From the NCBI RefSeq assembly GCF_014196425.1, contig NZ_JACIDR010000001.1, forward strand, positions 806,001 through 870,000: DNA of 64,000 nucleotides, written 5' to 3'. This document shows positions 1 to 64,000 of the stretch, one piece after another. Position numbers and translations under genes: made by a program. The notes beneath the pieces were generated by a model. It ran no database searches. It was not told the origin of the DNA and saw only the letters and a list, made by a program, of their open reading frames with translations. This stretch comes from Hansschlegelia beijingensis (GTDB taxonomy: Bacteria > Pseudomonadota > Alphaproteobacteria > Rhizobiales > Methylopilaceae). Within the stretch, counting starts at the first letter, position 1; each line of letters opens with the position of its first letter.

Positions 1-780
1 GTTCACCGGCAGGTCGCGGCCCCAGTAGTTCGGGTCGCGCCGATAGGTGATCGAGCGGCCGGGATCGATCGCGCTCACGCCGTAAGGGCCGGTGCCGACC
101 AGCGGCGTGAAGGTGGTCTGCTCGAACCGGCCGACATCCGTCGCGTGGCTCGCGAGCACCGGCATCAGCCCGAGAATCATCGCCAGTTCGCGGTCGTCCG
201 TCGGCAGGTCGAATCTGATGGTGCGCTGATCGATCACCGCGGCGTTGCGGACGCGGCGGTAGTTTGACCGGAACGCCGGCTGCCCACGCTCCCGGAGCAG
301 TTCGAAGGTGAACAGCACGTCCTCCGCGCCGACCGCCTCGCCGTCCGAGAAGCGTGCCCGCGGATCGATGTGGAAGACGATGAAGTCCCGGTCGTCGGGC
401 AACTCGACGGATTCCGCGACGAGGCCATAGAGCGCGAACGGCTCGTCATAGTTGCGAGCCAGCAGGCTCTCATAGACGAACCCCTTGAGGCCCTGCGCCG
501 GGACGCCCTTGTAGGCGTAGGGATTGAGAGTGTCGAAGGCGCCGAGCCAGCCGTTGGTCAGCCGGCCGCCCTTGGGAGCGTCGGCGCGGGCGTAGGGCAG
601 GCGCTCGAATCCGGGAGGAAGAGCGGGCTCGCCATGCATCGCCACGCCGTGGCGTCGCGGAAGCGGTTCGTCGGCCGCCGCCGCCGGCAGGGGCCGGCAT
701 AGCGCCAGAGCAAGCGCGGGCGCCGCTCTCAGCACATCCCGACGCGCGATCAATGGACCCTTCAACGGCTCGGTCGCCAT
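1..780 (-). CDS. Peptide/oligopeptide ABC transporter substrate-binding protein (family 5), C-terminus beyond window
   Basis: Periplasmic binding protein of an oligopeptide-type ABC importer (SBP family 5, YejA-like). The reading frame is open from the ATG at 780 to the window edge, giving 260 codons of a protein that is normally about 600 residues long. The N-terminus carries a twin-arginine-like motif (ARRDVLR, about residues 12-18) followed by a hydrophobic stretch ending AAAA, so Tat export is likely. Family hallmarks follow: a G-P-A/G-G-x-L-T-N entry strand, D-T-L-N-P-Y, the phrase DPRARFSDGEAVGAEDVLFT and YRRDPNYWGRDLPV. The ligand cannot be assigned; YejA-type proteins often bind peptides. 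Transport partners would lie to the left of the window. Confidence 0.85.
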   Translation of the reverse strand, partial: MATEPLKGPLIARRDVLRAAPALALALCRPLPAAAADEPLPRRHGVAMHGEPALPPGFERLPYARADAPKGGRLTNGWLGAFDTLNPYAYKGVPAQGLKGFVYESLLARNYDEPFALYGLVAESVELPDDRDFIVFHIDPRARFSDGEAVGAEDVLFTFELLRERGQPAFRSNYRRVRNAAVIDQRTIRFDLPTDDRELAMILGLMPVLASHATDVGRFEQTTFTPLVGTGPYGVSAIDPGRSITYRRDPNYWGRDLPVN

Positions 781-1043
781 TCTCTCGTGCGGCTGGCGCG
801 AGCCGCGATTCGCAAATCCTGAAAAGGAGGTTATCACAGGCGTGGTCTTGGGCGCGCCCTGCGCCGACGGGCCGCCGGGGGCGCCTGCCGGGTCACTGTC
901 TCGCCGTATTTGCTGGACAGACAGCCGGTCACCGCTTTCGCAGTCGAGCGGCTTCCGCGTAGATGCGCGACGCGCAGGATTTCACTATAGACGCGCGGCG
1001 GCCGAGCGGGTCGGGTCGTGCTGAACGACAGGAAGGATACTGC

Positions 1044-1772
1044 ATGGAACTGGGTAAGATCGCGCGCCTCGCCCTGCTGTCCGCGGCGCTAGGCATGGTC
1101 GCCGCACCGTCCTACGCGCAGGACAAGCCTGCTGCGGGCGACGCTCAGAAGGCTCCTGACGCCGCGGCCGGGCCTGGTCCGATGTCGGCGAATCCGCCCG
1201 CCCCGCCGCAGCCGAACTGGGTCAAGATCTGCAACACCGACCCGAATGCGAAGAAGGAGGTCTGCCTGACCTCCCGCGACCTTCGGACCGAGACCGGCCA
1301 GACGATCGCCTCCATCGCCGTGCGGGTGGTGAGCGGCGAGAACAAGAAGTTCGTGCTCGCGGCTGTCCCCCCCGGCCTCCTGATCCAGCCGGGCGTGCGC
1401 ATCGCGGTCGACCAGAACAGCCCGACGAACGGCAAGTACTCGATCTGCTTCCCGAACGCCTGCTACGCCGAGCTCGAGATCAACGACGCCTTCTTCAACA
1501 ACATGAAGAAAGGCAGCAATCTCGTTCTGCAGGCGATGAACCAGCAGGCCAAGACGCTGAATTTCCCGATCAGCCTGGCGGGCTTCACCAAGGCCTATGA
1601 GGGGCCGGCCGCGGACCCGAAGGCGATCGAGGAATACAAGAAGGAAATGAACGAGGGGCTGAACCGCCTCGCGGAGCAGCAGCGCAACAAGCTGCAGGCG
1701 CCGAGCACGCCGGTCCCGCCGAGCGACGGCGGCCCCTCCATCGGCGACAAGGCGCCGGTCAAGGGTCAGTAA
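1044..1772 (+). CDS. Invasion-associated locus B (IalB) family periplasmic protein
   Basis: 242-residue exported protein of the IalB family, named from Bartonella but widespread in Hyphomicrobiales, with an unproven envelope role. A signal peptide (residues 1-26, ending SYAQD) is followed by a Pro/Ala-rich linker to about residue 50, then the IalB fold with WVKICNTD, KKEVCLTSRD and four cysteines (CNTD, VCLT, SICF, NACY) that could form two disulfides. The C-terminal 40 residues are low-complexity. An in-frame upstream start at 963 exists, but the ATG at 1044 has GGAAGG about 8 bases upstream and directly begins the signal peptide. The gene is monocistronic and ends in a strong intrinsic terminator. 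Confidence 0.85.
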   Translation: MELGKIARLALLSAALGMVAAPSYAQDKPAAGDAQKAPDAAAGPGPMSANPPAPPQPNWVKICNTDPNAKKEVCLTSRDLRTETGQTIASIAVRVVSGENKKFVLAAVPPGLLIQPGVRIAVDQNSPTNGKYSICFPNACYAELEINDAFFNNMKKGSNLVLQAMNQQAKTLNFPISLAGFTKAYEGPAADPKAIEEYKKEMNEGLNRLAEQQRNKLQAPSTPVPPSDGGPSIGDKAPVKGQ

Positions 1773-1799
1773 GCCCTTCAGGTCTTGAAAACGCGAAAC

Positions 1800-1826
1800 G
1801 CCCGGGCCTCGGCCCGGGCTTTTTTC
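1800..1826 (+). terminator. Rho-independent terminator after the IalB gene
   Basis: A nine-base GC-only stem (GCCCGGGCC / GGCCCGGGC) is followed at once by six T residues, 27 bases after the IalB-family stop codon. The convergent hspQ gene ends at 1843, so the element separates the two genes. It has no matching A-run on the left side and is expected to work on the plus strand. Confidence 0.9.
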
Positions 1827-1842
1827 TTCCGCTTCGTCGCGG

Positions 1843-2181
1843 TCAGTTCATGAAGAACCGGCGGATCCTGTACGAGCCGTCCTCGGCCCGCCGGAACATC
1901 GCCTCGACCTGCGGGTGGCGGACCGGCTCGCCGCTTATGTCCCGCTCGAGGTTCTGCTCCGAAACGTAAGCGACGTATTCGGTTTCCTCGTTCTCGGCGA
2001 ACACGTGGTAGAATGGCTGATCGCGCGCCGGACGCACGTCCACCGGGATCGCCTCCAGCCACTCCTCGCTGTTCGAGAAGGTCGGGTCAACGTCGTAGAT
2101 CACGCCCCTGAAGGGGTGGACGCGGTGGCGGACCACCTGGCCGATCGTGAACTTCGCGCGGCGGAAGCGCTCGGAATGCAT
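1843..2181 (-). CDS. hspQ: Heat shock protein HspQ (hemimethylated-DNA-binding YccV-like)
   Basis: 112-residue YccV/HspQ family protein. In enterobacteria HspQ binds hemimethylated oriC DNA and acts as a specificity-enhancing factor and substrate of Lon; the role in alphaproteobacteria is inferred. Family motifs are visible: KFTIGQVVRHRVHPFRGVI near the N-terminus, YDVDPTFSN, the DQPFYHVFAENEE block and YVSEQNLE. The length is typical. It stands alone between the convergent IalB gene and the co-directional lyase gene 67 bases upstream. Confidence 0.9.
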   Translation of the reverse strand: MHSERFRRAKFTIGQVVRHRVHPFRGVIYDVDPTFSNSEEWLEAIPVDVRPARDQPFYHVFAENEETEYVAYVSEQNLERDISGEPVRHPQVEAMFRRAEDGSYRIRRFFMN

Positions 2182-2248
2182 CAGGAATCCCGTTTATGGA
2201 CGCGCGACATGATCTGAGCCGCGCGCCTCCGTCAACGGTCCCGCGTCT

Positions 2249-3289
2249 TCAGAGTCCGTAGCGCTCGGCCGCCTCGGGCTCGCGTTCGGCGATCTGCCGG
2301 GCGAGGTCGACGATGACCTTCGCCTGCTTCCAGGTCGCGTCGTCCTGCATCTTGCCGTCGAGCATCACCGCGCCGGTGCCGTCCGGCATGGCGTCCACGA
2401 TGCGCTTGGCGAACCTGACCTCCTCGACGTCGGGCGAGAACACCTTCCTGGCGATCGCGACCTGGCTCGGATGCAGCGTCCAGGCGCCCACGCAGCCGAG
2501 CAGGAACGCGTTGCGGAACTGCGCCTCGCAGGCTTCCGCGTCGGCGAAGTCGCCGAACGGTCCGTAGAACGGCTTGATGCCGTTGGCCGCGCAGGCGTCG
2601 ACCATCTTGGCGATGGTGTAGTGCCAGAGGTCGCTCTGCGAGAAGGCGCGGGCGCCGTACCCCTCCTTGTCGGCGAGCACGCCGTAGCTCGGGTGGCCGC
2701 CGCCGACCCGCGTGGTCTTCATCCGGCGCGAAGCCGCGAGATCCGCCGGCCCGAGGCTCATGCCGTGCATGCGCGGACTGGCCCTGGCGATCTCCTCGAC
2801 GTTCATCACGCCCTGCGCGGTCTCCAGGATCGCGTGGATCATGATCGGCTTCTGAAGCTTGTGCCGGGCCTCGAGCTGCGCGAGCAGCCGGTCCAGATAG
2901 TGGACGTCCCAGGCGCCCTCGACCTTCGGCAGCATGATGACGTCGAGCTTGTCGCCGACCGCCCCGACGATCTCGATCACGTCGTCGAGCGCCCACGGGC
3001 TGTCGAGCGCGTTCATCCGGATCCACAGGCCCGCCGCGCCGAAGTCGGTCGCCTGCGCCATCTGGATGAAGCCGGCGCGGGCGGCCTCCTTTGCGTCCGC
3101 CGGGACCGCGTCCTCGAGATTGCCGAGCACAACGTCGACCTGCGCGGCGAGATCAGCCGCGCGCGCGCGGATCTTCTCGACGTGCGGCGGGACGAAATGG
3201 ATCATCCGCTCCACCTTGACCGGCGGCTCGCGGAAGGGCGCGGGCGCGCCGAGCGCGAGCGGGCGGTAATAGGCGCTCGGGACGATCAT
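2249..3289 (-). CDS. HpcH/HpaI aldolase/citrate lyase family protein, malyl-CoA lyase-like
   Basis: 346-residue TIM-barrel CoA-ester lyase of the citrate lyase beta / malyl-CoA lyase family. Such enzymes cleave L-malyl-CoA (serine cycle) or beta-methylmalyl-CoA to glyoxylate and an acyl-CoA. Seen motifs are NLEDAVP at residues 57-63 (metal/active-site Glu-Asp), IMLPKVEG, a conserved HAILETAQG block carrying a Glu ligand, and [11 protein letters not shown]; the C-terminal [10 protein letters not shown] and WTLHPSQ blocks are typical of malyl-CoA lyases. The ATG at 3289 was chosen because GAAAGG lies about 8 bases upstream; a longer start at 3352 is possible. No other serine-cycle or ethylmalonyl-CoA gene is adjacent, so the substrate is inferred. 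Confidence 0.85.
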
Positions 3290-3491
3290 GTTGGCGGCCT
3301 TTCGCTGAGGCGGTGGAGGCGCAGATTTCGCGGGCGCAATGCTGCGTCGCAAGACGGCTTTCGTCGCATGGCCGGCGGGCGCGCCGGTCGGCCCTCATGC
3401 GAGCCATGCCGCGCCCGCCATTGACCCGCGCCCGAGGAACACTTAGCCGGAAATCTGCACAGGACCCGCAGCCCCAGGAGCGCGCCAGTCC

Positions 3492-4439
3492 ATGACCGAC
3501 GTGGCCGGACTGGCGCTGCCCTTTTTCGGGCTGATCTTCCTCGGCTTCCTGTGCGGGCGGATCGGCAAGGCGCCGCAGAGCGGCCTCGCCTGGTTCAACA
3601 TCTACATCGTCTATGTCGCGGTGCCGGCGCTCTACTTCGTGCTGATCTCGAAGACGCCGTTCGAGGAGCTGGCCAATGTCGGCTTCGTGGCCGCCACGAC
3701 CGCCGCGACCTTCACGGCCTTCCTGCTGTCGCTCGGCATCGGCCTTGTGGCGAGCGGCGGCCGGCTGCCGGAGGCCGCGATCCAGGGGGCGGCGGGCAGC
3801 TACTCCAACGTCGGCTACATGGGTCCAGGGCTGACGCTCGCGACGCTCGGGCCCGCCGCCGCGGCGCCGACCGCGCTGATCTTCGTGTTCGACTGCACGC
3901 TGCTGTTCACGCTCGTGCCGCTGCTGATGTCGATCTCGGGCCCGAGGCACCAAAGCCCCTGGGTCACGGCGGGGCTCGTGCTGCGCCGCATCGTGTTCCA
4001 CCCGTTCAACATCGCGACCGTGGTGGGGGGGCTCGCGGCCTACTTCCACTATGCTCCGCCGGAGCCCGTGATGCGGATGGTCACGCTGCTCAGCGGCTCG
4101 GCGGCGCCCTGCGCGCTGTTCATGATGGGCGTCACGGTCGCGCTCGCCCCTCTGACGCGGATCCCGCTCGAGCTTCCGGCGCTGGTGACCGTCAAGCTGC
4201 TGGTCCACCCGCTGATCGTGTTCGGAATCCTGCAGCTCGTCGGGGGCTTCGATCCCGTTTGGGTCGCGACGGCGGTGCTGATGGCCTCGCTGCCGCCGGC
4301 GCTCAACGTCTTCGTCATGGCCAGCCAATACGGCGTCTATGTCGAGCGCGCGTCGAGCGTCATCCTTGTGGGCACGGTCTGCTCGGTGCTGACGGTCACG
4401 GGTCTGCTGGCGCTGATCGTCGGCGGCTGGCTGGACTAA
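3492..4439 (+). CDS. AEC (auxin efflux carrier) family transporter
   Basis: 315-residue integral membrane protein of the AEC/BART superfamily with about ten predicted helices and a two-half arrangement. The N-terminal half contains the family pattern N-I-Y-I-V-Y-V-A-V-P-A-L, and the segment SYSNVGYMG matches the conserved N-V-G-Y-M-G signature before the loop. Substrates in bacteria are usually carboxylates such as malonate or malate, so export or uptake of an organic acid is a reasonable inference; the neighbouring malyl-CoA-lyase-like gene is divergent, about 200 bases away. AGGAG lies some 12 bases before the ATG. The stop at 4437-4439 almost abuts the convergent hydroxylase gene. Confidence 0.88.
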   Translation: MTDVAGLALPFFGLIFLGFLCGRIGKAPQSGLAWFNIYIVYVAVPALYFVLISKTPFEELANVGFVAATTAATFTAFLLSLGIGLVASGGRLPEAAIQGAAGSYSNVGYMGPGLTLATLGPAAAAPTALIFVFDCTLLFTLVPLLMSISGPRHQSPWVTAGLVLRRIVFHPFNIATVVGGLAAYFHYAPPEPVMRMVTLLSGSAAPCALFMMGVTVALAPLTRIPLELPALVTVKLLVHPLIVFGILQLVGGFDPVWVATAVLMASLPPALNVFVMASQYGVYVERASSVILVGTVCSVLTVTGLLALIVGGWLD

Positions 4440-4442
4440 ACC

Positions 4443-5618
4443 TCAAAGGCCGGGCGCGCCGAGCAGTCCCTCACGCATGACGAAGCGACGCAAAGGGCCG
4501 ATCCGCGAGATCGCCGCGAGGCCGACGCCGCGGGCGAAATGGACCGGCGGCAGCGGGGACAGCAGCGACAGATTGAGGAGATCGGTCGCGGCCGCGCGCG
4601 TCAGCACGTCGGCCGCACGGGCCCGGGAATAGGCGCCGAGCGCCTGCGCTCCGCCGGGATCGCGCCGCTCCGCGAGCGCCGCGGCTATGACGGCCGCCGC
4701 GCGCGCTGCGTCCCGTACGCCCAGGTTGAGCCCCTGAGCGCCGATCGGCGGCAGCACATGGCCGGCTTCGCCGACCAGCAGGGTGCGGCGCGCCGCAAAG
4801 CAGGTCGCCGCCCCGACCGTGATCGGGAAACGGCCGATAGAGCCGGTGACCCGAATCTCTCCCAGGATCCGCCCGCTCTTGCGCGTCGCGGCCTTTCCGA
4901 GCGCTTCGGGGCTGAGGGCGGAGAGCTCCTCCGCCTGCCCGGGCGTCGCGACCCAGACGATGCTCGACCGTCGGCCCGGCATCGGCACGAGCGTGAACGG
5001 GCCTTCCTCGAAATGGAACTCCGTGGAGACGCCCTCGTGCTCGCGGTCATGCTCGACCGCGAAGGCGAGCGCCGTCTGGGGCGCGCGGTGGCTCTTGAAA
5101 CTGATCCCGGCGGCGTCCCGAAGCAGAGAGTTCCGCCCGTCGGCGGCGATCGCGACCCTGGCCTCGATGGTCGAGCCATCGTCCAGCGTCAGTGCGATCA
5201 GCTTCTCGCCCGGCCGGCTCTCGCGCGCCTGGGCGAACCGCCGCGCGGCCCCGGGCGCGCGCATGAAGGCCTCGGCCAGCGCCGCCGTGAGCGCCGTGTT
5301 GGGCACGTTCCAGCCGAAAGCCTCGAGCCCGAGTTCGCTGGCCCGAAAGGTGGCTTCCGGCGCCCGAAACAGCCGCCGTCCGCCGTCGACGATCCTGAGC
5401 GTCCGGAGCGGCGCGGCCGCGCCCCGCAGGGAGTCCCAGACGCCGGCCTCGCGCAACACCGCGACAGAGCCTTCGAGCAGTGCGGTGGTGCGGGCGTCCT
5501 GCGGCGGGGGCGGCGCGATCAGCGTCGTCGCCGCTCCGGCGCGCGCCGCCAGCAGCGCGGCCAGCAGCCCCGCGGGACCACCCCCAACCACCACGACTTC
5601 GGAGTGATCCGCGTCCAT
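4443..5618 (-). CDS. UbiH/UbiF/COQ6 family FAD-dependent hydroxylase
   Basis: 391-residue class A flavoprotein monooxygenase, probably a ubiquinone-ring hydroxylase. It begins with a dinucleotide fold (VVVVGGGPAGLLAA, residues 8-21), then the ARTTALLEGSV block typical of UbiH relatives, the A-A-D-G-R-N-S pyrophosphate motif near residue 190, and the FAD ribityl motif near residue 300. That last motif reads GEAGHVLPPIGAQGLNLG, with Glu where most relatives have Asp (GDAAH). The ATG at 5618 was preferred to the longer open frame reaching 5789 because it directly precedes the Rossmann strand and has GAAGG upstream. Which ring position it hydroxylates cannot be told from sequence. Confidence 0.87.
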   Translation of the reverse strand: MDADHSEVVVVGGGPAGLLAALLAARAGAATTLIAPPPPQDARTTALLEGSVAVLREAGVWDSLRGAAAPLRTLRIVDGGRRLFRAPEATFRASELGLEAFGWNVPNTALTAALAEAFMRAPGAARRFAQARESRPGEKLIALTLDDGSTIEARVAIAADGRNSLLRDAAGISFKSHRAPQTALAFAVEHDREHEGVSTEFHFEEGPFTLVPMPGRRSSIVWVATPGQAEELSALSPEALGKAATRKSGRILGEIRVTGSIGRFPITVGAATCFAARRTLLVGEAGHVLPPIGAQGLNLGVRDAARAAAVIAAALAERRDPGGAQALGAYSRARAADVLTRAAATDLLNLSLLSPLPPVHFARGVGLAAISRIGPLRRFVMREGLLGAPGL

Positions 5619-5860
5619 ATCTTGCGCCTTCGGCTGCAATCCGAACCGCTGGTTTAGGGCCGATCGGCCGCTGGAGGAAGGCGGGGCGGGCGGGGCGCGA
5701 GCGTCGGCTCGCAGGCGCACGCGGCGGAAGACGTCTCCCGCGATGCTCGAAATTCCCAGCGTGTTTGCTAAAACGCGCCGCGACCGCACGGCCGGCGTGA
5801 AGAGTCCGACCCGCCCCGGAACTCCTCCGCCTGGCCGCCGGCGCTGACCGGAGGCGAACG

Positions 5861-6823
5861 ATGAAGAACAGATCGTGGGGACTGCTGGCGGCGCTCGTTT
5901 TGGCGTCGGCCCTGCCGGGAGCCGGCGTGCGGGCGGCTGACGCCGAACCCGGCACGGCCTGGGTGGAGAACCACAGCGAGCCCACGGACTGCGCCGAGTT
6001 CGACAATGTCTACTACACGCTGACCGACCAGCGCGTGCGCGCCTTCCAGATCGACGTCAGCGCGCCCGTCTATCTGAACGATCTCAAGACTGACGACACG
6101 GCCCCGAACTTCGCGAACTGCGAAGCGATGAAGGACGATCCCAAGAACAAGTTCACGCCCAAGCAGGTCACGCTCTACGACGACGGCGAGACGCGGGTCG
6201 TTGGGCACACCTACGCCGAGTCCTGGCGTCCCAAGGGGGCCGAGGTCGTGGTCGGCGAGAAGGCGGAGCGCGACCTGCACCTCGTGCAGCTGTTCGAGAA
6301 GGTCGACGGCAAGTTCATCGAGTATCTCGTCGTCTACCCGTTCGACGGATACTGGCGGGCGAAGCCGCTGCCGCCCGAGCGGTTCCCCGACGCGGCCTAC
6401 GGCACGTCCTTCCTCGTCGGCCCGGTGGAGACCCAGCACCGCCCGATCGTCGACATCTCCCGGCTCGAGATCGATCCGAAGGCGAAGCTGTTCCGGATGA
6501 CCTTCGCGCGTGGCGGGTCGGCCGAGCTGAAGGTCAGCAGCGTCGACCGCTCCCGCGTCCTGCTCGACGTGCTGCTCGAGGGGCCGAAGGTCAGCCCGCC
6601 GGCGCCCTTCGCCGCGATCCGTTCGATGTTCGTGAGCCCGACCAACGCGGACGCCGCCCGGGTCAACTGGCGGACCACGGCGGGACTCTACAACGCGCCC
6701 ATCATGGAGTTTAAGGGAGCCAATGCGAGCGAGGTCCGGTTCGACCGAATCGAGCTCTCCCGACACAACACCAGCGCGCCGGACGTGACCTTCCGCAACT
6801 TCGTCACCGCGCTCGGAAAGTAG
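5861..6823 (+). CDS. Unknown secreted protein, 320 residues
   Basis: I do not recognise a family. An N-terminal signal peptide (residues 1-25, ending VRAAD) indicates export. The mature part is acidic and soluble-looking with no membrane segment, two or three cysteines (TDCAEF, ANCEAM) and beta-rich stretches such as QVTLYDDGETRVVG. A good Shine-Dalgarno (CCGGAGG) lies 8 bases before the ATG. Only 8 bases separate its stop from the quinone oxidoreductase start, so the two are probably co-transcribed. Coding bias matches the neighbours. Function is unknown; a periplasmic binding or structural role is possible. Confidence 0.75.
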   Translation: MKNRSWGLLAALVLASALPGAGVRAADAEPGTAWVENHSEPTDCAEFDNVYYTLTDQRVRAFQIDVSAPVYLNDLKTDDTAPNFANCEAMKDDPKNKFTPKQVTLYDDGETRVVGHTYAESWRPKGAEVVVGEKAERDLHLVQLFEKVDGKFIEYLVVYPFDGYWRAKPLPPERFPDAAYGTSFLVGPVETQHRPIVDISRLEIDPKAKLFRMTFARGGSAELKVSSVDRSRVLLDVLLEGPKVSPPAPFAAIRSMFVSPTNADAARVNWRTTAGLYNAPIMEFKGANASEVRFDRIELSRHNTSAPDVTFRNFVTALGK

Positions 6824-6831
6824 GAGCGGCC

Positions 6832-7806
6832 ATGGCCAAGGCGATCCGGATCAGCCAGACGGGCGGCGCCGACGTCCTGAGCTTCGAAGACGTCGAGGTT
6901 CCGGCGCCCGGCAAGGGCGAGGCCGCGATCCGCCAGACCGCGATCGGCGTCAATTTCCTCGACGTCTATCACCGCACCGGGCTCTATCCGCAGCCTCTGC
7001 CGTTCACGGTGGGCTCCGAGGGCGCGGGCGTCGTGACCGCGGTTGGCGAGGGCGTGACGGAGATCGCCGTCGGCGACCGGGTGGCCTATGCGGGCGGCCC
7101 GCTCGGCGCCTACGCGACCGAGCGCGTGCTGCCTGCCGAAAGGCTGGTGAAGATCCCGGCCGGCGTCAGCGACGAGATCGCAGCCGCGGCGATGCTCAAG
7201 GGCATGACGGCCCAATACCTTCTGCGCCGCACGTTCAGGGTCGGGCCGGAGCATGTGATCCTGTTCCACGCGGCGGCCGGCGGAGTGGGGCAGATCGCCT
7301 GCCAGTGGGCGGCTCATCTCGGCGCGACCGTGATCGGCACCGCCGGCGGATCGGAGAAGGTCGCGCTCGCAAAGACAAAGGGCTGCGCCCACGTCATCGA
7401 CTACCGGACGGAGAGCTTCGTCGATCGCGTCCGGGAGATCACCGGCGGCAAGGGCGTCGACGTGGTGTATGACTCCGTCGGCAGGGACGCGTTCCCGGGC
7501 TCGCTGGACTGCCTGAAGCAGCGCGGGATGTGGGTGAGCTTCGGCCAGTCGTCCGGCCCGATCGAGCCGTTCCCGATCGCAATGCTTGGACAGAAAGGCT
7601 CGCTCTTCGCGACGCGCGCCAGCCTGTTCCACTACATCGCGACCCGTCCGGAACTGCTCGCGACGGCGGAGGATCTCTTCGACGTCATCGCATCGGGCGT
7701 GGTCTCGATCGACATCGGCCAGCGCTTCCCCCTCGCAGAGGCGGCGGAGGCCCACAGGGCCCTGGAGGGCAGGGCGACCACGGGCTCGACGATCCTGATC
7801 CCCTGA
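6832..7806 (+). CDS. NADPH:quinone oxidoreductase (zeta-crystallin-like MDR)
   Basis: 324-residue medium-chain dehydrogenase/reductase without structural zinc cysteines, of the Qor/zeta-crystallin type, which reduces quinones with NADPH by one-electron steps. Visible are the N-terminal GroES-like domain with NFLDVYHRTGLYP (about residues 41-53) and GSEGAGVV, then the Rossmann fold with the nucleotide motif AAAGGVGQIACQWA near residue 150 and GTAGGSEKVALAK. Length is standard for the family. It follows the unknown secreted protein by 8 bases, which suggests an operon; a link to respiratory quinone chemistry is only inferred. Confidence 0.9.
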   Translation: MAKAIRISQTGGADVLSFEDVEVPAPGKGEAAIRQTAIGVNFLDVYHRTGLYPQPLPFTVGSEGAGVVTAVGEGVTEIAVGDRVAYAGGPLGAYATERVLPAERLVKIPAGVSDEIAAAAMLKGMTAQYLLRRTFRVGPEHVILFHAAAGGVGQIACQWAAHLGATVIGTAGGSEKVALAKTKGCAHVIDYRTESFVDRVREITGGKGVDVVYDSVGRDAFPGSLDCLKQRGMWVSFGQSSGPIEPFPIAMLGQKGSLFATRASLFHYIATRPELLATAEDLFDVIASGVVSIDIGQRFPLAEAAEAHRALEGRATTGSTILIP

Positions 7807-7908
7807 GGGCTTGCCTGACCGAGGACCGAGCGCTGGCGGCCGCCGCCCTTCGCCAGCGTCCCGCGCCTCGGCTATAGTCCGCAATCCGACGTTCCTTCAG
7901 CGAGCCTG

Positions 7909-8373
7909 ATGCCGACCTTTCGCACCACCCGACGCGTGCTCCACACCGCCGACGAGATGTTCGATCTCGTGGCGGACGTCGAAAAGTATCCGCTGTTCCT
8001 GCCGCTCTGCGAAGCGCTCCGGATCCGCCGCCGGGAAGAGCGTGATCATCGGCCCGTGTTCGTCGCGGACATGACGATCGCCTACAAGATCATCCGCGAG
8101 ACGTTCACGAGCCGCGTCACCCTCGATCGCGAGGCGAGCGCCATTCTTGTCGAGTATCTCGACGGTCCGTTCAGCCACCTCGAGAACCGCTGGACGTTCC
8201 GGCCGCTCGAGAATGGCGGTTGCGAGGTGCAGTTCTTCATCGACTGGGAACTGCGCAGCCGCACCCTGGGCATGCTCGTCGGATCGGTGTTCGATCGCGT
8301 TTTCCGGCGCTACGCCGAGGCGTTCGAGCAACGCGCCGAGGTGGTGTACGGCGCACGGCGGGCGCTCGCGTGA
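7909..8373 (+). CDS. COQ10/RatA-family START-domain protein (coenzyme Q-binding)
   Basis: 154-residue SRPBCC/START-like lipid-binding protein. Its relatives are mitochondrial COQ10, a coenzyme Q chaperone, and the E. coli RatA protein. The typical opening is present: RVLHTADEMFDLVADVEKYPLFLP (read in two parts, residues 7-20 and 21-30), followed by the LENRWTF strand and the C-terminal amphipathic helix VFRRYAEAFEQRAEVVY. Alphaproteobacterial members are usually annotated as coenzyme Q-binding. The stop is 7 bases before thiL, so these genes are likely co-transcribed. Confidence 0.88.
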   Translation: MPTFRTTRRVLHTADEMFDLVADVEKYPLFLPLCEALRIRRREERDHRPVFVADMTIAYKIIRETFTSRVTLDREASAILVEYLDGPFSHLENRWTFRPLENGGCEVQFFIDWELRSRTLGMLVGSVFDRVFRRYAEAFEQRAEVVYGARRALA

Positions 8374-8380
8374 GGCCCGG

Positions 8381-9373
8381 ATGACGGTCGGCCGCCCGGA
8401 CGAGGCCGGACTGATCGCCCGGTTCTTCCGTCCGCTCGCGACGGCTCCGGGAGCGGCGCTGCTGCTGGACGACGCGGCCACGGTGCCCGCGGACGGGGGG
8501 CGGGAGCTGGTCGTGACCACCGACGCCATCGTGGCGGGGATCCACTTCTTCCCGGACGACCCGCCGGACGCGATCGCCCGCAAGGCTCTTCGGGTCAATC
8601 TCTCAGACATCGCCGCCAAAGGGGCCGCGCCCGCCGGCTATCTGGTGACGCTGGCGCTGCCGCAGGACTGGACGACGGACTGGCTCGAGGGCTTCGTCGA
8701 CGGCCTTGCGGCCGATCAGGAGGAGTTCGGGGTCAGCCTTCTGGGCGGGGACACGGTCCGGACCCCGGGTCCGCTCTGGGTGTCCGTCACCGCTCTCGGG
8801 CACGCGCAGGAAGGCCATGTGCCGAGGCGCAGCGGCGGGGCGCCCGGGCAGCGGCTCTACGTCACCGGCACGATCGGCGACGCGGCGCTGGGGCTGCGGC
8901 TGCGCCGTGACGAGCGCCTGGCGCTGCGCTGGGATCTCCGGCGCGCCGAGAAGGAGCTCCTGCTCGACCGCTACCTGCTTCCCGAGCCGCGCCTCGGGCT
9001 CTCGCGCATCGTGGCCGCATATGCGACCGCGGCGATGGACGTCTCGGACGGCCTCGCGGGGGACGCCGGCAAGCTCGCCGCCGCCTCGCGCTGCGGGGCG
9101 GTGATCGACGCCGCGCGCGTGCCTGTCTCGCGCGCCGTCGCCAGGGCGGTGGAGCATGACGAAGCGGCGCTCGCCGCAGCGCTGACGGGCGGCGACGACT
9201 ACGAGCTGCTGCTCGCGATCGATCCCGGCGACGCTCCCGCTTTCGAGTTCGAGGCGGCCGCGACCGGCATCGCCGTCACCGACATCGGCGCCCTCGTCGA
9301 GGGCGGCGGGATCGAGATCGACAGGCAGGGACGGCCGCTTGACCTCGGACGCGGCTCCTTCACGCATTTCTAA
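8381..9373 (+). CDS. thiL: Thiamine-monophosphate kinase
   Basis: 330-residue ATP-dependent kinase converting thiamine monophosphate to thiamine pyrophosphate in the cytoplasm. ThiL features are present: the N-terminal LIARFFRPLA helix, LLLDDAATV with the metal-binding Asp pair, VVTTDAIVAGIHF, NLSDIAAKGA and the C-terminal AMDVSDGLAGDAGKLA block, with GGDDYELL near residue 270. The open frame extends upstream to 8147 inside the COQ10-like gene, but the family N-terminus begins at the ATG at 8381, 7 bases after that gene. The usual nusB neighbour is absent. Confidence 0.92.
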   Translation: MTVGRPDEAGLIARFFRPLATAPGAALLLDDAATVPADGGRELVVTTDAIVAGIHFFPDDPPDAIARKALRVNLSDIAAKGAAPAGYLVTLALPQDWTTDWLEGFVDGLAADQEEFGVSLLGGDTVRTPGPLWVSVTALGHAQEGHVPRRSGGAPGQRLYVTGTIGDAALGLRLRRDERLALRWDLRRAEKELLLDRYLLPEPRLGLSRIVAAYATAAMDVSDGLAGDAGKLAAASRCGAVIDAARVPVSRAVARAVEHDEAALAAALTGGDDYELLLAIDPGDAPAFEFEAAATGIAVTDIGALVEGGGIEIDRQGRPLDLGRGSFTHF

Positions 9374-9528
9374 CCACGTGCGTGGCTTCGTGATGGGCGA
9401 TTTCTGAGCGGCCCGTCCTATAAAGCAAAACAATCGCGTTTTTCCGAAGCAGAGTGGTCCGCGGACCTGCGCCGCTGAAACGGGAATTCGTGGCCGTTCA
9501 TGGGTTTGGACAACGCGGCGGAGCCGAC

Positions 9529-10371
9529 ATGCATAAGATGAAGACTTCAGTGACGGTTGCTATCCTGCTGGCGGCCGCAGCGACCGGATCGGCTTCGGCC
9601 GCGAGCTGCGGCAACACCGGCGACGGCTTCCAGCAGTGGGTGCAGGCCTTCAAGGCCGAGGCCCAGGCGCAAGGCGTTTCCGCCCGCACGGCCGAGGCGG
9701 CTCTCGGGAACGTCAGCTATGACCGCAATCTGATCGCGTTCGACCGCAACCAGAAGGTCTTCAAGCAGAGTTTCGAGCAGTTCTCGGCCCGCATGGCCTC
9801 CAACGCGCGCGTGAACGGCGCCAAGTCCCGCATGGCGCGCTACGGCGCGGTGCTGCAGCGGACCGAGCAGCGCACCGGTGTGCCGGCCCCGGTGATCCTC
9901 GCAATCTGGGGGCTCGAGACCGATTTCGGCCAGGTGCAGGGCAAGAAGCCGGTCTTCAACGGCCTCGCGACGCTGGCCTATGACTGCCGCCGCACCGAGA
10001 TGTTCCAGCGTGAGCTGATCGCGGCGATGAAGATCGTCGACCGCGGCGATCTCACCATGTCGGAAATGCGCGGCGCGGCGCATGGCGAACTCGGCCAGGC
10101 GCAGTTCCTGCCGAGCTCCTATCTGAAGTTCGCGACCGACGGCGATGGCGACGGCCGTCGCGACCTGGTGCGTTCGGGCGCCGACACCATCGCTTCCATC
10201 GGCTCCTATCTGCAGGGCTATGGCTGGCGCGCCGGCGGCGGCTGGCAGGAAGGCTCGGCGAACTTCGGCGTATTCAAGGAGTGGAACCGCTCGAGCGTCT
10301 ATCAGCGGACCATCGCTCTGCTCGCCACGAAGATCGCCGCCGCGACGGGCTACAGCAGCGCCGGACGCTGA
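9529..10371 (+). CDS. Lytic murein transglycosylase (MltB-type, SLT_2)
   Basis: 280-residue periplasmic peptidoglycan lytic transglycosylase that cleaves MurNAc-GlcNAc bonds to 1,6-anhydro products. A Sec signal peptide spans residues 1-25. The SLT_2 domain follows, with the catalytic Glu130 in ILAIWGLETDFGQ and the downstream blocks GAAHGELGQAQFLPSSY and DGDGDGRRDL. Compared with E. coli MltB it lacks a lipobox Cys, so it should be soluble in the periplasm. The open frame extends to 9454, but the ATG at 9529 has GGCGGAG upstream and starts the signal peptide. Confidence 0.9.
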   Translation: MHKMKTSVTVAILLAAAATGSASAASCGNTGDGFQQWVQAFKAEAQAQGVSARTAEAALGNVSYDRNLIAFDRNQKVFKQSFEQFSARMASNARVNGAKSRMARYGAVLQRTEQRTGVPAPVILAIWGLETDFGQVQGKKPVFNGLATLAYDCRRTEMFQRELIAAMKIVDRGDLTMSEMRGAAHGELGQAQFLPSSYLKFATDGDGDGRRDLVRSGADTIASIGSYLQGYGWRAGGGWQEGSANFGVFKEWNRSSVYQRTIALLATKIAAATGYSSAGR

Positions 10372-10592
10372 GCGTCAGGAGCGGCGCGGCTTTCCGTCGA
10401 CCTTCGACCTTGGTTGGTCGCGCCGCTTCATCTTGTTCGCCGCATTGCGGAAGTTGAACGCATCTGGCAGCCTCCCTGTGACCTTTCGGGCGGGCGGGGA
10501 ATACAAGCCCAACATGGACAAAAAGGCCCCGGCTTCGGCCGGAACGGCTTCCGGTGGGTCGCGGCTGGAAACGCGTTCAAGGAACAGAGACA

Positions 10593-12713
<2,121 letters not shown>

Positions 12714-12724
12714 CGAGAGCCTCG

Positions 12725-12756
12725 GCCCCGTCCCGGCGCTCGCCGGGGCGGGGTCG
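12725..12756 (+). terminator. GC-rich hairpin after hppA, no T-run
   Basis: An approximately 11-pair stem (CCCCGTCCCGG against CCGGGGCGGGG, one G-T pair) lies about 12 bases after the hppA stop. It is not followed by a T-run, so it may act as a 3' stabiliser or a Rho-assisted stop and not as a classical intrinsic terminator. Confidence 0.45.
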
Positions 12757-12980
12757 GCCATGTCGGGGGCGGGGGATCGGCCGGCGGGCCATCGCCGCAC
12801 ACGCCCCCTAGGTCCCTCATCAGGATGGGCTGACACGCCTCGGCGCGGCGCTTAAATCGCTCAGACGGGAACGCTACCGGCGCCCTGAGGCTTCGGTCAC
12901 TCACCAGCGCGAGAACGTCGGGCTGTCTCGCAGGTCTCGGCGTCTCGCGCGATCGGCCGGCTGCGGCTGAGTTCCGCCTG

Positions 12981-13532
12981 CTAAGCGCTTCGCGGCGTCT
13001 GGCCCCCCCGGCGGCGGAACTTCGCGTATCTCCGGCGCAGGGCCGCCAGCGCGTATTTCAGCGTGATGTTGAACGACGCCTTGAGCACCGGGAACGGGCT
13101 GTTCGGATGCCCGGCGATCCGCCCGCCGGCGTTGCGCCATGCGGCCAGGCCGCCGCGCAGCGCGCGGGCGCCGCTCAGTCCGAGGGCGCGGGCGCGTTTG
13201 GCGGCCTTCAGCGGAGCGGCCTTGGGTCCGCCATAGAAGATGAAGACCTTGCCGGGCTCGAACAGTCGGGTGTGAAGGGGGCTCGCGGGATCGACGAGGC
13301 CGGCGAACTCGCCGGGCGGGCAATGGAATGAACCTTCGATCCACCCACGCTGATCGGCTGTCTCCCAGTCGCTCAGATCGACCATCACGACCTGTTTGCG
13401 GCGCCACATGGCGATCGCTTCCGGAGCCTTGATCGCGAGCGGCGTCTCGGCGCGCCTGCGGGCCTGGCTGCCAGGCCGCTGAAGAGCGGTAAGCGGCGTC
13501 ATGCTGGGAAGCGCAGAACTCGTGAACGCCAT
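12981..13532 (-). CDS. Rhodanese-like domain protein lacking the catalytic cysteine
   Basis: 183-residue single-domain rhodanese homologue. The fold is recognisable: VVMVDLSDWETADQRGWIEGS (residues 48-68), a proline/glycine turn SFHCPPGEF, the KVFIFY strand and the C-terminal GARALRGGLAAWRNAG, which corresponds to the family's GG-x-x-A-W motif. At the active-site loop, where sulfurtransferases have Cys after the strand, this protein has Gly101 in FIFYGGPK. It therefore should not form a persulfide there; the only cysteine is Cys71, outside the loop. A binding or regulatory role is inferred. The last 35 residues are very basic. Confidence 0.8.
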   Translation of the reverse strand: MAFTSSALPSMTPLTALQRPGSQARRRAETPLAIKAPEAIAMWRRKQVVMVDLSDWETADQRGWIEGSFHCPPGEFAGLVDPASPLHTRLFEPGKVFIFYGGPKAAPLKAAKRARALGLSGARALRGGLAAWRNAGGRIAGHPNSPFPVLKASFNITLKYALAALRRRYAKFRRRGGQTPRSA

Positions 13533-13571
13533 GTCAGGCGGTCCTTCGAACGTGATTCGGATCAGCGCACG

Positions 13572-14465
13572 CTAAGTATACCGCGCCGCGGCCATCGTGC
13601 CGCCGCGGTTTGAAGCTTTGATGACGGGGATATTGTCTATTAGACGAACGCCTGACAGCCGGGCGGCGGCGAGAAGCCGCGCGGGACGATCCAGGGACGG
13701 ATCGTAAGCCCCGAGCGTCTCCGCGTCGCGGAGTTCGAGATAATCTATCGTGAACCCAACGCTTTCCATCTGCCGCCGTGCAACGGCCAAAGCCGCCTCC
13801 GGGTTCCCGCCCGCGGAGATCGATCCTGCGGCGGCCGTCATCGCCTTGTGCAGCGTCGCCGCCGTGTCCCGATCCGCAGCGCTCAGATAGGCGTTCCGCG
13901 ACGACAGCGCGAGACCTGACGGCTCGCGCACAGTCGCAAGCGTCTCGATGCGGACCGGCAAGCAGAGATCACGGACCAGCCGCCGAACCACCGCGGCCTG
14001 CTGGAAATCCTTCTCGCCGAACACGGCCACGTCGGGCGCGCACTGGATCAACAGTTTCGCCACGACCGTCGCGACGCCGGCGAAGAAGTGCGGTCGGGCG
14101 TCGCTCTCGAGGCCGTTGGCGGGGCCCCCGACGGTGACGACCGTCGATGCGCCCTCCGGATACATCTCGGCCGGATCGGGCGCGAAGACGAGGTCGACCG
14201 GGACGCCCTCAAGCTTCCGGAGGTCGCTCGCCAGATCGCGCGGGTAGGTCGCGAGATCTTCATGAGGCGCGAACTGGGTCGGATTGACGAAGATCGAGAC
14301 CACGACCTTCTCGGCCTCTTCGGCGGCCTTCCGAACCAGGGACAGGTGGCCTTCGTGCAGCGCGCCCATGGTCGGGACCAGCGCGATCCCGCCGCCCCCC
14401 GAGCGCCAGGGGCGCAGTCGGGCTCTCAGTTCCGAGACGGTGGAGACGACGACGGGTGGGGACAT
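13572..14465 (-). CDS. panC: Pantothenate synthetase
   Basis: 297-residue ATP-dependent pantoate:beta-alanine ligase, the last step of pantothenate (CoA precursor) synthesis. It is a class I nucleotidyl-transferase with the HIGH-like motif H-E-G-H in ALVPTMGALHEGHLSLVRKA (residues 28-47). Other family blocks are SIFVNPTQFAPHEDLATYPR, the pantoate pocket, GEKDFQQAAVVRRLVRDL and the KMSKS-like LSSRNAYLS near residue 190. The length is slightly above the typical 280. panB and panD are not adjacent. Confidence 0.94.
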   Translation of the reverse strand: MSPPVVVSTVSELRARLRPWRSGGGGIALVPTMGALHEGHLSLVRKAAEEAEKVVVSIFVNPTQFAPHEDLATYPRDLASDLRKLEGVPVDLVFAPDPAEMYPEGASTVVTVGGPANGLESDARPHFFAGVATVVAKLLIQCAPDVAVFGEKDFQQAAVVRRLVRDLCLPVRIETLATVREPSGLALSSRNAYLSAADRDTAATLHKAMTAAAGSISAGGNPEAALAVARRQMESVGFTIDYLELRDAETLGAYDPSLDRPARLLAAARLSGVRLIDNIPVIKASNRGGTMAAARYT

Positions 14466-14597
14466 CGGGCGCTCACTCTCACCTTGCCGCTCTCGCGGCG
14501 GCGGGGCGCCTGCGTTATCAGGATGTCGGGCTGCGCGCCACGCCGCGTTCGCCGCGGTCCCGCGCCGCCAGGCTGGCGGCGGACGAGCAGGAAAGAC

Positions 14598-15119
14598 ATG
14601 ATCTGGATTCTTCTGGGAGCGATGGCGCTCGCCGCCCTCGTCGCGCTGACCCGCATCGTCATCAAGTCCGACCCGCGGCGGTCGCGGCGGTCCGTGCAGG
14701 TGGCCTCAGCGCTTTGCTGGGCGCTGGGACTGACTCTCGCTCTCACGGGCAAGCCGATCCCGGGGCTGATCCTGATGGCGCTGGGGGCCTTCGGGACCGG
14801 CGCGCTTGCGCGCCGCGCCCCTTCAAGAGTCGGTGAAAGAGAGCGTCGCGGCGGGGCGGCCGGAGGGGGTCCGGACTTCCAGGGTCACGCGAACCCGGGG
14901 GGCCGAGAGCGAGACGTCCGCGGCCGGCGGTCGGGCGTAATGACGGAAGAGGAGGCGTATCAGGTCCTTGGCCTGCAGCCGGGGGCGACCGCGGAGGAGG
15001 TCGCTCGTGCGCATCGGGCGCTGATGAAGAAAGTCCATCCCGACCAAGGGGGGTCGACCGAGCTCGCGGCGAGGGTCAACGCTGCCAAGGACGTTCTCGC
15101 GGCGCGGCGACATGCCTAG
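14598..15119 (+). CDS. Membrane-anchored J-domain protein (TIM14/DjlC-like)
   Basis: 173-residue protein with an N-terminal membrane region (MIWILLGAMALAALVAL and a second hydrophobic span about residues 36-63), a basic, glycine-rich linker and a C-terminal J domain. The J domain (about residues 114-170) opens TEEEAYQVLGLQPGATAEE and contains the essential HPD in KVHPDQGG, so it should stimulate a DnaK-type ATPase. This membrane-plus-C-terminal-J layout is the one shared with mitochondrial TIM14/Pam18. The ATG at 14598 follows a weak GGAAAG and is the first that gives the membrane anchor. Confidence 0.8.
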   Translation: MIWILLGAMALAALVALTRIVIKSDPRRSRRSVQVASALCWALGLTLALTGKPIPGLILMALGAFGTGALARRAPSRVGERERRGGAAGGGPDFQGHANPGGRERDVRGRRSGVMTEEEAYQVLGLQPGATAEEVARAHRALMKKVHPDQGGSTELAARVNAAKDVLAARRHA

Positions 15120-15134
15120 CCTCCCCGGTCCGCC

Positions 15135-16775
15135 TTAGTTCTTGATCGCGAAGCAGCTGACGGAGCTGCGCTTGAGCGCCTTGCAGGCCGCGCCAGCCGT
15201 CCGCTCGTTCAGACCCGCGAAGCGCGCCCGGTAATAGGTCGTCTCGCCTTTCGTGAACGTCTCGGTGAACGGCTCTGCGCGCTTGAGGACGGCCCCGCCC
15301 TTGGCCTTCGCGTTCGACAGCAGCTGCTGCGCCTGGTCCGGCGCGGTCGTGGCGCCGATCTGGATCATCCAGCCCGAGCGGACGGGCGCGCGCTCCGCCG
15401 TAGGGGCGGGCCGCGGCGCGACGTCGAGATCGCGCGTGGCGGAGGCCACCCGGACGGGGCGCGCGGGCGCCTCCTCGCGGTCTTCGATCACGGCGGCCAC
15501 GACCGGATCAGGCTTCCGGGCGACGCTGCCGGTGACGGAGGGCTGGTTGCCCACCACCCAGCGCATCGGCTGGCCGACCTCGGCTACGGCAGGCGCCGGC
15601 TCCGGCTCGACCGGCAGGGAAGCGACCGCGACCGGCTCTTCCGCCGGCGGGAGCGCCCGCGCCACGGCCTTGGGCGTCGCGCCCGAGGCCACAGGGGCGG
15701 GCGAGGGCAGGGGAACCGGAACGTCAGCCACCTGCTGCTCGCGGACCGGCATCAAGGGCGCCGGCAGCGGCAGCGGGGTCGGCACGCTCGCCATCACGGC
15801 CGGACGGGTGCTCCTGGAGCCACGATCATTCTCGGCCACCAGCGGCGCGGTGCGCGAGCCGGACTGGGCCTTCGGCAGGTTGAGCGCGATCAGCTCGCGC
15901 ATGTGGGCGTCGCGCGAGGGGCCGGTGCGGCCGCCCATGACGACGGCGACGATGCTGCGGCCCTGGCTCTTCACCGAGGTGAGGAGGTTGAAGCCGGAGG
16001 CGTTGGTGTAGCCGGTCTTGATGCCGTCGACGCCCTCGACGCGGCCGAGGAGCTTGTTGTGGTTCGGCATGGTGCGGCCGGCGAAGTTGAACACGCGCGT
16101 GCCGAAATAGCCGTAATAACGGGGGAAGCGGTCCTGGATCGCGCGGCCGAGCGTCACCAGGTCGCGCGCCGTCGACACGTGGGTCGGGTTGGGCAGGCCG
16201 GACGCGTTGCGGAATACGGTCTTGCTCATGCCGACGGCGCGCGCCTTGCGCGTCATGCGGTCGGCGAAGCCCGCCTCTGAGCCTTCGAGATTTTCGGCGA
16301 ACGCGCAGGCGACGTCGTTGGCGGATTTCGTCACAAGCGCCTTGATGCCGTCCTCGACCCGCAGGGACTGGCCGGGCCGGAGGCCGAGCTTGGAGGGCGC
16401 CGCGGCCGCGCAGTTCGCGGACATCGTGATGCGGCTGTCGAGACTGATGCGGGAGCGCTCCAGATCCTCGAACACGAGGTAGAGCGTCATCACCTTCGTG
16501 ACGGAGGCCGGGAAGCGGAGGTTGTCGGCGTTCTTCTCGTAGAGGACCGCCCCGGTCTTGGCGTCGACGACCAGCGCGGCGTAGTTCGAGGCGCCGGTGA
16601 AGGTGGCGGCCGGCGCGATGCGGGCCTTGTGCTGAGACGAGTGGCGCTTCTTTGATCGCGCCTCGGCGCTATCGACCGTGGCGAAAATCGCGCCTGTCAG
16701 CACGCCCGCGGCGGCCACGCAGGTGACAAATCGGCCGCTCCAACTCACAACGCAACTCGGCTTCATCACACGCAT
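15135..16775 (-). CDS. D-alanyl-D-alanine carboxypeptidase (PBP5/6-type) with C-terminal SPOR domain
   Basis: 546-residue periplasmic low-molecular-weight penicillin-binding protein of peptidase family S11, trimming the terminal D-Ala from peptidoglycan stem peptides. A signal segment (residues 10-40) is followed by the catalytic triad motifs: Ser91-V-T-Lys94 (SxxK), Ser151-A-N153 (SxN) and Lys253-T-G255 (KTG). A long Pro/Val/Ala-rich linker of about 160 residues leads to a SPOR domain (last 75 residues, opening WMIQIGATTAPDQAQQLL), which binds denuded glycan at the septum. The start is either the GTG-free ATG at 16775 or the ATG three codons later (16766); I chose the first. The open frame reaches 16865. 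Confidence 0.92.
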   Translation of the reverse strand: MRVMKPSCVVSWSGRFVTCVAAAGVLTGAIFATVDSAEARSKKRHSSQHKARIAPAATFTGASNYAALVVDAKTGAVLYEKNADNLRFPASVTKVMTLYLVFEDLERSRISLDSRITMSANCAAAAPSKLGLRPGQSLRVEDGIKALVTKSANDVACAFAENLEGSEAGFADRMTRKARAVGMSKTVFRNASGLPNPTHVSTARDLVTLGRAIQDRFPRYYGYFGTRVFNFAGRTMPNHNKLLGRVEGVDGIKTGYTNASGFNLLTSVKSQGRSIVAVVMGGRTGPSRDAHMRELIALNLPKAQSGSRTAPLVAENDRGSRSTRPAVMASVPTPLPLPAPLMPVREQQVADVPVPLPSPAPVASGATPKAVARALPPAEEPVAVASLPVEPEPAPAVAEVGQPMRWVVGNQPSVTGSVARKPDPVVAAVIEDREEAPARPVRVASATRDLDVAPRPAPTAERAPVRSGWMIQIGATTAPDQAQQLLSNAKAKGGAVLKRAEPFTETFTKGETTYYRARFAGLNERTAGAACKALKRSSVSCFAIKN

Positions 16776-17073
16776 TCCCGTATCGCCCGCGCCAGGTGGA
16801 CGTTGCCGGTCCACCCATTCGACGCCCGCCTCGCGCCGTCGGCGTCTCCCGGACAGCGCAGTCAACGACGCTAAGCAGACGCGGTTACGGAGGGGTTAAG
16901 GCGAAATCGCGGGTTGTGCGGTGCAAAACACGATCTTGACAGTCATGCTGCACTGCATATATTCCGTCCGCTTGAACGCTAAGACGTTCGAAAGCGCTCC
17001 GCTGAAGGGTTGAGCCGCTTTCAAGACAGCGGGGCGCGCGTGGCGCAGCCCAACCCTCCAGGAGGAGACCGGC
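16776..17073. other. Divergent intergenic region between dac and phasin genes
   Basis: A 298-base gap between divergent genes. The right half holds a strong sigma-70-like promoter for the phasin, described separately, and a transcribed leader of about 100 bases. I see no convincing ORF. The minus-strand promoter for the carboxypeptidase must lie between 16776 and about 16920 but no clear hexamers were found. Confidence 0.6.
16936..16963 (+). promoter_or_regulatory. Phasin promoter with palindrome in the spacer (candidate PhaR operator)
   Basis: A consensus TTGACA (16936-16941) and TATATT (16958-16963) are separated by 16 bases. The spacer carries the interrupted palindrome ATGC-N6-GCAT (16945-16958), which includes two TGCA-like cores and runs into the -10 hexamer. 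Alphaproteobacterial PhaR repressors bind TGC-rich inverted repeats at phasin promoters, so this is a plausible operator; PhaR binding itself is inferred. Start of transcription would be near 16970, giving a leader of about 100 bases before the ATG at 17074. Confidence 0.65.
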
Positions 17074-17406
17074 ATGACGACCAACACGTTCGAGGACGCT
17101 CAGAAGTACGGCCGCGAGAACATGGATCTCGCGCTCAAGAGCTTCGGAGCCGTGAGCAAGGGTCTGCAGGCGATCGCCGTCGAAGTGGCCGATTATTCGA
17201 AGAAGGCCTTCGAGGACGGCACCGCTCTGGTCGAGAAGATCGCCAGCGCCAAGAGTGTGGACAAGGCGTTCGAGGTACAGTCGCAGTTCGTGAGGTCGAG
17301 CTATGAGACGTATCTCGCCCGCGCGACCAAGATCGGCGAGCTTTACGCGGACATCGCCAAGGAAAGCTACAAGCCGATCGAGACGGCCTTCACCAAAGCC
17401 AAGTGA
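17074..17406 (+). CDS. Phasin family protein (polyhydroxyalkanoate granule-associated)
   Basis: 110-residue, almost entirely alpha-helical phasin. Phasins coat PHB granules and control their number and surface. The central helix AVEVADYSKKAFEDGTALVE and the following SVDKAFEVQSQFVRSSYETY are characteristic of the phasin_2 family; both helices are amphipathic. An excellent Shine-Dalgarno (AGGAGGAG) lies 8-9 bases upstream of the ATG. The gene is monocistronic, with a near-consensus promoter and an intrinsic terminator, in keeping with high expression. The PHB synthase genes are not in the window. Confidence 0.92.
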   Translation: MTTNTFEDAQKYGRENMDLALKSFGAVSKGLQAIAVEVADYSKKAFEDGTALVEKIASAKSVDKAFEVQSQFVRSSYETYLARATKIGELYADIAKESYKPIETAFTKAK

Positions 17407-17448
17407 GGCGCTGACGTCATCGGCCCGGTCCCGCGACCGGCGCACCCC

Positions 17449-17476
17449 AGCCCGGCTTCTCGCCGGGCTTTTTTTT
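17449..17476 (+). terminator. Rho-independent terminator after the phasin gene
   Basis: An eight-pair stem (AGCCCGGC / GCCGGGCT) with a five-base loop is followed by a run of eight T residues, 43 bases after the phasin stop codon. Confidence 0.92.
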
Positions 17477-17629
17477 GCCTGCGCGTCTACCTACTTGATC
17501 GTCGGCGGGACGTTCCGACAGTCTGGCGTGCGTGATGCTCCAGAGCTAGGATCAGCTCGGATGAATGTGATGCGGCGCCGCGCGGTCCCTCGTACGCGCC
17601 GCGACGACTGACGAGGCGGCGGCTGACTC

Positions 17630-18046
17630 ATGAGGGAGACGAGGACGAGCAATTCGAAGCGTGGACTGCGTCGGACGGATGTGCGGCGCAGCGGTGCGGC
17701 CCTTCGGGCCGCGAAACTCACCGGCGGGCTGCGCCGGGTGGAGGATGCGGGTCCTGGCACGGGCGTCGTCACGAAGACGCGCCCGAAGGTCAAGAGGCCG
17801 AGCCTTTACCGGGTGCTGATACTTAACGACGACTACACTCCGATGGAGTTTGTCGTGCATGTGCTGGAACAGTTTTTTGCAAAGGACCGTGAAGCTGCGA
17901 CGCGGATCATGCTCCACGTCCATAATCACGGCGCGGGGGAGTGCGGCGTCTACACCTACGAGGTGGCCGAAACCAAAGTGACGCAAGTCATGGATTTCGC
18001 TCGGAAGCACCAGCATCCATTGCAGTGCGTCATGGAAAAGAAGTGA
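17630..18046 (+). CDS. clpS: ATP-dependent Clp protease adaptor ClpS
   Basis: ClpS delivers N-end-rule substrates to ClpAP. The core, about residues 58-138, is typical: [17 protein letters not shown], with the N-degron pocket residues N-D-D-Y-T-P-M, then [33 protein letters not shown] and a short C-terminus. The 50-residue basic N-terminal part, rich in Arg and Ser, is longer than in E. coli ClpS; a start nearer to [15 protein letters not shown] (GTG at about 17768) cannot be excluded because no strong ribosome-binding site precedes 17630. The gene overlaps the signals of clpA downstream. Confidence 0.93.
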
Positions 18047-18056
18047 GGTAAAGCAA

Positions 18057-18059
<3 letters not shown>
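18045..18059 (+). promoter_or_regulatory. Ribosome-binding site and TTG start of clpA
   Basis: GAGGT at 18045-18049 overlaps the clpS TGA stop (18044-18046) and sits 7 bases before a TTG at 18057. The TTG begins the exact family N-terminus (M-P-S-F-S-R-S-L-E), and no ATG or GTG is available there. Translation of clpA is therefore probably coupled to clpS. Confidence 0.7.
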
Positions 18060-20468
<2,409 letters not shown>

Positions 20469-20512
20469 GCGGGCGCGAAGCCCGGCGCTTGGCGCGCCGG
20501 GTTGATCGCTCG

Positions 20513-21262
20513 ATGGATCTGACGCCCTCTCAGGAGGCGCCGACCCCGGTCGGCGCCTCGCGTCCGTTCTGGCAGGGCGCGCGCGCGGCCCTGAGCACGC
20601 CCGGCCTCGTGCTGTTCGGAAGCTTCACCGGCTTCGGGGCGATGACGCATGATTTCGGCTGGCCGATCTGGATCGCGGCGCTGTCCACCATCCTGATCTG
20701 GGCGGCCCCCGCCCAGCTGGTGCTCGCCGGCGCGCTTGCGAGCGGGGCCGGCATCGCGGCGTCCTCGCTCGCCGTGACGATCTCCGCGGTGCGGCTGTTG
20801 CCGATGGTGGTCTCGATCCTTCCGGTCCTGCGCTCCGACCGCACCTCCCTCGGCGCGCGTCTGCTCGCCGCCCATTACGTCGCGGTGACGGCCTGGTTCG
20901 AGGGGCTGCGGCGCACGCCGGCGCTTGAACGCGAGAGCCGCATGCCGTTCTTCCTCGGCCTCGCAAACGGGCTGGTGCTGGGCAGCACCATCGCGACCGC
21001 GGCCGGCCACGCGGCGGCCGGCCTGCTTCCGGCTGCGCTGTCCATCGGCCTGCTCGGCCTGACGCCGATCTACTTCCTGCTCTCGCTCGAGCGCGGCGCC
21101 TGGGGCTTGGGAGAGCGGCTCGCGATCGGCCTCGGGCTCGTTCTGGCGCCGTTGATCGCCACCGTGACGCCCCGCTTCGATCTGCTCTGGACGGGGATCA
21201 TCGGAGGCACCATCGCCTTCCTGATCGACAAGGCCGCGCGCCGGCGTCGGTCAGCCCAATGA
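20513..21262 (+). CDS. azlC: AzlC family branched-chain amino acid exporter, large subunit
   Basis: 249-residue integral membrane protein, the large subunit of the AzlCD/BrnFE-type exporter of branched-chain amino acids and related compounds. The family block FWQGARAALSTPGLVLFGSF is at the N-terminus and the helix LIWAAPAQLVLAGALASG follows; about seven helices are predicted. An in-frame TTG at 20489 would add eight residues, but the ATG at 20513 fits better. The stop codon overlaps the next start (ATGA), as usual for azlC-azlD pairs. Confidence 0.88.
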   Translation: MDLTPSQEAPTPVGASRPFWQGARAALSTPGLVLFGSFTGFGAMTHDFGWPIWIAALSTILIWAAPAQLVLAGALASGAGIAASSLAVTISAVRLLPMVVSILPVLRSDRTSLGARLLAAHYVAVTAWFEGLRRTPALERESRMPFFLGLANGLVLGSTIATAAGHAAAGLLPAALSIGLLGLTPIYFLLSLERGAWGLGERLAIGLGLVLAPLIATVTPRFDLLWTGIIGGTIAFLIDKAARRRRSAQ

Positions 21263-21600
21263 CCACCCCCGACGTCGGCTTCCTGCTGCTCGCCGTGGTC
21301 GCGGCCTTTTTCGCCAACGAGCTCTGGCGGGTCCTCGGCGCGGTGCTGTCCGCGAGGCTGAACGAGGACGGCGCGGTGTTCGCCTGGGTGCGGATGGTCG
21401 CCACGGCGCTGGTCGCGGGGCTGGTGGCCAAACTCGTGCTCTCGCCGAGCGGCGGCTTTGCGCTGGCGCCGCTCTGGCTCCGTCTCGGTTCGGCGGCCGC
21501 GGGCATCGCGGCCTATGCAGTCGGCCGCCGTTCCCTTGCGTTGGGCGTGGCGACCGCGGAGATCGCCCTTATCGCAGGGATGGTCGCGCTCGGAGCCTAG
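21259..21600 (+). CDS. azlD: AzlD family small membrane subunit
   Basis: 113-residue membrane protein with four predicted helices, partner of AzlC. The conserved phrase FLLLAVVAAFFANELWRVLG at the N-terminus is typical of alphaproteobacterial AzlD (DUF-type) subunits. The ATG overlaps the azlC stop codon by four bases, indicating translational coupling. Confidence 0.88.
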   Translation: MTTPDVGFLLLAVVAAFFANELWRVLGAVLSARLNEDGAVFAWVRMVATALVAGLVAKLVLSPSGGFALAPLWLRLGSAAAGIAAYAVGRRSLALGVATAEIALIAGMVALGA

Positions 21601-21618
21601 CTGCGAGGCTCCCCGGAC

Positions 21619-22038
21619 CTACAGGGCGGCCCGGATCTTCTCCGCGTGCGCGGCGAGCACGTCCTGCTTCTCCATCTGGCCCGTGTGAGGCCTCAGCGGC
21701 ACGTCGGTCCAGCGCGGCAGGATATGGATATGGGTGTGGAAGATCACCTGACCGCCCGCGGTCTCGTTGAACTGCTGGATGGTGACGCCCTCGGCGCCCA
21801 TGCCCGCCTTCACGGCGCGCGCGACCTTCTGCACAGCGGCGAACAGCGGTCCGAGATCCGCGGCTTCCGCCTCCAGCAGCGTCCGTGACGGGGCTTTCGG
21901 GATCACCAGCACATGGCCGTCCGCTCGCGGCATGACGTCCATGAAGGCCAGGGTGGCCTCGTCCTCATAGACCTTGTGGGCCGGCAGATCGCCACGCAGG
22001 ATCTTGGCGAAAATGTTCTCGGGGTCGTACTCAGCCAT
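21619..22038 (-). CDS. HIT family (HINT-like) nucleotide-binding protein
   Basis: 139-residue histidine triad protein; HINT-branch enzymes hydrolyse adenosine phosphoramidates and aminoacyl-AMP. The opening NIFAKILRGDLPAHKVYEDE and the late FHTHIHILPRW are canonical; His-Thr-His-Ile-His contains the catalytic triad. The length equals that of bacterial HinT relatives plus a short C-terminal extension. It is convergent with azlCD and stands alone. Confidence 0.93.
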   Translation of the reverse strand: MAEYDPENIFAKILRGDLPAHKVYEDEATLAFMDVMPRADGHVLVIPKAPSRTLLEAEAADLGPLFAAVQKVARAVKAGMGAEGVTIQQFNETAGGQVIFHTHIHILPRWTDVPLRPHTGQMEKQDVLAAHAEKIRAAL

Positions 22039-22098
22039 CGGCGGCGCGGCTCCGTCGGGAAGAAAGGGCGGCCAAAGGATCGCGCCGGCGCGTTCCGG

Positions 22099-23292
22099 TC
22101 AAGCGCCCTCTTCAGAGGCGGCGGGAGTTCGCCGGTAAGGTGTCGCGGTCTCGAGCGCGTCGTGCGCTTCGGCGACGTGGCGGCGTTCGCGGGCGAGATA
22201 GTCCTTCACCGCCCGCGCCAGACCGGGGTCGGCGAAGGCGTGCGCGGAGTAGGTCGTCACCGGCCGATAGCCGCGCGCCAGCTTGTGTTCGCCCTGGGCA
22301 CCGGCCTCGACGCGCGGCAGCTTGAGCGCGATCGCGGCGTCGATCGCCTGATGGTAGCAGACCTCGAAATGCAGAAACGGATGTTCCTCGACCGCCCCCC
22401 AGTAGCGCCCATAGAGCGCATCGCCCCCTATGAAGTTCAGCGCGCCCGCGATCGGCTTCCCCGCCCGCTCCGCGAGCACCAGGAGGATCCGCTCCGGCAT
22501 CGCCTCGCCGATCAGGCTGAAGAACCGGCGATTCAGGTAAGGCCGTCCCCATTTGCGGGACGCCGTGTCGAGATAGAAGGCGAAGAAGGCGTCCCAGTGC
22601 TCTTCGCGCAGATCCGATCCGGTCAGATGGCGGATCACGATCCCGTCCGCCGACGCCTCGCGGCGCTCGCGCTTCAGCTGCTTCCGCTTGCGTGACGCCA
22701 GCGCCGACAGGAAGTCGTCGTAAGAGCCGTAGCCCTCATTGCGCCAGTGAAACTGCTGGTCGGTCCTCGCGATGAAGCCCTGCCGGACCAGCAGCTCCTG
22801 CTCGGCCTCGCTGATGAACGTCACATGCGCGGAGGAGGCGCCGATCTGGCGCGTCAGCGCCTGCAGCGCCGCCGCAAGTCCGGACTGGACCGCCTCCCGG
22901 TCCTGCCCGGGCGCCGCCAGAAGGCGCGGGCCGGTGGCGGGCGTGAAAGGCGACGACACCTGCAGCTTGGGATAGTAGCGTCCGCCCGCCCGCTCATAGG
23001 CGTCGGCGAAAGCGTGGTCGAAGACGTACTCGCCCTGGCTGTGGCTCTTCAGATAGCAGGGCGCGAAGCCGACCGTCGCGCCCTCCGTGTCCTCCAGCGC
23101 GATATGGGCGGGGGTCCAGCCCGTGCCGGGGCCGACCGCCCCGGAATCTTCGAGCGCCTTGAGAAACCTGTGGTCGACGAAGGGATTGTATCCCGCGTTC
23201 CCTCCGGGCTGCGCGGCGGCCTGCCAGGCCGCGACGTCGATGTCGGCGATGCGCCCGACGAGGCGCGCGCGGAAGGATGGTCGCTCTGACAT
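22099..23292 (-). CDS. GNAT family acyltransferase of the DUF482 (peptidogalycan) type
   Basis: 397-residue protein of the DUF482 family, often annotated GNAT family N-acetyltransferase or 'peptidogalycan biosynthesis' because it resembles FemAB enzymes. Typical family sequence is visible: NPFVDHRFLKALEDSGAVGP (residues 37-56), the YLKSHSQGEYVFDHAFADAY block, QFHWRNEGYGSYDDFL and the C-terminal LPRVEAGAQGEHKLARGY signature. The natural substrate is not known. No gene in the neighbourhood constrains it. Confidence 0.85.
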   Translation of the reverse strand: MSERPSFRARLVGRIADIDVAAWQAAAQPGGNAGYNPFVDHRFLKALEDSGAVGPGTGWTPAHIALEDTEGATVGFAPCYLKSHSQGEYVFDHAFADAYERAGGRYYPKLQVSSPFTPATGPRLLAAPGQDREAVQSGLAAALQALTRQIGASSAHVTFISEAEQELLVRQGFIARTDQQFHWRNEGYGSYDDFLSALASRKRKQLKRERREASADGIVIRHLTGSDLREEHWDAFFAFYLDTASRKWGRPYLNRRFFSLIGEAMPERILLVLAERAGKPIAGALNFIGGDALYGRYWGAVEEHPFLHFEVCYHQAIDAAIALKLPRVEAGAQGEHKLARGYRPVTTYSAHAFADPGLARAVKDYLARERRHVAEAHDALETATPYRRTPAASEEGA

Positions 23293-23501
23293 TCTTGGCG
23301 CTTGTGCGTGTGGGTAGCCGCAGGAAGCTAGGTTGCGGGCGAGCCGTGTCCAAGGCCCAGGGGTGCGGCGAACCGTCGGTCAGTCAGGGCTTTATCCGCG
23401 GCGCGTGCTTTGGTTCTATGCGGCGCGGCCGTACGGCCCAAGAAAGGTCGCTCGCGGCGGATCACCCTGCCGCGGGCGCCGAAGGTGGAAGGAAGCGACG
23501 C

Positions 23502-24029
23502 ATGAAGATTCAACTTCTCGCCGCCGCTGCGGTCCTGCTCGGGCTCGCGAGCGCCGTCCAGGCGCATGGCCCGACCCGGCAGAAAACCCAGCAGGAGGTC
23601 GAGATCAACGCCCCCGCCGACAAGGTGTGGAAGGCGATCGGGAATTTCCAGGACGCCAGCTGGATCCCGGTGGTCGAGAAGACCGAAGGGCAGGGCGGCA
23701 ATGAGAAGGGCGCGACCCGCAAGCTGACCCTGAAGGGCGGCGGCACGGTCGAAGAGGTGCTGGACACCTACGACGAGGGCAAGACCTTCCACTACCGCAT
23801 CAGCAATGTGGACGTGAAGGTTCTGCCGGTCACCAACTACTCCTCCAAGGTGACCGTGACCCCGGACGGCGACAAGACCAAGGTCGTCTGGTGGGGCGCC
23901 TTCTATCGCGGCTACCCGAACAACGATCCCCCGGCGGATCTGAACGACGAGGCGGCGGTCAAGGCGGTGAACGGGCTCTACCGGACGACGCTCGACGCCC
24001 TCAAGGAGAAGCTCGAGAAGGGGAGCTGA
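23502..24029 (+). CDS. MxaD-like periplasmic SRPBCC protein
   Basis: 175-residue exported protein of the SRPBCC superfamily. The signal peptide ends at VQAHG, near residue 21, and the mature part opens PTRQKTQQEVEINAPADKVW, followed by NFQDASWIPVVEKTEGQGGN and the final helix TTLDALKEKLEK. This pattern, including the HGPT start of the mature form, matches MxaD, which in methylotrophs assists electron transfer between methanol dehydrogenase and cytochrome cL. No dehydrogenase gene is adjacent, so assignment rests on sequence pattern alone. The ATG at 23502 has GGAAGGA upstream; the open frame reaches 23277. A beta-propeller gene follows directly. Confidence 0.75.
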   Translation: MKIQLLAAAAVLLGLASAVQAHGPTRQKTQQEVEINAPADKVWKAIGNFQDASWIPVVEKTEGQGGNEKGATRKLTLKGGGTVEEVLDTYDEGKTFHYRISNVDVKVLPVTNYSSKVTVTPDGDKTKVVWWGAFYRGYPNNDPPADLNDEAAVKAVNGLYRTTLDALKEKLEKGS

Positions 24030-24030
24030 T

Positions 24031-24999
24031 CTGATCCCCCGCATTCTCGCAGCCTTTGTGGCGCTGCTCCTCGTCGGCGCGGGGTCTTCCCGCGCCGATG
24101 AGGCGTTCGTCACCAATCAGGCCGAGGACGATCTGAGCGTTCTCGACCTCGACAGCGGCAAGGCGGTCGCCACGATACCGATCGGCGGCAAGCCGGCGGG
24201 CGTCGCAGTCTCGGCCGACGGCGCGCGCGTCTACGTCACGAGCCCTGACGGACGCGCCCTTTCGATTATCGACGCGCCGGCCCGCAAGCTCCTGCACCGC
24301 ATTCCCCTCGAGGGCGGTCCGCTTGGCGTAGCCGTGCATCCGTCTGGTTCGCCGATCTACGTAGCCGATTGGTATGCGTCGCGGATTCTGGTGGTCGACC
24401 CGGAAAAGCGGGAAGTGACCGGCAGCATCGAGGTCGGCAAGTCGCCGTCGGGTCTCGCCGTCACGCCAGACGGCAAATTGCTCCTGTCGGCGGACAGGGA
24501 ATCCCATCAGGTCTCGATCATCGATACGGCCGGCCAGAAGGTGCTCGGGACCGTTCCCGTGGGCCAGCACCCGTTCGGCGTGACGATCGACGCCAAGGGC
24601 GAGCGCGCCTACACGGCCAATGTCACCTCGAACGACGTCTCGGTCATCGACATCGCCGCCCGCAAGGTCGTCGGCGCCGTCAAGGTGGGCGAGCGGCCCT
24701 ACGTGGTCGCGCTGGCGAATGGGCGCGCCTTCGTGACCGACCAGTATGCGGGGCAGGTGTCGGTGTTCGACACGACCTCGCTCCAGTCTCTGGGCGTGGT
24801 AGCGGTCGGCGAATACCCCGAGGGCGCGCAGGCCTCGGCCGACGGACGCCGCGTCTATATCGTGAACTGGGCCTCAAACGCCGTGACAGTGATCGATTCC
24901 GAGACGCTGAAGGTTACCGGCGAGATGACGACGGGCGATGGCCCGCGCGCGTTCGGCCTCTTTATCCGGCCGACTGGGGCGGGCCCTCCGGCTCCATAA
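24031..24999 (+). CDS. YVTN-type beta-propeller repeat protein, periplasmic
   Basis: About 322 residues forming a six- or seven-bladed propeller of YVTN repeats, each about 42 residues with a V-G-x-x-P-x-G-V-A/T core and D-G/A-x-R-V-Y-V-T-x strands (for example PIGGKPAGVAVSADGARVYVT). Relatives occur near PQQ and c-type cytochrome dehydrogenase genes. A signal peptide (IPRILAAFVALLLVGAGSSRA) is complete only if translation begins at the CTG at 24031. GAAGGGGAG at 24016-24024 is well placed for it, and the first standard start (GTG 24058) would cut the signal peptide. The stop of the MxaD-like gene lies 2 bases upstream. Function is inferred as periplasmic scaffold. Confidence 0.8.
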   Translation: MIPRILAAFVALLLVGAGSSRADEAFVTNQAEDDLSVLDLDSGKAVATIPIGGKPAGVAVSADGARVYVTSPDGRALSIIDAPARKLLHRIPLEGGPLGVAVHPSGSPIYVADWYASRILVVDPEKREVTGSIEVGKSPSGLAVTPDGKLLLSADRESHQVSIIDTAGQKVLGTVPVGQHPFGVTIDAKGERAYTANVTSNDVSVIDIAARKVVGAVKVGERPYVVALANGRAFVTDQYAGQVSVFDTTSLQSLGVVAVGEYPEGAQASADGRRVYIVNWASNAVTVIDSETLKVTGEMTTGDGPRAFGLFIRPTGAGPPAP

Positions 25000-25351
25000 G
25001 GGCGCGGACCTGGGCGGCCAGTCGCATCGGATCAAACGGTTTCGGGATCACCGCGAGCGCGCCCAGACACTTGAAGCGGAGCACTTCGCTCGCTTGGGTC
25101 CGCGCCGTGATAAAAATGACCGGCGTGCGCCGGGTCGCGTCGTGGCTGCGCAGCTGCGCCAAGGTGGCCACGCCGTCCATTTCCGGCATCATGACGTCCA
25201 GCAGGACGAGGTCAGGCGCGAAGCTCTCAGCGAGCGCGATTGCCTCCGCGCCTGTGGCGGCGGTCCGGACTCGTATCGCGGGATCAAGCTCGAGCGCGAG
25301 CTGCGCGATCTCTCGAATGTCCGACTCGTCGTCAACGTACAGAACGCGCAC
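24962..25351 (-). CDS. Single-domain response regulator (CheY-like receiver)
   Basis: 129-residue stand-alone receiver domain. It has the acidic pair in VLYVDDESD (residues 3-11), the phospho-acceptor Asp in DLVLLDVMMPEMDG, the conserved Thr in FITAR and the Lys in VIPKPFDP. There is no output domain, so it should act by protein contact or in a phosphorelay. Its end overlaps the convergent beta-propeller gene by 38 bases. No histidine kinase is adjacent. Confidence 0.92.
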   Translation of the reverse strand: MRVLYVDDESDIREIAQLALELDPAIRVRTAATGAEAIALAESFAPDLVLLDVMMPEMDGVATLAQLRSHDATRRTPVIFITARTQASEVLRFKCLGALAVIPKPFDPMRLAAQVRALMEPEGPPQSAG

Positions 25352-25434
25352 GAGCGGCCTTCGAGTGTGACGTTTATAGCGCGGCAGGATCAGATGCAGC
25401 GTCTAGCGGCGACTCCGCCACATTATCGTCTTGA

Positions 25435-25701
25435 TTATCCGAACGCGCCCATGGCGCTCCAGATGATCGCGCCGGACATCAATGCAAGTCCGACGACGTC
25501 GCCGCGAAGAAGCTGGCGCTCAATTGCGTTGTGCGGCGAGGTATTCAGCAGCGCATCGTCGACAATATCTATGTCGTCCGATCCAAGATCAGCTTGGCCT
25601 TCAATGAAGTCCTGCTGCGCCCCGAAATCAACCGGCAGATTCGCTGCGGCAACGGCGGCGGTATCTGCAGGGCTCGCTCTATTCTCGAGAACATAAAACA
25701 T
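25435..25701 (-). CDS. Small hypothetical protein, 88 residues
   Basis: I do not recognise it. The acidic central part (QADLGSDDIDIVDDALL) is followed by a hydrophobic C-terminal segment (VVGLALMSGAIIWSAMGAFG) that could be a membrane tail. The codon use is less GC-rich in third positions than that of the neighbours, and no clear ribosome-binding site precedes the ATG. It could be a recently acquired small gene or a chance open frame. Confidence 0.4.
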   Translation of the reverse strand: MFYVLENRASPADTAAVAAANLPVDFGAQQDFIEGQADLGSDDIDIVDDALLNTSPHNAIERQLLRGDVVGLALMSGAIIWSAMGAFG

Positions 25702-25806
25702 TGGAACGTCTCGGGCGTGTGTCGCTCAATTAAGCGTTCAACGCACCGATCGCCACCGGGTTCCGCTCAGAACCCGATTCTTCACGCTTTCTTTACGTCT
25801 GGAGAA

Positions 25807-25986
25807 TCAGCCGCGGGGAAGTTCGCCGTCGTCGATCAGGTGCTCAAGCGCGCCGATCGCGACCTCGAGATCCGCAATTTTGCGAAGCGCGCCGTCCGAC
25901 GGCAGCGTGCGCGCCCTGGCCGCAGCCGTGAGGAGCTCGATCTGGGCCGCCTTCATGCGCTCGAGCAGAGTCTTGTAATCGTCCAT
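25807..25986 (-). CDS. Small hypothetical protein, 59 residues
   Basis: A short open frame starting MDDYKTLLERMKAAQIELL and ending GELPRG. It is predicted to be two amphipathic helices joined at RTLPSDGAL, with a heptad-like spacing of leucine and alanine. Codon use is strongly GC-biased like real genes here, in contrast to the neighbouring small ORF, which argues that it is coding. GAGGGG lies about 13 bases upstream, a little far. No family recognised. Confidence 0.5.
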   Translation of the reverse strand: MDDYKTLLERMKAAQIELLTAAARARTLPSDGALRKIADLEVAIGALEHLIDDGELPRG

Positions 25987-26053
25987 GGGCGGCGGAAATC
26001 CCCTCGACGGGGGAGATTCGCCGATCGGCTATCCCCCGCCAGTAAATGAAGTT

Positions 26054-26131
26054 TGGTCGGAGCGGCGGGATTTGAACCCACGACCCCTAGTCCCCCAGAC
26101 TAGTGCGCTAACCGGGCTGCGCCACGCTCCG
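26054..26131 (-). tRNA. tRNA-Pro (GGG anticodon)
   Basis: Full cloverleaf read on the minus strand: acceptor CGGAGCG / CGCTCCG, D-arm with AGCCCGGTTAGCGC, anticodon stem CTAGT / ACTAG around the loop CTGGGGG (anticodon GGG), and T-arm with GGGTTCAAATCCC. The 3' CCA is encoded (26054-26056). It is 78 bases with CCA. Confidence 0.93.
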
Positions 26132-26368
26132 ACACCCCATGAGGGGCGGCGCTTGCCCTACCGCCATTCGGCCCGCCGCGCAAGCCGCGCGGCGGCGCTC
26201 GGAGGCGCTGTCCCTTGTCGGATTGCTGAACGGAAAATGAATGGCGCGTCCGGACGCCGTTCACCCGCACCCGGGCAGGCTGGCTGGGCTTTCGAGATAC
26301 TCCCCCGCCTTGAACAGGCGTCAGCGCGGATACCGCCCCTCTTCGCGCTGAATTCTCTCGGAGGATGC

Positions 26369-26405
26369 GCCCGGCCGTCAGGGGAGCGGCCGGGCCATTT
26401 TTTTT
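26369..26405 (+). terminator. Orphan rho-independent terminator
   Basis: A nine-pair stem (GCCCGGCCG / CGGCCGGGC) with a nine-base loop is followed by CA and eight T residues. No plus-strand gene precedes it for more than 1.3 kb, as all genes from 24962 to 26131 are on the minus strand. It may end a small RNA or attenuate the sbp leader. Confidence 0.85.
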
Positions 26406-26460
26406 CAGCGACAAGCCGATCTGTCCGACCACAAGCCCCGGACGCGTCGTCGCCCGCTCC

Positions 26461-26480
26461 ATAAAACTAGTAAGTTTATA
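26461..26480. promoter_or_regulatory. AT-rich interrupted palindrome upstream of sbp
   Basis: AAAC-N6-GTTT arms (26464-26467 and 26474-26477) lie within an AT-rich patch about 70 bases before the sbp start, around the perfect hexamer ACTAGT. Its position suits a sulfur-responsive operator or the promoter, but I cannot name the regulator. Confidence 0.35.
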
Positions 26481-26547
26481 GAATGACGTTGACAGGCGGT
26501 CCGGGGCGTGGCGTGCTTGGCTGAGGATCGGCTCTGGAGACTTGTTC

Positions 26548-27570
26548 ATGAACTTCCGTATTGCAGTTGGCGTCGCTGCAGCGCTGGCGTTCGCCGCGCC
26601 GCTGTCGGCCGCCTCTCAGGCGAACGCGCAGGCTCGCATCACCAACGTCTCCTATGATCCGACGCGAGAGCTCTACCGGGAGTTCGGCGCGGCCTTCGAG
26701 AAGAAGTGGAAGGCGGACACGGGCGAGGACATCAGGGTGCAGGCCTCGCATGGCGGCTCCGGCAAGCAGGCGCGGGCCGTGATCGACGGGCTCAACGCGG
26801 ACGTCGTGACCCTCGCGCTCGCCGCGGACATCGACGCGATCGCGTCGGCCACCGGCAAGATCCCGGCGGATTGGCAGGCGCGCCTGCCGCGGAACTCTTC
26901 GCCCTACACGTCCACGATCGTGTTCCTCGTCCGCAAGGGGAACCCGAAGGACGTGAAGGATTGGGACGATCTGGTGAAGCCGGACATTCAGGTCATCACG
27001 CCGAATCCCAAGACCTCGGGCGGCGCCCGGTGGAATTACCTCGCGGCGTGGGCCTACGCGGCGGAGAAGAATGGCGGCGATCAGGACAAGGCGCGCGCCT
27101 TCGTCGCGGCTTTGTTCAAGAACGTGCCGGTGCTCGACTCCGGCGCCCGCGGCTCGACCACGACATTCGCGCAACGCGGCCTCGGCGACGTGCTGCTCGC
27201 CTGGGAGAACGAGGCCTTCCTGTCCTTCAAGGAGTTCGGCGAGGACAAGTTCGAGATCGTCTATCCGTCGCTCTCGATCCTCGCCGAGCCCCCGGTCGCT
27301 CTCGTCGAGGGCAATGTCGACAAGAACGGCACCCGAAAGGCCGCGGAGGCCTATCTCAAGCTCCTTTATGAGAAGGAGGGGCAGACCATCGCGGCCCGCA
27401 ACTTCTATCGCCCGAGCTTGCCCGAGCTCGCCGACCCCCAGGACGTCGCGCGCTTCAAGCAGCTGAAGCTTGTCACGATCGACGGCGCGTTCGGCGGCTG
27501 GAAGAAGGCCCAGGCCGAGCATTTCGGCGACGGCGGCACGTTCGACCAGATCTACAAGCCGGGCGGCTGA
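26548..27570 (+). CDS. sbp: Sulfate ABC transporter substrate-binding protein
   Basis: 340-residue periplasmic sulfate/thiosulfate-binding protein. The signal peptide (residues 1-28, ending ANAQA) precedes [20 protein letters not shown]; the ligand-site motifs [16 protein letters not shown] (with the sulfate-contacting Ser-Gly) and [19 protein letters not shown] are classical for Sbp/CysP. GGAG sits 9 bases before the ATG; a TTG at 26542 is less likely. It is followed by a hairpin and cysA, but the usual permease genes cysT and cysW are missing from between them. Confidence 0.93.
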
Positions 27571-27590
27571 TCTACCCGCCGTCCGACGAT

Positions 27591-27618
27591 GAACGCGCGG
27601 TCCTCGGGCCGCGCGTTC
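27591..27618 (+). repeat. Perfect inverted repeat between sbp and cysA
   Basis: A perfect ten-base stem (GAACGCGCGG / CCGCGCGTTC) with an eight-base loop lies 20 bases after the sbp stop. It is not followed by a T-run, so it may stabilise the 3' end of the sbp transcript and lower the expression of cysA relative to sbp. Confidence 0.6.
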
Positions 27619-27678
27619 GCGCTTATCCCCCGATGCGCCATCCGCTAAGATGTGCAGGCCAGGACCGCCGAGGACGCC

Positions 27679-28749
27679 ATGGATCTGAAGATCAGGAACA
27701 TCCGCAAGGACTACGGGAAGTTCCCGGCGCTTAATGGCGTGACGCTGGACATCCGTTCGGGCGAACTGATCGCGCTGCTCGGCCCCTCCGGCTCAGGCAA
27801 GACCACGTTGCTCCGCGCCATAGCGGGGCTGGAGTTTCCGGACGGCGGACAGATCCTGTTCGGGGACAAGGACGCGTCCCGCAAGACCGTCCAGGAGCGC
27901 AATGTCGGCTTCGTCTTCCAGAGCTACGCGCTGTTCCGGCACATGAAGGTGTTCGACAACATCGCTTTCGGCCTGAGGGTGCGGGAGCGATCCCGGAGGC
28001 CCTCGGAGGCCGAGATCCGCCGGCGCGTTCTGGAGCTGCTGGACCTGGTCCAGCTCACCGGCCTCGAGGGACGCTATCCGGCCCAGCTGTCGGGCGGGCA
28101 ACGGCAGCGCGTGGCGCTGGCCCGGGCCCTCGCGATCGAGCCGCAGGTGCTGCTGCTCGACGAGCCGTTCGGCGCGCTCGACGCGCAGGTCCGCAAGGAG
28201 CTGCGGCGTTGGCTCCGCAAGATCCATGACGAGACCGGCCACACCACCGTGTTCGTCACTCATGATCAGGACGAGGCGATGGAGCTCGCCGACAGGGTGG
28301 CGGTGCTCCACAAGGGCGACCTTCAGCAGGTCGGCACGCCGGACGAGGTCTACGACCAGCCGGCGACCCCCTTCGTCTACGGGTTCATCGGTGAGTCGAC
28401 GGCCTTGCCGGTGGTCGTGCGCGCAGGACGCGTCGAGTTCGAGGGCCAGGCGCTTCCGGTCCCGGCGAGCGAGGTCTCCGATGGGCTGGCGCGTCTGCTG
28501 GTGCGCCCGCAGGACGTCGAGCTTGTCGACGCGGCCTCCGGCGTGGTCATGGGCGACGTGGTGGCGATGAGGCGATCGGGATCGAACCGGCGGATCGACA
28601 TCTGCGTCGGCGCCGACAGGAGCCGGATCGAAGCCCTGGTGTCTCCCCAGCACGAGATCGCCGTCGGCGACCGCGTCGGGCTGGCTTTCCGCCGCCACGC
28701 GCTTTTTCCGGATGAGGTCCCCGTGGCGGCCGCCGCACGCGCCGCATGA
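27679..28749 (+). CDS. cysA: Sulfate/thiosulfate ABC transporter ATP-binding protein
   Basis: 356-residue CysA. Walker A is [16 protein letters not shown] (from about residue 35), the Q-loop is [12 protein letters not shown], the signature is [15 protein letters not shown], Walker B is [20 protein letters not shown] and the H-loop is VTHDQ. The opening [15 protein letters not shown] is characteristic of CysA. The C-terminal 110 residues form the TOBE-like regulatory domain. The ATG at 27679 was chosen over an upstream GTG at 27652 because it starts the family N-terminus. Without adjacent cysTW the partner permeases must lie elsewhere. Confidence 0.93.
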
Positions 28750-28846
28750 GGCGCCGCGCCGCCGCCGCTGCTACTGTCCCGCCGCGCCACGATCAGGGGA
28801 TTCGGCGCGCCCCGGTGTGACGGCGGGAACCGCGCGATGGCGATAG

Positions 28847-30358
28847 ATGTGGCGTAAGGCGGCCTCGGTCGGTGGGCTGACGCTCCTATCGCGCCTGTTC
28901 GGCTTCGTTCGCGACGTGATGATGGCGGCGCTTCTGGGCGCCGGGCCGCTCGCAGACGCGTTCATGGTCGCCTTCCGGCTGCCGAACCATTTCCGCGCGA
29001 TCTTCGCCGAGGGCGCTTTCAACGCGGCGTTCGTACCGCGATACGCCCATGCGCTCGAGCGCCATGGTCCAGCGGAGGCGAAGGCGTTCGCGGAGGACGT
29101 GCTGGCGATCACGCTCGCCGTGCAGTTCGTCCTGCTCATTCTCGCTCTGGTGTTCGCGCCGTTCGTGGTCGCGCTGCTCGCTCCCGGCTTCACGGAGGAG
29201 CCCGGGCAGATCGAGCTCACCGCGAGCCTCACCCGCATCACCTTCCCCTATCTGCTGCTGATCTCGTGGATGACGCTCGCCTCGGGCGTGCTGAACGCGC
29301 ACGACCGGTTCGCGGCCGCCGCATCCGCCTCGATCCTGCTCAACGTCTGCATGATCGGCGGCATGCTGATGAGCGGCCTGTTTCCGACCGTCGCGCATGC
29401 GCTGGCGGTGGGGGTGCTTGTCTCGGGCTTCGCGCAGCTCGGCCTCGTCCTGTGGGACCTCAAGCGGGCAGGGCGTTCGCTGCGCCTCAAGCGACCGCGG
29501 ATCACCCCGCATGTGCGGAACTTCCTGCGGGGCTTCGGCCCGGCGGTGCTGGGCTCCGGGGGCGTCCAGATCGCGATGTTCGCCGACACGATCCTGGCGT
29601 CGTTCCTGCCGACGGGTTCGGTGTCCTACCTCTATTACGCGGACCGGCTGTACCAGCTGCCGCTGGCGGTCGTGGGCATCGCCATCGGGACGGTGCTGCT
29701 GCCGGAGCTGGCGCGGCGGCTGGCGGCGAACGACGGGGCGGGCGCCCGCGACAGGCTCAACCGCGCCCTTGAAGGCGCGATGTTGATGACCCTGCCGTTC
29801 GTGGCGCTGTTCGCCGCGGCCCCCGGACCCATCGTGGCGGCATTGTTCGGGCGCGGCGCTTTCGATGCGGCGGCGGTCGAGGGATCCGCGGCCGTGCTGC
29901 AGGCCTACGCCGTCGGCCTTCCGGCCGTGGTCGCCCTGCGTTGCGTGACGCCCGGGTTCCACGCATCCGGCGACACGGCGACCCCCGTGAAGGCGCTGGC
30001 GGCGGCGACGATCGTCAATGTGGCGCTCAAGGTGCTGCTCGTCGGCTCGTTCTTCAGCGCGGGCCTGGCCTTCGCGACCTCGATGGGCGCCTGGGCGAAT
30101 CTGCTGTTGCTGACATGGCTGCTGCGCAAGCGGGACGGCTTTGCGCCGGACCGCCGCTTCGCGCTCAGCATGGCGTCGCTCGGCCTCGCGACCGCGGCCT
30201 CCGCAGCGGCGATCCGCTGGTCGCTTGGGCCCGCGGCTGGCTTGAAGGGGCTGATCCCGCAGTTCCCGGATTTCGCGCCCGCGGCGTTCATCGGTCTGCT
30301 CGGCATCGCCGCCTATGCGGCCATCGCGGCGCCGGGCTTCCTGTTCGCTCGCCGTTGA
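28847..30358 (+). CDS. murJ: Lipid II flippase MurJ (MviN)
   Basis: 503-residue inner-membrane protein of the MOP superfamily with 14 predicted helices, moving lipid II to the periplasmic face for peptidoglycan synthesis. The opening MWRKAASVGGLTLLSRLFGF and the loop AFRLPNHFRAIFAEGAFNAAFVPRY are diagnostic of MurJ; conserved arginines (R18, R52 region) and the central cavity residues are present. The ATG at 28847 has GCGATGG with no strong ribosome-binding site. It is not part of the sulfate genes although it runs in the same direction. Confidence 0.94.
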   Translation: MWRKAASVGGLTLLSRLFGFVRDVMMAALLGAGPLADAFMVAFRLPNHFRAIFAEGAFNAAFVPRYAHALERHGPAEAKAFAEDVLAITLAVQFVLLILALVFAPFVVALLAPGFTEEPGQIELTASLTRITFPYLLLISWMTLASGVLNAHDRFAAAASASILLNVCMIGGMLMSGLFPTVAHALAVGVLVSGFAQLGLVLWDLKRAGRSLRLKRPRITPHVRNFLRGFGPAVLGSGGVQIAMFADTILASFLPTGSVSYLYYADRLYQLPLAVVGIAIGTVLLPELARRLAANDGAGARDRLNRALEGAMLMTLPFVALFAAAPGPIVAALFGRGAFDAAAVEGSAAVLQAYAVGLPAVVALRCVTPGFHASGDTATPVKALAAATIVNVALKVLLVGSFFSAGLAFATSMGAWANLLLLTWLLRKRDGFAPDRRFALSMASLGLATAASAAAIRWSLGPAAGLKGLIPQFPDFAPAAFIGLLGIAAYAAIAAPGFLFARR

Positions 30359-30362
30359 GCGG

Positions 30363-31631
30363 TCAGGCCGCCGGGGGAAGCTTGGGGCGCCCCGGCGCGT
30401 TAAGCCGGTTCTGATATGCGGCGGTCGCCGCGATGAAGCCCCACATCATCCCCAGCAGCGCCCATTGGTGTCGCCAGTGGTCGACGTCGATGACGGCGGC
30501 CTCGATCATCAGCACCACCCAGGTGGAGAAGGTGCAGATGAACACGGGCCGCCACGGCGTCGGCGTCAGGACGTAGCGCGCGCCCGCGACCAGGGTCAGG
30601 ACCGTCAGCACCGCCAGCGACACGCCGCCGAGCCAGCCATAGGACATGAAGCCGTTCAGATACGTGTTGTGAACGTCCGCGCCGAAGCGTCTGGAAAACT
30701 GAAAGATTCCGATCCCGAACGGCTTCTCGAGGGCGAGCCGGAATCCTCGCACGTGGTTCGCGAACCGCCCGCCATGCTCGACGTCGTAGCTCTGCTCGAG
30801 GCTCGCGCGCTGCTCGAAGAGGCTCCCCACCGTCGGCAGCTGGATCAGGATCACCAGGAAGAGCGCCGCCAGCCCGGTCGCGACCACGCAGGTGACCAGG
30901 ATGCGCGCGCGCGCGGCGGGCGAGGGGGCCGTCAGAACGGTGAGCCCCGTCATCAGCGCGGCCGATGCGATCAGGTGTCCCCAGGAGCCGCGCGAAAAGC
31001 TCAGGAGCACGCCCGCCACGATGATTCCCAGCGGCAGGACAAGAAGGAGCGACTTCTTCAGATCGCTCGCATAGAGCCGCTGGATCAGGATCAGCGCCGG
31101 GAAGATCAGGTGCGGCGCGAAGACGTTCGGGTCCTTGAACGCGCCCTTGGCCCGGTTGTAGCGCAGCAGGCTGTCGGCGAACGGCACCAGATGGAAGTAA
31201 CCGACGATCGCCAGCAGGCCGCTCGCCACGCCGGCGATCACCCACGCGTTCGCGATCAGGCGGGCGCGGATCTCGGTGCGTTCGGCGAGGAACAGGGAAT
31301 AGAAGCAGCCGGTCGCGGCGAGAAAGACGCCGATCGTGGTCCATATCTGCGTGTCGGCCCGGTCGAACACCAGCGTCAGCGTCAGGACGGCGCCGAGCTG
31401 GTACAGGATGACGAGGAGCAGGAACGGCAGCAGCGCGCGCGGCAGCTTCAGCCCGGTGCCGATGAACAGCACGATCGCGACGACCATGAGGAGGTCGTAG
31501 GCCGCCGGCTCGAACATCACGAAGAAGCTCGAGGCGATGGCCAGCCAGACGACGCCTTCGCGCAGCGTCTCCGCCCGGATGGTCAACGGCCGGCGTGCGC
31601 TCCGGCCCGGAAGCGCGCCGGCGTCGCTCAA
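30363..31631 (-). CDS. O-antigen ligase / Wzy-like polysaccharide polymerase
   Basis: 422-residue membrane protein with about eleven helices and the Wzy_C/WaaL-type periplasmic loop. The loop carries FANHVRGFRLALEKPFGIG and the DVHNTYLNGF motif with a conserved His-Asn, as in ligases and polymerases acting on undecaprenyl-linked glycans. The only sensible start is a TTG at 31631, which overlaps the stop of the upstream transferase gene (TTGA), so the two are coupled; the next one is a TTG 45 bases later. It belongs to the exopolysaccharide locus and could polymerise the repeat unit. Confidence 0.8.
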   Translation of the reverse strand: MSDAGALPGRSARRPLTIRAETLREGVVWLAIASSFFVMFEPAAYDLLMVVAIVLFIGTGLKLPRALLPFLLLVILYQLGAVLTLTLVFDRADTQIWTTIGVFLAATGCFYSLFLAERTEIRARLIANAWVIAGVASGLLAIVGYFHLVPFADSLLRYNRAKGAFKDPNVFAPHLIFPALILIQRLYASDLKKSLLLVLPLGIIVAGVLLSFSRGSWGHLIASAALMTGLTVLTAPSPAARARILVTCVVATGLAALFLVILIQLPTVGSLFEQRASLEQSYDVEHGGRFANHVRGFRLALEKPFGIGIFQFSRRFGADVHNTYLNGFMSYGWLGGVSLAVLTVLTLVAGARYVLTPTPWRPVFICTFSTWVVLMIEAAVIDVDHWRHQWALLGMMWGFIAATAAYQNRLNAPGRPKLPPAA

Positions 31632-33154
31632 TAGGCGTTGTCCGTCTTGGCGAGGGCGAAGGGCGTCTTCAGCAGGATCAGGATGTCGAACAGGATCGAC
31701 CAGTTCTCGATGTAATAGAGGTCGTAATCGACGCGCTTGCGCAGCTTCTCGGGCGTGTCGACCTCGCCGCGCCAGCCGTTGATCTGGGCCCAGCCCGTCA
31801 CGCCAGGCTTGACCTTGTGGCGGGCGAAGTAGCCGTCGACCACTTCGTTCCACAGGCGCTCCGAGGTGTGCGCGCCGACCGCATGGGGCCGAGGGCCGAC
31901 CAGCGAAAGCTCTCCCTTCAGCACGTTGAAGAGCTGCGGCAACTCGTCGATCGAGGTCTTGCGGATGAACCGCCCGACGCGGGTGACCCGGGGATCGTTC
32001 TTGGTCACCACCGTCTTGGCGTCCGGGTCCGCCATCTCCTGCCGCAGCGAGCGGAACTTGTAGACGTCGATGACCTCGTTGTTGAAACCGTAGCGCTTCT
32101 GGCGAAAGAACACCGGTCCCGGGCTGTCGAGCTTGATGGCGATCGCGGTGGCGATCATCACCGGGGAGACAAGGATCAGCGCGAGCGTTCCGACGATCAG
32201 GTCGAAGGTCCGCTTCGCGACGAAATCCCAGTTCTGGATCGGCTTCTCGGCGAGTTCCACCATCGGGATGGCGCCAAGATAGGAATGAGCGCGCGGCCGG
32301 AACCGGAGCTTGTCGGTGTGCGCCGCGAGCCGGATGTCCACCGGCAGCACCCAGAGCGTCTTCAGAATCTGCGCGACGCGGCCCTCTGCGCTGACCGGCA
32401 GGGTGACGATCAGCAGGTCGATATGCGCGAGCCGCCCGAATTCGACGAGTTCGGCGATGTTGCCGAGCTTCGGATAGCCGGCGACCACGGCTGGCGAGCG
32501 GTCGTCGGATCGATCGTCGAACACGCCGCAGATGTGGACGTCGTTGTCCGGCATGGATTCGAGCGAGTGGATGAGCTCGGCAGCCGGTTCTCCGCCGCCG
32601 ACGATCACGGCCTTGCGGCCCAGCCGCCCCTCGCGCGCCCAATGCTTGACCAGCAGGCTCATCGCGCCGTGCGCCACGACCAGCCCGCCTGCGCCGAAGA
32701 GGAACCAGTAGCCCAGCCAGTTCCGCTGAACGATCCCGCCGAAATCAAAGAAAGCGCCGATCACCGAGAAGCCGGCGAACACCAGGGTCCAGGCGCCGAG
32801 CGCACGGCCGATCTGGCCACGGGCCGAGCGGAAGGCCACCACATGGTAGATGTCGGCCGCATGGGCGAAGACGAGCGTCAGCATCAGCCCGATGGCGATC
32901 GCCGCGACATATGCCCAACCGAAGGGACGGAACCCGCCAAATACGGTTCCGTAGGCCGCCAGGCCGGAGCCGATGACGACCACGGCGTCGACGAGGCGCG
33001 CGGACCCTGTCAGCAGCACGGGCGAGATCGAGGCCGCGCTGAAACGTTCGGCGATCTCGCGCGCCTGTTCGTTCAGCCGCGCCTGGCGTTGCTTGGCGGC
33101 GGCTGACTTCGGTTTTTGGGCGGTGTCGATTCGGGCCATGGACAGGTCGGTCAA
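31628..33154 (-). CDS. Undecaprenyl-phosphate glycosyl-1-phosphate transferase (WcaJ/ExoY-type)
   Basis: 508-residue polyprenyl glycosylphosphotransferase that loads the first sugar phosphate onto undecaprenyl phosphate. Four or five N-terminal helices (residues 45-180) and a CoA-binding-like central domain (GRKAVIVGGGEPAAELIHSL) precede the catalytic bacterial sugar transferase domain. That domain shows KRTFDLIVGTLALILVSPVM, DVYKFRSLR, TSIDELPQLFNVLKGELSLV and VKPGVTGWAQINGWRGE. The conserved Asp-Glu pair is in S-I-D-E-L-P. Glucose or galactose phosphate is the usual donor sugar. It initiates synthesis in the exopolysaccharide locus. Confidence 0.92.
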   Translation of the reverse strand: MTDLSMARIDTAQKPKSAAAKQRQARLNEQAREIAERFSAASISPVLLTGSARLVDAVVVIGSGLAAYGTVFGGFRPFGWAYVAAIAIGLMLTLVFAHAADIYHVVAFRSARGQIGRALGAWTLVFAGFSVIGAFFDFGGIVQRNWLGYWFLFGAGGLVVAHGAMSLLVKHWAREGRLGRKAVIVGGGEPAAELIHSLESMPDNDVHICGVFDDRSDDRSPAVVAGYPKLGNIAELVEFGRLAHIDLLIVTLPVSAEGRVAQILKTLWVLPVDIRLAAHTDKLRFRPRAHSYLGAIPMVELAEKPIQNWDFVAKRTFDLIVGTLALILVSPVMIATAIAIKLDSPGPVFFRQKRYGFNNEVIDVYKFRSLRQEMADPDAKTVVTKNDPRVTRVGRFIRKTSIDELPQLFNVLKGELSLVGPRPHAVGAHTSERLWNEVVDGYFARHKVKPGVTGWAQINGWRGEVDTPEKLRKRVDYDLYYIENWSILFDILILLKTPFALAKTDNAY

Positions 33155-33225
33155 GTCGCTGGCTCTCCCCTCGAGCGGACCGGCACTCTCCCCCGTAAAC
33201 GCGAAGATTGTTTTACGCGGATCGC

Positions 33226-34377
33226 CTAATCCCCGCTAGACCTGCGTCGGAGCGCGGCCCGGTAGACCGCTTCGACGCGCGAGGCCATTTCGGCCAGCGA
33301 GAACTCGCCGGAGATGTGCGTGCGCCGCGCCAGCGCCGCCTCCCTGGCCGCATCTGGATCAGCGCAGATCCCGGCCATCGCGGCGGCGAGCGCCTCGGGG
33401 TCGCCGGGCGGAACCAGCTCGTCGGAATGACGCCCGAAGATCTCCGGTATGCCGCCCACCCGGGTCGCCACGATCGGCAGACCCGCCGCGATCGCCTCCA
33501 GCACCACGTAGGGCATCGACTCGGCCCGCGACGGGACCACGATCGCGCGCCCCAGCGCGAACGCCTCGCGCGCCGGGGTCGATTTCTGGAATCTGACGCG
33601 GGAGCCGAGCCCGCGTTCGGCGACCATCGCCCTGTAGCGGGCTTCGTCCGGTCCGTCGCCGACGATCACGGCCGTTCTTGGCCGGCCGCGGCTTTCGAGC
33701 AGCGCGAGCGCCTCGATGAAGACGTCGACCCCCTTCAGGTCCCGCAACATGCCCAGATAGAGGAAATCGGCCGCGTCCGGATCTGGCGCGACGGGCTCGA
33801 ACTCTTCCGGCGCCAGTCCGTTGCGGACGACGACCGCGGGGCAGCGCGGCGGACCGATCTTCTCCACATAGACCCGCTGCTCGTAGGCGCTGACGTGGAT
33901 CAGCGAGTCGGTCAGCCGCTCCAGCGCGCGCTCGACGCGGAAATACAGGCGGCCCTCGAGGGACGCCGGATCGTAATGCAGGCTGCCGCCGTGGGGCGCG
34001 TAGAGCCGCGCCACCGGCCTCGACCGGCCGAGCCATGTGCCCACGACGCGGCCGAACGCGCCGCCCTTGGCGCCATGGCAGTGCAGAACGTCCGGGGCGA
34101 GCGGCGCCAGCGTCCGGCTGACCCGGGTGAGGGCGACCACGTCGGCGGGCGATATCTGGCGGGGGATTGGCAGGCGGACGGCGCCGAGCGCCAGCTTCGG
34201 CCGGAGGAGGGCGATCCGCGCCTCCTCGAAGGCGCCGCCGGTGGTGCTGTCGCAGACGAGGCCGACGCTGTGGCCGGCCGCCGCCTGCGCGCCGATCAGA
34301 TCCGCGATGTGCCGAAAGATCCCGCCCACCGGCGAGCGGACCAGGTGCACGATACGCAGGGGCGTCGCGTCGCTCAT
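33226..34377 (-). CDS. Glycosyltransferase family 4
   Basis: 383-residue GT-B-fold glycosyltransferase. The N-terminal half begins LRIVHLVRSPVGGIFRHIAD, and the C-terminal half carries the donor-binding motif with the E-x7-E pair in PSRAESMPYVVLEAIAAGLP, then IVATRVGGIPEIFG. The ATG at 34377 (MSDATPLR) is preferred because GGAGGG lies just upstream; an ATG at 34398 would add seven residues. Its sugar is unknown. It sits between the Wza-like lipoprotein and the initiating transferase genes. Confidence 0.9.
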   Translation of the reverse strand: MSDATPLRIVHLVRSPVGGIFRHIADLIGAQAAAGHSVGLVCDSTTGGAFEEARIALLRPKLALGAVRLPIPRQISPADVVALTRVSRTLAPLAPDVLHCHGAKGGAFGRVVGTWLGRSRPVARLYAPHGGSLHYDPASLEGRLYFRVERALERLTDSLIHVSAYEQRVYVEKIGPPRCPAVVVRNGLAPEEFEPVAPDPDAADFLYLGMLRDLKGVDVFIEALALLESRGRPRTAVIVGDGPDEARYRAMVAERGLGSRVRFQKSTPAREAFALGRAIVVPSRAESMPYVVLEAIAAGLPIVATRVGGIPEIFGRHSDELVPPGDPEALAAAMAGICADPDAAREAALARRTHISGEFSLAEMASRVEAVYRAALRRRSSGD

Positions 34378-34423
34378 GAGCCCTCCGGGCAATCGCATTC
34401 CGCGGCCGGCAGGGCGCGGCCTG

Positions 34424-34984
34424 CTAGAACCAACGTTCCTCGACGTTGATCGTATCGCCGGGTCGGATCGGGTAGGTCAGCGGGACCTCGCCCTTGAACA
34501 CCCTCTCGCCGATCCGGCGCGTGAGCTCAACCCGATCGCGCTTGGCCCGCGGAGAGAATCCGCTCGCGATCGCGACGGCGTTCTCGGCCGTCATGCCGGC
34601 CACATAGGGATACTGGCCGGCGTTGGTGACCTCGCCGAGGATGAAGAACGGCCGGTAAGACTCGATCTCCACCGAGACGTTCGGATCGCGTAAGAATCCG
34701 CTCTTCAGCTTCGCTTCGAGCCCGGTCCGGACCTGATCGGAGGTCTTTCCGCTCACGGGGAAGCGCCCCACGAGCGGCATCGCGATGCTGCCGTCCGGCT
34801 CGACCGCGTAGGTGTTCGTCAGGTTCTGCTGGCCGAACACGTTGATCCGGAGCTTGTCGCCGCTCGCCAGCACGTAGGGCTCACCGAAATCCGCCGACAA
34901 TGGAGGCGGCACGGCGCGCGGGGCGGCGCAGCCCGCCAGCAGGGCGGCTAGAGCCAGCGCAGTCGTGCGGCGAGGCGACCTCAT
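34424..34984 (-). CDS. Polysaccharide export lipoprotein (Wza/GumB-like)
   Basis: 186-residue outer-membrane polysaccharide export protein. A signal peptide with lipobox L-A-G-C (Cys19) is followed by the PES domain: YVLASGDKLRINVFGQQNL, PDGSIAMPLVGRFPVSGKT and the SLBB region VTNAGQYPYVAGMTAENAVA. It is about half the length of E. coli Wza and lacks the C-terminal amphipathic helix, as in short GumB types. The start at 34984 has AAGGG upstream; the open frame reaches 35071. It is divergent from the Wzc-like gene. Confidence 0.9.
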   Translation of the reverse strand: MRSPRRTTALALAALLAGCAAPRAVPPPLSADFGEPYVLASGDKLRINVFGQQNLTNTYAVEPDGSIAMPLVGRFPVSGKTSDQVRTGLEAKLKSGFLRDPNVSVEIESYRPFFILGEVTNAGQYPYVAGMTAENAVAIASGFSPRAKRDRVELTRRIGERVFKGEVPLTYPIRPGDTINVEERWF

Positions 34985-35143
34985 GGCGAACCCTTGCAGA
35001 GATGGTTTACCCTTCGTTACCGCAACATCGTTAACGAGCGGTTGCCGGTTGATCTCGCTCAGGACGGCCAATTAACTCTGCGGCAACCATGATCATGCTG
35101 TGCTGCGATTGATGAAATGCAGTGCGGCGGTCGAGGGCACGGA

Positions 35144-37348
35144 ATGATCCAGAGGATCAGCCACGGCGTGGAGGACGATCGTCCCCAAGGGGGCGAGATC
35201 GACCTTCGTGCGCTTGGCCGCGGTCTCTGGCGTCGCAAGCGCTGGATACTGGGGCCGACGCTGCTTGCGGCGCTGGTCGCCTTTCTGTTCGTCGAGCTCA
35301 GCCCTCCCTATTACCGATCGACGGCTCTGATCCTGATCGAGAATCGGGAAGGCGCCTCGCCGGGTCCCCGCGACGACCGCGCGACGCAGTTGCCGGACGA
35401 GCAGGCCGTGGCGAGCCAGGTCCAGCTCATCCAGTCCCGCGATCTCGTGCGTACGGTGGTGAAGAACCTCCACCTCGCCGACGATCCGGAATTCTCGGCG
35501 CAGAAGGGATCGATTCTCAGGCGCCTGCTGCGCGCCGTTGGGCTCGCCCGCCAGGACGACACGTCGCTGAGCGAGGGCGTCGTCGACAAGGTGGCGGAAA
35601 ACCTCTCGGTCTATCCGGTGACCGGATCCCGCGTGGTGGGCATCGAGTTCGTGTCGAAGAACGCCGACACCGCCGCAAAGGTCGTGAACGGTTTCGTCGA
35701 CGCGTACATGGATCTCCAGCGCGCCGCCAAGCAGGAGGCGAACCAGCAGGCGGCCCAGTATCTCTCCCGCGAGATTGAAGGCCTGCGCACGCGCGTCCGG
35801 GAGGCGGAGGAGAAGGTCGAGGCGTTCCGCGCCAAGGCGGGCCTGCTCGTGGGCGCCAACAACGCGACCGTCGCCCAGCAGCAGCTCGGGGACGCCACGA
35901 CCCAGCTTTCCGCGGCCCGCACCCAGGAGGCGGAGGCGCAGGCGAAGGCGAACATGATCCGCACCGTGATCCGCCAGGGCCGGCCTGCGGAGGCGCTCGA
36001 GATCGCAAACTCCGATCTGGTGCGCTCGCTGACTCAGCAGCGTTCGCAACTGGCCGCGCAGATCGCCAGCGAAGGCCGCACCTTGCTGCCGCAGCACCCG
36101 CGCATGCGCGAGCTGTCCGCGCAGCTGCAGGGCCTCGACGAGCAGATCCGCCGCGAAGCCGAGCAGCTCGCGCGCGCCTATGAGAACGACGCGAAGACGG
36201 CGGGGGCGCGGGTCAAGGCTCTGAGCACGCAGCTCGACGAGCTCAAGGAGGCGGCGTCCAAGGCCAACAACGAGGACGTTCAGCTCCGCGCGCTTGAGCG
36301 CGACGCGCGCTCCCAGCGGGACCTGCTCGAGCAACTTCTGGCGCGATACCGGGAGACCACCGCTCGCGAGAACCCCGAGGCGCTGCTCGCCGACGCGCGA
36401 GTCGTCTCCCGCGGCGCCGTGGCCACGGGGCCCTACTTCCCCAAGAAGCTTCCGACCATCGCTCTGGTGACGATCGCCGCCTTCACGCTGTCCTTGTTCG
36501 GCGCGGCCGCCGCGGAGGTGTTCGGCACGCAGCGCCGGGCCGACGAGGGCGACGCGGCGCCGCCGCCCGCGGTCGGGGCCGTGCCGGTCTTCGGCCGGCT
36601 CCAGGAGCCGCTGAGGGCGCAGCCGACCGCGCCGCCGCCACCGGCGGTCTCGCCGCCGCCCGCAGGCTTGTCAAAGGATGTGTCGTCCGGCGCCGCCGCC
36701 TCGGCGGAATCGACGTCGGCGCGCGCTGCGAGCATCGAGTTCGCCGACGCCACCCTCGTCGCCGCGCTCGCGCGCCAGCTCGCCGCGATGCCGACGACCG
36801 ACGGGGCGCTACGCATCCTCACCACCGGCGCTACGCCGGAGCTCCCGGCCGCCGGCGTCGCGAGCGAACTTGCGGCCACGCTGTCCGCGTCGGGCCGGCG
36901 GGTGGTGGCGATCGACGCCGGCGGCGGCTCCGCGCGCCCTGGCGACGAGCCTATCGAGCCGGGACTGGCCGAGCTCCTGACCGGCGCCGCGACCTTCGCC
37001 CAGGCGATCCACCGCGACCAGGGTTCGCGCATCCACCTCGTGCCGGGCGGCGCCACGCCGTTCCGGGCGCTCGACGCGGCCGCTCAGGCGCGGCTTGACG
37101 TCGTGCTGGAAGCCCTCGCGCTGACCTACGATTTCGTCATCCTCATCGCGCCGGGCGGTCCCGGCGGCGCGGAGCCGTTCGCCCCCTATTGCAGCGCGGC
37201 TGTGCTGATCTCGGCGGCCGGCGCCGGCGACATCGCCACCGTCGAGGCCCATGAGCGGCTGAAATCCCAGGGCATCGAGGACGTGGTGGTGCTGCTCGTG
37301 ACCGACGGAGACGGCGATCCCCGCGGTCGCTCGCTGGCGGCCGCCTGA
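35144..37348 (+). CDS. Exopolysaccharide chain-length/co-polymerase protein (GumC/ExoP/Wzc-like) with degenerate kinase domain
   Basis: 734-residue inner-membrane polysaccharide co-polymerase. Residues 16-110 form the Wzz domain with the first helix (ILGPTLLAALVAFLFVEL), residues 190-410 are coiled coil with GumC-type RVREAEEKVEAFRAKAGL and a RDLLEQLLARYRET block, and the second helix is near residue 440. A Pro/Ala-rich linker then leads to a domain placed like a BY-kinase. There the Walker A Gly-Lys-Ser/Thr is absent (ILTTGATPELPAAGVASEL), Walker B reads YDFVILIAPGG without the Asp, and there is no C-terminal Tyr cluster. Kinase activity is therefore not expected. GAGGG precedes the ATG at 35144; an ATG at 35117 has no such site. 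Confidence 0.88.
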   Translation: MIQRISHGVEDDRPQGGEIDLRALGRGLWRRKRWILGPTLLAALVAFLFVELSPPYYRSTALILIENREGASPGPRDDRATQLPDEQAVASQVQLIQSRDLVRTVVKNLHLADDPEFSAQKGSILRRLLRAVGLARQDDTSLSEGVVDKVAENLSVYPVTGSRVVGIEFVSKNADTAAKVVNGFVDAYMDLQRAAKQEANQQAAQYLSREIEGLRTRVREAEEKVEAFRAKAGLLVGANNATVAQQQLGDATTQLSAARTQEAEAQAKANMIRTVIRQGRPAEALEIANSDLVRSLTQQRSQLAAQIASEGRTLLPQHPRMRELSAQLQGLDEQIRREAEQLARAYENDAKTAGARVKALSTQLDELKEAASKANNEDVQLRALERDARSQRDLLEQLLARYRETTARENPEALLADARVVSRGAVATGPYFPKKLPTIALVTIAAFTLSLFGAAAAEVFGTQRRADEGDAAPPPAVGAVPVFGRLQEPLRAQPTAPPPPAVSPPPAGLSKDVSSGAAASAESTSARAASIEFADATLVAALARQLAAMPTTDGALRILTTGATPELPAAGVASELAATLSASGRRVVAIDAGGGSARPGDEPIEPGLAELLTGAATFAQAIHRDQGSRIHLVPGGATPFRALDAAAQARLDVVLEALALTYDFVILIAPGGPGGAEPFAPYCSAAVLISAAGAGDIATVEAHERLKSQGIEDVVVLLVTDGDGDPRGRSLAAA

Positions 37349-37357
37349 CGGCAGGGG

Positions 37358-38542
37358 CTAGTCCGCGTCCGGCGCCGGATGCGGGCGGCCGGCGCGAAGC
37401 ACGCGGATCTTCTCGACCAGCGCATAGGCGGTGGGATTCGCCTTGATGCGCGCCTTCGCGGCCGTCTTGGCGGCGGCCGCCGCCGCGACCGCCCTTCCGC
37501 GCAGCGTGACGCCGAAGATCGAGTCGAACAGCGGCTCCAGATCGGGGCAGTACATCTTCTTGTAGGTGGCCGCGCCGACCCCGAGGTCGAAGGTCCTGAG
37601 CCCCCGGCGGATCGAATCCTCGACGACGAAGTTCATTAGCATCTCGCCGGGGCTGTACTTCGCGTGTTCGCCGCTGGTGATCGAGATGAACATGCCGCAG
37701 TAGCGCTCCGCGTCAGCGAGGCCGCCTGTGACCGCGATCGTCTCGTCGTCCAGATCGAAGCCGTAGAGGCCGATCACCGGGGGGCGCCCGGCGAGCCCGC
37801 AGGCCTCGGACAGGAACTCCGGCACGCCCGGATGGGCGAACACGTTCTCGATCCCGCGCTCGGCGAACTGCTGGGCCTTCTGGGACAAGAAGGCGGCCAA
37901 CAGGCGCCGCCGCTGTTCGTCGGTCTCGGCGCGGAAAATGTGCGGGCGCCCCCGCTCCTCGAAGCGCCGCATCTTGCGGCGCTGGTTCGAGCGGGACTTG
38001 GGGGAGACGAAGAGCTTGAGGTGCTCTTCCAGGCTCGCCGCCAGCGGCCCGCTGAAGGCCGGGTCCGGCGAGGGCTGCCGCGGCAGCGCCATGAACGGGT
38101 TGCGAACGCCCTCCCAGCCCTCCGGCTGGTTCGTCAGCTCGAACAGGTCGATTCCGGCGAGCGCCGCCGTCGTGGAGAACAGCCGCTCCACCTCGCCGCG
38201 GTCGAACAGCTCGACATGATCGCGGCGGATGACCGGGACGTTGTAGTTCATATGGCTGCCGCCCAGGAACCGGGCGACCGTCACGCCCCATCTGCGGCTG
38301 ACGCCGAACGGCAGCAGCGCGACGGCGGCGCCGGCCTCGTCCCTGGCGACGACGATCAGCGGCCGCACGCCCTCATGAGCCGCGACGTTCTCGATCCAGG
38401 GCAGAAGCAATCCGGGTTGCTGATACGGCGTCGCGAGCGCGTCGCGGAGCAGTTCGGACCACGGGTCGAGCGCGCTGACGCCGTCCCTGTGGATGTCGAT
38501 CGACGAAAAAGCCGGTCCGGAACTGGCGGGAGAGTAGGGCAG
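37358..38542 (-). CDS. CelD/BcsL-type GNAT acyltransferase of the polysaccharide locus
   Basis: Up to 394 residues of the CelD/BcsL (FemAB-related) acetyltransferase family, found in many exopolysaccharide loci. The core block LIVVARDEAGAAVALLPFGV and the C-terminal DLGVGAATYKKMYCPD are typical. The first ATG/GTG/TTG codon in frame is a TTG at 38410 (MLLPWIENVAAHEG), yet family-like sequence continues upstream (SSIDIHRDGVSALDPWSELL), so the real start is further out. The CTG at 38542 with AGGAG nine bases upstream is my choice; an in-frame TAA closes the frame 84 bases before it. Acyl donor and acceptor unknown. Confidence 0.72.
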   Translation of the reverse strand: MPYSPASSGPAFSSIDIHRDGVSALDPWSELLRDALATPYQQPGLLLPWIENVAAHEGVRPLIVVARDEAGAAVALLPFGVSRRWGVTVARFLGGSHMNYNVPVIRRDHVELFDRGEVERLFSTTAALAGIDLFELTNQPEGWEGVRNPFMALPRQPSPDPAFSGPLAASLEEHLKLFVSPKSRSNQRRKMRRFEERGRPHIFRAETDEQRRRLLAAFLSQKAQQFAERGIENVFAHPGVPEFLSEACGLAGRPPVIGLYGFDLDDETIAVTGGLADAERYCGMFISITSGEHAKYSPGEMLMNFVVEDSIRRGLRTFDLGVGAATYKKMYCPDLEPLFDSIFGVTLRGRAVAAAAAAKTAAKARIKANPTAYALVEKIRVLRAGRPHPAPDAD

Positions 38543-38664
38543 GGGAGCAGGCTCCTGGCGCTTGCGGAACGATCGTGAGCCGAGCGGCCGACGCCGTTCC
38601 GGAAGCGGCCGCAGGATCGACTCTTATGGCATGACTCGCTCTGGAGCGCTTCTCCGGGGTGGCC

Positions 38665-39966
38665 TCACTTGCTGACGCGCAGGTTCGACAGGGAGTCGCC
38701 GATCGTGCGGAACGCCGTGTTCAGAGCGGCCTGGTTGCCCGCGTCGAAATAGTAGGCGGCGCTCGTTGCGCAGTTCTGCATCATTGACTTGGTCGCGCCG
38801 CCTGGATTGTCAAACGCGACAGTATATACGATGATGCCCGCAGACTTCATGCTCGAGCAAACGGCGGTCAGGCGTTTATTGAGCTCTGCGGCGGCCAGGT
38901 TAGAGTTGTCGGTTCCAAGTCGTTTTTCCGACAGGTCGCCGTATGCGGTGTAGGTGCTGGGAAAGAAAGTATTGTCTCCGTCCGTCATGATGACGGCGGC
39001 CTTGCTCATGTTCTTGGTCCCGTAGTCGAGGGGAAGAGTGCTGCTTCCCCAATAACCCCGCCACCGCGGCGAGAGCACGCGCCAGCCCCACACCGCGCCG
39101 AGATTGATATGGGTGTTTCCGTTCGCCGTCATGGCGTTGATCGCAGAGCTCACCGTGCTCTTTACGTTGGTGAGCGGCGTAATCTCCTTGGGGCAGTTGA
39201 AGTTGCCTGTCAGGGACTTGATGAGGTCGGGGTAGCTGAACTTTGTCGAGGTCGTGGCTGGGGGGTCATCGCTCTGGTCCAGCGGCGCATTCCGGGCCAT
39301 CGCACACCCGGTCCAGCCGAAGAATGGCTTCGTCCCCGTGAACCACGACGTCCTGCTTGTCCCCACATTCACGGCTTGAGAGAAAGGCACCAGCCCGACA
39401 TAGAGATTGGCGCCGACGCTCTCGCCGCCGAACAGGATGTCGACGAGATCGTTCGCCGATTTCCGCAGGGACGGCATGCTGCCGCTCTGGTCCATGGAAC
39501 CGGTGTTGTCGAGCACCATCACGAGCTCAAGTCCTGAGGAGGAGCGCGTCACCTCCGACGTCGCGTTGACCGTCACGCTCTTCTGGCCGAACAGCTTCAT
39601 GAAGATCGTCGGAACCGTCGCCGTCGCGCTGAGCGAGATCACGCTCTTGGTCGAATTGGCGGTGGCGGTGACCTTCGTGACGGTCGCGCCCGCATAGCCG
39701 TCCCTGAAGTTCGCGTTCACGAACTTCAGGGCGTCGGCCGAATAGTCAGAGGTGCTGAGCCGCGCGCCGACCGCCAGCCCCGCGGCGTCAAGCGCGTCGA
39801 CCAGCCGGGCCCGGACCAGGACCGAGCGCCCCACATCTATCGCAAAGCCCATGCAGCCGATCAGGACCAGCATCACGATCCCGATCAGAGGCGCGACCGC
39901 GCCTCTCTCCGATCGGAAGAACCGCGTCAGCACGGAGGATCGCGGGGCGAAGCGGGGCGCGCGCAT
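38665..39966 (-). CDS. TadG-like pilus assembly protein with von Willebrand A domain
   Basis: 433-residue protein with an N-terminal TadE/TadG-type membrane segment (RGAVAPLIGIVMLVLIGCMG, residues 22-41) followed by a VWA domain in the periplasm. The MIDAS loop reads LVMVLDNTGSMDQSGSM, giving D-x-T-G-S, with the Thr/Asp ligands VIMTDGDN further on. Such proteins accompany Flp/Tad type IVb pili. It lies downstream of two TadE-like genes, with 3 bases between the previous stop and this start. Core tad genes (tadA, rcpA, flp) are not in the window. Confidence 0.88.
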   Translation of the reverse strand: MRAPRFAPRSSVLTRFFRSERGAVAPLIGIVMLVLIGCMGFAIDVGRSVLVRARLVDALDAAGLAVGARLSTSDYSADALKFVNANFRDGYAGATVTKVTATANSTKSVISLSATATVPTIFMKLFGQKSVTVNATSEVTRSSSGLELVMVLDNTGSMDQSGSMPSLRKSANDLVDILFGGESVGANLYVGLVPFSQAVNVGTSRTSWFTGTKPFFGWTGCAMARNAPLDQSDDPPATTSTKFSYPDLIKSLTGNFNCPKEITPLTNVKSTVSSAINAMTANGNTHINLGAVWGWRVLSPRWRGYWGSSTLPLDYGTKNMSKAAVIMTDGDNTFFPSTYTAYGDLSEKRLGTDNSNLAAAELNKRLTAVCSSMKSAGIIVYTVAFDNPGGATKSMMQNCATSAAYYFDAGNQAALNTAFRTIGDSLSNLRVSK

Positions 39967-39969
39967 GGT

Positions 39970-40536
39970 TCAGCACGGTTTGGTGTTGAGGGCGCCGAGG
40001 CGCGGGCGATAAGTCGACTGCGTGTAGATGTCGAAGCCGCTCTTGAAGACCTTCGAGAAGATCGGGGTGAACTTGTAGAAGACTTCAGCGACGATCAGAT
40101 TGTCGTTTCCGTCGGCCAGCAGGCCGGAAGGCACCGCGGCGGTCGCGCCTTCTGCGCCGACCTTGCTTTTCCAGCTGGTGCCGGCGGTGCTGTAGCACTG
40201 CCAGCGGACTTTCGGGACGTTGCTCGAGTTCAGATAGACGGAGGTCAGGATCGTCACGCCATTTGTCCCGGAGACGTAGGACGGCAGGCTGGACCCGGTG
40301 ATGAGGAACACCTCCTTCATCGCCTTGGGGCTGAGCTCCTGGTACTGCGAGGTCACGTCCGCGACCGAGAAGCCGACCTTGTCCACACCCGACCGGATGC
40401 CGACGAAGCGCGCCACGTCGTAGCCGCCGAGCAGCAGGAGGGCGAGCAACGGCGCCGCGAGCGCGAGCTCCAGCGCGGCCAGCCCGTCCTGCGAGCGTCG
40501 AAAGCGTGCCAGCAGGGCGCGGAGCCGGATCCTCAT
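39970..40536 (-). CDS. TadE/TadG family minor pseudopilin (second copy)
   Basis: 188-residue protein with the TadE-like segment QDGLAALELALAAPLLALLLL (residues 16-36, written across the helix) including the Glu after the prepilin-like Ala-Leu-Glu position. The periplasmic part has two cysteines (WQCYS and the terminal KPC) that could form a disulfide. Its start overlaps the stop of the upstream TadE gene by one base, so the two are coupled. It is probably a minor pilin or an assembly factor of the Tad apparatus. Confidence 0.85.
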   Translation of the reverse strand: MRIRLRALLARFRRSQDGLAALELALAAPLLALLLLGGYDVARFVGIRSGVDKVGFSVADVTSQYQELSPKAMKEVFLITGSSLPSYVSGTNGVTILTSVYLNSSNVPKVRWQCYSTAGTSWKSKVGAEGATAAVPSGLLADGNDNLIVAEVFYKFTPIFSKVFKSGFDIYTQSTYRPRLGALNTKPC

Positions 40537-41111
40537 CAGTAAGGCTCGTTCTTCACGACGACGCTGGACTTGAGCGGGACCACGCCATTGGCTCCGAGCA
40601 AGTGCTTCAGCACCGGCGTGAACAGCTTCCAGCTGTAGGTGGCCGTGTAGGACACGATCTCGCCTGAGCTGCCGGTTCCGCTGGCGCCGACGCCGTTGTC
40701 GTATTTTCCGTTGCCGTTGAGGTCCGTATAGGCCTCGCCGCTGTCCCACTTGCCGTTCTTGTTCTTGTCCGTGAACGGCTCCGGCTTGAGATACGAATAG
40801 TCCGGGTATGAGGTGCTGGTGAGCGTGATCTTGGCGGGGTCAAGCAAAGCCGAAGCGGCCTTCTTGATGCCGGCCTGGATGGTCTGCGCCTGCGTCTGGC
40901 CGCTCGCCTTGTAGCCCGTCTTGCCGGTGCGGGAGCCCACGAACACCGCGTCGTTCAGGATGGCCTGGGCGCCAGCCATCAGACCGAGCTCCACCGTGCC
41001 CATGATCAGCAGCACGAGCACCGGAGCGATGATGGCGAACTCCACGGCCGTCGCTCCGGACGGGTCTCGGCGGAGGCGCCTCGCTATGCGCGTGATGCTG
41101 GGCTTCGTCAT
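40536..41111 (-). CDS. TadE family minor pseudopilin with two calcium-type loops
   Basis: 191-residue TadE protein. The N-terminus has a basic stretch and the prepilin-like helix DPSGATAVEFAIIAPVLVLL (residues 16-35) with Glu24. Residues 115-139 hold two tandem loops of the pattern D-x-N-x-N-G-x-x-D (DKNKNGKWD and DLNGNGKYD), as in EF-hand/dockerin-type calcium sites. Such loops could make the pilin calcium-responsive; this is inferred. It is the first gene of a three-gene Tad cluster inside the exopolysaccharide locus. Confidence 0.87.
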   Translation of the reverse strand: MTKPSITRIARRLRRDPSGATAVEFAIIAPVLVLLIMGTVELGLMAGAQAILNDAVFVGSRTGKTGYKASGQTQAQTIQAGIKKAASALLDPAKITLTSTSYPDYSYLKPEPFTDKNKNGKWDSGEAYTDLNGNGKYDNGVGASGTGSSGEIVSYTATYSWKLFTPVLKHLLGANGVVPLKSSVVVKNEPY

Positions 41112-41428
41112 GTCTCGCGGTGCGGATCTCGGTGTTCCGATCGCGCAGGACGGTAGAAACGAAAAATCTACAACAGGTGAAGCCGATCGAATAAAACTTG
41201 AGGTAATATTGCGGTGGAGCGCTCCACCTCGCTGGATTTCCGCGCTTTTTTCTGGCGCGGCGAGGCTGTCCCGGCGGCCGACGCCAGCTGCCGGACGTGC
41301 AACACACGACGGCGCCTCGTATTTTCGCCTTCTGCGATCAAGCGTCCTGGCGTCGCCGAACTACACGGTTCGTTCACCCTCCGGCCCGAAAGGTCAGCGT
41401 CTTCTTTGGATAAGGGCAGGCGATCATC
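41112..41428. other. 317-base divergent intergenic region (tadE / polysaccharide deacetylase)
   Basis: The left part (41155-41210) is AT-rich with AATAAAAC and GGTAATATT patches and probably holds the promoter of the Tad genes and perhaps of the deacetylase. A perfect 16-base palindrome lies at 41213-41228. No ORF with family resemblance is present. Confidence 0.6.
41213..41228. repeat. Perfect 16-base palindrome (candidate operator)
   Basis: GGTGGAGC followed directly by GCTCCACC, a gapless perfect palindrome next to an AT-rich patch between divergent genes. It is a plausible binding site of a dimeric regulator; the regulator is not known. Confidence 0.55.
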
Positions 41429-42481
41429 ATGAGCGCAGCGCGCACGACGCTGTTTCGCGCGGCTTTCACCGCGCTCGACCTTGCGCGCGCCAACCGTCTC
41501 CTGAGACGCCGCGCCCAAGGGTTGGGCGTCATCCTGACCCTGCACCATGTGCGGCCGTGGTCGGGCAAGGCCTTCGCTCCGAACCGGCTGCTGGAGGTTG
41601 AGCCGGCTTTCCTCGACGAGACGCTCAGTCGCGCGCGTGAGCTCGGGTTCGACTTCGTCTCGATGGATGAGGCGTGGCGGCGGGTGACGACCGGGGTTTC
41701 AGTCAGGCCGTTCCTGCACCTGGCCTTCGACGACGGCTACCGGGACGTGCGCGATCACGCGCTGCCGATCCTCGAGCGCCACGGCGCCCCCGCCACGATC
41801 TACGTCGCTTCCGGATTCGCGGAGGGCCAGGCAGAGCTCTGGTGGCTTGCGCTCGAGGAGGCGATCGCCCGAGCAAGCCGCGTCTATTTCGACGCGGGCG
41901 ACGGCGAGGCGGTCTATCAGACGGGAACCCCGGCCGAGAAGGCGGCCGCCTGGTCCACGATCTACTGGCGGCTGAGGGCGGGGCCCGAAGAAGAGCTGCG
42001 CGCTGAAGTCCGCCGCCTCGCCGAGCAACAGGGGGTCGACTCCTTCTCCTTCGCCCGCGCGCTCTGCATGGGCTGGGACGAACTGCAGGAGATCGCGGCC
42101 GACCCGCTGATCACGATCGGGGCGCACACCGTCTCGCACCCCATGCTCGCGAAGCATCCTCCCGAGACGGTCCGGGCCGAGATGGCCGGCAGCCGGGACG
42201 CCATCCGCCAGAAGCTGGGCCTCGAGGCCGAGCACTTCGCCTACCCTGTCGGGGATCGCTCGGCTGCGGGCGAACGGGATTACGCGCTTGCGGCGGAGCT
42301 CGGCTTCACGACCGCGGTGACGACCCGCCCCGGCCACCTGACAAAGGCCCATGCGGCCACGCCCACGGCGCTTCCGCGGGTTTCGCTGAACGGGAATTTT
42401 CAGACGCGCTCGGCGATCGACGCCCTTCTGTGTGGGACGCCCTTCCTGATGACGGATGCGCTCGCGCGGCTGCGCGACTGA
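41429..42481 (+). CDS. Polysaccharide deacetylase (NodB-like)
   Basis: 350-residue carbohydrate esterase family 4 protein. Motif 1 is LAFDDGYRDVRDHALPILE with the catalytic base Asp and metal Asp, motif 2 is TIGAHTVSHPML with the two metal His residues (H-x3-H), and YPVGDRSAAGERDY follows. There is no signal peptide, so action on an undecaprenyl-linked or cytoplasmic glycan is possible. Its position in the exopolysaccharide locus suggests N-deacetylation of the polymer. Confidence 0.9.
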   Translation: MSAARTTLFRAAFTALDLARANRLLRRRAQGLGVILTLHHVRPWSGKAFAPNRLLEVEPAFLDETLSRARELGFDFVSMDEAWRRVTTGVSVRPFLHLAFDDGYRDVRDHALPILERHGAPATIYVASGFAEGQAELWWLALEEAIARASRVYFDAGDGEAVYQTGTPAEKAAAWSTIYWRLRAGPEEELRAEVRRLAEQQGVDSFSFARALCMGWDELQEIAADPLITIGAHTVSHPMLAKHPPETVRAEMAGSRDAIRQKLGLEAEHFAYPVGDRSAAGERDYALAAELGFTTAVTTRPGHLTKAHAATPTALPRVSLNGNFQTRSAIDALLCGTPFLMTDALARLRD

Positions 42482-42483
42482 GA

Positions 42484-42696
42484 TCACCGGGGAGGGCCGA
42501 CCCGCTCCATCCAGCGGATCAGAAGCGCGGCCGGCACGATCCAGATCAGGCCGAAGAAGGCGAAGAAGGCGAGCTGCGCGAGCGGGCCGGCGTCGGCCAT
42601 CCTGATCTGCCCGACCGTCAGCACCACGAAGGCGTAGGCCATGACGCCGATCAGCAGGACAAAGACGCCGATGAACTTCTTGGCGCGCGGCGGCAT
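42484..42696 (-). CDS. DUF2842 small membrane protein
   Basis: 70-residue protein with two membrane helices (FIGVFVLLIGVMAYAFVVLT and the span around FFAFFGLIWIVPAALLI). It matches the DUF2842 family that is confined to alphaproteobacteria, function unknown. It lies convergent to the deacetylase, 2 bases from its stop, and divergent from ctaA. Confidence 0.85.
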   Translation of the reverse strand: MPPRAKKFIGVFVLLIGVMAYAFVVLTVGQIRMADAGPLAQLAFFAFFGLIWIVPAALLIRWMERVGPPR

Positions 42697-42798
42697 GGCA
42701 GGTCCGTAGGGGGTGGACGTCTCGTCGCCTTGCGGGCGCCGCAGGGCGGACGTAAAGCCGGGCTCCGTTCCGGGTCAACCCCGACAAGGAGAGCGTGC

Positions 42799-43893
42799 GT
42801 GTCCCAGGCGAACGCAACCCCCCGCCGGCGCTTCGTGAGCGTCTGGCTTGTCGTCACGATCGCGCTGGTCGCCCTGATGGTCGTCGTCGGCGGCGCCACG
42901 CGCCTCACCGGCTCCGGCCTGTCGATCACCGAATGGCGCCCCGTGACCGGAGCGATCCCGCCGATCGGGGAGGCGGCTTGGGCGGAGGAGTTCGCCAAAT
43001 ACCGGGCGAGCCCGCAATACAAGCTGCTCAACGAGGGCATGTCGCTCGGGGAGTTCCAGTTCATCTACTGGTGGGAGTGGAGCCATCGCCAGCTCGGTCG
43101 GCTGATCGGGCTTGTCTTCGCCGGCGGGCTGCTGTTCGCCGCGGTGACGCGCCGGGTCACCCTTGGGGAGGGGCTGACGCTGTTCGGAATGGGCCTTCTG
43201 CTTGCGACCCAGGGCGCGATCGGCTGGATCATGGTGGCTTCCGGGCTTCAGCCGGGGATGACCGCCGTCGCTCCGATCAAGCTGACGCTGCATCTCGGCT
43301 TCGCGCTGCTCTTCTTCGGGGCCCTCGTGGCCTTCCTGATCCATGTGCGGCCGCCTCGTTCCGAGACGCCGCGCCTCTCCGCTCCGCTGAGGGCAGGCGC
43401 CTACCTGGTCCTCGCGCTGACCTTCGTTCAGATCCTGCTCGGAGGCCTGGTGGCCGGCTCGCGCGCCGGACTGACGTTCAACACCTGGCCGCTGATGGAT
43501 GGCGGGTTCGCGCCGTCCCTCGACGGGCTGTTCGCCGTCACGCCGTGGTGGGAGAACTTCGTCGACAACGTCGCTCTGGTTCAGCTGAACCACCGGATCG
43601 GAGCCTACGTGCTCCTGATCGCGATCGCGCTCTACGCCTTCGCGGTGGTGCGCGCGGGCGCGGACCGTGCGACGAGGAGGCGCGTCTTCGAACTCCTGGG
43701 CGTCATGATCCTGCAGGCGGGGCTGGGCGTCGCGACGCTCGTGATGGTGGTTCCGCTGTCGCTCGGACTCGCCCATCAGTTCGGCGCGGTCGTGGCGCTC
43801 GCGCTCGCCGTCCGCAACGTCGCGCTGGCCGCGGGAGGGACCAGCCAGCGGGTGCGGGAACGGCGTCCGGGCGCCGTCGCGCAGCCGGTATAA
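42799..43893 (+). CDS. ctaA: Heme A synthase (COX15/CtaA)
   Basis: 364-residue integral membrane enzyme oxidising heme O to heme A for cytochrome oxidases. The alphaproteobacterial type-2 features are visible: VGGATRLTGSGLSITEWRPV (residues 29-48), YWWEWSHRQLGR with a heme His, and the second conserved His pair in QLNHRIGAY and GLAHQFGAV. Eight helices are predicted. The start is GTG at 42799 with AAGGAG seven bases upstream; the frame is open to 42430. Heme A could be used by an aa3 oxidase elsewhere and by the quinol oxidase at 57-61 kb. Confidence 0.94.
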   Translation: MSQANATPRRRFVSVWLVVTIALVALMVVVGGATRLTGSGLSITEWRPVTGAIPPIGEAAWAEEFAKYRASPQYKLLNEGMSLGEFQFIYWWEWSHRQLGRLIGLVFAGGLLFAAVTRRVTLGEGLTLFGMGLLLATQGAIGWIMVASGLQPGMTAVAPIKLTLHLGFALLFFGALVAFLIHVRPPRSETPRLSAPLRAGAYLVLALTFVQILLGGLVAGSRAGLTFNTWPLMDGGFAPSLDGLFAVTPWWENFVDNVALVQLNHRIGAYVLLIAIALYAFAVVRAGADRATRRRVFELLGVMILQAGLGVATLVMVVPLSLGLAHQFGAVVALALAVRNVALAAGGTSQRVRERRPGAVAQPV

Positions 43894-43897
43894 GCCT

Positions 43898-44287
43898 TCA
43901 GAGGCCGAGCCGCGGAACCTCTATGGCGGGGCAGCGGTCCATGATGACCGTCAGCCCCCGGGCCTCGGCGCGGCTCGCCGCAGCCTCGTCGCGCAGGCCG
44001 AGCTGGGTCCAGATCACTTTGGGGAGCGGCTCGAGCGCAAGCGCCTCATCGACCACGCCGCCGATGTGCTCGAGCGAGCGGAAGACGTCGACCATGTCGA
44101 TCGGCTCCGGCACGTCGGCGAGCCGGGCCACGCAGGGCGAGCCCGCCACTGTTCCGCCGGCGTGGCCGGGATTCACGCAGAACACCCGGTAGCCGCGCCG
44201 TCTCAGGAAACCCGCGACCCCATTGCTGGGCCGCATCGGGTTCGGACTGGCGCCGACGACCGCAATGGTGCGCACGCTCTGCAGCAC
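43898..44287 (-). CDS. CoA-binding domain protein (YccU-like)
   Basis: 129-residue single-domain CoA-binding protein of the YccU type. It has the Rossmann-like VRTIAVVGASPNPMRPSNGV and the VIWTQLGLRDEAAA strand-turn. Translation begins at GTG 44287 in this annotation, but the sequence just upstream in frame (DRYPDALLRSVLQSVR) looks like the usual family N-terminus without any ATG/GTG/TTG, so the real start may be a non-standard codon further upstream. Function is unknown. Confidence 0.82.
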   Translation of the reverse strand: MLQSVRTIAVVGASPNPMRPSNGVAGFLRRRGYRVFCVNPGHAGGTVAGSPCVARLADVPEPIDMVDVFRSLEHIGGVVDEALALEPLPKVIWTQLGLRDEAAASRAEARGLTVIMDRCPAIEVPRLGL

Positions 44288-44358
44288 GGAGCGAAGCAGC
44301 GCGTCCGGATATCGATCCGCGCCGCCGCCGGCTCCGCGCCCCGAGGTCGTGTCGGCGG

Positions 44359-45057
44359 TCAGTTGTCTTCCTCGTCGCCGAACAGCGCCTTGATCTTGTC
44401 GAGGTAGGGCTTCACGACGTCGACGTTGCCGGGCAGGGGCTGGAAGCTCTCGAGCGCGGAGAACTGTTCGTCGAGGTCCTTCAGCGCAGCCTTCTTCTCG
44501 TCCTCCGAGAGAGCCGCGTCGTTCTCGATCTCGCTCTGCACCTTCTTCTTTTCGCCGGCGAGATCGGTCTCGTTGCCCTCGGGATCGCTCGCGCCGAAAG
44601 CGAGAAGTACCGACTGCGCGACGTTCGCCCAGTCCGCATAGGTCGCGAACTCATACTTCTTCAGGATGGCGTCGATCTGCGCCTTCGCCTCCGGCTTATC
44701 CAGATAAGCCGCCAGAGCGCCGACCGGATCTTCCGCTTCGCCGACCTCGGCCTCGTCGCTCTCGGGCTGATTGTCGGGGGTCTTCGCCTGGGACTTATCG
44801 GCAGGGTCGTTCGCGGCCAGCTTCTCGCGCAGCGCTTCGAACTCCGGCCAGGCCGAGATGAAGGCCTCGACGAGTTTCGGCGTGAGCGGAACCTGCTTCG
44901 GCTCGGCGTCGTCGGGCGCTTCGCCCTGTGGCTGCGCCGCCCCGGCGGCCGGGCTCTGGGTCGTCTCCTGCGCGACAACTGGCGTCGCAAGCGCCAACGC
45001 CGCCACGCCGGCGGCGGCGAGCAGGAAGGAGCGCAGGGGGCGGTCGGCGATCAGCAT
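44359..45057 (-). CDS. Hypothetical secreted acidic protein, 232 residues
   Basis: I do not recognise a family. The signal peptide (LRSFLLAAAGVAALALATPVVA, about residues 9-30) is followed by an acidic Asp/Glu/Ala/Pro-rich linker (residues 32-115), then alpha-helical segments such as YEFATYADWANVAQSVLLAF and a coiled-coil-like KKAALKDLDEQFSALESF. The C-terminus is acidic (GDEEDN). GGAGG lies seven bases before the ATG at 45057, while the frame is open to 45213. A periplasmic role is inferred. Confidence 0.75.
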   Translation of the reverse strand: MLIADRPLRSFLLAAAGVAALALATPVVAQETTQSPAAGAAQPQGEAPDDAEPKQVPLTPKLVEAFISAWPEFEALREKLAANDPADKSQAKTPDNQPESDEAEVGEAEDPVGALAAYLDKPEAKAQIDAILKKYEFATYADWANVAQSVLLAFGASDPEGNETDLAGEKKKVQSEIENDAALSEDEKKAALKDLDEQFSALESFQPLPGNVDVVKPYLDKIKALFGDEEDN

Positions 45058-45185
45058 TGACGTCCTCCGGGAGACGCTTGGCGCCTCGAAGCTTGCGCAG
45101 GACTGCGGTCGTGGCTTCATCGCCATTCGCGCCGATCCCGCCCGAGACTCAGGCGCTTCTTCGAATCGAACTATGGCCCGTGAAA

Positions 45186-45722
45186 ATGGACGCGACCATG
45201 ACGGAAATGCCACGCCCCGCCACCGATCGCGCGCCGCTCATGACAGTCGAGGAAGCCGAAGCCTTCCTTGAAACCGAATTTCCGCAGACCGCCTTTGGCG
45301 GCCGCACCTATGTGGTCGAGGACGTCGGACATGGCTCCGCCCGGCTCCGTCTCCTGTTCCACGAACGTCACCTGAGACCCGGCGGCACCTTGTCGGGGCC
45401 GTCCATGATGGCGCTCGCGGACGTCGCGCTCTACGTCGCGCTGCTCGGGGCGATCGGCCCGGTGAAGCTCGCCGTCACGACCAATCTGACGATCAACTTC
45501 TTCCGGAAGCCCGCGCCGCGGGATCTGCTCGCAGAGTGCCGCTACATGAAGATCGGCCGCAGCCTCTCGGTGGCCGAGGCGACGCTGTTTCAGGACGTCG
45601 GCGAAGCCGTGGCGCATGTCGTCGCGACATATTCGATCCCGCCTGAGGCTCGACCGGATGGGCCGGGCCCGCAGGAGGCGCGGCAGGATCAAGGGAGTTC
45701 CCGTCCCAAAACCGACGCTTAA
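45186..45722 (+). CDS. PaaI-type acyl-CoA thioesterase (hotdog fold)
   Basis: 178-residue hotdog thioesterase of the PaaI/YdiI class. The active-site helix block RPGGTLSGPSMMALADVALY contains the conserved Gly-Gly and the Asp that polarises the thioester, and TTNLTINFFRKPAPRDLLAE is the usual second strand. Two in-frame ATGs (45186 and 45198) are possible; no clear ribosome-binding site decides. The C-terminal 25 residues are disordered. An AT-rich hairpin with a T-run follows directly and probably ends transcription. Confidence 0.87.
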   Translation: MDATMTEMPRPATDRAPLMTVEEAEAFLETEFPQTAFGGRTYVVEDVGHGSARLRLLFHERHLRPGGTLSGPSMMALADVALYVALLGAIGPVKLAVTTNLTINFFRKPAPRDLLAECRYMKIGRSLSVAEATLFQDVGEAVAHVVATYSIPPEARPDGPGPQEARQDQGSSRPKTDA

Positions 45723-45727
45723 ACGGG

Positions 45728-45748
45728 GGGTAATAAATTACCCTTTTT
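45728..45748 (+). terminator. AT-rich hairpin with T-run after the thioesterase gene
   Basis: GGGTAA / TTACCC with a TAAA loop and five T residues lies 6 bases after the stop codon. The stem is AT-rich for this genome and the G-run extends it on the left. It could act as an intrinsic terminator, or as an operator for rplM, since the perfect symmetry also suits a protein site. Confidence 0.6.
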
Positions 45749-45780
45749 ATAAACCTATGAAATTGCTCATGTTTTCAGGC

Positions 45781-45807
45781 CGCTCCGCCGTTGATTTCGG
45801 CGGGGCG
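45781..45807 (+). ncRNA. First hairpin of the rplM leader
   Basis: A ten-base stem (CGCTCCGCCG / CGGCGGGGCG, one T-G pair) with a seven-base loop, followed by 23 bases and a second hairpin. It lies about 70 bases upstream of the rplM ATG, in the probable 5' leader of an r-protein operon. Confidence 0.55.
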
Positions 45808-45830
45808 CTCGTCTATTAACTCCACCTGTC

Positions 45831-45849
45831 GCGCAGGGCTCCCCTGCGC
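45831..45849 (+). ncRNA. Second hairpin of the rplM leader
   Basis: A perfect eight-base stem (GCGCAGGG / CCCTGCGC) with a three-base loop CTC, followed by GTTCTCGTTTT. The T-rich tail makes it attenuator-like. It ends 30 bases before the rplM ATG. Confidence 0.55.
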
Positions 45850-45879
45850 GTTCTCGTTTTCCAATCCGAGGCTTCTCTC

Positions 45880-46359
45880 ATGCGACCCCAGCCGGCCCGC
45901 TCTTTCGTGGCCAAACCGGCCGACGTCGAGAAGAAGTGGGTGGTGATCGACGCCAAGGGCCTGGTCGTGGGCCGGCTGGCTTCGCTCATTGCGCTTCGTC
46001 TCCGCGGCAAGCACAAGCCGTCCTTCACGCCGCACGTCGACGACGGCGACAACGTCATCGTGATCAACGCGGCCCAGGTCGCGTTCACGGGCAAGAAGCG
46101 CGAGGACAAGTCGTACTTCTGGCACACCGGCTATCCGGGCGGCATCAAGGAGCGCAAGGCGCACCAGATCCTCGACGGGCGCTTCCCCGAGCGCGTGATC
46201 GAGAAAGCCGTGGAGCGCATGCTTCCGCGCGGCCCGCTCGGCCGCAAGCAGCTCGGCAACCTGCGGGTCTACGCCGGCGAAAGCCACCCCCATGAGGCCC
46301 AGCAGCCGGTCGCGCTCGACATTGGCGGCCTCAATCGCAAGAACGTGCGGAGCGCTTGA
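45880..46359 (+). CDS. rplM: 50S ribosomal protein L13
   Basis: 159-residue L13. The canonical [20 protein letters not shown] (residues 12-31), [20 protein letters not shown] and [20 protein letters not shown] are all present. The alphaproteobacterial N-terminal extension is a few residues longer than usual ([11 protein letters not shown]). It is the first gene of the rplM-rpsI pair with a 2-base gap, and its leader holds two strong hairpins. Confidence 0.96.
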
Positions 46360-46361
46360 TC

Positions 46362-46841
46362 ATGGCCGAGAACATCCAGTCCCTCGGCGAACTCGGCGGC
46401 GCCCTTAACGGCGGCCAGCCGGACGCCCCGAAATACGTCAAGAAGGTCGACCAGTTCGGCCGCGCCTACGCCACCGGCAAGCGCAAGGACGCGGTCGCCC
46501 GCGTCTGGATCCGTCCCGGCTCCGGCAAGGTCACGGTGAACAAGCGTTCGATCGAGGTCTACTTCGCGCGCCCCGTGCTGCGCATGATCCTCGAGCAGCC
46601 GCTCAACGTCGCGAACCGCAAGGGTCAGTACGACATCACCGTCACGGTCGCGGGCGGCGGGCTTTCGGGTCAGGCCGGCGCGGTGCGCCACGGTCTGTCG
46701 AAGGCGCTGACCTACTTCGAGCCGGAGCTGCGCGGCGTCCTCAAGAAGGGCGGCTTCCTCACCCGCGACAGCCGCGTGGTGGAGCGCAAGAAGTACGGCC
46801 GCGCCAAGGCGCGCCGGAGCTTCCAGTTCTCCAAGCGCTGA
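46362..46841 (+). CDS. rpsI: 30S ribosomal protein S9
   Basis: 159-residue S9 with an N-terminal extension of about 35 residues, as common in alphaproteobacteria. Core motifs are [20 protein letters not shown], the [20 protein letters not shown] loop and the C-terminal [18 protein letters not shown] reaching the decoding site. The ATG at 46362 is used; a TTG six bases earlier is unlikely. Confidence 0.96.
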
Positions 46842-46871
46842 CGCGCCGAAAAGTTCAGGTACTGCGTACGG

Positions 46872-46901
46872 AAAAGGCGGGCCCTCGGGCCCGCCTTTTT
46901 T
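46872..46901. terminator. Bidirectional rho-independent terminator between rpsI and the carboxylase gene
   Basis: GGCGGGCCC / GGGCCCGCC (nine pairs, two-base loop) is flanked by four A residues on the left and six T residues on the right. It can therefore terminate rplM-rpsI on the plus strand and the guanidine/urea carboxylase operon, which ends at 46933, on the minus strand. Confidence 0.9.
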
Positions 46902-46932
46902 CGTTCGGAGGCCGGCGCGGGCGCTTGGGCTG

Positions 46933-49900
46933 CTAAGCGCCCGCGATCACCGCCACCACGTCGCCGGCGCGCACGGTGCGCCCCTGCCGGGCGCGCAGGC
47001 TCACGATCCTGCCGGCGACGGGGGCGGAGATCTCCATCTCCATCTTCATGGCCTCCACGACCACGATCGGCTGACCGGCGGCCACCTCGTCGCCTTCCGC
47101 CACGAGCAGCTTCCAGACGTTTCCAGTCATGTGGCTCGGCGCCGCCGTGCAGCCCTCCGGAACCGCCTCGTCGCTCCGCGACGGCTCGGTCCCCGCCTCG
47201 CTGACGAAGCTGTCGAGGCCGCGCGCCTTCCAGTCGGCGCGCTCGGTCTCGAAGGCGGCCTGCCGGCTTCTCTGGAAGGCGTCGATGCTTTCGGCGTTGT
47301 CGGACAGGAACCGGGCGTAGTCACGGTACGAGAACGGGCTGTCCTCGATCCGGACCTCGTAGCGGCCGTGCGGGAAGGCGTCCCGCATCTCCAGTAGCTC
47401 CTGCTCGTCCACCGGGAAGAACCGCACGCGATCGAAGAAGCGCAGCAGGTAAGGGCGTCCCGGTTGGAAGGCCTTCGTCACGCGCCAGCTGTTCCACATC
47501 TGGATCGTGCGCCCGAACAGCTGGTAGCCGCCGGGCCCCTCCATTCCGTATACGCACAGATAGGCGCCGCCGATGCCGACGGCGTTCTCCGGCGTCCAGG
47601 TTCGGGCAGGATTGTATTTGGTGGTCACCAGCCTGTGGCGCGGGTCGACCGGGGTCGCGACCGGCGCGCCGAGATAGACGTCGCCGAGGCCGAGCACGAG
47701 ATACTCGGCGTCGAACACGATGCGGCGCACGTCCTCGATCGAGCCGAGCCCGTTGATGCGGCGGATGAACTCGATGTTGTCCGGGCACCAGGGAGCGTCC
47801 GGCCGGACGAGCTCCTGATATTTGCGCATCGCAAGCCGGATCTGCGGGTCGTTCCACGATAGCGGCAGCCAGACCGTGCTGCTCGGCACGGTCACGTCTT
47901 CGGGCGCGGGCAGATCCCTCTCGATGCGCGTCAGCGCGTCGAGGAGGCGCTCGACGGGCAGGGTGGCGCTGTCGAAATGCACCTGCAGGGACCGGATGCC
48001 CGGGGTGAGATCGAGGATCCCCGGCATCTTCTCGGCGGCGAGCGCCTCCGCCAGGACATGCACGCGCATCCGGAGCGCGACGTCGAGCGCCATCGGCCCG
48101 TATTCGACGAGCAGATTGTCGTCGCCCGCCCGGCGATAGACGACCCGTGTCGGCCCGTCCTCGCTCATGCCGAGGATCGGGCTCGGGATGTCGCATGCGC
48201 GGCGGATCGAAGGGCAGGCGAGGCCGTGCGGCGTGAACCGCACCCGGTCGCCTGGCCTCAGTTGCCCCGCCTTCCACAACTCGTCGCGCGCGATCACGAC
48301 GGGGCAGACGAAGCCGCCGAGGCTCGGCCCGTCGGGGCCGAGGATGATCGGCATGTCTCCGGTGAAATCGAGAGAGCCCACCGCATAGGCGTTGTCGTGA
48401 ATGTTCGACGGATGCAGCCCGGCCTCGCCGCCGTCCGGCCGCGCCCAGCGGGGTTGCGGGCCGATCAGCCGGACTCCGGTGCGGTCGCTGTTGAAGTGCA
48501 CCTCGTAGGTCGCGCCGAACAGGTCGACGATGTCGGCGTCCTGGAAGAAGTCCGGCGCGCCGTGCGGGCCCGACCTGACGCCGATCGTCCAGTCGCTCGT
48601 CAGCTCGGGCCGCTCGTCGGCTCGCGCGGCGCGCGGCTCGCCTTCCGGCGGAAGCGCGTCGATCTTCAGCATGTCCCCGGTCTTGAGAGCGCCCTGCGCA
48701 TTGCCGCCGAAGCGGCCGAGCATGAAGGTCGATCTGGAGCCGAAGGCTTCCGCCGCCTCGATCCCGCCGCGCACCGCGAGATAGCCGCGCTGACCGGGAC
48801 CGGATACCCGGCCGAGCGCGAGGGTCGATCCGGCCGGAGCCAGAAACGGCGCGAAGCGGGGCGCAGGCGCGCCGTCGAGCGTCGCCTGCATGTCGGCGCC
48901 GCCGAGCGCCACGATGGCCTCGCGGTGGAACTTCAGGGTCGGTCCGCTGACGGCGCACTCCAGCCCCGGCGCGCCCTCCGGATTGCCGACCAGCCTGTTG
49001 GCGAGGCGGAACGAGCGGTCGTCCATCGGTCCCGAGGGCGGCACGCCGACATCCCAAAGCCCCAGACGCCCCGGCCAATCCTGCACGCTGGTTTGCGCGC
49101 CCGGCGTCAGCACCTCGATGGCGCGCGGCGTGAACGGGAACGTCTTCAACGCGGCCGTCCAGACCTCGCCCGAGCGCAACAGATCGGACGCTGCGATCGC
49201 GCGCAGATAGTCGAGATTGGTTTCGATCCCGAGGAGAGTGGTGTCGCTCAAAGCCGCGGCCAGCTTCGCGAGCGCCGCCGTCCGATCCTCCCCGTGAACG
49301 ATCACCTTGGCGAGCATCGGATCATACCAGGGCGTCACCTCGGCCCCGGTCTCGACCCAGCCGTCGACCCGCACGTCCTCAGGAAACGCGACCTTCGTCA
49401 GCAGGCCGGTGGACGGGCGGAAATCGGCCTGCGGGGTTTCGGCGTAGATCCGCGCCTCGAACGCCGCCCCCTTTGCGACGAGCTCTTCAGGCGCGGGCAG
49501 GGTGAGTTCGCCGGCCGCCTGCCTCACCATCCACTCGACGAGGTCGACCCCGAACACGGCCTCGGTGACGGGATGCTCGACCTGCAGCCGCGTATTGACC
49601 TCGAGGAAGGAGAAGTCCTGGCGCGCCACGTCGTAGATGAACTCGACGGTCCCGGCGGACTCGTAGGCGACGGCCTCCCCGAGCGCGACCGCCGCGGCGT
49701 GGAGCCGCGAGCGCACGGGCTCCGGGAGGTTCGGCGCCGGCGTCTCCTCGACGACCTTCTGGTTGCGCCGCTGGAGCGAGCAGTCGCGCTCGCCGAGCGC
49801 CACCACGCGGCCCCGCCCGTCACCGAAGATCTGCACCTCGACATGCCGGGCGGTCGCCACGAAGCGCTCGAGATAGACCCGCGCGTCGCCGAAACTGGCG

Positions 49901-50463
49901 CCGGCCATCCGCTGCACCGCATCGAAGCGCTGGCGCAACTCCACAACGTCCTGGCAAAGCTGCATGCCGATGCCGCCGCCGCCTGCGGTCGACTTCAGCA
50001 TCACCGGAAAGCCGATCGCCTCGGCGGCGGCGATCGCCTCATCGGCGGATCCAAGCAGCCCCGATCCCGCCAACAGGGGCACGCCGGCGCGCTGCGCGAT
50101 CTCCCGGGCCGTATGCTTCAGTCCGAAGCCGCGCAGATGCTCCGGCCGCGGCCCGATGAAGACGATTCCGTTTGCGGCGAGGCGCTCGGCGAACGCGGCG
50201 TTCTCGGACAGGAACCCGTATCCGGGGTGAACGGCATCCGCGCCTGTCCGGAGGCAGGCTTCGATGATGGCGTCGATGTCGAGATAGCTTTCGCGGGCGG
50301 GGGCGGGCCCGACCCGCACCGCCTCGTCCGCCTCCAGCACCGGCCGCGTGAACCGGTCCGCATCCGAATAGACCGCGACGGACGCGATCCCGAGCTTGCG
50401 GAGCGTTCTGACGATCCGGCCGGCGATCTCGCCCCGGTTCGCGATCAGGACCTTGTTGAACAT
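46933..50463 (-). CDS. Biotin-dependent guanidine/urea carboxylase
   Basis: 1176-residue multidomain carboxylase. Residues 1-450 are a biotin carboxylase (FNKVLIANRGEIAGRIVRTL, ATP-grasp loop KSTAGGGGIGMQ, ERDCSLQRRNQKVVEETPAP). Next are the two carboxyltransferase halves, AHS2-like (EVLTPGAQTSVQDWPGRLGL, VGVPPSGPMDDRSFRLANRL) and AHS1-like, then a C-terminal biotinyl domain with the biotin Lys in VVVEAMKMEMEI. It is called urea carboxylase by length and order. The guanidine-I riboswitch heading the operon, and the two DUF1989 genes, indicate that guanidine carboxylase is the more likely activity. Allophanate hydrolase is not fused or adjacent. Confidence 0.93.
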   Translation of the reverse strand: MFNKVLIANRGEIAGRIVRTLRKLGIASVAVYSDADRFTRPVLEADEAVRVGPAPARESYLDIDAIIEACLRTGADAVHPGYGFLSENAAFAERLAANGIVFIGPRPEHLRGFGLKHTAREIAQRAGVPLLAGSGLLGSADEAIAAAEAIGFPVMLKSTAGGGGIGMQLCQDVVELRQRFDAVQRMAGASFGDARVYLERFVATARHVEVQIFGDGRGRVVALGERDCSLQRRNQKVVEETPAPNLPEPVRSRLHAAAVALGEAVAYESAGTVEFIYDVARQDFSFLEVNTRLQVEHPVTEAVFGVDLVEWMVRQAAGELTLPAPEELVAKGAAFEARIYAETPQADFRPSTGLLTKVAFPEDVRVDGWVETGAEVTPWYDPMLAKVIVHGEDRTAALAKLAAALSDTTLLGIETNLDYLRAIAASDLLRSGEVWTAALKTFPFTPRAIEVLTPGAQTSVQDWPGRLGLWDVGVPPSGPMDDRSFRLANRLVGNPEGAPGLECAVSGPTLKFHREAIVALGGADMQATLDGAPAPRFAPFLAPAGSTLALGRVSGPGQRGYLAVRGGIEAAEAFGSRSTFMLGRFGGNAQGALKTGDMLKIDALPPEGEPRAARADERPELTSDWTIGVRSGPHGAPDFFQDADIVDLFGATYEVHFNSDRTGVRLIGPQPRWARPDGGEAGLHPSNIHDNAYAVGSLDFTGDMPIILGPDGPSLGGFVCPVVIARDELWKAGQLRPGDRVRFTPHGLACPSIRRACDIPSPILGMSEDGPTRVVYRRAGDDNLLVEYGPMALDVALRMRVHVLAEALAAEKMPGILDLTPGIRSLQVHFDSATLPVERLLDALTRIERDLPAPEDVTVPSSTVWLPLSWNDPQIRLAMRKYQELVRPDAPWCPDNIEFIRRINGLGSIEDVRRIVFDAEYLVLGLGDVYLGAPVATPVDPRHRLVTTKYNPARTWTPENAVGIGGAYLCVYGMEGPGGYQLFGRTIQMWNSWRVTKAFQPGRPYLLRFFDRVRFFPVDEQELLEMRDAFPHGRYEVRIEDSPFSYRDYARFLSDNAESIDAFQRSRQAAFETERADWKARGLDSFVSEAGTEPSRSDEAVPEGCTAAPSHMTGNVWKLLVAEGDEVAAGQPIVVVEAMKMEMEISAPVAGRIVSLRARQGRTVRAGDVVAVIAGA

Positions 50464-50580
50464 TTGCGGGCGGTTCCGATGGGCGGGGGGAGGCGCACGA
50501 AATCCTGTGGCGGGCGGTCCTCTGCGAGGAGCGGCGTCCGCCGGCGAAGCCGCGGTCGAGGCTTGAACCCGAGCGAGGCG

Positions 50581-51261
50581 TCAGGCGCTCGACGGATCGA
50601 AGATCAGCACCTGCACCGGCGACGGGTCGAAGCCGTTGCAGGGGTTGTTGATCTGCGGGCAGTTCGAGATCACGCAGAGCAGGTCCATCGTGGCGAGCAC
50701 GTCCACGTAGTCGCCCGGGGCCGAGACGCCGTCGACAATCGCAAGCGCGCCAGTAGGTTCGATCGGGACGTTCATGAAGAAGTTGATGTTGGGCACGACA
50801 TCGCGCTTGGTCATGCCGTGCTTGGAGACCTCGATGACGAAGTTCTCGCGGCAGGCGTGCATGAAGCGCGTCTGATGACCGAACCGGACGGTGTTCGCCT
50901 CGCAGGAGCAGGCGCCCGCGGAGGTGTCGTGCCGGCCGCAGGAGTCCGCGATCACCACGCCGAGCACGCTGCCCTGGTTCGAGATCAGGCGCGTTCCGGC
51001 CGAGACGTATGACGCGCCCTGATCCAGGATGGTGTCCTGCGCGCTGTAGCGCTCTCCATGGTCGTGGGCGTTGTAGAAGAGCGTGTCGACGGCCTGGCAG
51101 CCCTGCAGGTCGACGATCCGCAGGATCTGTCCCTTCTCGACGAGCCCCGACCAGGGCCGGTTGGCCGGAATCGTGAAGTCGTAGATCGCCTGCCCGGGAT
51201 CGAGGCCGACGGGCGCTGCGATGAAGGGGGAGGGTCGCCCGGAGAGGGAGGTCGGCTGCAT
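50581..51261 (-). CDS. DUF1989 urea carboxylase-associated protein; candidate carboxyguanidine deiminase subunit (shorter)
   Basis: 226-residue DUF1989 protein of the UAAP type. It contains GSVLGVVIADSCGRHDTSAG and the Cys-rich ACSCEANTVRFGHQTRF, with the conserved D-S-C-G-x-H-D and a His that could bind metal, and CNGFDPSPVQVLIF at the C-terminus. Proteins of this pair have been shown in guanidine-degrading bacteria to form the carboxyguanidine deiminase CgdAB, which converts carboxyguanidine to allophanate. The second DUF1989 gene lies 10 bases upstream, and the carboxylase lies 117 bases downstream; all three read in the same direction. Which subunit is CgdA or CgdB is not decided here. 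Confidence 0.88.
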   Translation of the reverse strand: MQPTSLSGRPSPFIAAPVGLDPGQAIYDFTIPANRPWSGLVEKGQILRIVDLQGCQAVDTLFYNAHDHGERYSAQDTILDQGASYVSAGTRLISNQGSVLGVVIADSCGRHDTSAGACSCEANTVRFGHQTRFMHACRENFVIEVSKHGMTKRDVVPNINFFMNVPIEPTGALAIVDGVSAPGDYVDVLATMDLLCVISNCPQINNPCNGFDPSPVQVLIFDPSSA

Positions 51262-51271
51262 CTGGCTCTCC

Positions 51272-52105
51272 TCAGCGCGCGCGCAGATAGCGGTCGGTGT
51301 TCTCGAAGCCGCGCACGGCCTCGGCGGTCGCGGTCCGGCACAGATCGTCGGGACCGGCTTCGGGAAGCCGATGCACGATCAGCTCTATCTCGCCGGGCTC
51401 ATGCGCTGCGCCGGGCGCGAGCGGGTGAGGGCAGTTCGACACCGCGACCAGAAGGTCGACCTCCGCCCGCAGGTCGACGAAGTCCCCTGGCTGGACGACC
51501 CCGGGCCGGAAGGCCACACGCCCGCTCTCGTCGTGGACCACCGGCGCGAAGAGCGTGAGCACCGGCGAGATGTCGCGCGGGCCGAGACCGAACTTCGAGG
51601 CCGAGAGGATCATGTTCTCGCGCGTCGACCGCAGGCCGGGGTCCCCATGCTTCTTGAGGTTCGACGCGGGCGTCGAGCCGCCGACGACGGCGTCATGGGC
51701 GCCGCAGCTGTCCTCGACGATCGACATCAGCGCGCGCCCCATGTCGGAGAACAGCACGCGCCCCTTCCGCAGCTCGGTCGTCCACTGGATCTTGATCGTG
51801 TCGGCGCTGTTGTAGCGCTCGGACGGATCGGCCGCGTTCCAGAAGAACAGCGAGACGCCGGGCGTGCCGGAGACGTTGAGCACGCGCAGCGCTTCGCCGC
51901 GCATCACCGCCTCCGCCCAATACCAGCCGCCCGGAACAGTGATCCGCTCGCGCACGGCGGACGGTTCAATCGGGGCGGCGTCGCGTGGCGTGAGGGGCGG
52001 CAGCGTCCTCGGCGCGCTTGTCTGGCCCTCGGCCTTGAGCTGTTCGTAGCTTCGGCGGCGCTCCGCGATGAGCGCGGACTTTTCCTGGGTGGGATCGCTT
52101 GGCAT
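51272..52105 (-). CDS. DUF1989 urea carboxylase-associated protein; candidate carboxyguanidine deiminase subunit (longer)
   Basis: 277-residue DUF1989 protein, the partner of the one downstream. The N-terminal 45 residues are a helical extension absent from the shorter partner (ALIAERRRSYEQLKAEGQ). The core has GGWYWAEAVMRGEALRVLN, FFWNAADPSERYNSADTIK, the motif VEDSCGAHDAVVGG and HESGRVAF-type strands. The ATG at 52105 has GGAG seven bases upstream; the frame is open to 52159. It is the first coding gene behind the guanidine-I riboswitch, whose 3' end is 81 bases from the ATG. Confidence 0.88.
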   Translation of the reverse strand: MPSDPTQEKSALIAERRRSYEQLKAEGQTSAPRTLPPLTPRDAAPIEPSAVRERITVPGGWYWAEAVMRGEALRVLNVSGTPGVSLFFWNAADPSERYNSADTIKIQWTTELRKGRVLFSDMGRALMSIVEDSCGAHDAVVGGSTPASNLKKHGDPGLRSTRENMILSASKFGLGPRDISPVLTLFAPVVHDESGRVAFRPGVVQPGDFVDLRAEVDLLVAVSNCPHPLAPGAAHEPGEIELIVHRLPEAGPDDLCRTATAEAVRGFENTDRYLRAR

Positions 52106-52186
52106 AGCTGAGCTCCGCTTCCGAAACGTCGTCAGACCTCGGAAGTCGGCGCGGACCATCGCGGCGCCTGTTCCAGGCCCTTGAGG

Positions 52187-52285
52187 TCTCCCGGGATTTT
52201 GCCCCGCCGTGTCCCTGCCGGATGTCTCCCGGCAAGGCGGCAGCTCTCGGACCAGCCGTCTGGATCAGACGCGGAACCCTAGCCG
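52187..52285 (-). ncRNA. Guanidine-I (ykkC) riboswitch
   Basis: Read on the minus strand the leader has the three near-invariant ykkC blocks in the right order: CTAGGGTTCCG (52282-52272), CTGGTCCGAGAG (52258-52247 region) and ACACGGCGGGGCAAAA followed by TCCCGGGAGA, ending at 52187. These three blocks define the guanidine-I riboswitch, which turns genes on when guanidine binds. A TATCAT -10-like hexamer lies at 52307-52302, giving a transcript that would begin right at the riboswitch. The nearest gene is the first DUF1989 gene, 81 bases on. Confidence 0.92.
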
Positions 52286-52370
52286 CCAACTCAGTGCGTC
52301 GATGATAGAACGACCCTTCGGATAAGCCGCAGCCCAAAGAAACGGCATGGCGCGGAAATTGGCGGCGCCC

Positions 52371-53438
<1,068 letters not shown>

Positions 53439-54461
53439 ATGAACAGCATGATTCCCTTCTCGGTCCTCGACCTTGCGCCGATCGCGGAAGGCTCCACGGC
53501 GGCGGACGCGTTCCGCAACTCCGTCGCTTATGCGCAAGCCGCCGAGGCGCTCGGCTACGAGCGGTTCTGGCTGGCCGAGCACCACAACATGACCGGCATC
53601 GCGAGCGCCGCGACGGCGGTCGTGATCGGGCATGTGGCCGGGGCGACGCGCTCGATCCGGGTGGGCTCCGGCGGCGTCATGCTGCCGAACCACGCGCCGC
53701 TCGTGATCGCGGAGCAGTTCGGCACGCTCGCCTCCCTCTATCCGGGCAGGATCGACCTTGGGCTGGGGCGGGCGCCGGGGACCGACATGGCCACGGCGCG
53801 CGCCCTGCGGCGCGGCCTCGATCGCTCCGACGAGTTCCCCCAGGACGTGGTGGAGTTGATGGGCTACTTCGCGCCCGCGGAGCCTGGCCAGCGCATCCGG
53901 GCGGTCCCGGGCGCCGGGCTCGACGTGCCGGTGTGGCTGCTCGGCTCGAGCCTTTTCTCCGCGCAGCTGGCCGCGATGCTCGGCCTGCCTTTCGCCTTCG
54001 CCTCGCACTTTGCGCCGACGGATCTGGTCGACGCCTTCGCCGTCTATCGTGAGCGCTTCCGCCCCTCGCCGCGGCTCGCGGCGCCCTACGCCATGGCGGC
54101 CGTGAACGTGCTGGCGGCCGACAGCGACGAGGAGGCGCGGCGGCTGTTCACCTCGCAGCAGCAGTCCTTCATCAATCTGCGCCGGGGGCGACCGGGTCTC
54201 CTGCCGGCGCCCATCGACGACATCGATCTGTACTGCACGCCTGCCGAGAAGGCCGGGATGCAGCACATGCTCGCCTATTCGTTCGTCGGTTCTTCGGAGA
54301 CGGTGGAGCGCGGCCTCGCCGGGTTCCTGGATCAGCTCAAGCCGGACGAGCTGATGATCACCGGCCACGTCTTCGATTCGGCCGCGCGCGTGAGGTCGCT
54401 GGAGCTGACGGCGGAGATACGTGACCGGCTGAACGGCGGCGTCAGAAGGGCGGTCGCCTGA
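53439..54461 (+). CDS. LLM class flavin-dependent oxidoreductase (luciferase-like)
   Basis: 340-residue TIM-barrel flavin monooxygenase of the bacterial luciferase-like group 1 family. Typical blocks are [20 protein letters not shown] (residues 6-25), [20 protein letters not shown] with the conserved His pair, [20 protein letters not shown] and [13 protein letters not shown]. Group members named MsnO8 reduce alkanal-like or other substrates, but no substrate can be assigned here. The ATG at 53439 is used; a frame-extending ATG at 53403 exists. Confidence 0.9.
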
Positions 54462-54467
54462 GGGGAC

Positions 54468-55001
54468 CTACTTGACCGGGCGCTTCTCCAGCTTCCTGGC
54501 GAGCGTCCGTCGGTGCATGCCGAGCCTGCGGGCGGTCTCCGAGATGTTGAAGTCGGTCTCGATCAGCGTCTCGTGGATGCGCTCCCACTCGAGCGTCTTG
54601 ATCGATGTCGGCCGTTCGGTGAGCGGCGCCGTCACGTCGCCTTCCGCTCGCCCGAAGGCCGCTTCGATGTCGTCGGTGTTGGAGGGCTTGGCCAGATAGT
54701 GCCGGGCGCCGAGCTTGATGGCTTCGACGGCCGTCGCGATGCTGGCGAAGCCGGTCAGCACGACGATCACCGTCTCCGGGTCATGGGCGTGCAGCGCCTG
54801 CACGCAGGCCAGGCCGGAGGCGCCGGCGAGCTTCAGGTCGACGACGGCGTAGTCGGGCGACCGGGTCTTCAGCAGTTCCTGAAGCTCCTCGAGGCTCGCC
54901 GCATGCAGCGCCTCGTAGCCGCGCCGCTCGAACGAGCGGCGGAGCGTGCGGGCGAACTGCGCGTCGTCCTCGACGATGACCAGCAGTCGTTCAGCGGCCA
55001 T
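54468..55001 (-). CDS. regA: Response regulator RegA/ActR (Fis-type)
   Basis: 177-residue ActR/PrrA/RegA regulator, the DNA-binding partner of RegB. The receiver (residues 1-115) has VIVEDDAQFARTLRR, the phospho-acceptor Asp in YAVVDLKLAGASGL and LAKPSNTDDIEAAF; the short C-terminal Fis-type helix-turn-helix reads ISETARRLGMHRRTLARKLE, almost identical to other RegA proteins. The start at 55001 overlaps the regB stop by 11 bases, so the pair is coupled. RegBA controls redox-dependent respiration and carbon/nitrogen genes. Confidence 0.93.
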   Translation of the reverse strand: MAAERLLVIVEDDAQFARTLRRSFERRGYEALHAASLEELQELLKTRSPDYAVVDLKLAGASGLACVQALHAHDPETVIVVLTGFASIATAVEAIKLGARHYLAKPSNTDDIEAAFGRAEGDVTAPLTERPTSIKTLEWERIHETLIETDFNISETARRLGMHRRTLARKLEKRPVK

Positions 55002-56304
55002 TGGCGCGCGTCTCCTCAATCGCCAGGGATGCGAGCGGCAGGGTGAGCGTCACCAGCGCTCCGCCCTCAGACAGGTTCCGGGCCCCAACGCGACCGCCGA
55101 GCTTGCGCAGGACGTTCACGACAAGAAACAGGCCCAATCCTCCGCCCTCGCGCCCCTTGCTCGACTGATAAGGCTTGCCGAGGTTCGCCAGCATCTCGGG
55201 CGGAAAACCTGTTCCGCGGTCGGCGATCTCGAGCACCAGGTTTTCGTCCTCGCGGCGCGCCGCGAACCCGACCCAGCGCGGCGAGGCGTCGACGGCGTTG
55301 TCGATCACGTTGCAGATCACCTGCTTCAGCCCGGTGTCGGAAACGATCGGGAGGTCGGGCCCGAAGCCGTTCTGGAACACGAGGTTCACGCCCTGACGCG
55401 CCGAGCGCCGGTCCTGCACGATGTCGTCCAGGAAGGCGTTGACGGTGGTGATGACGGGCTGCTCGCCACGCGCCTCGCCGGCGGACCGCAGGATGTCCGT
55501 GACGATCGCCTTGCAGCGCCGGACCTCGGCCTGCATCTCTTCGATCTCGGGCGCAAGCTCGGGATCGGACGCAAGCCGGGGCATTCTCCGCCAGTCGCTC
55601 AGGATGACGTCGAGCGTGGCGAGCGGCGTTCCGAGCTCGTGCGCGGCGCCGGACGCGAGCAATCCCATACGGACGATGTGATCCTCCTCCGCCGCGCGCT
55701 GCCGGAGATCGGCGAGCCGGGCGTCCCGCTCGCGGAGGTTCCGCCCGATCCGGTTGACGAAGACGACCAACAGCGCCGCGTCGAGCACGAAGCAGATCAG
55801 CATGCCCTGCACGTGGAGCCGGAACAGCGATCCGGCGTCCTCTCCGGGCAGCGCTATCGGCTGGTTGAACAGGGCGAGGCCGGCAAAGCAGGCGGTCGTG
55901 ATGAGCACCATCGCCCAGGCGGACCAGACCTCGAGCAGCACCGCGCTCAGCGTGACCTGAAGCAGATACAGGAAGGCGAACGGGTTCGTCGCGCCCCCGC
56001 TGAAATAGAGCTGCGCCGTCAGCGCCGCCGCGTCGAAGGCGAGCGCGAGAAACAGGCCGGTGTTGCTGACCTCCGCATGCGTCCGGAGGCGCAGGAGGGT
56101 GGCGAGGTTGAGCGCGACCAGGGCCGCAAGCACGACGCCCATGGGCGCGAGCGGCAGCGCGACCCCGAGACCGAGTTCGACGACGGCGATCGTCAAAATC
56201 TGCCCGACCACGGCGATCCATCGCAGCTGAACCAGCTGCAGGATGTTCTTGCGGGCGGTCGACTGGCTGGCTGGTGAGAGGTCGCTGGTCACGAAAGCGG
56301 GCAC
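54991..56304 (-). CDS. regB: Redox sensor histidine kinase RegB/ActS
   Basis: 437-residue membrane-bound kinase. Six N-terminal helices include the quinone-sensing heptapeptide GGATNPF. The H-box is LLASGAAHELGTPLATLDVI, and the redox-active Cys lies in the following helix in EVRRCKAIVTDIL. The ATPase part has DNAVDASPRWVG, ADRGTGFPPEMLANLGKPYQSSK and the glycine loop EGGGLGLFLVVNVL. It is a complete RegB. The operon context, behind quinol oxidase and surf1, is noteworthy. Confidence 0.94.
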   Translation of the reverse strand: MPAFVTSDLSPASQSTARKNILQLVQLRWIAVVGQILTIAVVELGLGVALPLAPMGVVLAALVALNLATLLRLRTHAEVSNTGLFLALAFDAAALTAQLYFSGGATNPFAFLYLLQVTLSAVLLEVWSAWAMVLITTACFAGLALFNQPIALPGEDAGSLFRLHVQGMLICFVLDAALLVVFVNRIGRNLRERDARLADLRQRAAEEDHIVRMGLLASGAAHELGTPLATLDVILSDWRRMPRLASDPELAPEIEEMQAEVRRCKAIVTDILRSAGEARGEQPVITTVNAFLDDIVQDRRSARQGVNLVFQNGFGPDLPIVSDTGLKQVICNVIDNAVDASPRWVGFAARREDENLVLEIADRGTGFPPEMLANLGKPYQSSKGREGGGLGLFLVVNVLRKLGGRVGARNLSEGGALVTLTLPLASLAIEETRANGR

Positions 56305-56368
56305 GCTGGGACTTCGTGTCGTCGCACAGGCCGGATCGCGACCAGGCGGATGACGATGGACGCGGGCG

Positions 56369-57115
56369 TCAGCGCCCGCGGCGGAGCCGCAGCTCTCGCC
56401 GCATCATATAGGCGCCAGCGCCCGCGGCCATCAGGGCCAGCGAGAACCAGGTGAGCGCATAGACCAGATGGTTGTTGTGGAACGCGACGACCGTCAGGCC
56501 GCCTTTCGGGCCGCCCGGCCGGTCGCCGCCCGCATCGGCGTCGATGAAGTAGGGCGCGACGTCCTTCAATCCGCGCGCGGCCGCGATCGCCTGGACGTCG
56601 CGGGAGAACCAGCGGTCGGCGGCGGGATCGTTGGAGCGGAGGAAGCCGCCGTTGGGCTCGCTTATGCGCAGCAGGCCGGTGACGGAGGTCTCGCGGTCCG
56701 GACCGTCGAGGTCGCCGCGCCAGCCCGACGGAACGAAGCCGCGGTTGATCAGGACGGTGAAGCCCTCGGAGGTGCGGAACGGCGAGAGGACCCAGTAGCC
56801 GGCGCCGAGATCGGTCACGGCCTGGGTCAGCGCCGGCTTCGCCTGCTCGAAGACGCCGGAGACCCGCACCCGGCGGTACTCGTCGCTCTCGGCGGTCACC
56901 GACCGCCACTGCGCCGGGCCGGGAGCAGGCGAGGGCGCCGCGTGGACGCGGCGCTCGACCCGGTCGATCAGGTCGAGCTTCCAGGAGAGCCGCTGGACCT
57001 GCCAGATCCCGAGCGCCGTGAAGACCGCGCAGGCGAGCAGGAGCAGAAAGACGAGCCCCAAGAACGCGCCGGGCCCGCGCCGGGAGCTTCCGTCGGCTTT
57101 CCGCTCCGCGGCCAT
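56369..57115 (-). CDS. SURF1 family oxidase assembly protein
   Basis: 248-residue SURF1 homologue, which delivers heme A to heme-copper oxidases. The N-terminal helix FLGLVFLLLLACAVFTALGI is followed by WQVQRLSWKLDLIDRVERRV, the conserved W-Q-x-x-R-L/K signature; a second helix lies near the C-terminus (LTWFSLALMAAGAGAYM). It follows cyoD by 22 bases. SURF1 genes at the end of quinol oxidase operons (Surf1q in Paracoccus) serve the quinol oxidase, which would then contain heme A. Confidence 0.9.
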   Translation of the reverse strand: MAAERKADGSSRRGPGAFLGLVFLLLLACAVFTALGIWQVQRLSWKLDLIDRVERRVHAAPSPAPGPAQWRSVTAESDEYRRVRVSGVFEQAKPALTQAVTDLGAGYWVLSPFRTSEGFTVLINRGFVPSGWRGDLDGPDRETSVTGLLRISEPNGGFLRSNDPAADRWFSRDVQAIAAARGLKDVAPYFIDADAGGDRPGGPKGGLTVVAFHNNHLVYALTWFSLALMAAGAGAYMMRRELRLRRGR

Positions 57116-57137
57116 CCTCAGCGCGGCCGACGCAGCC

Positions 57138-57599
57138 TCAGTGGCCGCCGTGGGGCGGGCTGACCCCGGGGGTCATGTCGTGCATTCCGGCCGGGCCGCC
57201 CATGCCCTCCATCGGCACATGGGCGGGCATCATGTTCGCGTTCAGGTGGAACATGACCCAGAACGAGCCGGCGAGCGTGATCACCACGATCACGATCGTG
57301 AAGATCGCCGCCAGCATCGTCCAGCCGCCTTCGGACTTCGTGTTCATGTGCAGGAAGAAGATCATGTGGACCACGATCTGCATCGCCGCGAACACCAGGA
57401 CCGTGATGGCCGCCGTCCGCGGATCACGGAACACGTCGCCCATCACCAGCCAGAACGGAATGGCGGTCAGGATGACCGAGAGGAAGAAGCCCAGCAGGTA
57501 GCCGCGCATCGTGCCGTGGCTGGCGTGCGAGTGGTCGAGCTCGTGGCCGTGCCCGGCCCCATGCGGCTCGTGCGATGCGGCGTGGGCGTCGGCGCTCAT
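57138..57599 (-). CDS. cyoD: Cytochrome o/ba3 quinol oxidase subunit IV
   Basis: 153-residue subunit IV with three membrane helices (residues 32-125), opening with a His-rich N-terminus ([16 protein letters not shown]) that is longer than in E. coli and ending in a Met/Pro/Gly/His-rich tail. [20 protein letters not shown] is a typical CyoD helix. The start overlaps the cyoC stop (ATGA). The His/Met-rich ends could bind copper; inferred. Confidence 0.9.
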
Positions 57600-58225
57600 C
57601 GCAGAACTCCCATCAGGTAGACGAAGGTGAAGACGCCGATCCAGATGACGTCGAGGAAGTGCCAGAACATGCTGAGGCACATCAGCCGGCGGCGGTTCTC
57701 GATGACCAGCCCGCGCTGGGCGACCTGCACCATCAGCGTGACGAGCCAGATGACGCCGAAGGTGACGTGCAGTCCGTGCGTGCCGACGAGCGCGAAGAAG
57801 GACGACAGGAAGGCGCTGCGCTGGGGCGTGGCGCCCTCATGGATGAGGTGCGCGAACTCGTAGAGCTCGATCCCCAGGAAGGCCAGGCCGAACAGGCCAG
57901 TGACGCCGAGCCAGACCAGCGTCTGCGCCTTGCGGTCCTTGGCCATCGCCAGCATGGCGAAGCCATACGTGATGGACGAGAACAGCAGCATCGCCGTGTT
58001 CACCGCCACCAGCGACAGATCGAACAGGTCCGCCCCGGTGGGCCCGGCTGCGTAGCTGCGGCCCAGGACGCCGTAACAGGCGAACAGGACCGCGAAGATG
58101 AGACAATCGCTCATCAGGTAGATCCAGAAGCCGAGCAGCGTCCCGTTTTCGGGATGATGCTCGTCCTGGAGGTAGAAGGTCGTCGGGTCGGCCTGGGCGG
58201 CCGCGGCGGCGGGGTTGGCGCTCAT
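57596..58225 (-). CDS. cyoC: Quinol oxidase subunit III
   Basis: 209-residue subunit III with five helices, matching E. coli CyoC. Family blocks are [20 protein letters not shown] and [20 protein letters not shown], then [14 protein letters not shown] and the ending [20 protein letters not shown]. It lies 5 bases from the cyoB stop and overlaps the cyoD start. Confidence 0.93.
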
Positions 58226-58230
58226 CGGTT

Positions 58231-60234
58231 TCAGGCCCCCGCCGTCAGAAGGCGCGTGCGCTCGTTCTCGATCTCGGCGACGCGTTCGGCCGGGATGTAG
58301 AAGTCACGCGCATAGTTGAAGGTGTGGGCGATCGAGACGACCAGGATCGCCGCGAAGCTCAACGCCGCCAGCCACCAGATGTACCAGATCAGCGCGAAGC
58401 CGAGCACGGTGGACAGGCCCGCCAGGACGATGCCGGCGCCGGTGTTCTTCGGCATGTGGATGGCTTTGTAGCCTCCCACCGGCCGCACGTAGCCGCGCTT
58501 CTTCATGTCCCACCAGGCGTCGAGATCGTGGACGCGCGGCGTGAAGGCGAAGTTGTACTCCGGCGGAGGCGAAGAGGTCGCCCACTCGAGCGTGCGGCCG
58601 CCCCAGGGATCGCCCGTCGTGTCGCGCAGCTGCTCGCGGCGCTTGAAGCTCACGAAGAGCTGGATGAGGAACGACAGGATGCCGATCGCTATGAGCACCG
58701 CGCCGAAGGCCGCGATCACGAACCAGATCTGCAGCGACGGATCGTCGAAGCGGTTCAGGCGGCGCGTCACGCCCATCAGGCCGAGCACGTAGAGCGGCAT
58801 GAAGGCGAAGTAGAAGCCGACCACCCAGAACCAGAACGACATCTTGCCCCAGAACGGATCGAGCTTGAAGCCGAAGGCCTTCGGGAACCAGTAGGTCACG
58901 CCCGCCATCAGGCCGAACACGACGCCGCCGATGATCACGTTGTGGAAGTGCGCGATCAGGAACAGCGAGTTGTGCAGCACGAAGTCGGCCGGCGGCACCG
59001 CGAGCAGAACGCCCGTCATGCCGCCGATCACGAAGGTCAGCATGAAGGCGAGCGTCCACATCATCGGCAGCTCGAACCGGATCCGGCCGCGATACATGGT
59101 GAACAGCCAGTTGAAGATCTTCGCGCCTGTCGGGATCGAGATGATCATCGTCGTGATCCCGAAGAACGAGTTCACGCTCGCGCCCGACCCCATCGTGAAG
59201 AAGTGGTGGAGCCACACCAGGTACGACAGAATGGTGATGACCACGGTCGCGTAGACCATCGACGCGTAGCCGAACAGCCGCTTGCCGCAATAGGTGGACA
59301 CGACTTCGGAGAAGATGCCGAAGGCCGGCAGGATCAGGATGTAGACCTCCGGGTGGCCCCAGATCCAGATCAGGTTCACGTACATCATCGGCGAGCCGCC
59401 GAAGTCGTTCGTGAAGAAGTTCGTCCCGACGTAGCGGTCGAGCGACAGCAGCGCGAGCACCGCCGTGAGCACCGGGAAGGCCGCGACGATTAGCACGTTC
59501 GTGCAGAGCGCGGTCCAGGTGAAGACTGGCATCTTCATCAGGGTCATGCCGGGCGCGCGCATCTTGACGATGGTCGCGATCAGATTGACGCCGGACAGCA
59601 ACGTCCCGACGCCTGCGATCTGCAGCGCCCAGATGTAGTAGTCGACGCCGACGCCCGGACTGTAGGAGGACCCCGACAGCGGCGGGTAGGCGAGCCAGCC
59701 CGTGCGCGCGAACTCGCCGACGAAGAGCGAGACCATGACCAGAGTGGCGCCGCTCGCGGTCATCCAGAAGCTGAAGTTGTTCAGGAACGGGAAGGCCACG
59801 TCGCGCGCGCCGATCTGCAGCGGCACGACGTAGTTCATCAGCCCGGTCACGAACGGCATCGCCATGAAGAAGATCATGATGACGCCGTGCGCGGTGAACA
59901 CCTGGTCGTAGTGGTGCGGCGGCAGGTAGCCGTTGACCTCGCCGAACGCGATCGCCTGCTGGGCGCGCATCATGATCGCGTCCGCGAAGCCGCGCAGCAG
60001 CATCACGATCGCCAGGATGATGTACATGATGCCGATCTTCTTGTGATCGACAGTGGTGAACCACTCTTTCCAGAGATAGCCCCAGAGGCGGTAGTAGGTC
60101 AGCGCGCCGACGATGGCGATCCCGCCGAGCGCGACGGCGATGAACGTCGCGACCAGGATCGGCTCGTGATACGGGAACGCCTCGAGCGACAGCCGTCCGA
60201 AGATCAACTGCTGGAGGTCCAGGTTGGAAAACAT
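58231..60234 (-). CDS. cyoB: Quinol oxidase subunit I
   Basis: 667-residue heme-copper oxidase catalytic subunit of the A1 type. Heme and CuB ligands are present: the low-spin heme His in [11 protein letters not shown], the CuB/Tyr motif [15 protein letters not shown], the adjacent His-His in [10 protein letters not shown] and the final HFHNVIIGG. The K and D channel motifs are visible in [15 protein letters not shown] and the segment before. It pumps protons while reducing O2 with ubiquinol electrons. Length and extra helices match CyoB and not the cytochrome c oxidases. Confidence 0.95.
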
Positions 60235-60276
60235 GATGTCTGCTCGTTCAGTCAGCTAGGGCGGTCGGCGGCGGGC

Positions 60277-61440
60277 TTAGTGGTCATGCATCTGACCGGG
60301 AGCGGGACCCTGCTGGTCCCCCCCGGGCATCCGATGGCCCTGGCCTTCGTCCGGCTGGGTCTGCTGCTTGTTGACGTCAGGCGTCAGCGAGTCGGGCTTC
60401 ATGCCCTGCGGCTGAACGTTGGTGTTCGGCGGGCGGCCCGAGACCGGGAAGGTCGCGCCCGGCTCCTCGACGCCCTGGCGCAGCCGGTGCCCGTCGTAGC
60501 GCAGGCGCTCACGGTTGGCTTCGCTGTTCTTGTGGTCGCCGCCCTTCGCGTCGATGTGCATCATCTCGCTCATGCACATCTGGCCGGGCAGGGCGCACAT
60601 GTTGAGAATCTTGTTGTAGAGGCCGGTCTCGACTGACGCGTAGTAGCGCACCGGCTCGCCCTCGCTCGGGCGCTCGAGCGCCCGATAGACGTCCTGGTCG
60701 AGCGGCGAGCCTTCGGCCTTCGCCTTGGCGATCCACTCGTCGAAGGCCTTGTGGTCGAGCCCCAGGAACTTGAAGTTCATCCGGGAGAACCCGGCCCCGC
60801 TGTAGTTCGCCGAGAAGCCGTTGAAGTCGCCGGGCTTGTTGATCACCGCGTGGAGCTTGGTCTCCATTCCGGGCATCGCGTAGATCTGGCCCGCGAGCGC
60901 CGGAATGAAGAACGAGTTCATCACCGAGGATGCGGTGATGTGGAAGGTGATCGGCCGGTCCACGGGCGCGGCGAGCTCGTTGACGGTGGCGATGCCGTAC
61001 TCGGGGTAGAAGAACAGCCACTTCCAGTCGAGCGCGACGACCTGCACGTCCAGCGGCCTGGCGTCCGGCGGCATGGGCTTCGACTGGGAGATGCGGTCGA
61101 GCGGACGGAACGGATCGAGCAGATGGGTGCTGATCCAAGTGATCGCGCCGAGCGCGATGATGATCGCCAGAGGCGCCGACCAGATGACGACCTCGAGCCG
61201 CGTCGAGTGGTGCCAGTCCGGATCGTAGGTCGCGGACTTGTTCGACGCCCGATAGCGCCACGCGAACAGCACCGTGAGCGCCATCACCGGGACGATGATG
61301 ATCAGCATCAGGATCGTCGAGATGACGATCAGGTCTCGCTGCTGGGCCGCAATGTCCCCAGAGGGGCTCATCACCACCATCTCGCAGCCTGCGAGCAGGA
61401 ACAGCAGCGGCAGAAGGACGATTTTGCGGAGAATGCTCAC
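60277..61440 (-). CDS. cyoA: Quinol oxidase subunit II (lipoprotein)
   Basis: 387-residue subunit II with the lipobox L-L-A-G-C (Cys17) and two helices. The periplasmic cupredoxin domain lacks the CuA ligands: the segment SSVMNSFFIPALAGQIYAMP has no Cys pair, the mark of a quinol oxidase. The C-terminal 70 residues are Gln/Pro/Gly-rich and longer than in E. coli. The start is the GTG at 61440 (SILRKIVLLP) because it begins the lipoprotein signal; the frame is open to 61644. The divergent MFS gene shares the upstream region. Confidence 0.93.
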   Translation of the reverse strand: MSILRKIVLLPLLFLLAGCEMVVMSPSGDIAAQQRDLIVISTILMLIIIVPVMALTVLFAWRYRASNKSATYDPDWHHSTRLEVVIWSAPLAIIIALGAITWISTHLLDPFRPLDRISQSKPMPPDARPLDVQVVALDWKWLFFYPEYGIATVNELAAPVDRPITFHITASSVMNSFFIPALAGQIYAMPGMETKLHAVINKPGDFNGFSANYSGAGFSRMNFKFLGLDHKAFDEWIAKAKAEGSPLDQDVYRALERPSEGEPVRYYASVETGLYNKILNMCALPGQMCMSEMMHIDAKGGDHKNSEANRERLRYDGHRLRQGVEEPGATFPVSGRPPNTNVQPQGMKPDSLTPDVNKQQTQPDEGQGHRMPGGDQQGPAPGQMHDH

Positions 61441-61704
61441 GGGCAGGCCGACGGTCGGTGGGGAGGCTTTGGGCTGCGTTAAGCCCCTCACCGAAGCCAA
61501 GATAGTGGACGGTTTGTCCCATCGGCTGAGACGTCGCAGGCGCCTCTCGGGACCGGACGCGGCGTTCGCGCGTTTGGGCGACGGGGTCGCGGCGGCCGCC
61601 TTGGCCGTAAGAACAAATGCGGTGCTGGGGCGTTCCATGGTCATCTAGCGGCGCGGCCGAGCGGTGGCCGCCGCCAGAGTTGGCGTCCCGGAGCGAAGAA
61701 ACGC

Positions 61705-63033
61705 ATGAGCCACGATTACGCCCTGTCGCATAGCGCGCCTCTGGAGCGCGACGCCCGCCTCGTCAGCGGCGACGCCAAGGTGGCGCCCGGCGAGATCGCG
61801 ATTGCGGTCGTCATCGGCCGGACGTCCGAGTTCTTCGATTTCTTCGTCTACGGCATCGCCTCGGTGCTGGTGTTCCCGCAGCTGCTGTTCCCCGAGTTCG
61901 ATCCGCTGACGGCGACGCTCTACTCCTTTGCGATCTTCTCGCTCGCCTTCATCGCGCGGCCCATAGGCTCCGTGATCTTCATGCAGATCGACCGGCTTCA
62001 CGGTCGGGGAGTGAAGCTGACGATCGCGTTGTTCCTGCTCGGCGGCTCGACAGCGGCGATGAGCTTCCTGCCGGGCTACGCCCAGATCGGATTCTTCGCG
62101 GCCGGAATGCTCGCCTTCCTCCGGATCTGCCAAGGTCTGGCGCTGGCGGGCGCATGGGACGGCCTCGCCTCGCTGCTGGCGCTGAACGCGCCCCAGAGGC
62201 GTCGCGGATGGTACGCGATGATGCCGCAGCTCGGCGCGCCGCTGGGCTTCCTGCTGGCCGCCGGCCTGTTCGCCTTCTTCGTCAGCAATCTCTCGAACGA
62301 GGACTTCCTGGACTGGGGCTGGCGCTACCCGTTCTTCGTGGCCTTCGCGATCAACGTCGTGGCGCTGTTCGCCCGACTTCGCCTCGTCGCCACGGACGAG
62401 TTCACCGCCCTGCTCGAGCGCCGTGAGCTGAAGCCCACGCCGGTCTGGCAGATGTTCCGCAACGAAGGCGGCAACGTCCTGATCGGCGCCTTTGCGGCGC
62501 TGGGCAGCTTTGCGCTGTTCCACCTGGTCACGATCTTCCCGCTGTCCTGGGTCACGCTCTTCACGGGCCGCTCCGCGCGGGAGTTTCTCTTGACCGAGAT
62601 GGCCGGCGCGGTGGTCTGCCTGCTCGCGATCATCGCTTCAGGCGTGATCGCTGATCGGATCGGGCGGCGCACGCTGCTCGGGATCTGCGCGGTGCTGATC
62701 GGCCTGTTCAGCTTCGCGGCCCCGTTCCTGCTGGCCGGCGGCGCGATTTCGGAGGCGGGCTTCATCGTCCTCGGTTTCGCCCTTCTGGGCCTCTCCCACG
62801 GGCAGGCGTCCGGCGCCGTGACGTCGAATTTCTCGACCCAGTACCGCTACACCGGCGCTGCGCTGACCTCGGACATGTCCTGGCTGTTCGGCGCGGCCTT
62901 CGCGCCGCTCGTGGCGCTCGGTCTGTCGGCGAAGTTCGGCCTGGCCTTCGTCGGGCTCTATCTGCTGTCCGGCGCCGTCTGCAGCGGCGTCTCGCTGTTG
63001 ATCAACCGGCGCATGCTCGACATCCGGGACTGA
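61705..63033 (+). CDS. MFS transporter of the metabolite:H+ symporter (MHS) family
   Basis: 442-residue transporter with 12 helices. The MHS features are visible: an N-terminal GRTSEFFDFFVYGIASVLVF helix 1, then FAIFSLAFIARPIGSVIF and the loop DRLHGRGVKLTIALFLLGGS replacing the usual GDRFGRR-K motif. The second half has IASGVIADRIGRRTLLGICA. MHS members import organic acids, osmolytes or aromatic acids with protons; the substrate is unknown here. It is divergent from cyoA and followed by a hairpin. Confidence 0.9.
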   Translation: MSHDYALSHSAPLERDARLVSGDAKVAPGEIAIAVVIGRTSEFFDFFVYGIASVLVFPQLLFPEFDPLTATLYSFAIFSLAFIARPIGSVIFMQIDRLHGRGVKLTIALFLLGGSTAAMSFLPGYAQIGFFAAGMLAFLRICQGLALAGAWDGLASLLALNAPQRRRGWYAMMPQLGAPLGFLLAAGLFAFFVSNLSNEDFLDWGWRYPFFVAFAINVVALFARLRLVATDEFTALLERRELKPTPVWQMFRNEGGNVLIGAFAALGSFALFHLVTIFPLSWVTLFTGRSAREFLLTEMAGAVVCLLAIIASGVIADRIGRRTLLGICAVLIGLFSFAAPFLLAGGAISEAGFIVLGFALLGLSHGQASGAVTSNFSTQYRYTGAALTSDMSWLFGAAFAPLVALGLSAKFGLAFVGLYLLSGAVCSGVSLLINRRMLDIRD

Positions 63034-63089
63034 TCGCGCACGGCGCCAGCGCGGGACCTTCTGCGTCGCTCGGTCGTTGTCAAAGCGAA

Positions 63090-63111
63090 GGCCGCTCCTC
63101 GGGGAGCGGCC
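63090..63111 (+). terminator. GC-rich hairpin after the MFS gene, no T-run
   Basis: A perfect nine-base stem (GGCCGCTCC / GGAGCGGCC) with a TCGG tetraloop lies 57 bases after the MFS stop and just upstream of the next gene's ribosome-binding site. No T-run follows, so it may be a weak terminator or a leader structure. Confidence 0.5.
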
Positions 63112-63135
63112 GCGTTGTCAGACAAGGAGCACGAC

Positions 63136-64000
63136 GTGGCGATCCAGAACCCGACAGCAGACGCCCCGCAGCCGCCTCAGCCGAAGCAGCAGCAGGACAT
63201 GCCGGGACACACCGGCGACATGCGTCCTCGTCCTGACCACGGCGAGGAAAGCTACCGCGGCTCCGGCCGGCTCAGCGGGATGGCGGCGATCATCACGGGG
63301 GCCGACTCGGGAATCGGCCGCGCCGTCGCGATCGCTTACGCGCGCGAGGGCGCGGACGTTCTGATCTCGTATTACGACGAGCACGAGGACGCTCAGGAAA
63401 CCGCGCGCTGGGTTGAAGAAGCCGGGCGCAAGGCCGTCGTGGTCGCGGGCGACATCAAGCAGGAAGCGCACTGCAAAGAGCTGATCGAGAAGGCGATGGC
63501 CGAGTTCGGTCGGCTCGACATCCTCGTCAACAACGCTGCCCACCAGGCGAGCTTCGAGAAGATAGAGGATATCAGCGCGGAAGAGTGGGACGTCACCTTC
63601 CGGACCAACATCTACAGCCAGTTCTACCTCTGCAAGGCAGCGATCCCGCGCATGAAGCCGGGCTCATCGATCGTCAACACGACCTCGATCAACGCCAAGA
63701 ACCCGAGCCCGCACCTGCTCGCCTACGCGACCACCAAGGGCGCGATCGCGAACTTCACCGCCGGCCTCGCCGGCCTCGTGGCCGAGCAGGGCATCCGCGT
63801 GAACGCGGTGGCGCCGGGGCCGATCTGGACCCCGCTCATCCCCTCCACCATGCCGCCCGAGGCGGTGGAGAGCTTCGGCGAGAACACGCCGCTCGGCCGC
63901 GCGGGGCAGCCCGCCGAACTCGCGCCCGCCTATGTGATGCTCGCCTCCAGGGAAGCGAGCTACATCACCGGCGCCGTCATCCCGGTCACGGGCGGGCGGC
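63136..64000 (+). CDS. SDR family oxidoreductase (YghA-like), C-terminus beyond window
   Basis: Short-chain dehydrogenase of the YghA/'general stress' type, about 290 residues in full, of which 288 codons are in the window. The N-terminal tail is Pro/Gln-rich (PTADAPQPPQPKQQQDMPGH). The Rossmann motif is ITGADSGIGRAVAIAYAREG (Thr-Gly-x3-Gly-x-Gly), NNAAHQAS follows, and the catalytic Ser is in NTTSINA and the Tyr-Lys pair in YATTK (Tyr-x3-Lys). The GTG at 63136 has AAGGAG seven bases upstream. Substrate unknown. Confidence 0.9.
   Translation, partial: MAIQNPTADAPQPPQPKQQQDMPGHTGDMRPRPDHGEESYRGSGRLSGMAAIITGADSGIGRAVAIAYAREGADVLISYYDEHEDAQETARWVEEAGRKAVVVAGDIKQEAHCKELIEKAMAEFGRLDILVNNAAHQASFEKIEDISAEEWDVTFRTNIYSQFYLCKAAIPRMKPGSSIVNTTSINAKNPSPHLLAYATTKGAIANFTAGLAGLVAEQGIRVNAVAPGPIWTPLIPSTMPPEAVESFGENTPLGRAGQPAELAPAYVMLASREASYITGAVIPVTGGR

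Follow-up and report, generated by a model that had tools for sequence, protein, structure and literature searches.

A guanidine-I riboswitch ahead of a putative guanidine carboxylase operon, with the remaining pathway genes dispersed, in Hansschlegelia beijingensis

In a 64,000-nucleotide stretch of the Hansschlegelia beijingensis genome (hereafter the window), a biotin-dependent carboxylase of a family annotated as urea carboxylase follows a leader resembling a guanidine riboswitch. This raises the question of whether its substrate would be urea, as the label says, or guanidine, and, in the latter case, which genes would supply the rest of the pathway.

Aptamer and carboxylase operon

The first-pass annotation had read the minus-strand leader at 52285-52187 as a guanidine-I riboswitch from its conserved ykkC blocks, and had suggested a covariance-model search as a check. 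The blocks are present in the leader, and the search returned a significant full-length match to RF00442, over all 107 model positions, at 52293-52186 (minus strand; 83.5 bits, E 2e-13; gathering score 63), which confirms that a guanidine-I (ykkC) aptamer heads the operon. Two RF00442 matches at E ≤ 0.001 were found in the 3.66-Mb genome and the family occurred in only one of 14 control genomes searched in the same way (Bacillus subtilis), so that chance is not a plausible source of the match. The invariant blocks are common to 20 aligned aptamers, including that of the window (L114, a near-copy of L113, was omitted from this alignment).

Three minus-strand genes lie behind the leader, and their families agree with the two DUF1989 genes and the biotin-dependent carboxylase read there initially. 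The adjacent DUF1989 pair comprises one member each of the UAAP1 family (51272..52105, frame open to 52159; TIGR03425, 252.7 bits, cut-off 205.95; PF09347) and the UAAP2 family (50581..51261; TIGR03424, 320.3 bits, cut-off 284.7; PF09347), which we take to be the two Cgd subunits (CgdAB), i.e., the putative subunits of a carboxyguanidine deiminase. Clade placement is used as a criterion for Cgd in PMC11410670. The third gene (46933..50463; TIGR02712, 1826 bits, cut-off 1304) encodes a predicted guanidine carboxylase of 1176 aa with the architecture of the urea-carboxylase family (biotin carboxylase, CT_A_B, CT_C_D and biotinyl domains), the last of these carrying the motif EAMKM.

A comparison of the carboxyltransferase domain, also proposed in the first-pass annotation, placed Asp699 of the window carboxylase at the equivalent of Kluyveromyces lactis position 1330 and Asp928 at the equivalent of 1584. 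Aspartate at both positions is the criterion for guanidine carboxylases in PMC11410670, whereas the K. lactis urea amidolyase (5i8i), our reference, has Asn at 1330. Both aspartates were found in 87/87 aligned carboxylases, although these are the closest relatives, a set without a bacterial urea carboxylase as contrast and with K. lactis as the sole Asn example. The earlier warning that the label “urea carboxylase” would hide a guanidine substrate thus holds at the level of sequence, where the proposed guanidine carboxylase pathway is likewise supported.

Start of the first gene and mode of switching

The first DUF1989 frame is open over 51272-52159 with an alternative ATG at 52105, and the latter appears the more likely start, since GGAG lies 7 nt upstream of it (52116-52113) and the upstream ATG position (52159) is CTG in the congener G016 (ATG is retained in G009 and G010). 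Minimum-energy and consensus folds predict a helix between CTGAGTT, at the aptamer's 5′ edge (52288..52294, minus strand), and the ribosome-binding region GGAGCTCAG (52108..52116, minus strand), which holds both the probable Shine-Dalgarno (52116-52113) and the predicted partner of CTGAGTT (52114-52108). All seven pairs of this predicted helix persist in 4/4 congener leaders, and in G016 both bases of one pair have changed. Taken as a whole, the consensus fold of the four leaders has a covariation term of +1 kcal/mol and no net support from covariation. In the minimum-energy fold the ribosome site is covered while the aptamer helices are also formed, and this fold therefore does not explain how guanidine would release the site.

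An alternative helix is possible between the 3′ tail of the aptamer, AGACCTC (52183..52189, minus strand), and its best complement in the leader, GAGGTCT (52134..52140, minus strand), which may act as an anti-aptamer element. This complement was matched by 2% of 300 shuffles (uncorrected, the window being one of 21 leaders scored), and in the three remaining congener operon leaders the top complement of the tail did not surpass shuffled sequence (fractions 0.66, 0.45 and 0.16). Among leaders of the transporter or guanidinase type, a helix between the aptamer tail and downstream sequence is invariant in 11/11, hence without covariation evidence, and is not under 5% of shuffles in seven of them. 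No intrinsic terminator-like site was found between the aptamer and the first gene, which leaves a switching model based on intrinsic termination unsupported. Guanidine-I switches in the literature usually act on transcription (PMC12186494), and control of the window operon at its ribosome-binding site is only a suggestion drawn from the predicted folds.

A dispersed pathway and its alternative readings

The window operon includes neither an allophanate hydrolase nor a transporter, and thus cannot by itself take guanidine to ammonia. Carboxylase operon, transporter genes and allophanate hydrolase lie on three separate contigs of the genome. On one, a second guanidine-I switch (86.4 bits) precedes genes for a TIGR03427 substrate-binding protein (546.5 bits, cut-off 333.9), a permease and an ATPase; on another, the hydrolase has an intact frame (TIGR02713, 784 bits, cut-off 511), and an Rfam search at its locus matched no family, so that co-induction of this unlinked gene with the operon would be hypothetical. 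Both the missing genes and the dispersal of the pathway had been overlooked in the first-pass annotation.

Among related loci (the best 80 of at least 583 matches), the hydrolase shares the carboxylase locus in 70, and three of the other 10 end early downstream. In 40 of these 80 loci the carboxylase is accompanied by the hydrolase, the binding protein and the two deiminase genes, and 57 have a guanidine-I match at E ≤ 0.001 to a covariance model that we built from family sequences, including that of Hansschlegelia plantiphila (Methylopilaceae), the nearest named relative among the matches listed. In a hydrolase tree of 48 of the 80 loci (38 with a frame above 300 bits) and 13 further genomes, the H. 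beijingensis copy groups with nine congener copies, apart from 41 carboxylase-linked ones. In congener G011, the gene run that holds the hydrolase also encodes an AtzE-family amidase and a biuret amidohydrolase (NF050097, 415.6 bits, cut-off 370).

We consider it very probable, judging from the sequence, that the locus is a guanidine carboxylase operon of three genes under the control of a guanidine-I riboswitch, most likely served by an unlinked hydrolase and transporter. Guanidine would be imported by the ABC transporter under its own guanidine-I switch and bound by the leader, turning the operon on. The biotin-dependent carboxylase would then convert guanidine, bicarbonate and ATP to carboxyguanidine, which the two DUF1989 proteins would jointly deiminate to allophanate, to be finished by the hydrolase encoded on another contig. 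We infer these enzyme activities, induction by guanidine and use of the unlinked hydrolase from known families.

Were the enzyme a genuine urea carboxylase, the operon would serve urea breakdown and the switch would be incidental, a reading in line with the NCBIfam equivalog name of TIGR02712 (“urea carboxylase”) and with the allophanate hydrolase in the genome. It nevertheless seems very improbable: a true urea carboxylase would be expected to have Asn at K. lactis 1330, where the window enzyme has Asp699, the genome already encodes three ureases above cut-off, and a guanidine aptamer lies directly upstream together with two DUF1989 partners. We give a similarly small chance to an operon for substituted guanidines such as methylguanidine, instead of free guanidine, in a methylotroph. 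H. plantiphila, the closest named relative in the match list, is methylotrophic, and genes of a guanidine carboxylase operon demethylate methylguanidine according to PMC12508155; however, neither a dioxygenase nor a lyase gene was seen from the switch to the operon end, and the guanidine-I class reportedly does not recognise metabolites bearing a guanidino group (PMC11410670).

A further alternative retains the guanidine carboxylase operon and changes nothing but the last step. Allophanate may decay to urea in the cell and might pass mainly by this route to urease, in which case the unlinked hydrolase would be left over from biuret breakdown. The three ureases, the biuret-associated gene run of G011 and the grouping of the hydrolase with congener copies rather than carboxylase-linked ones all agree with this, yet we regard it as unlikely, since the hydrolase has an intact frame and a score well beyond its cut-off (784 vs. 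511 bits), which suggests retention by selection. The final step of the guanidine carboxylase pathway is thus most likely performed by the hydrolase on the other contig.

Carboxylase and guanidinase among relatives

Across the 13 genomes of this GTDB genus, four encode the carboxylase and the other nine a guanidinase, with none having both or neither (gene maps of congener loci were drawn with a simple frame picker and tblastn). The guanidinases of the nine congeners are 91-100% identical and match 7esr at 540 bits, and their signature residues were read in 8/9 genomes (the G014 copy was left out); in H. beijingensis the enzyme was not found by search, the best match to the congeners' protein being 29% identical. 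The carboxylase system apparently replaces here the guanidinase of close relatives. In G016, sister to G007, the transporter operon lacks the guanidinase and one neighbour, with flanking genes present on both sides.

Trees of rpoB (partial in G008; the gene was not found in two genomes from outside the genus, G004 and G005) force at least two changes between carboxylase and guanidinase; the labels are no more clustered on them than when shuffled (three changes, with 180-191 of 500 shuffles as low), and only two or three independent events may lie behind the 4-to-9 split. The four genus carboxylases form one group with an identical H. plantiphila copy (SH-aLRT 100) in a tree of 47 of the 80 loci and seven further genomes, and identity to the window carboxylase is 81-83% for the other three, for rpoB identities of 91-95%. 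Given this single group and these identities, ancestral presence with reciprocal loss is as good an explanation as recent arrival of the operon by transfer, which we did not adopt. Within the genus, transfer could account for a conflict over G010, which pairs with G016 in the carboxylase tree (SH-aLRT 95, quick search) and with G009 in rpoB (88/89 protein, 100/100 DNA).

It is tempting to speculate, at roughly even odds, that two known guanidine routes, an ATP-using carboxylase and a nickel guanidinase, substitute for one another under a single riboswitch family, strictly exclusively in these 13 genomes and with at least two changes, and that carboxylase users without the usual hydrolase rely on a biuret-linked lineage. 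The type of system is already known; its dispersed layout is unusual and the exchange within the genus clean. Three labels in the genome would need correction (“urea carboxylase”, “urea amidolyase associated protein” and “putative urea ABC transporter”). The genus also offers a natural experiment, four genomes with the ATP-costing carboxylase and nine with guanidinase, including a sister pair (G016/G007) in which one transporter operon has no guanidinase yet retains its flanking genes, so that the costs of ATP and nickel in guanidine use would become testable among close relatives.

PMC11410670 describes, with Pseudomonas syringae DC3000 as its model organism, a pathway of guanidine carboxylase, carboxyguanidine deiminase CgdAB and allophanate hydrolase. 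The window operon agrees with this system in its three genes and their order (deiminase, deiminase, carboxylase) and in the specificity aspartates, but unlike the usual loci of this kind its hydrolase, of a different lineage, and its transporter, under a separate guanidine-I switch, lie elsewhere. With guanidinase systems it shares the ligand class and a transporter operon family common with the congeners, whereas the guanidinase under such switches is a nickel enzyme of the ureohydrolase family, absent by search from this genome; the solved examples are presumably Sll1077 (PDB 7esr/7oi1) and the Nitrospira inopinata enzyme (PDB 9fek). The K. lactis urea amidolyase (PDB 3va7, 5i8i) is homologous along the carboxylase, with Asn1330 in place of Asp699, and its hydrolase, which we take to be fused to the carboxylase, has an unlinked counterpart in H. 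beijingensis.

The carboxylase operon and its substrate

The minus-strand leader matches the guanidine-I model RF00442 over 107 of 107 model positions (52293-52186; score 83.5 bits, cut-off 63), one of two such matches at E up to 0.001 in the 3.66-Mb genome, which bears out the riboswitch proposed in the first-pass annotation. The DUF1989 pair and biotin-dependent carboxylase proposed behind it were likewise recovered, as a UAAP1-type gene (51272-52105), a UAAP2-type gene (50581-51261) and a carboxylase (46933-50463) with profile matches, on the minus strand, to biotin carboxylase, CT_A_B, CT_C_D and biotinyl domains. The operon's 3' end faces the L13 and S9 ribosomal protein genes tail-to-tail (45880-46841, plus strand). 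On its other side, a cobalamin riboswitch (89 bits, 53156-53337, minus strand) lies ahead of a BluB-type 5,6-dimethylbenzimidazole synthase gene; because the longest open frame of this gene (52371-53378) runs into the switch and matches BluB only from residue 112 onward, its start is probably further in, near 53045.

Guanidine carboxylases are recognized, in the methods text of one study, by Asp at Kluyveromyces lactis positions 1330 and 1584 (PMC11410670), and according to a review Asp at the specificity position indicates guanidine as the substrate, Asn urea (PMC12186494). We compared the carboxyltransferase, as the first-pass annotation had advised, with 5i8i, an entry titled urea amidolyase (from K. 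lactis, judging from its own numbering and the gene name of 3va7): Asp699 of the 1176-aa protein lies opposite Asn1330, and Asp928 opposite Asp1584, i.e., the guanidine mark stands where K. lactis has Asn. Both aspartates occur in all 87 carboxylases considered (our own, the 80 top-ranked loci out of at least 583 matches, and six family genomes), which are close relatives, so that this set contains no bacterial urea carboxylase for contrast. Judged by these residues, the label “urea carboxylase” would indeed hide the probable substrate, and the enzyme should be named guanidine carboxylase.

No terminator-like hairpin was found between aptamer and gene. In the minimum-energy fold of the leader, equalled by 4 of 200 shuffles, CTGAGTT at the 5' edge of the aptamer pairs with AGCTCAG, a stretch overlapping the probable Shine-Dalgarno sequence ahead of the ATG at 52105. 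The consensus fold of four congener operon leaders contains the same pairing, and in G016 (a congener) both partners of one pair are altered, but the covariation term of this fold, +1 kcal/mol, gives no net support. As the aptamer helices coexist with a covered ribosome site in both folds, they do not explain how guanidine would free that site. The aptamer tail AGACCTC is also complementary to a downstream GAGGTCT (2% of 300 shuffles reach as good a match), but in the three other operon leaders such complements were no better than shuffles. We suggest, with low confidence, that the switch may act at the ribosome site; guanidine-I switches are described in the review text as usually transcriptional (PMC12186494).

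A pathway dispersed over the genome

Named genomes yielded at least 583 matches. Of the 80 best loci, 77 have both DUF1989 genes beside the carboxylase (the other three end early upstream), and 70 include the allophanate hydrolase (three of the 10 misses end early downstream). Among the same 80, 45 encode a protein closely related to the binding protein of the transporter, 40 have all of these genes with the carboxylase, and 57 carry a guanidine-I match (59 matches, two loci having two each). The guanidine set of the window's genome is split up over contigs, with the hydrolase (784 bits) on contig 7 and the transporter on contig 3, downstream of the second guanidine-I switch (86.4 bits). An Rfam search of the 13.9-kb stretch around the hydrolase gave no match. 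In Hansschlegelia plantiphila, the closest named relative among the matches listed (carboxylases 83% identical), the sequence within 9 kb of the operon likewise lacks both the hydrolase and the binding protein.

Near our hydrolase are two frames that by eye resemble Ku and one that resembles LigD (end-joining repair; L007:2199-6654). Past the transporter operon lie a carbon-nitrogen hydrolase of the nitrilase family, a radical-SAM protein and further small genes (L018:13246-16390), a set which we take to resemble a Nit1-type cluster. The genome contains four DUF1989 matches in total, one of them (G000:C1:2588-3094, locus L104) inside an 840-aa open frame that is possibly, by its length, a trimethylamine N-oxide demethylase, and three urease alpha-subunit genes above cut-off (G000:C1 and C3).

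The hydrolase was above cut-off in nine of the 12 other genomes of the genus, and is not tied to the carboxylase here, since six of those nine lack the latter. One congener (G011) has it in a gene run with an ABC transporter, a biuret amidohydrolase above cut-off, a second, weaker relative of that enzyme and an AtzE-family amidase, and a similar run was seen by inspection in G010. In the hydrolase tree, our own copy groups with those of nine congeners (100/100), and the 41 carboxylase-linked copies used fall outside this group; in the carboxylase tree, the genus carboxylases fall within the alphaproteobacterial set. Most simply read, these results mean that the carboxylase-bearing members of the genus depend on a hydrolase whose lineage is linked to biuret breakdown. 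In a limited search of titles and abstract starts, no mention was found of such a hydrolase in this role.

Carboxylase and guanidinase across the genus

The comparison covered 18 genomes of the GTDB family, 13 of them from the window's genus. The carboxylase was above cut-off in four of these 13 (the window's own, G009, G010 and G016), and exactly the other nine encode a ureohydrolase 91-100% identical to L154:8474-9676, to which nothing above 35% identity was found in the four. This protein scores 540 bits against 7esr/7oi1 and 523 bits against 9fek, entries titled “agmatinase 2” that we take to be the Synechocystis and Nitrospira guanidinases, respectively, and at most 170 against other ureohydrolases. 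All eight copies read, from the nine genomes with the enzyme, carry the Thr, His and Trp residues reported to mark guanidinases (PMC11410670).

The guanidinase lies downstream of riboswitch-led transporter genes in seven of these nine genomes; in G017 it follows the switch, without a transporter between, and in G014 the contig stops soon past the ATPase, the guanidinase being on a different contig. Nine congeners have, behind a switch, a binding protein 77-80% identical to our own. Those of G009 and G010 are more distant (53% and 64%, respectively), with no second guanidine-I switch found in either, and no copy was found in G017. Guanidine-I-like RNAs scoring only 41-53 bits, under the cut-off of 63, were also detected in G006, G003 and G016 (L124, L125 and L126, respectively). 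Those of G006 and G016 lie directly upstream of an EamA/DMT-type permease-like open frame (label by eye) and have the near-invariant block CTGGTCCGAGAG replaced by CTGGACCGAGCG; such RNAs could be a variant aptamer with a different ligand, and a search of our own genome at E up to 0.001 gave none.

From the frames inspected, the four carboxylase operons have differing surroundings. An agmatinase-like gene follows S9 in seven congeners (G008, G009, G010, G011, G014, G015 and G017) and, by coordinates, in G016 as well; different genes follow it in G006, G007, G012 and G013. In our own genome a same-strand ureohydrolase match lies ~19 kb past S9, outside the window and on the far side of the carboxylase operon, which places this operon at or near a rearrangement point.

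Trees of rpoB set G016 beside G007 (support 99/98 for protein, 100/100 for DNA), and allow a minimum of three changes between carboxylase and guanidinase states; well-supported branches alone force two. Shuffled labels reached as few changes in 180-191 of 500 trials, so the two states are not clustered on the tree. The transporter operon of G016 retains binding protein, permease and ATPase, then HupE; the guanidinase and a histidine-rich gene are absent between the last two, and no remnant of either was found at E 1e-3. In our own genome, a MocR-type regulator on the opposite strand comes after the transporter genes.

Within titles and abstract starts, a limited search found no report of an exclusive carboxylase/guanidinase distribution in this alphaproteobacterial genus or of in-place guanidinase loss in G016, and the three papers naming Hansschlegelia and guanidine together dealt with different topics. 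The finding as a whole is sound and for the most part ordinary, with a useful addition from the comparison among genomes. Riboswitch control of guanidine carboxylase genes is well described (PMC11410670, PMC12186494), and the former reports, for comammox genomes, guanidinase in most and the carboxylase in two.
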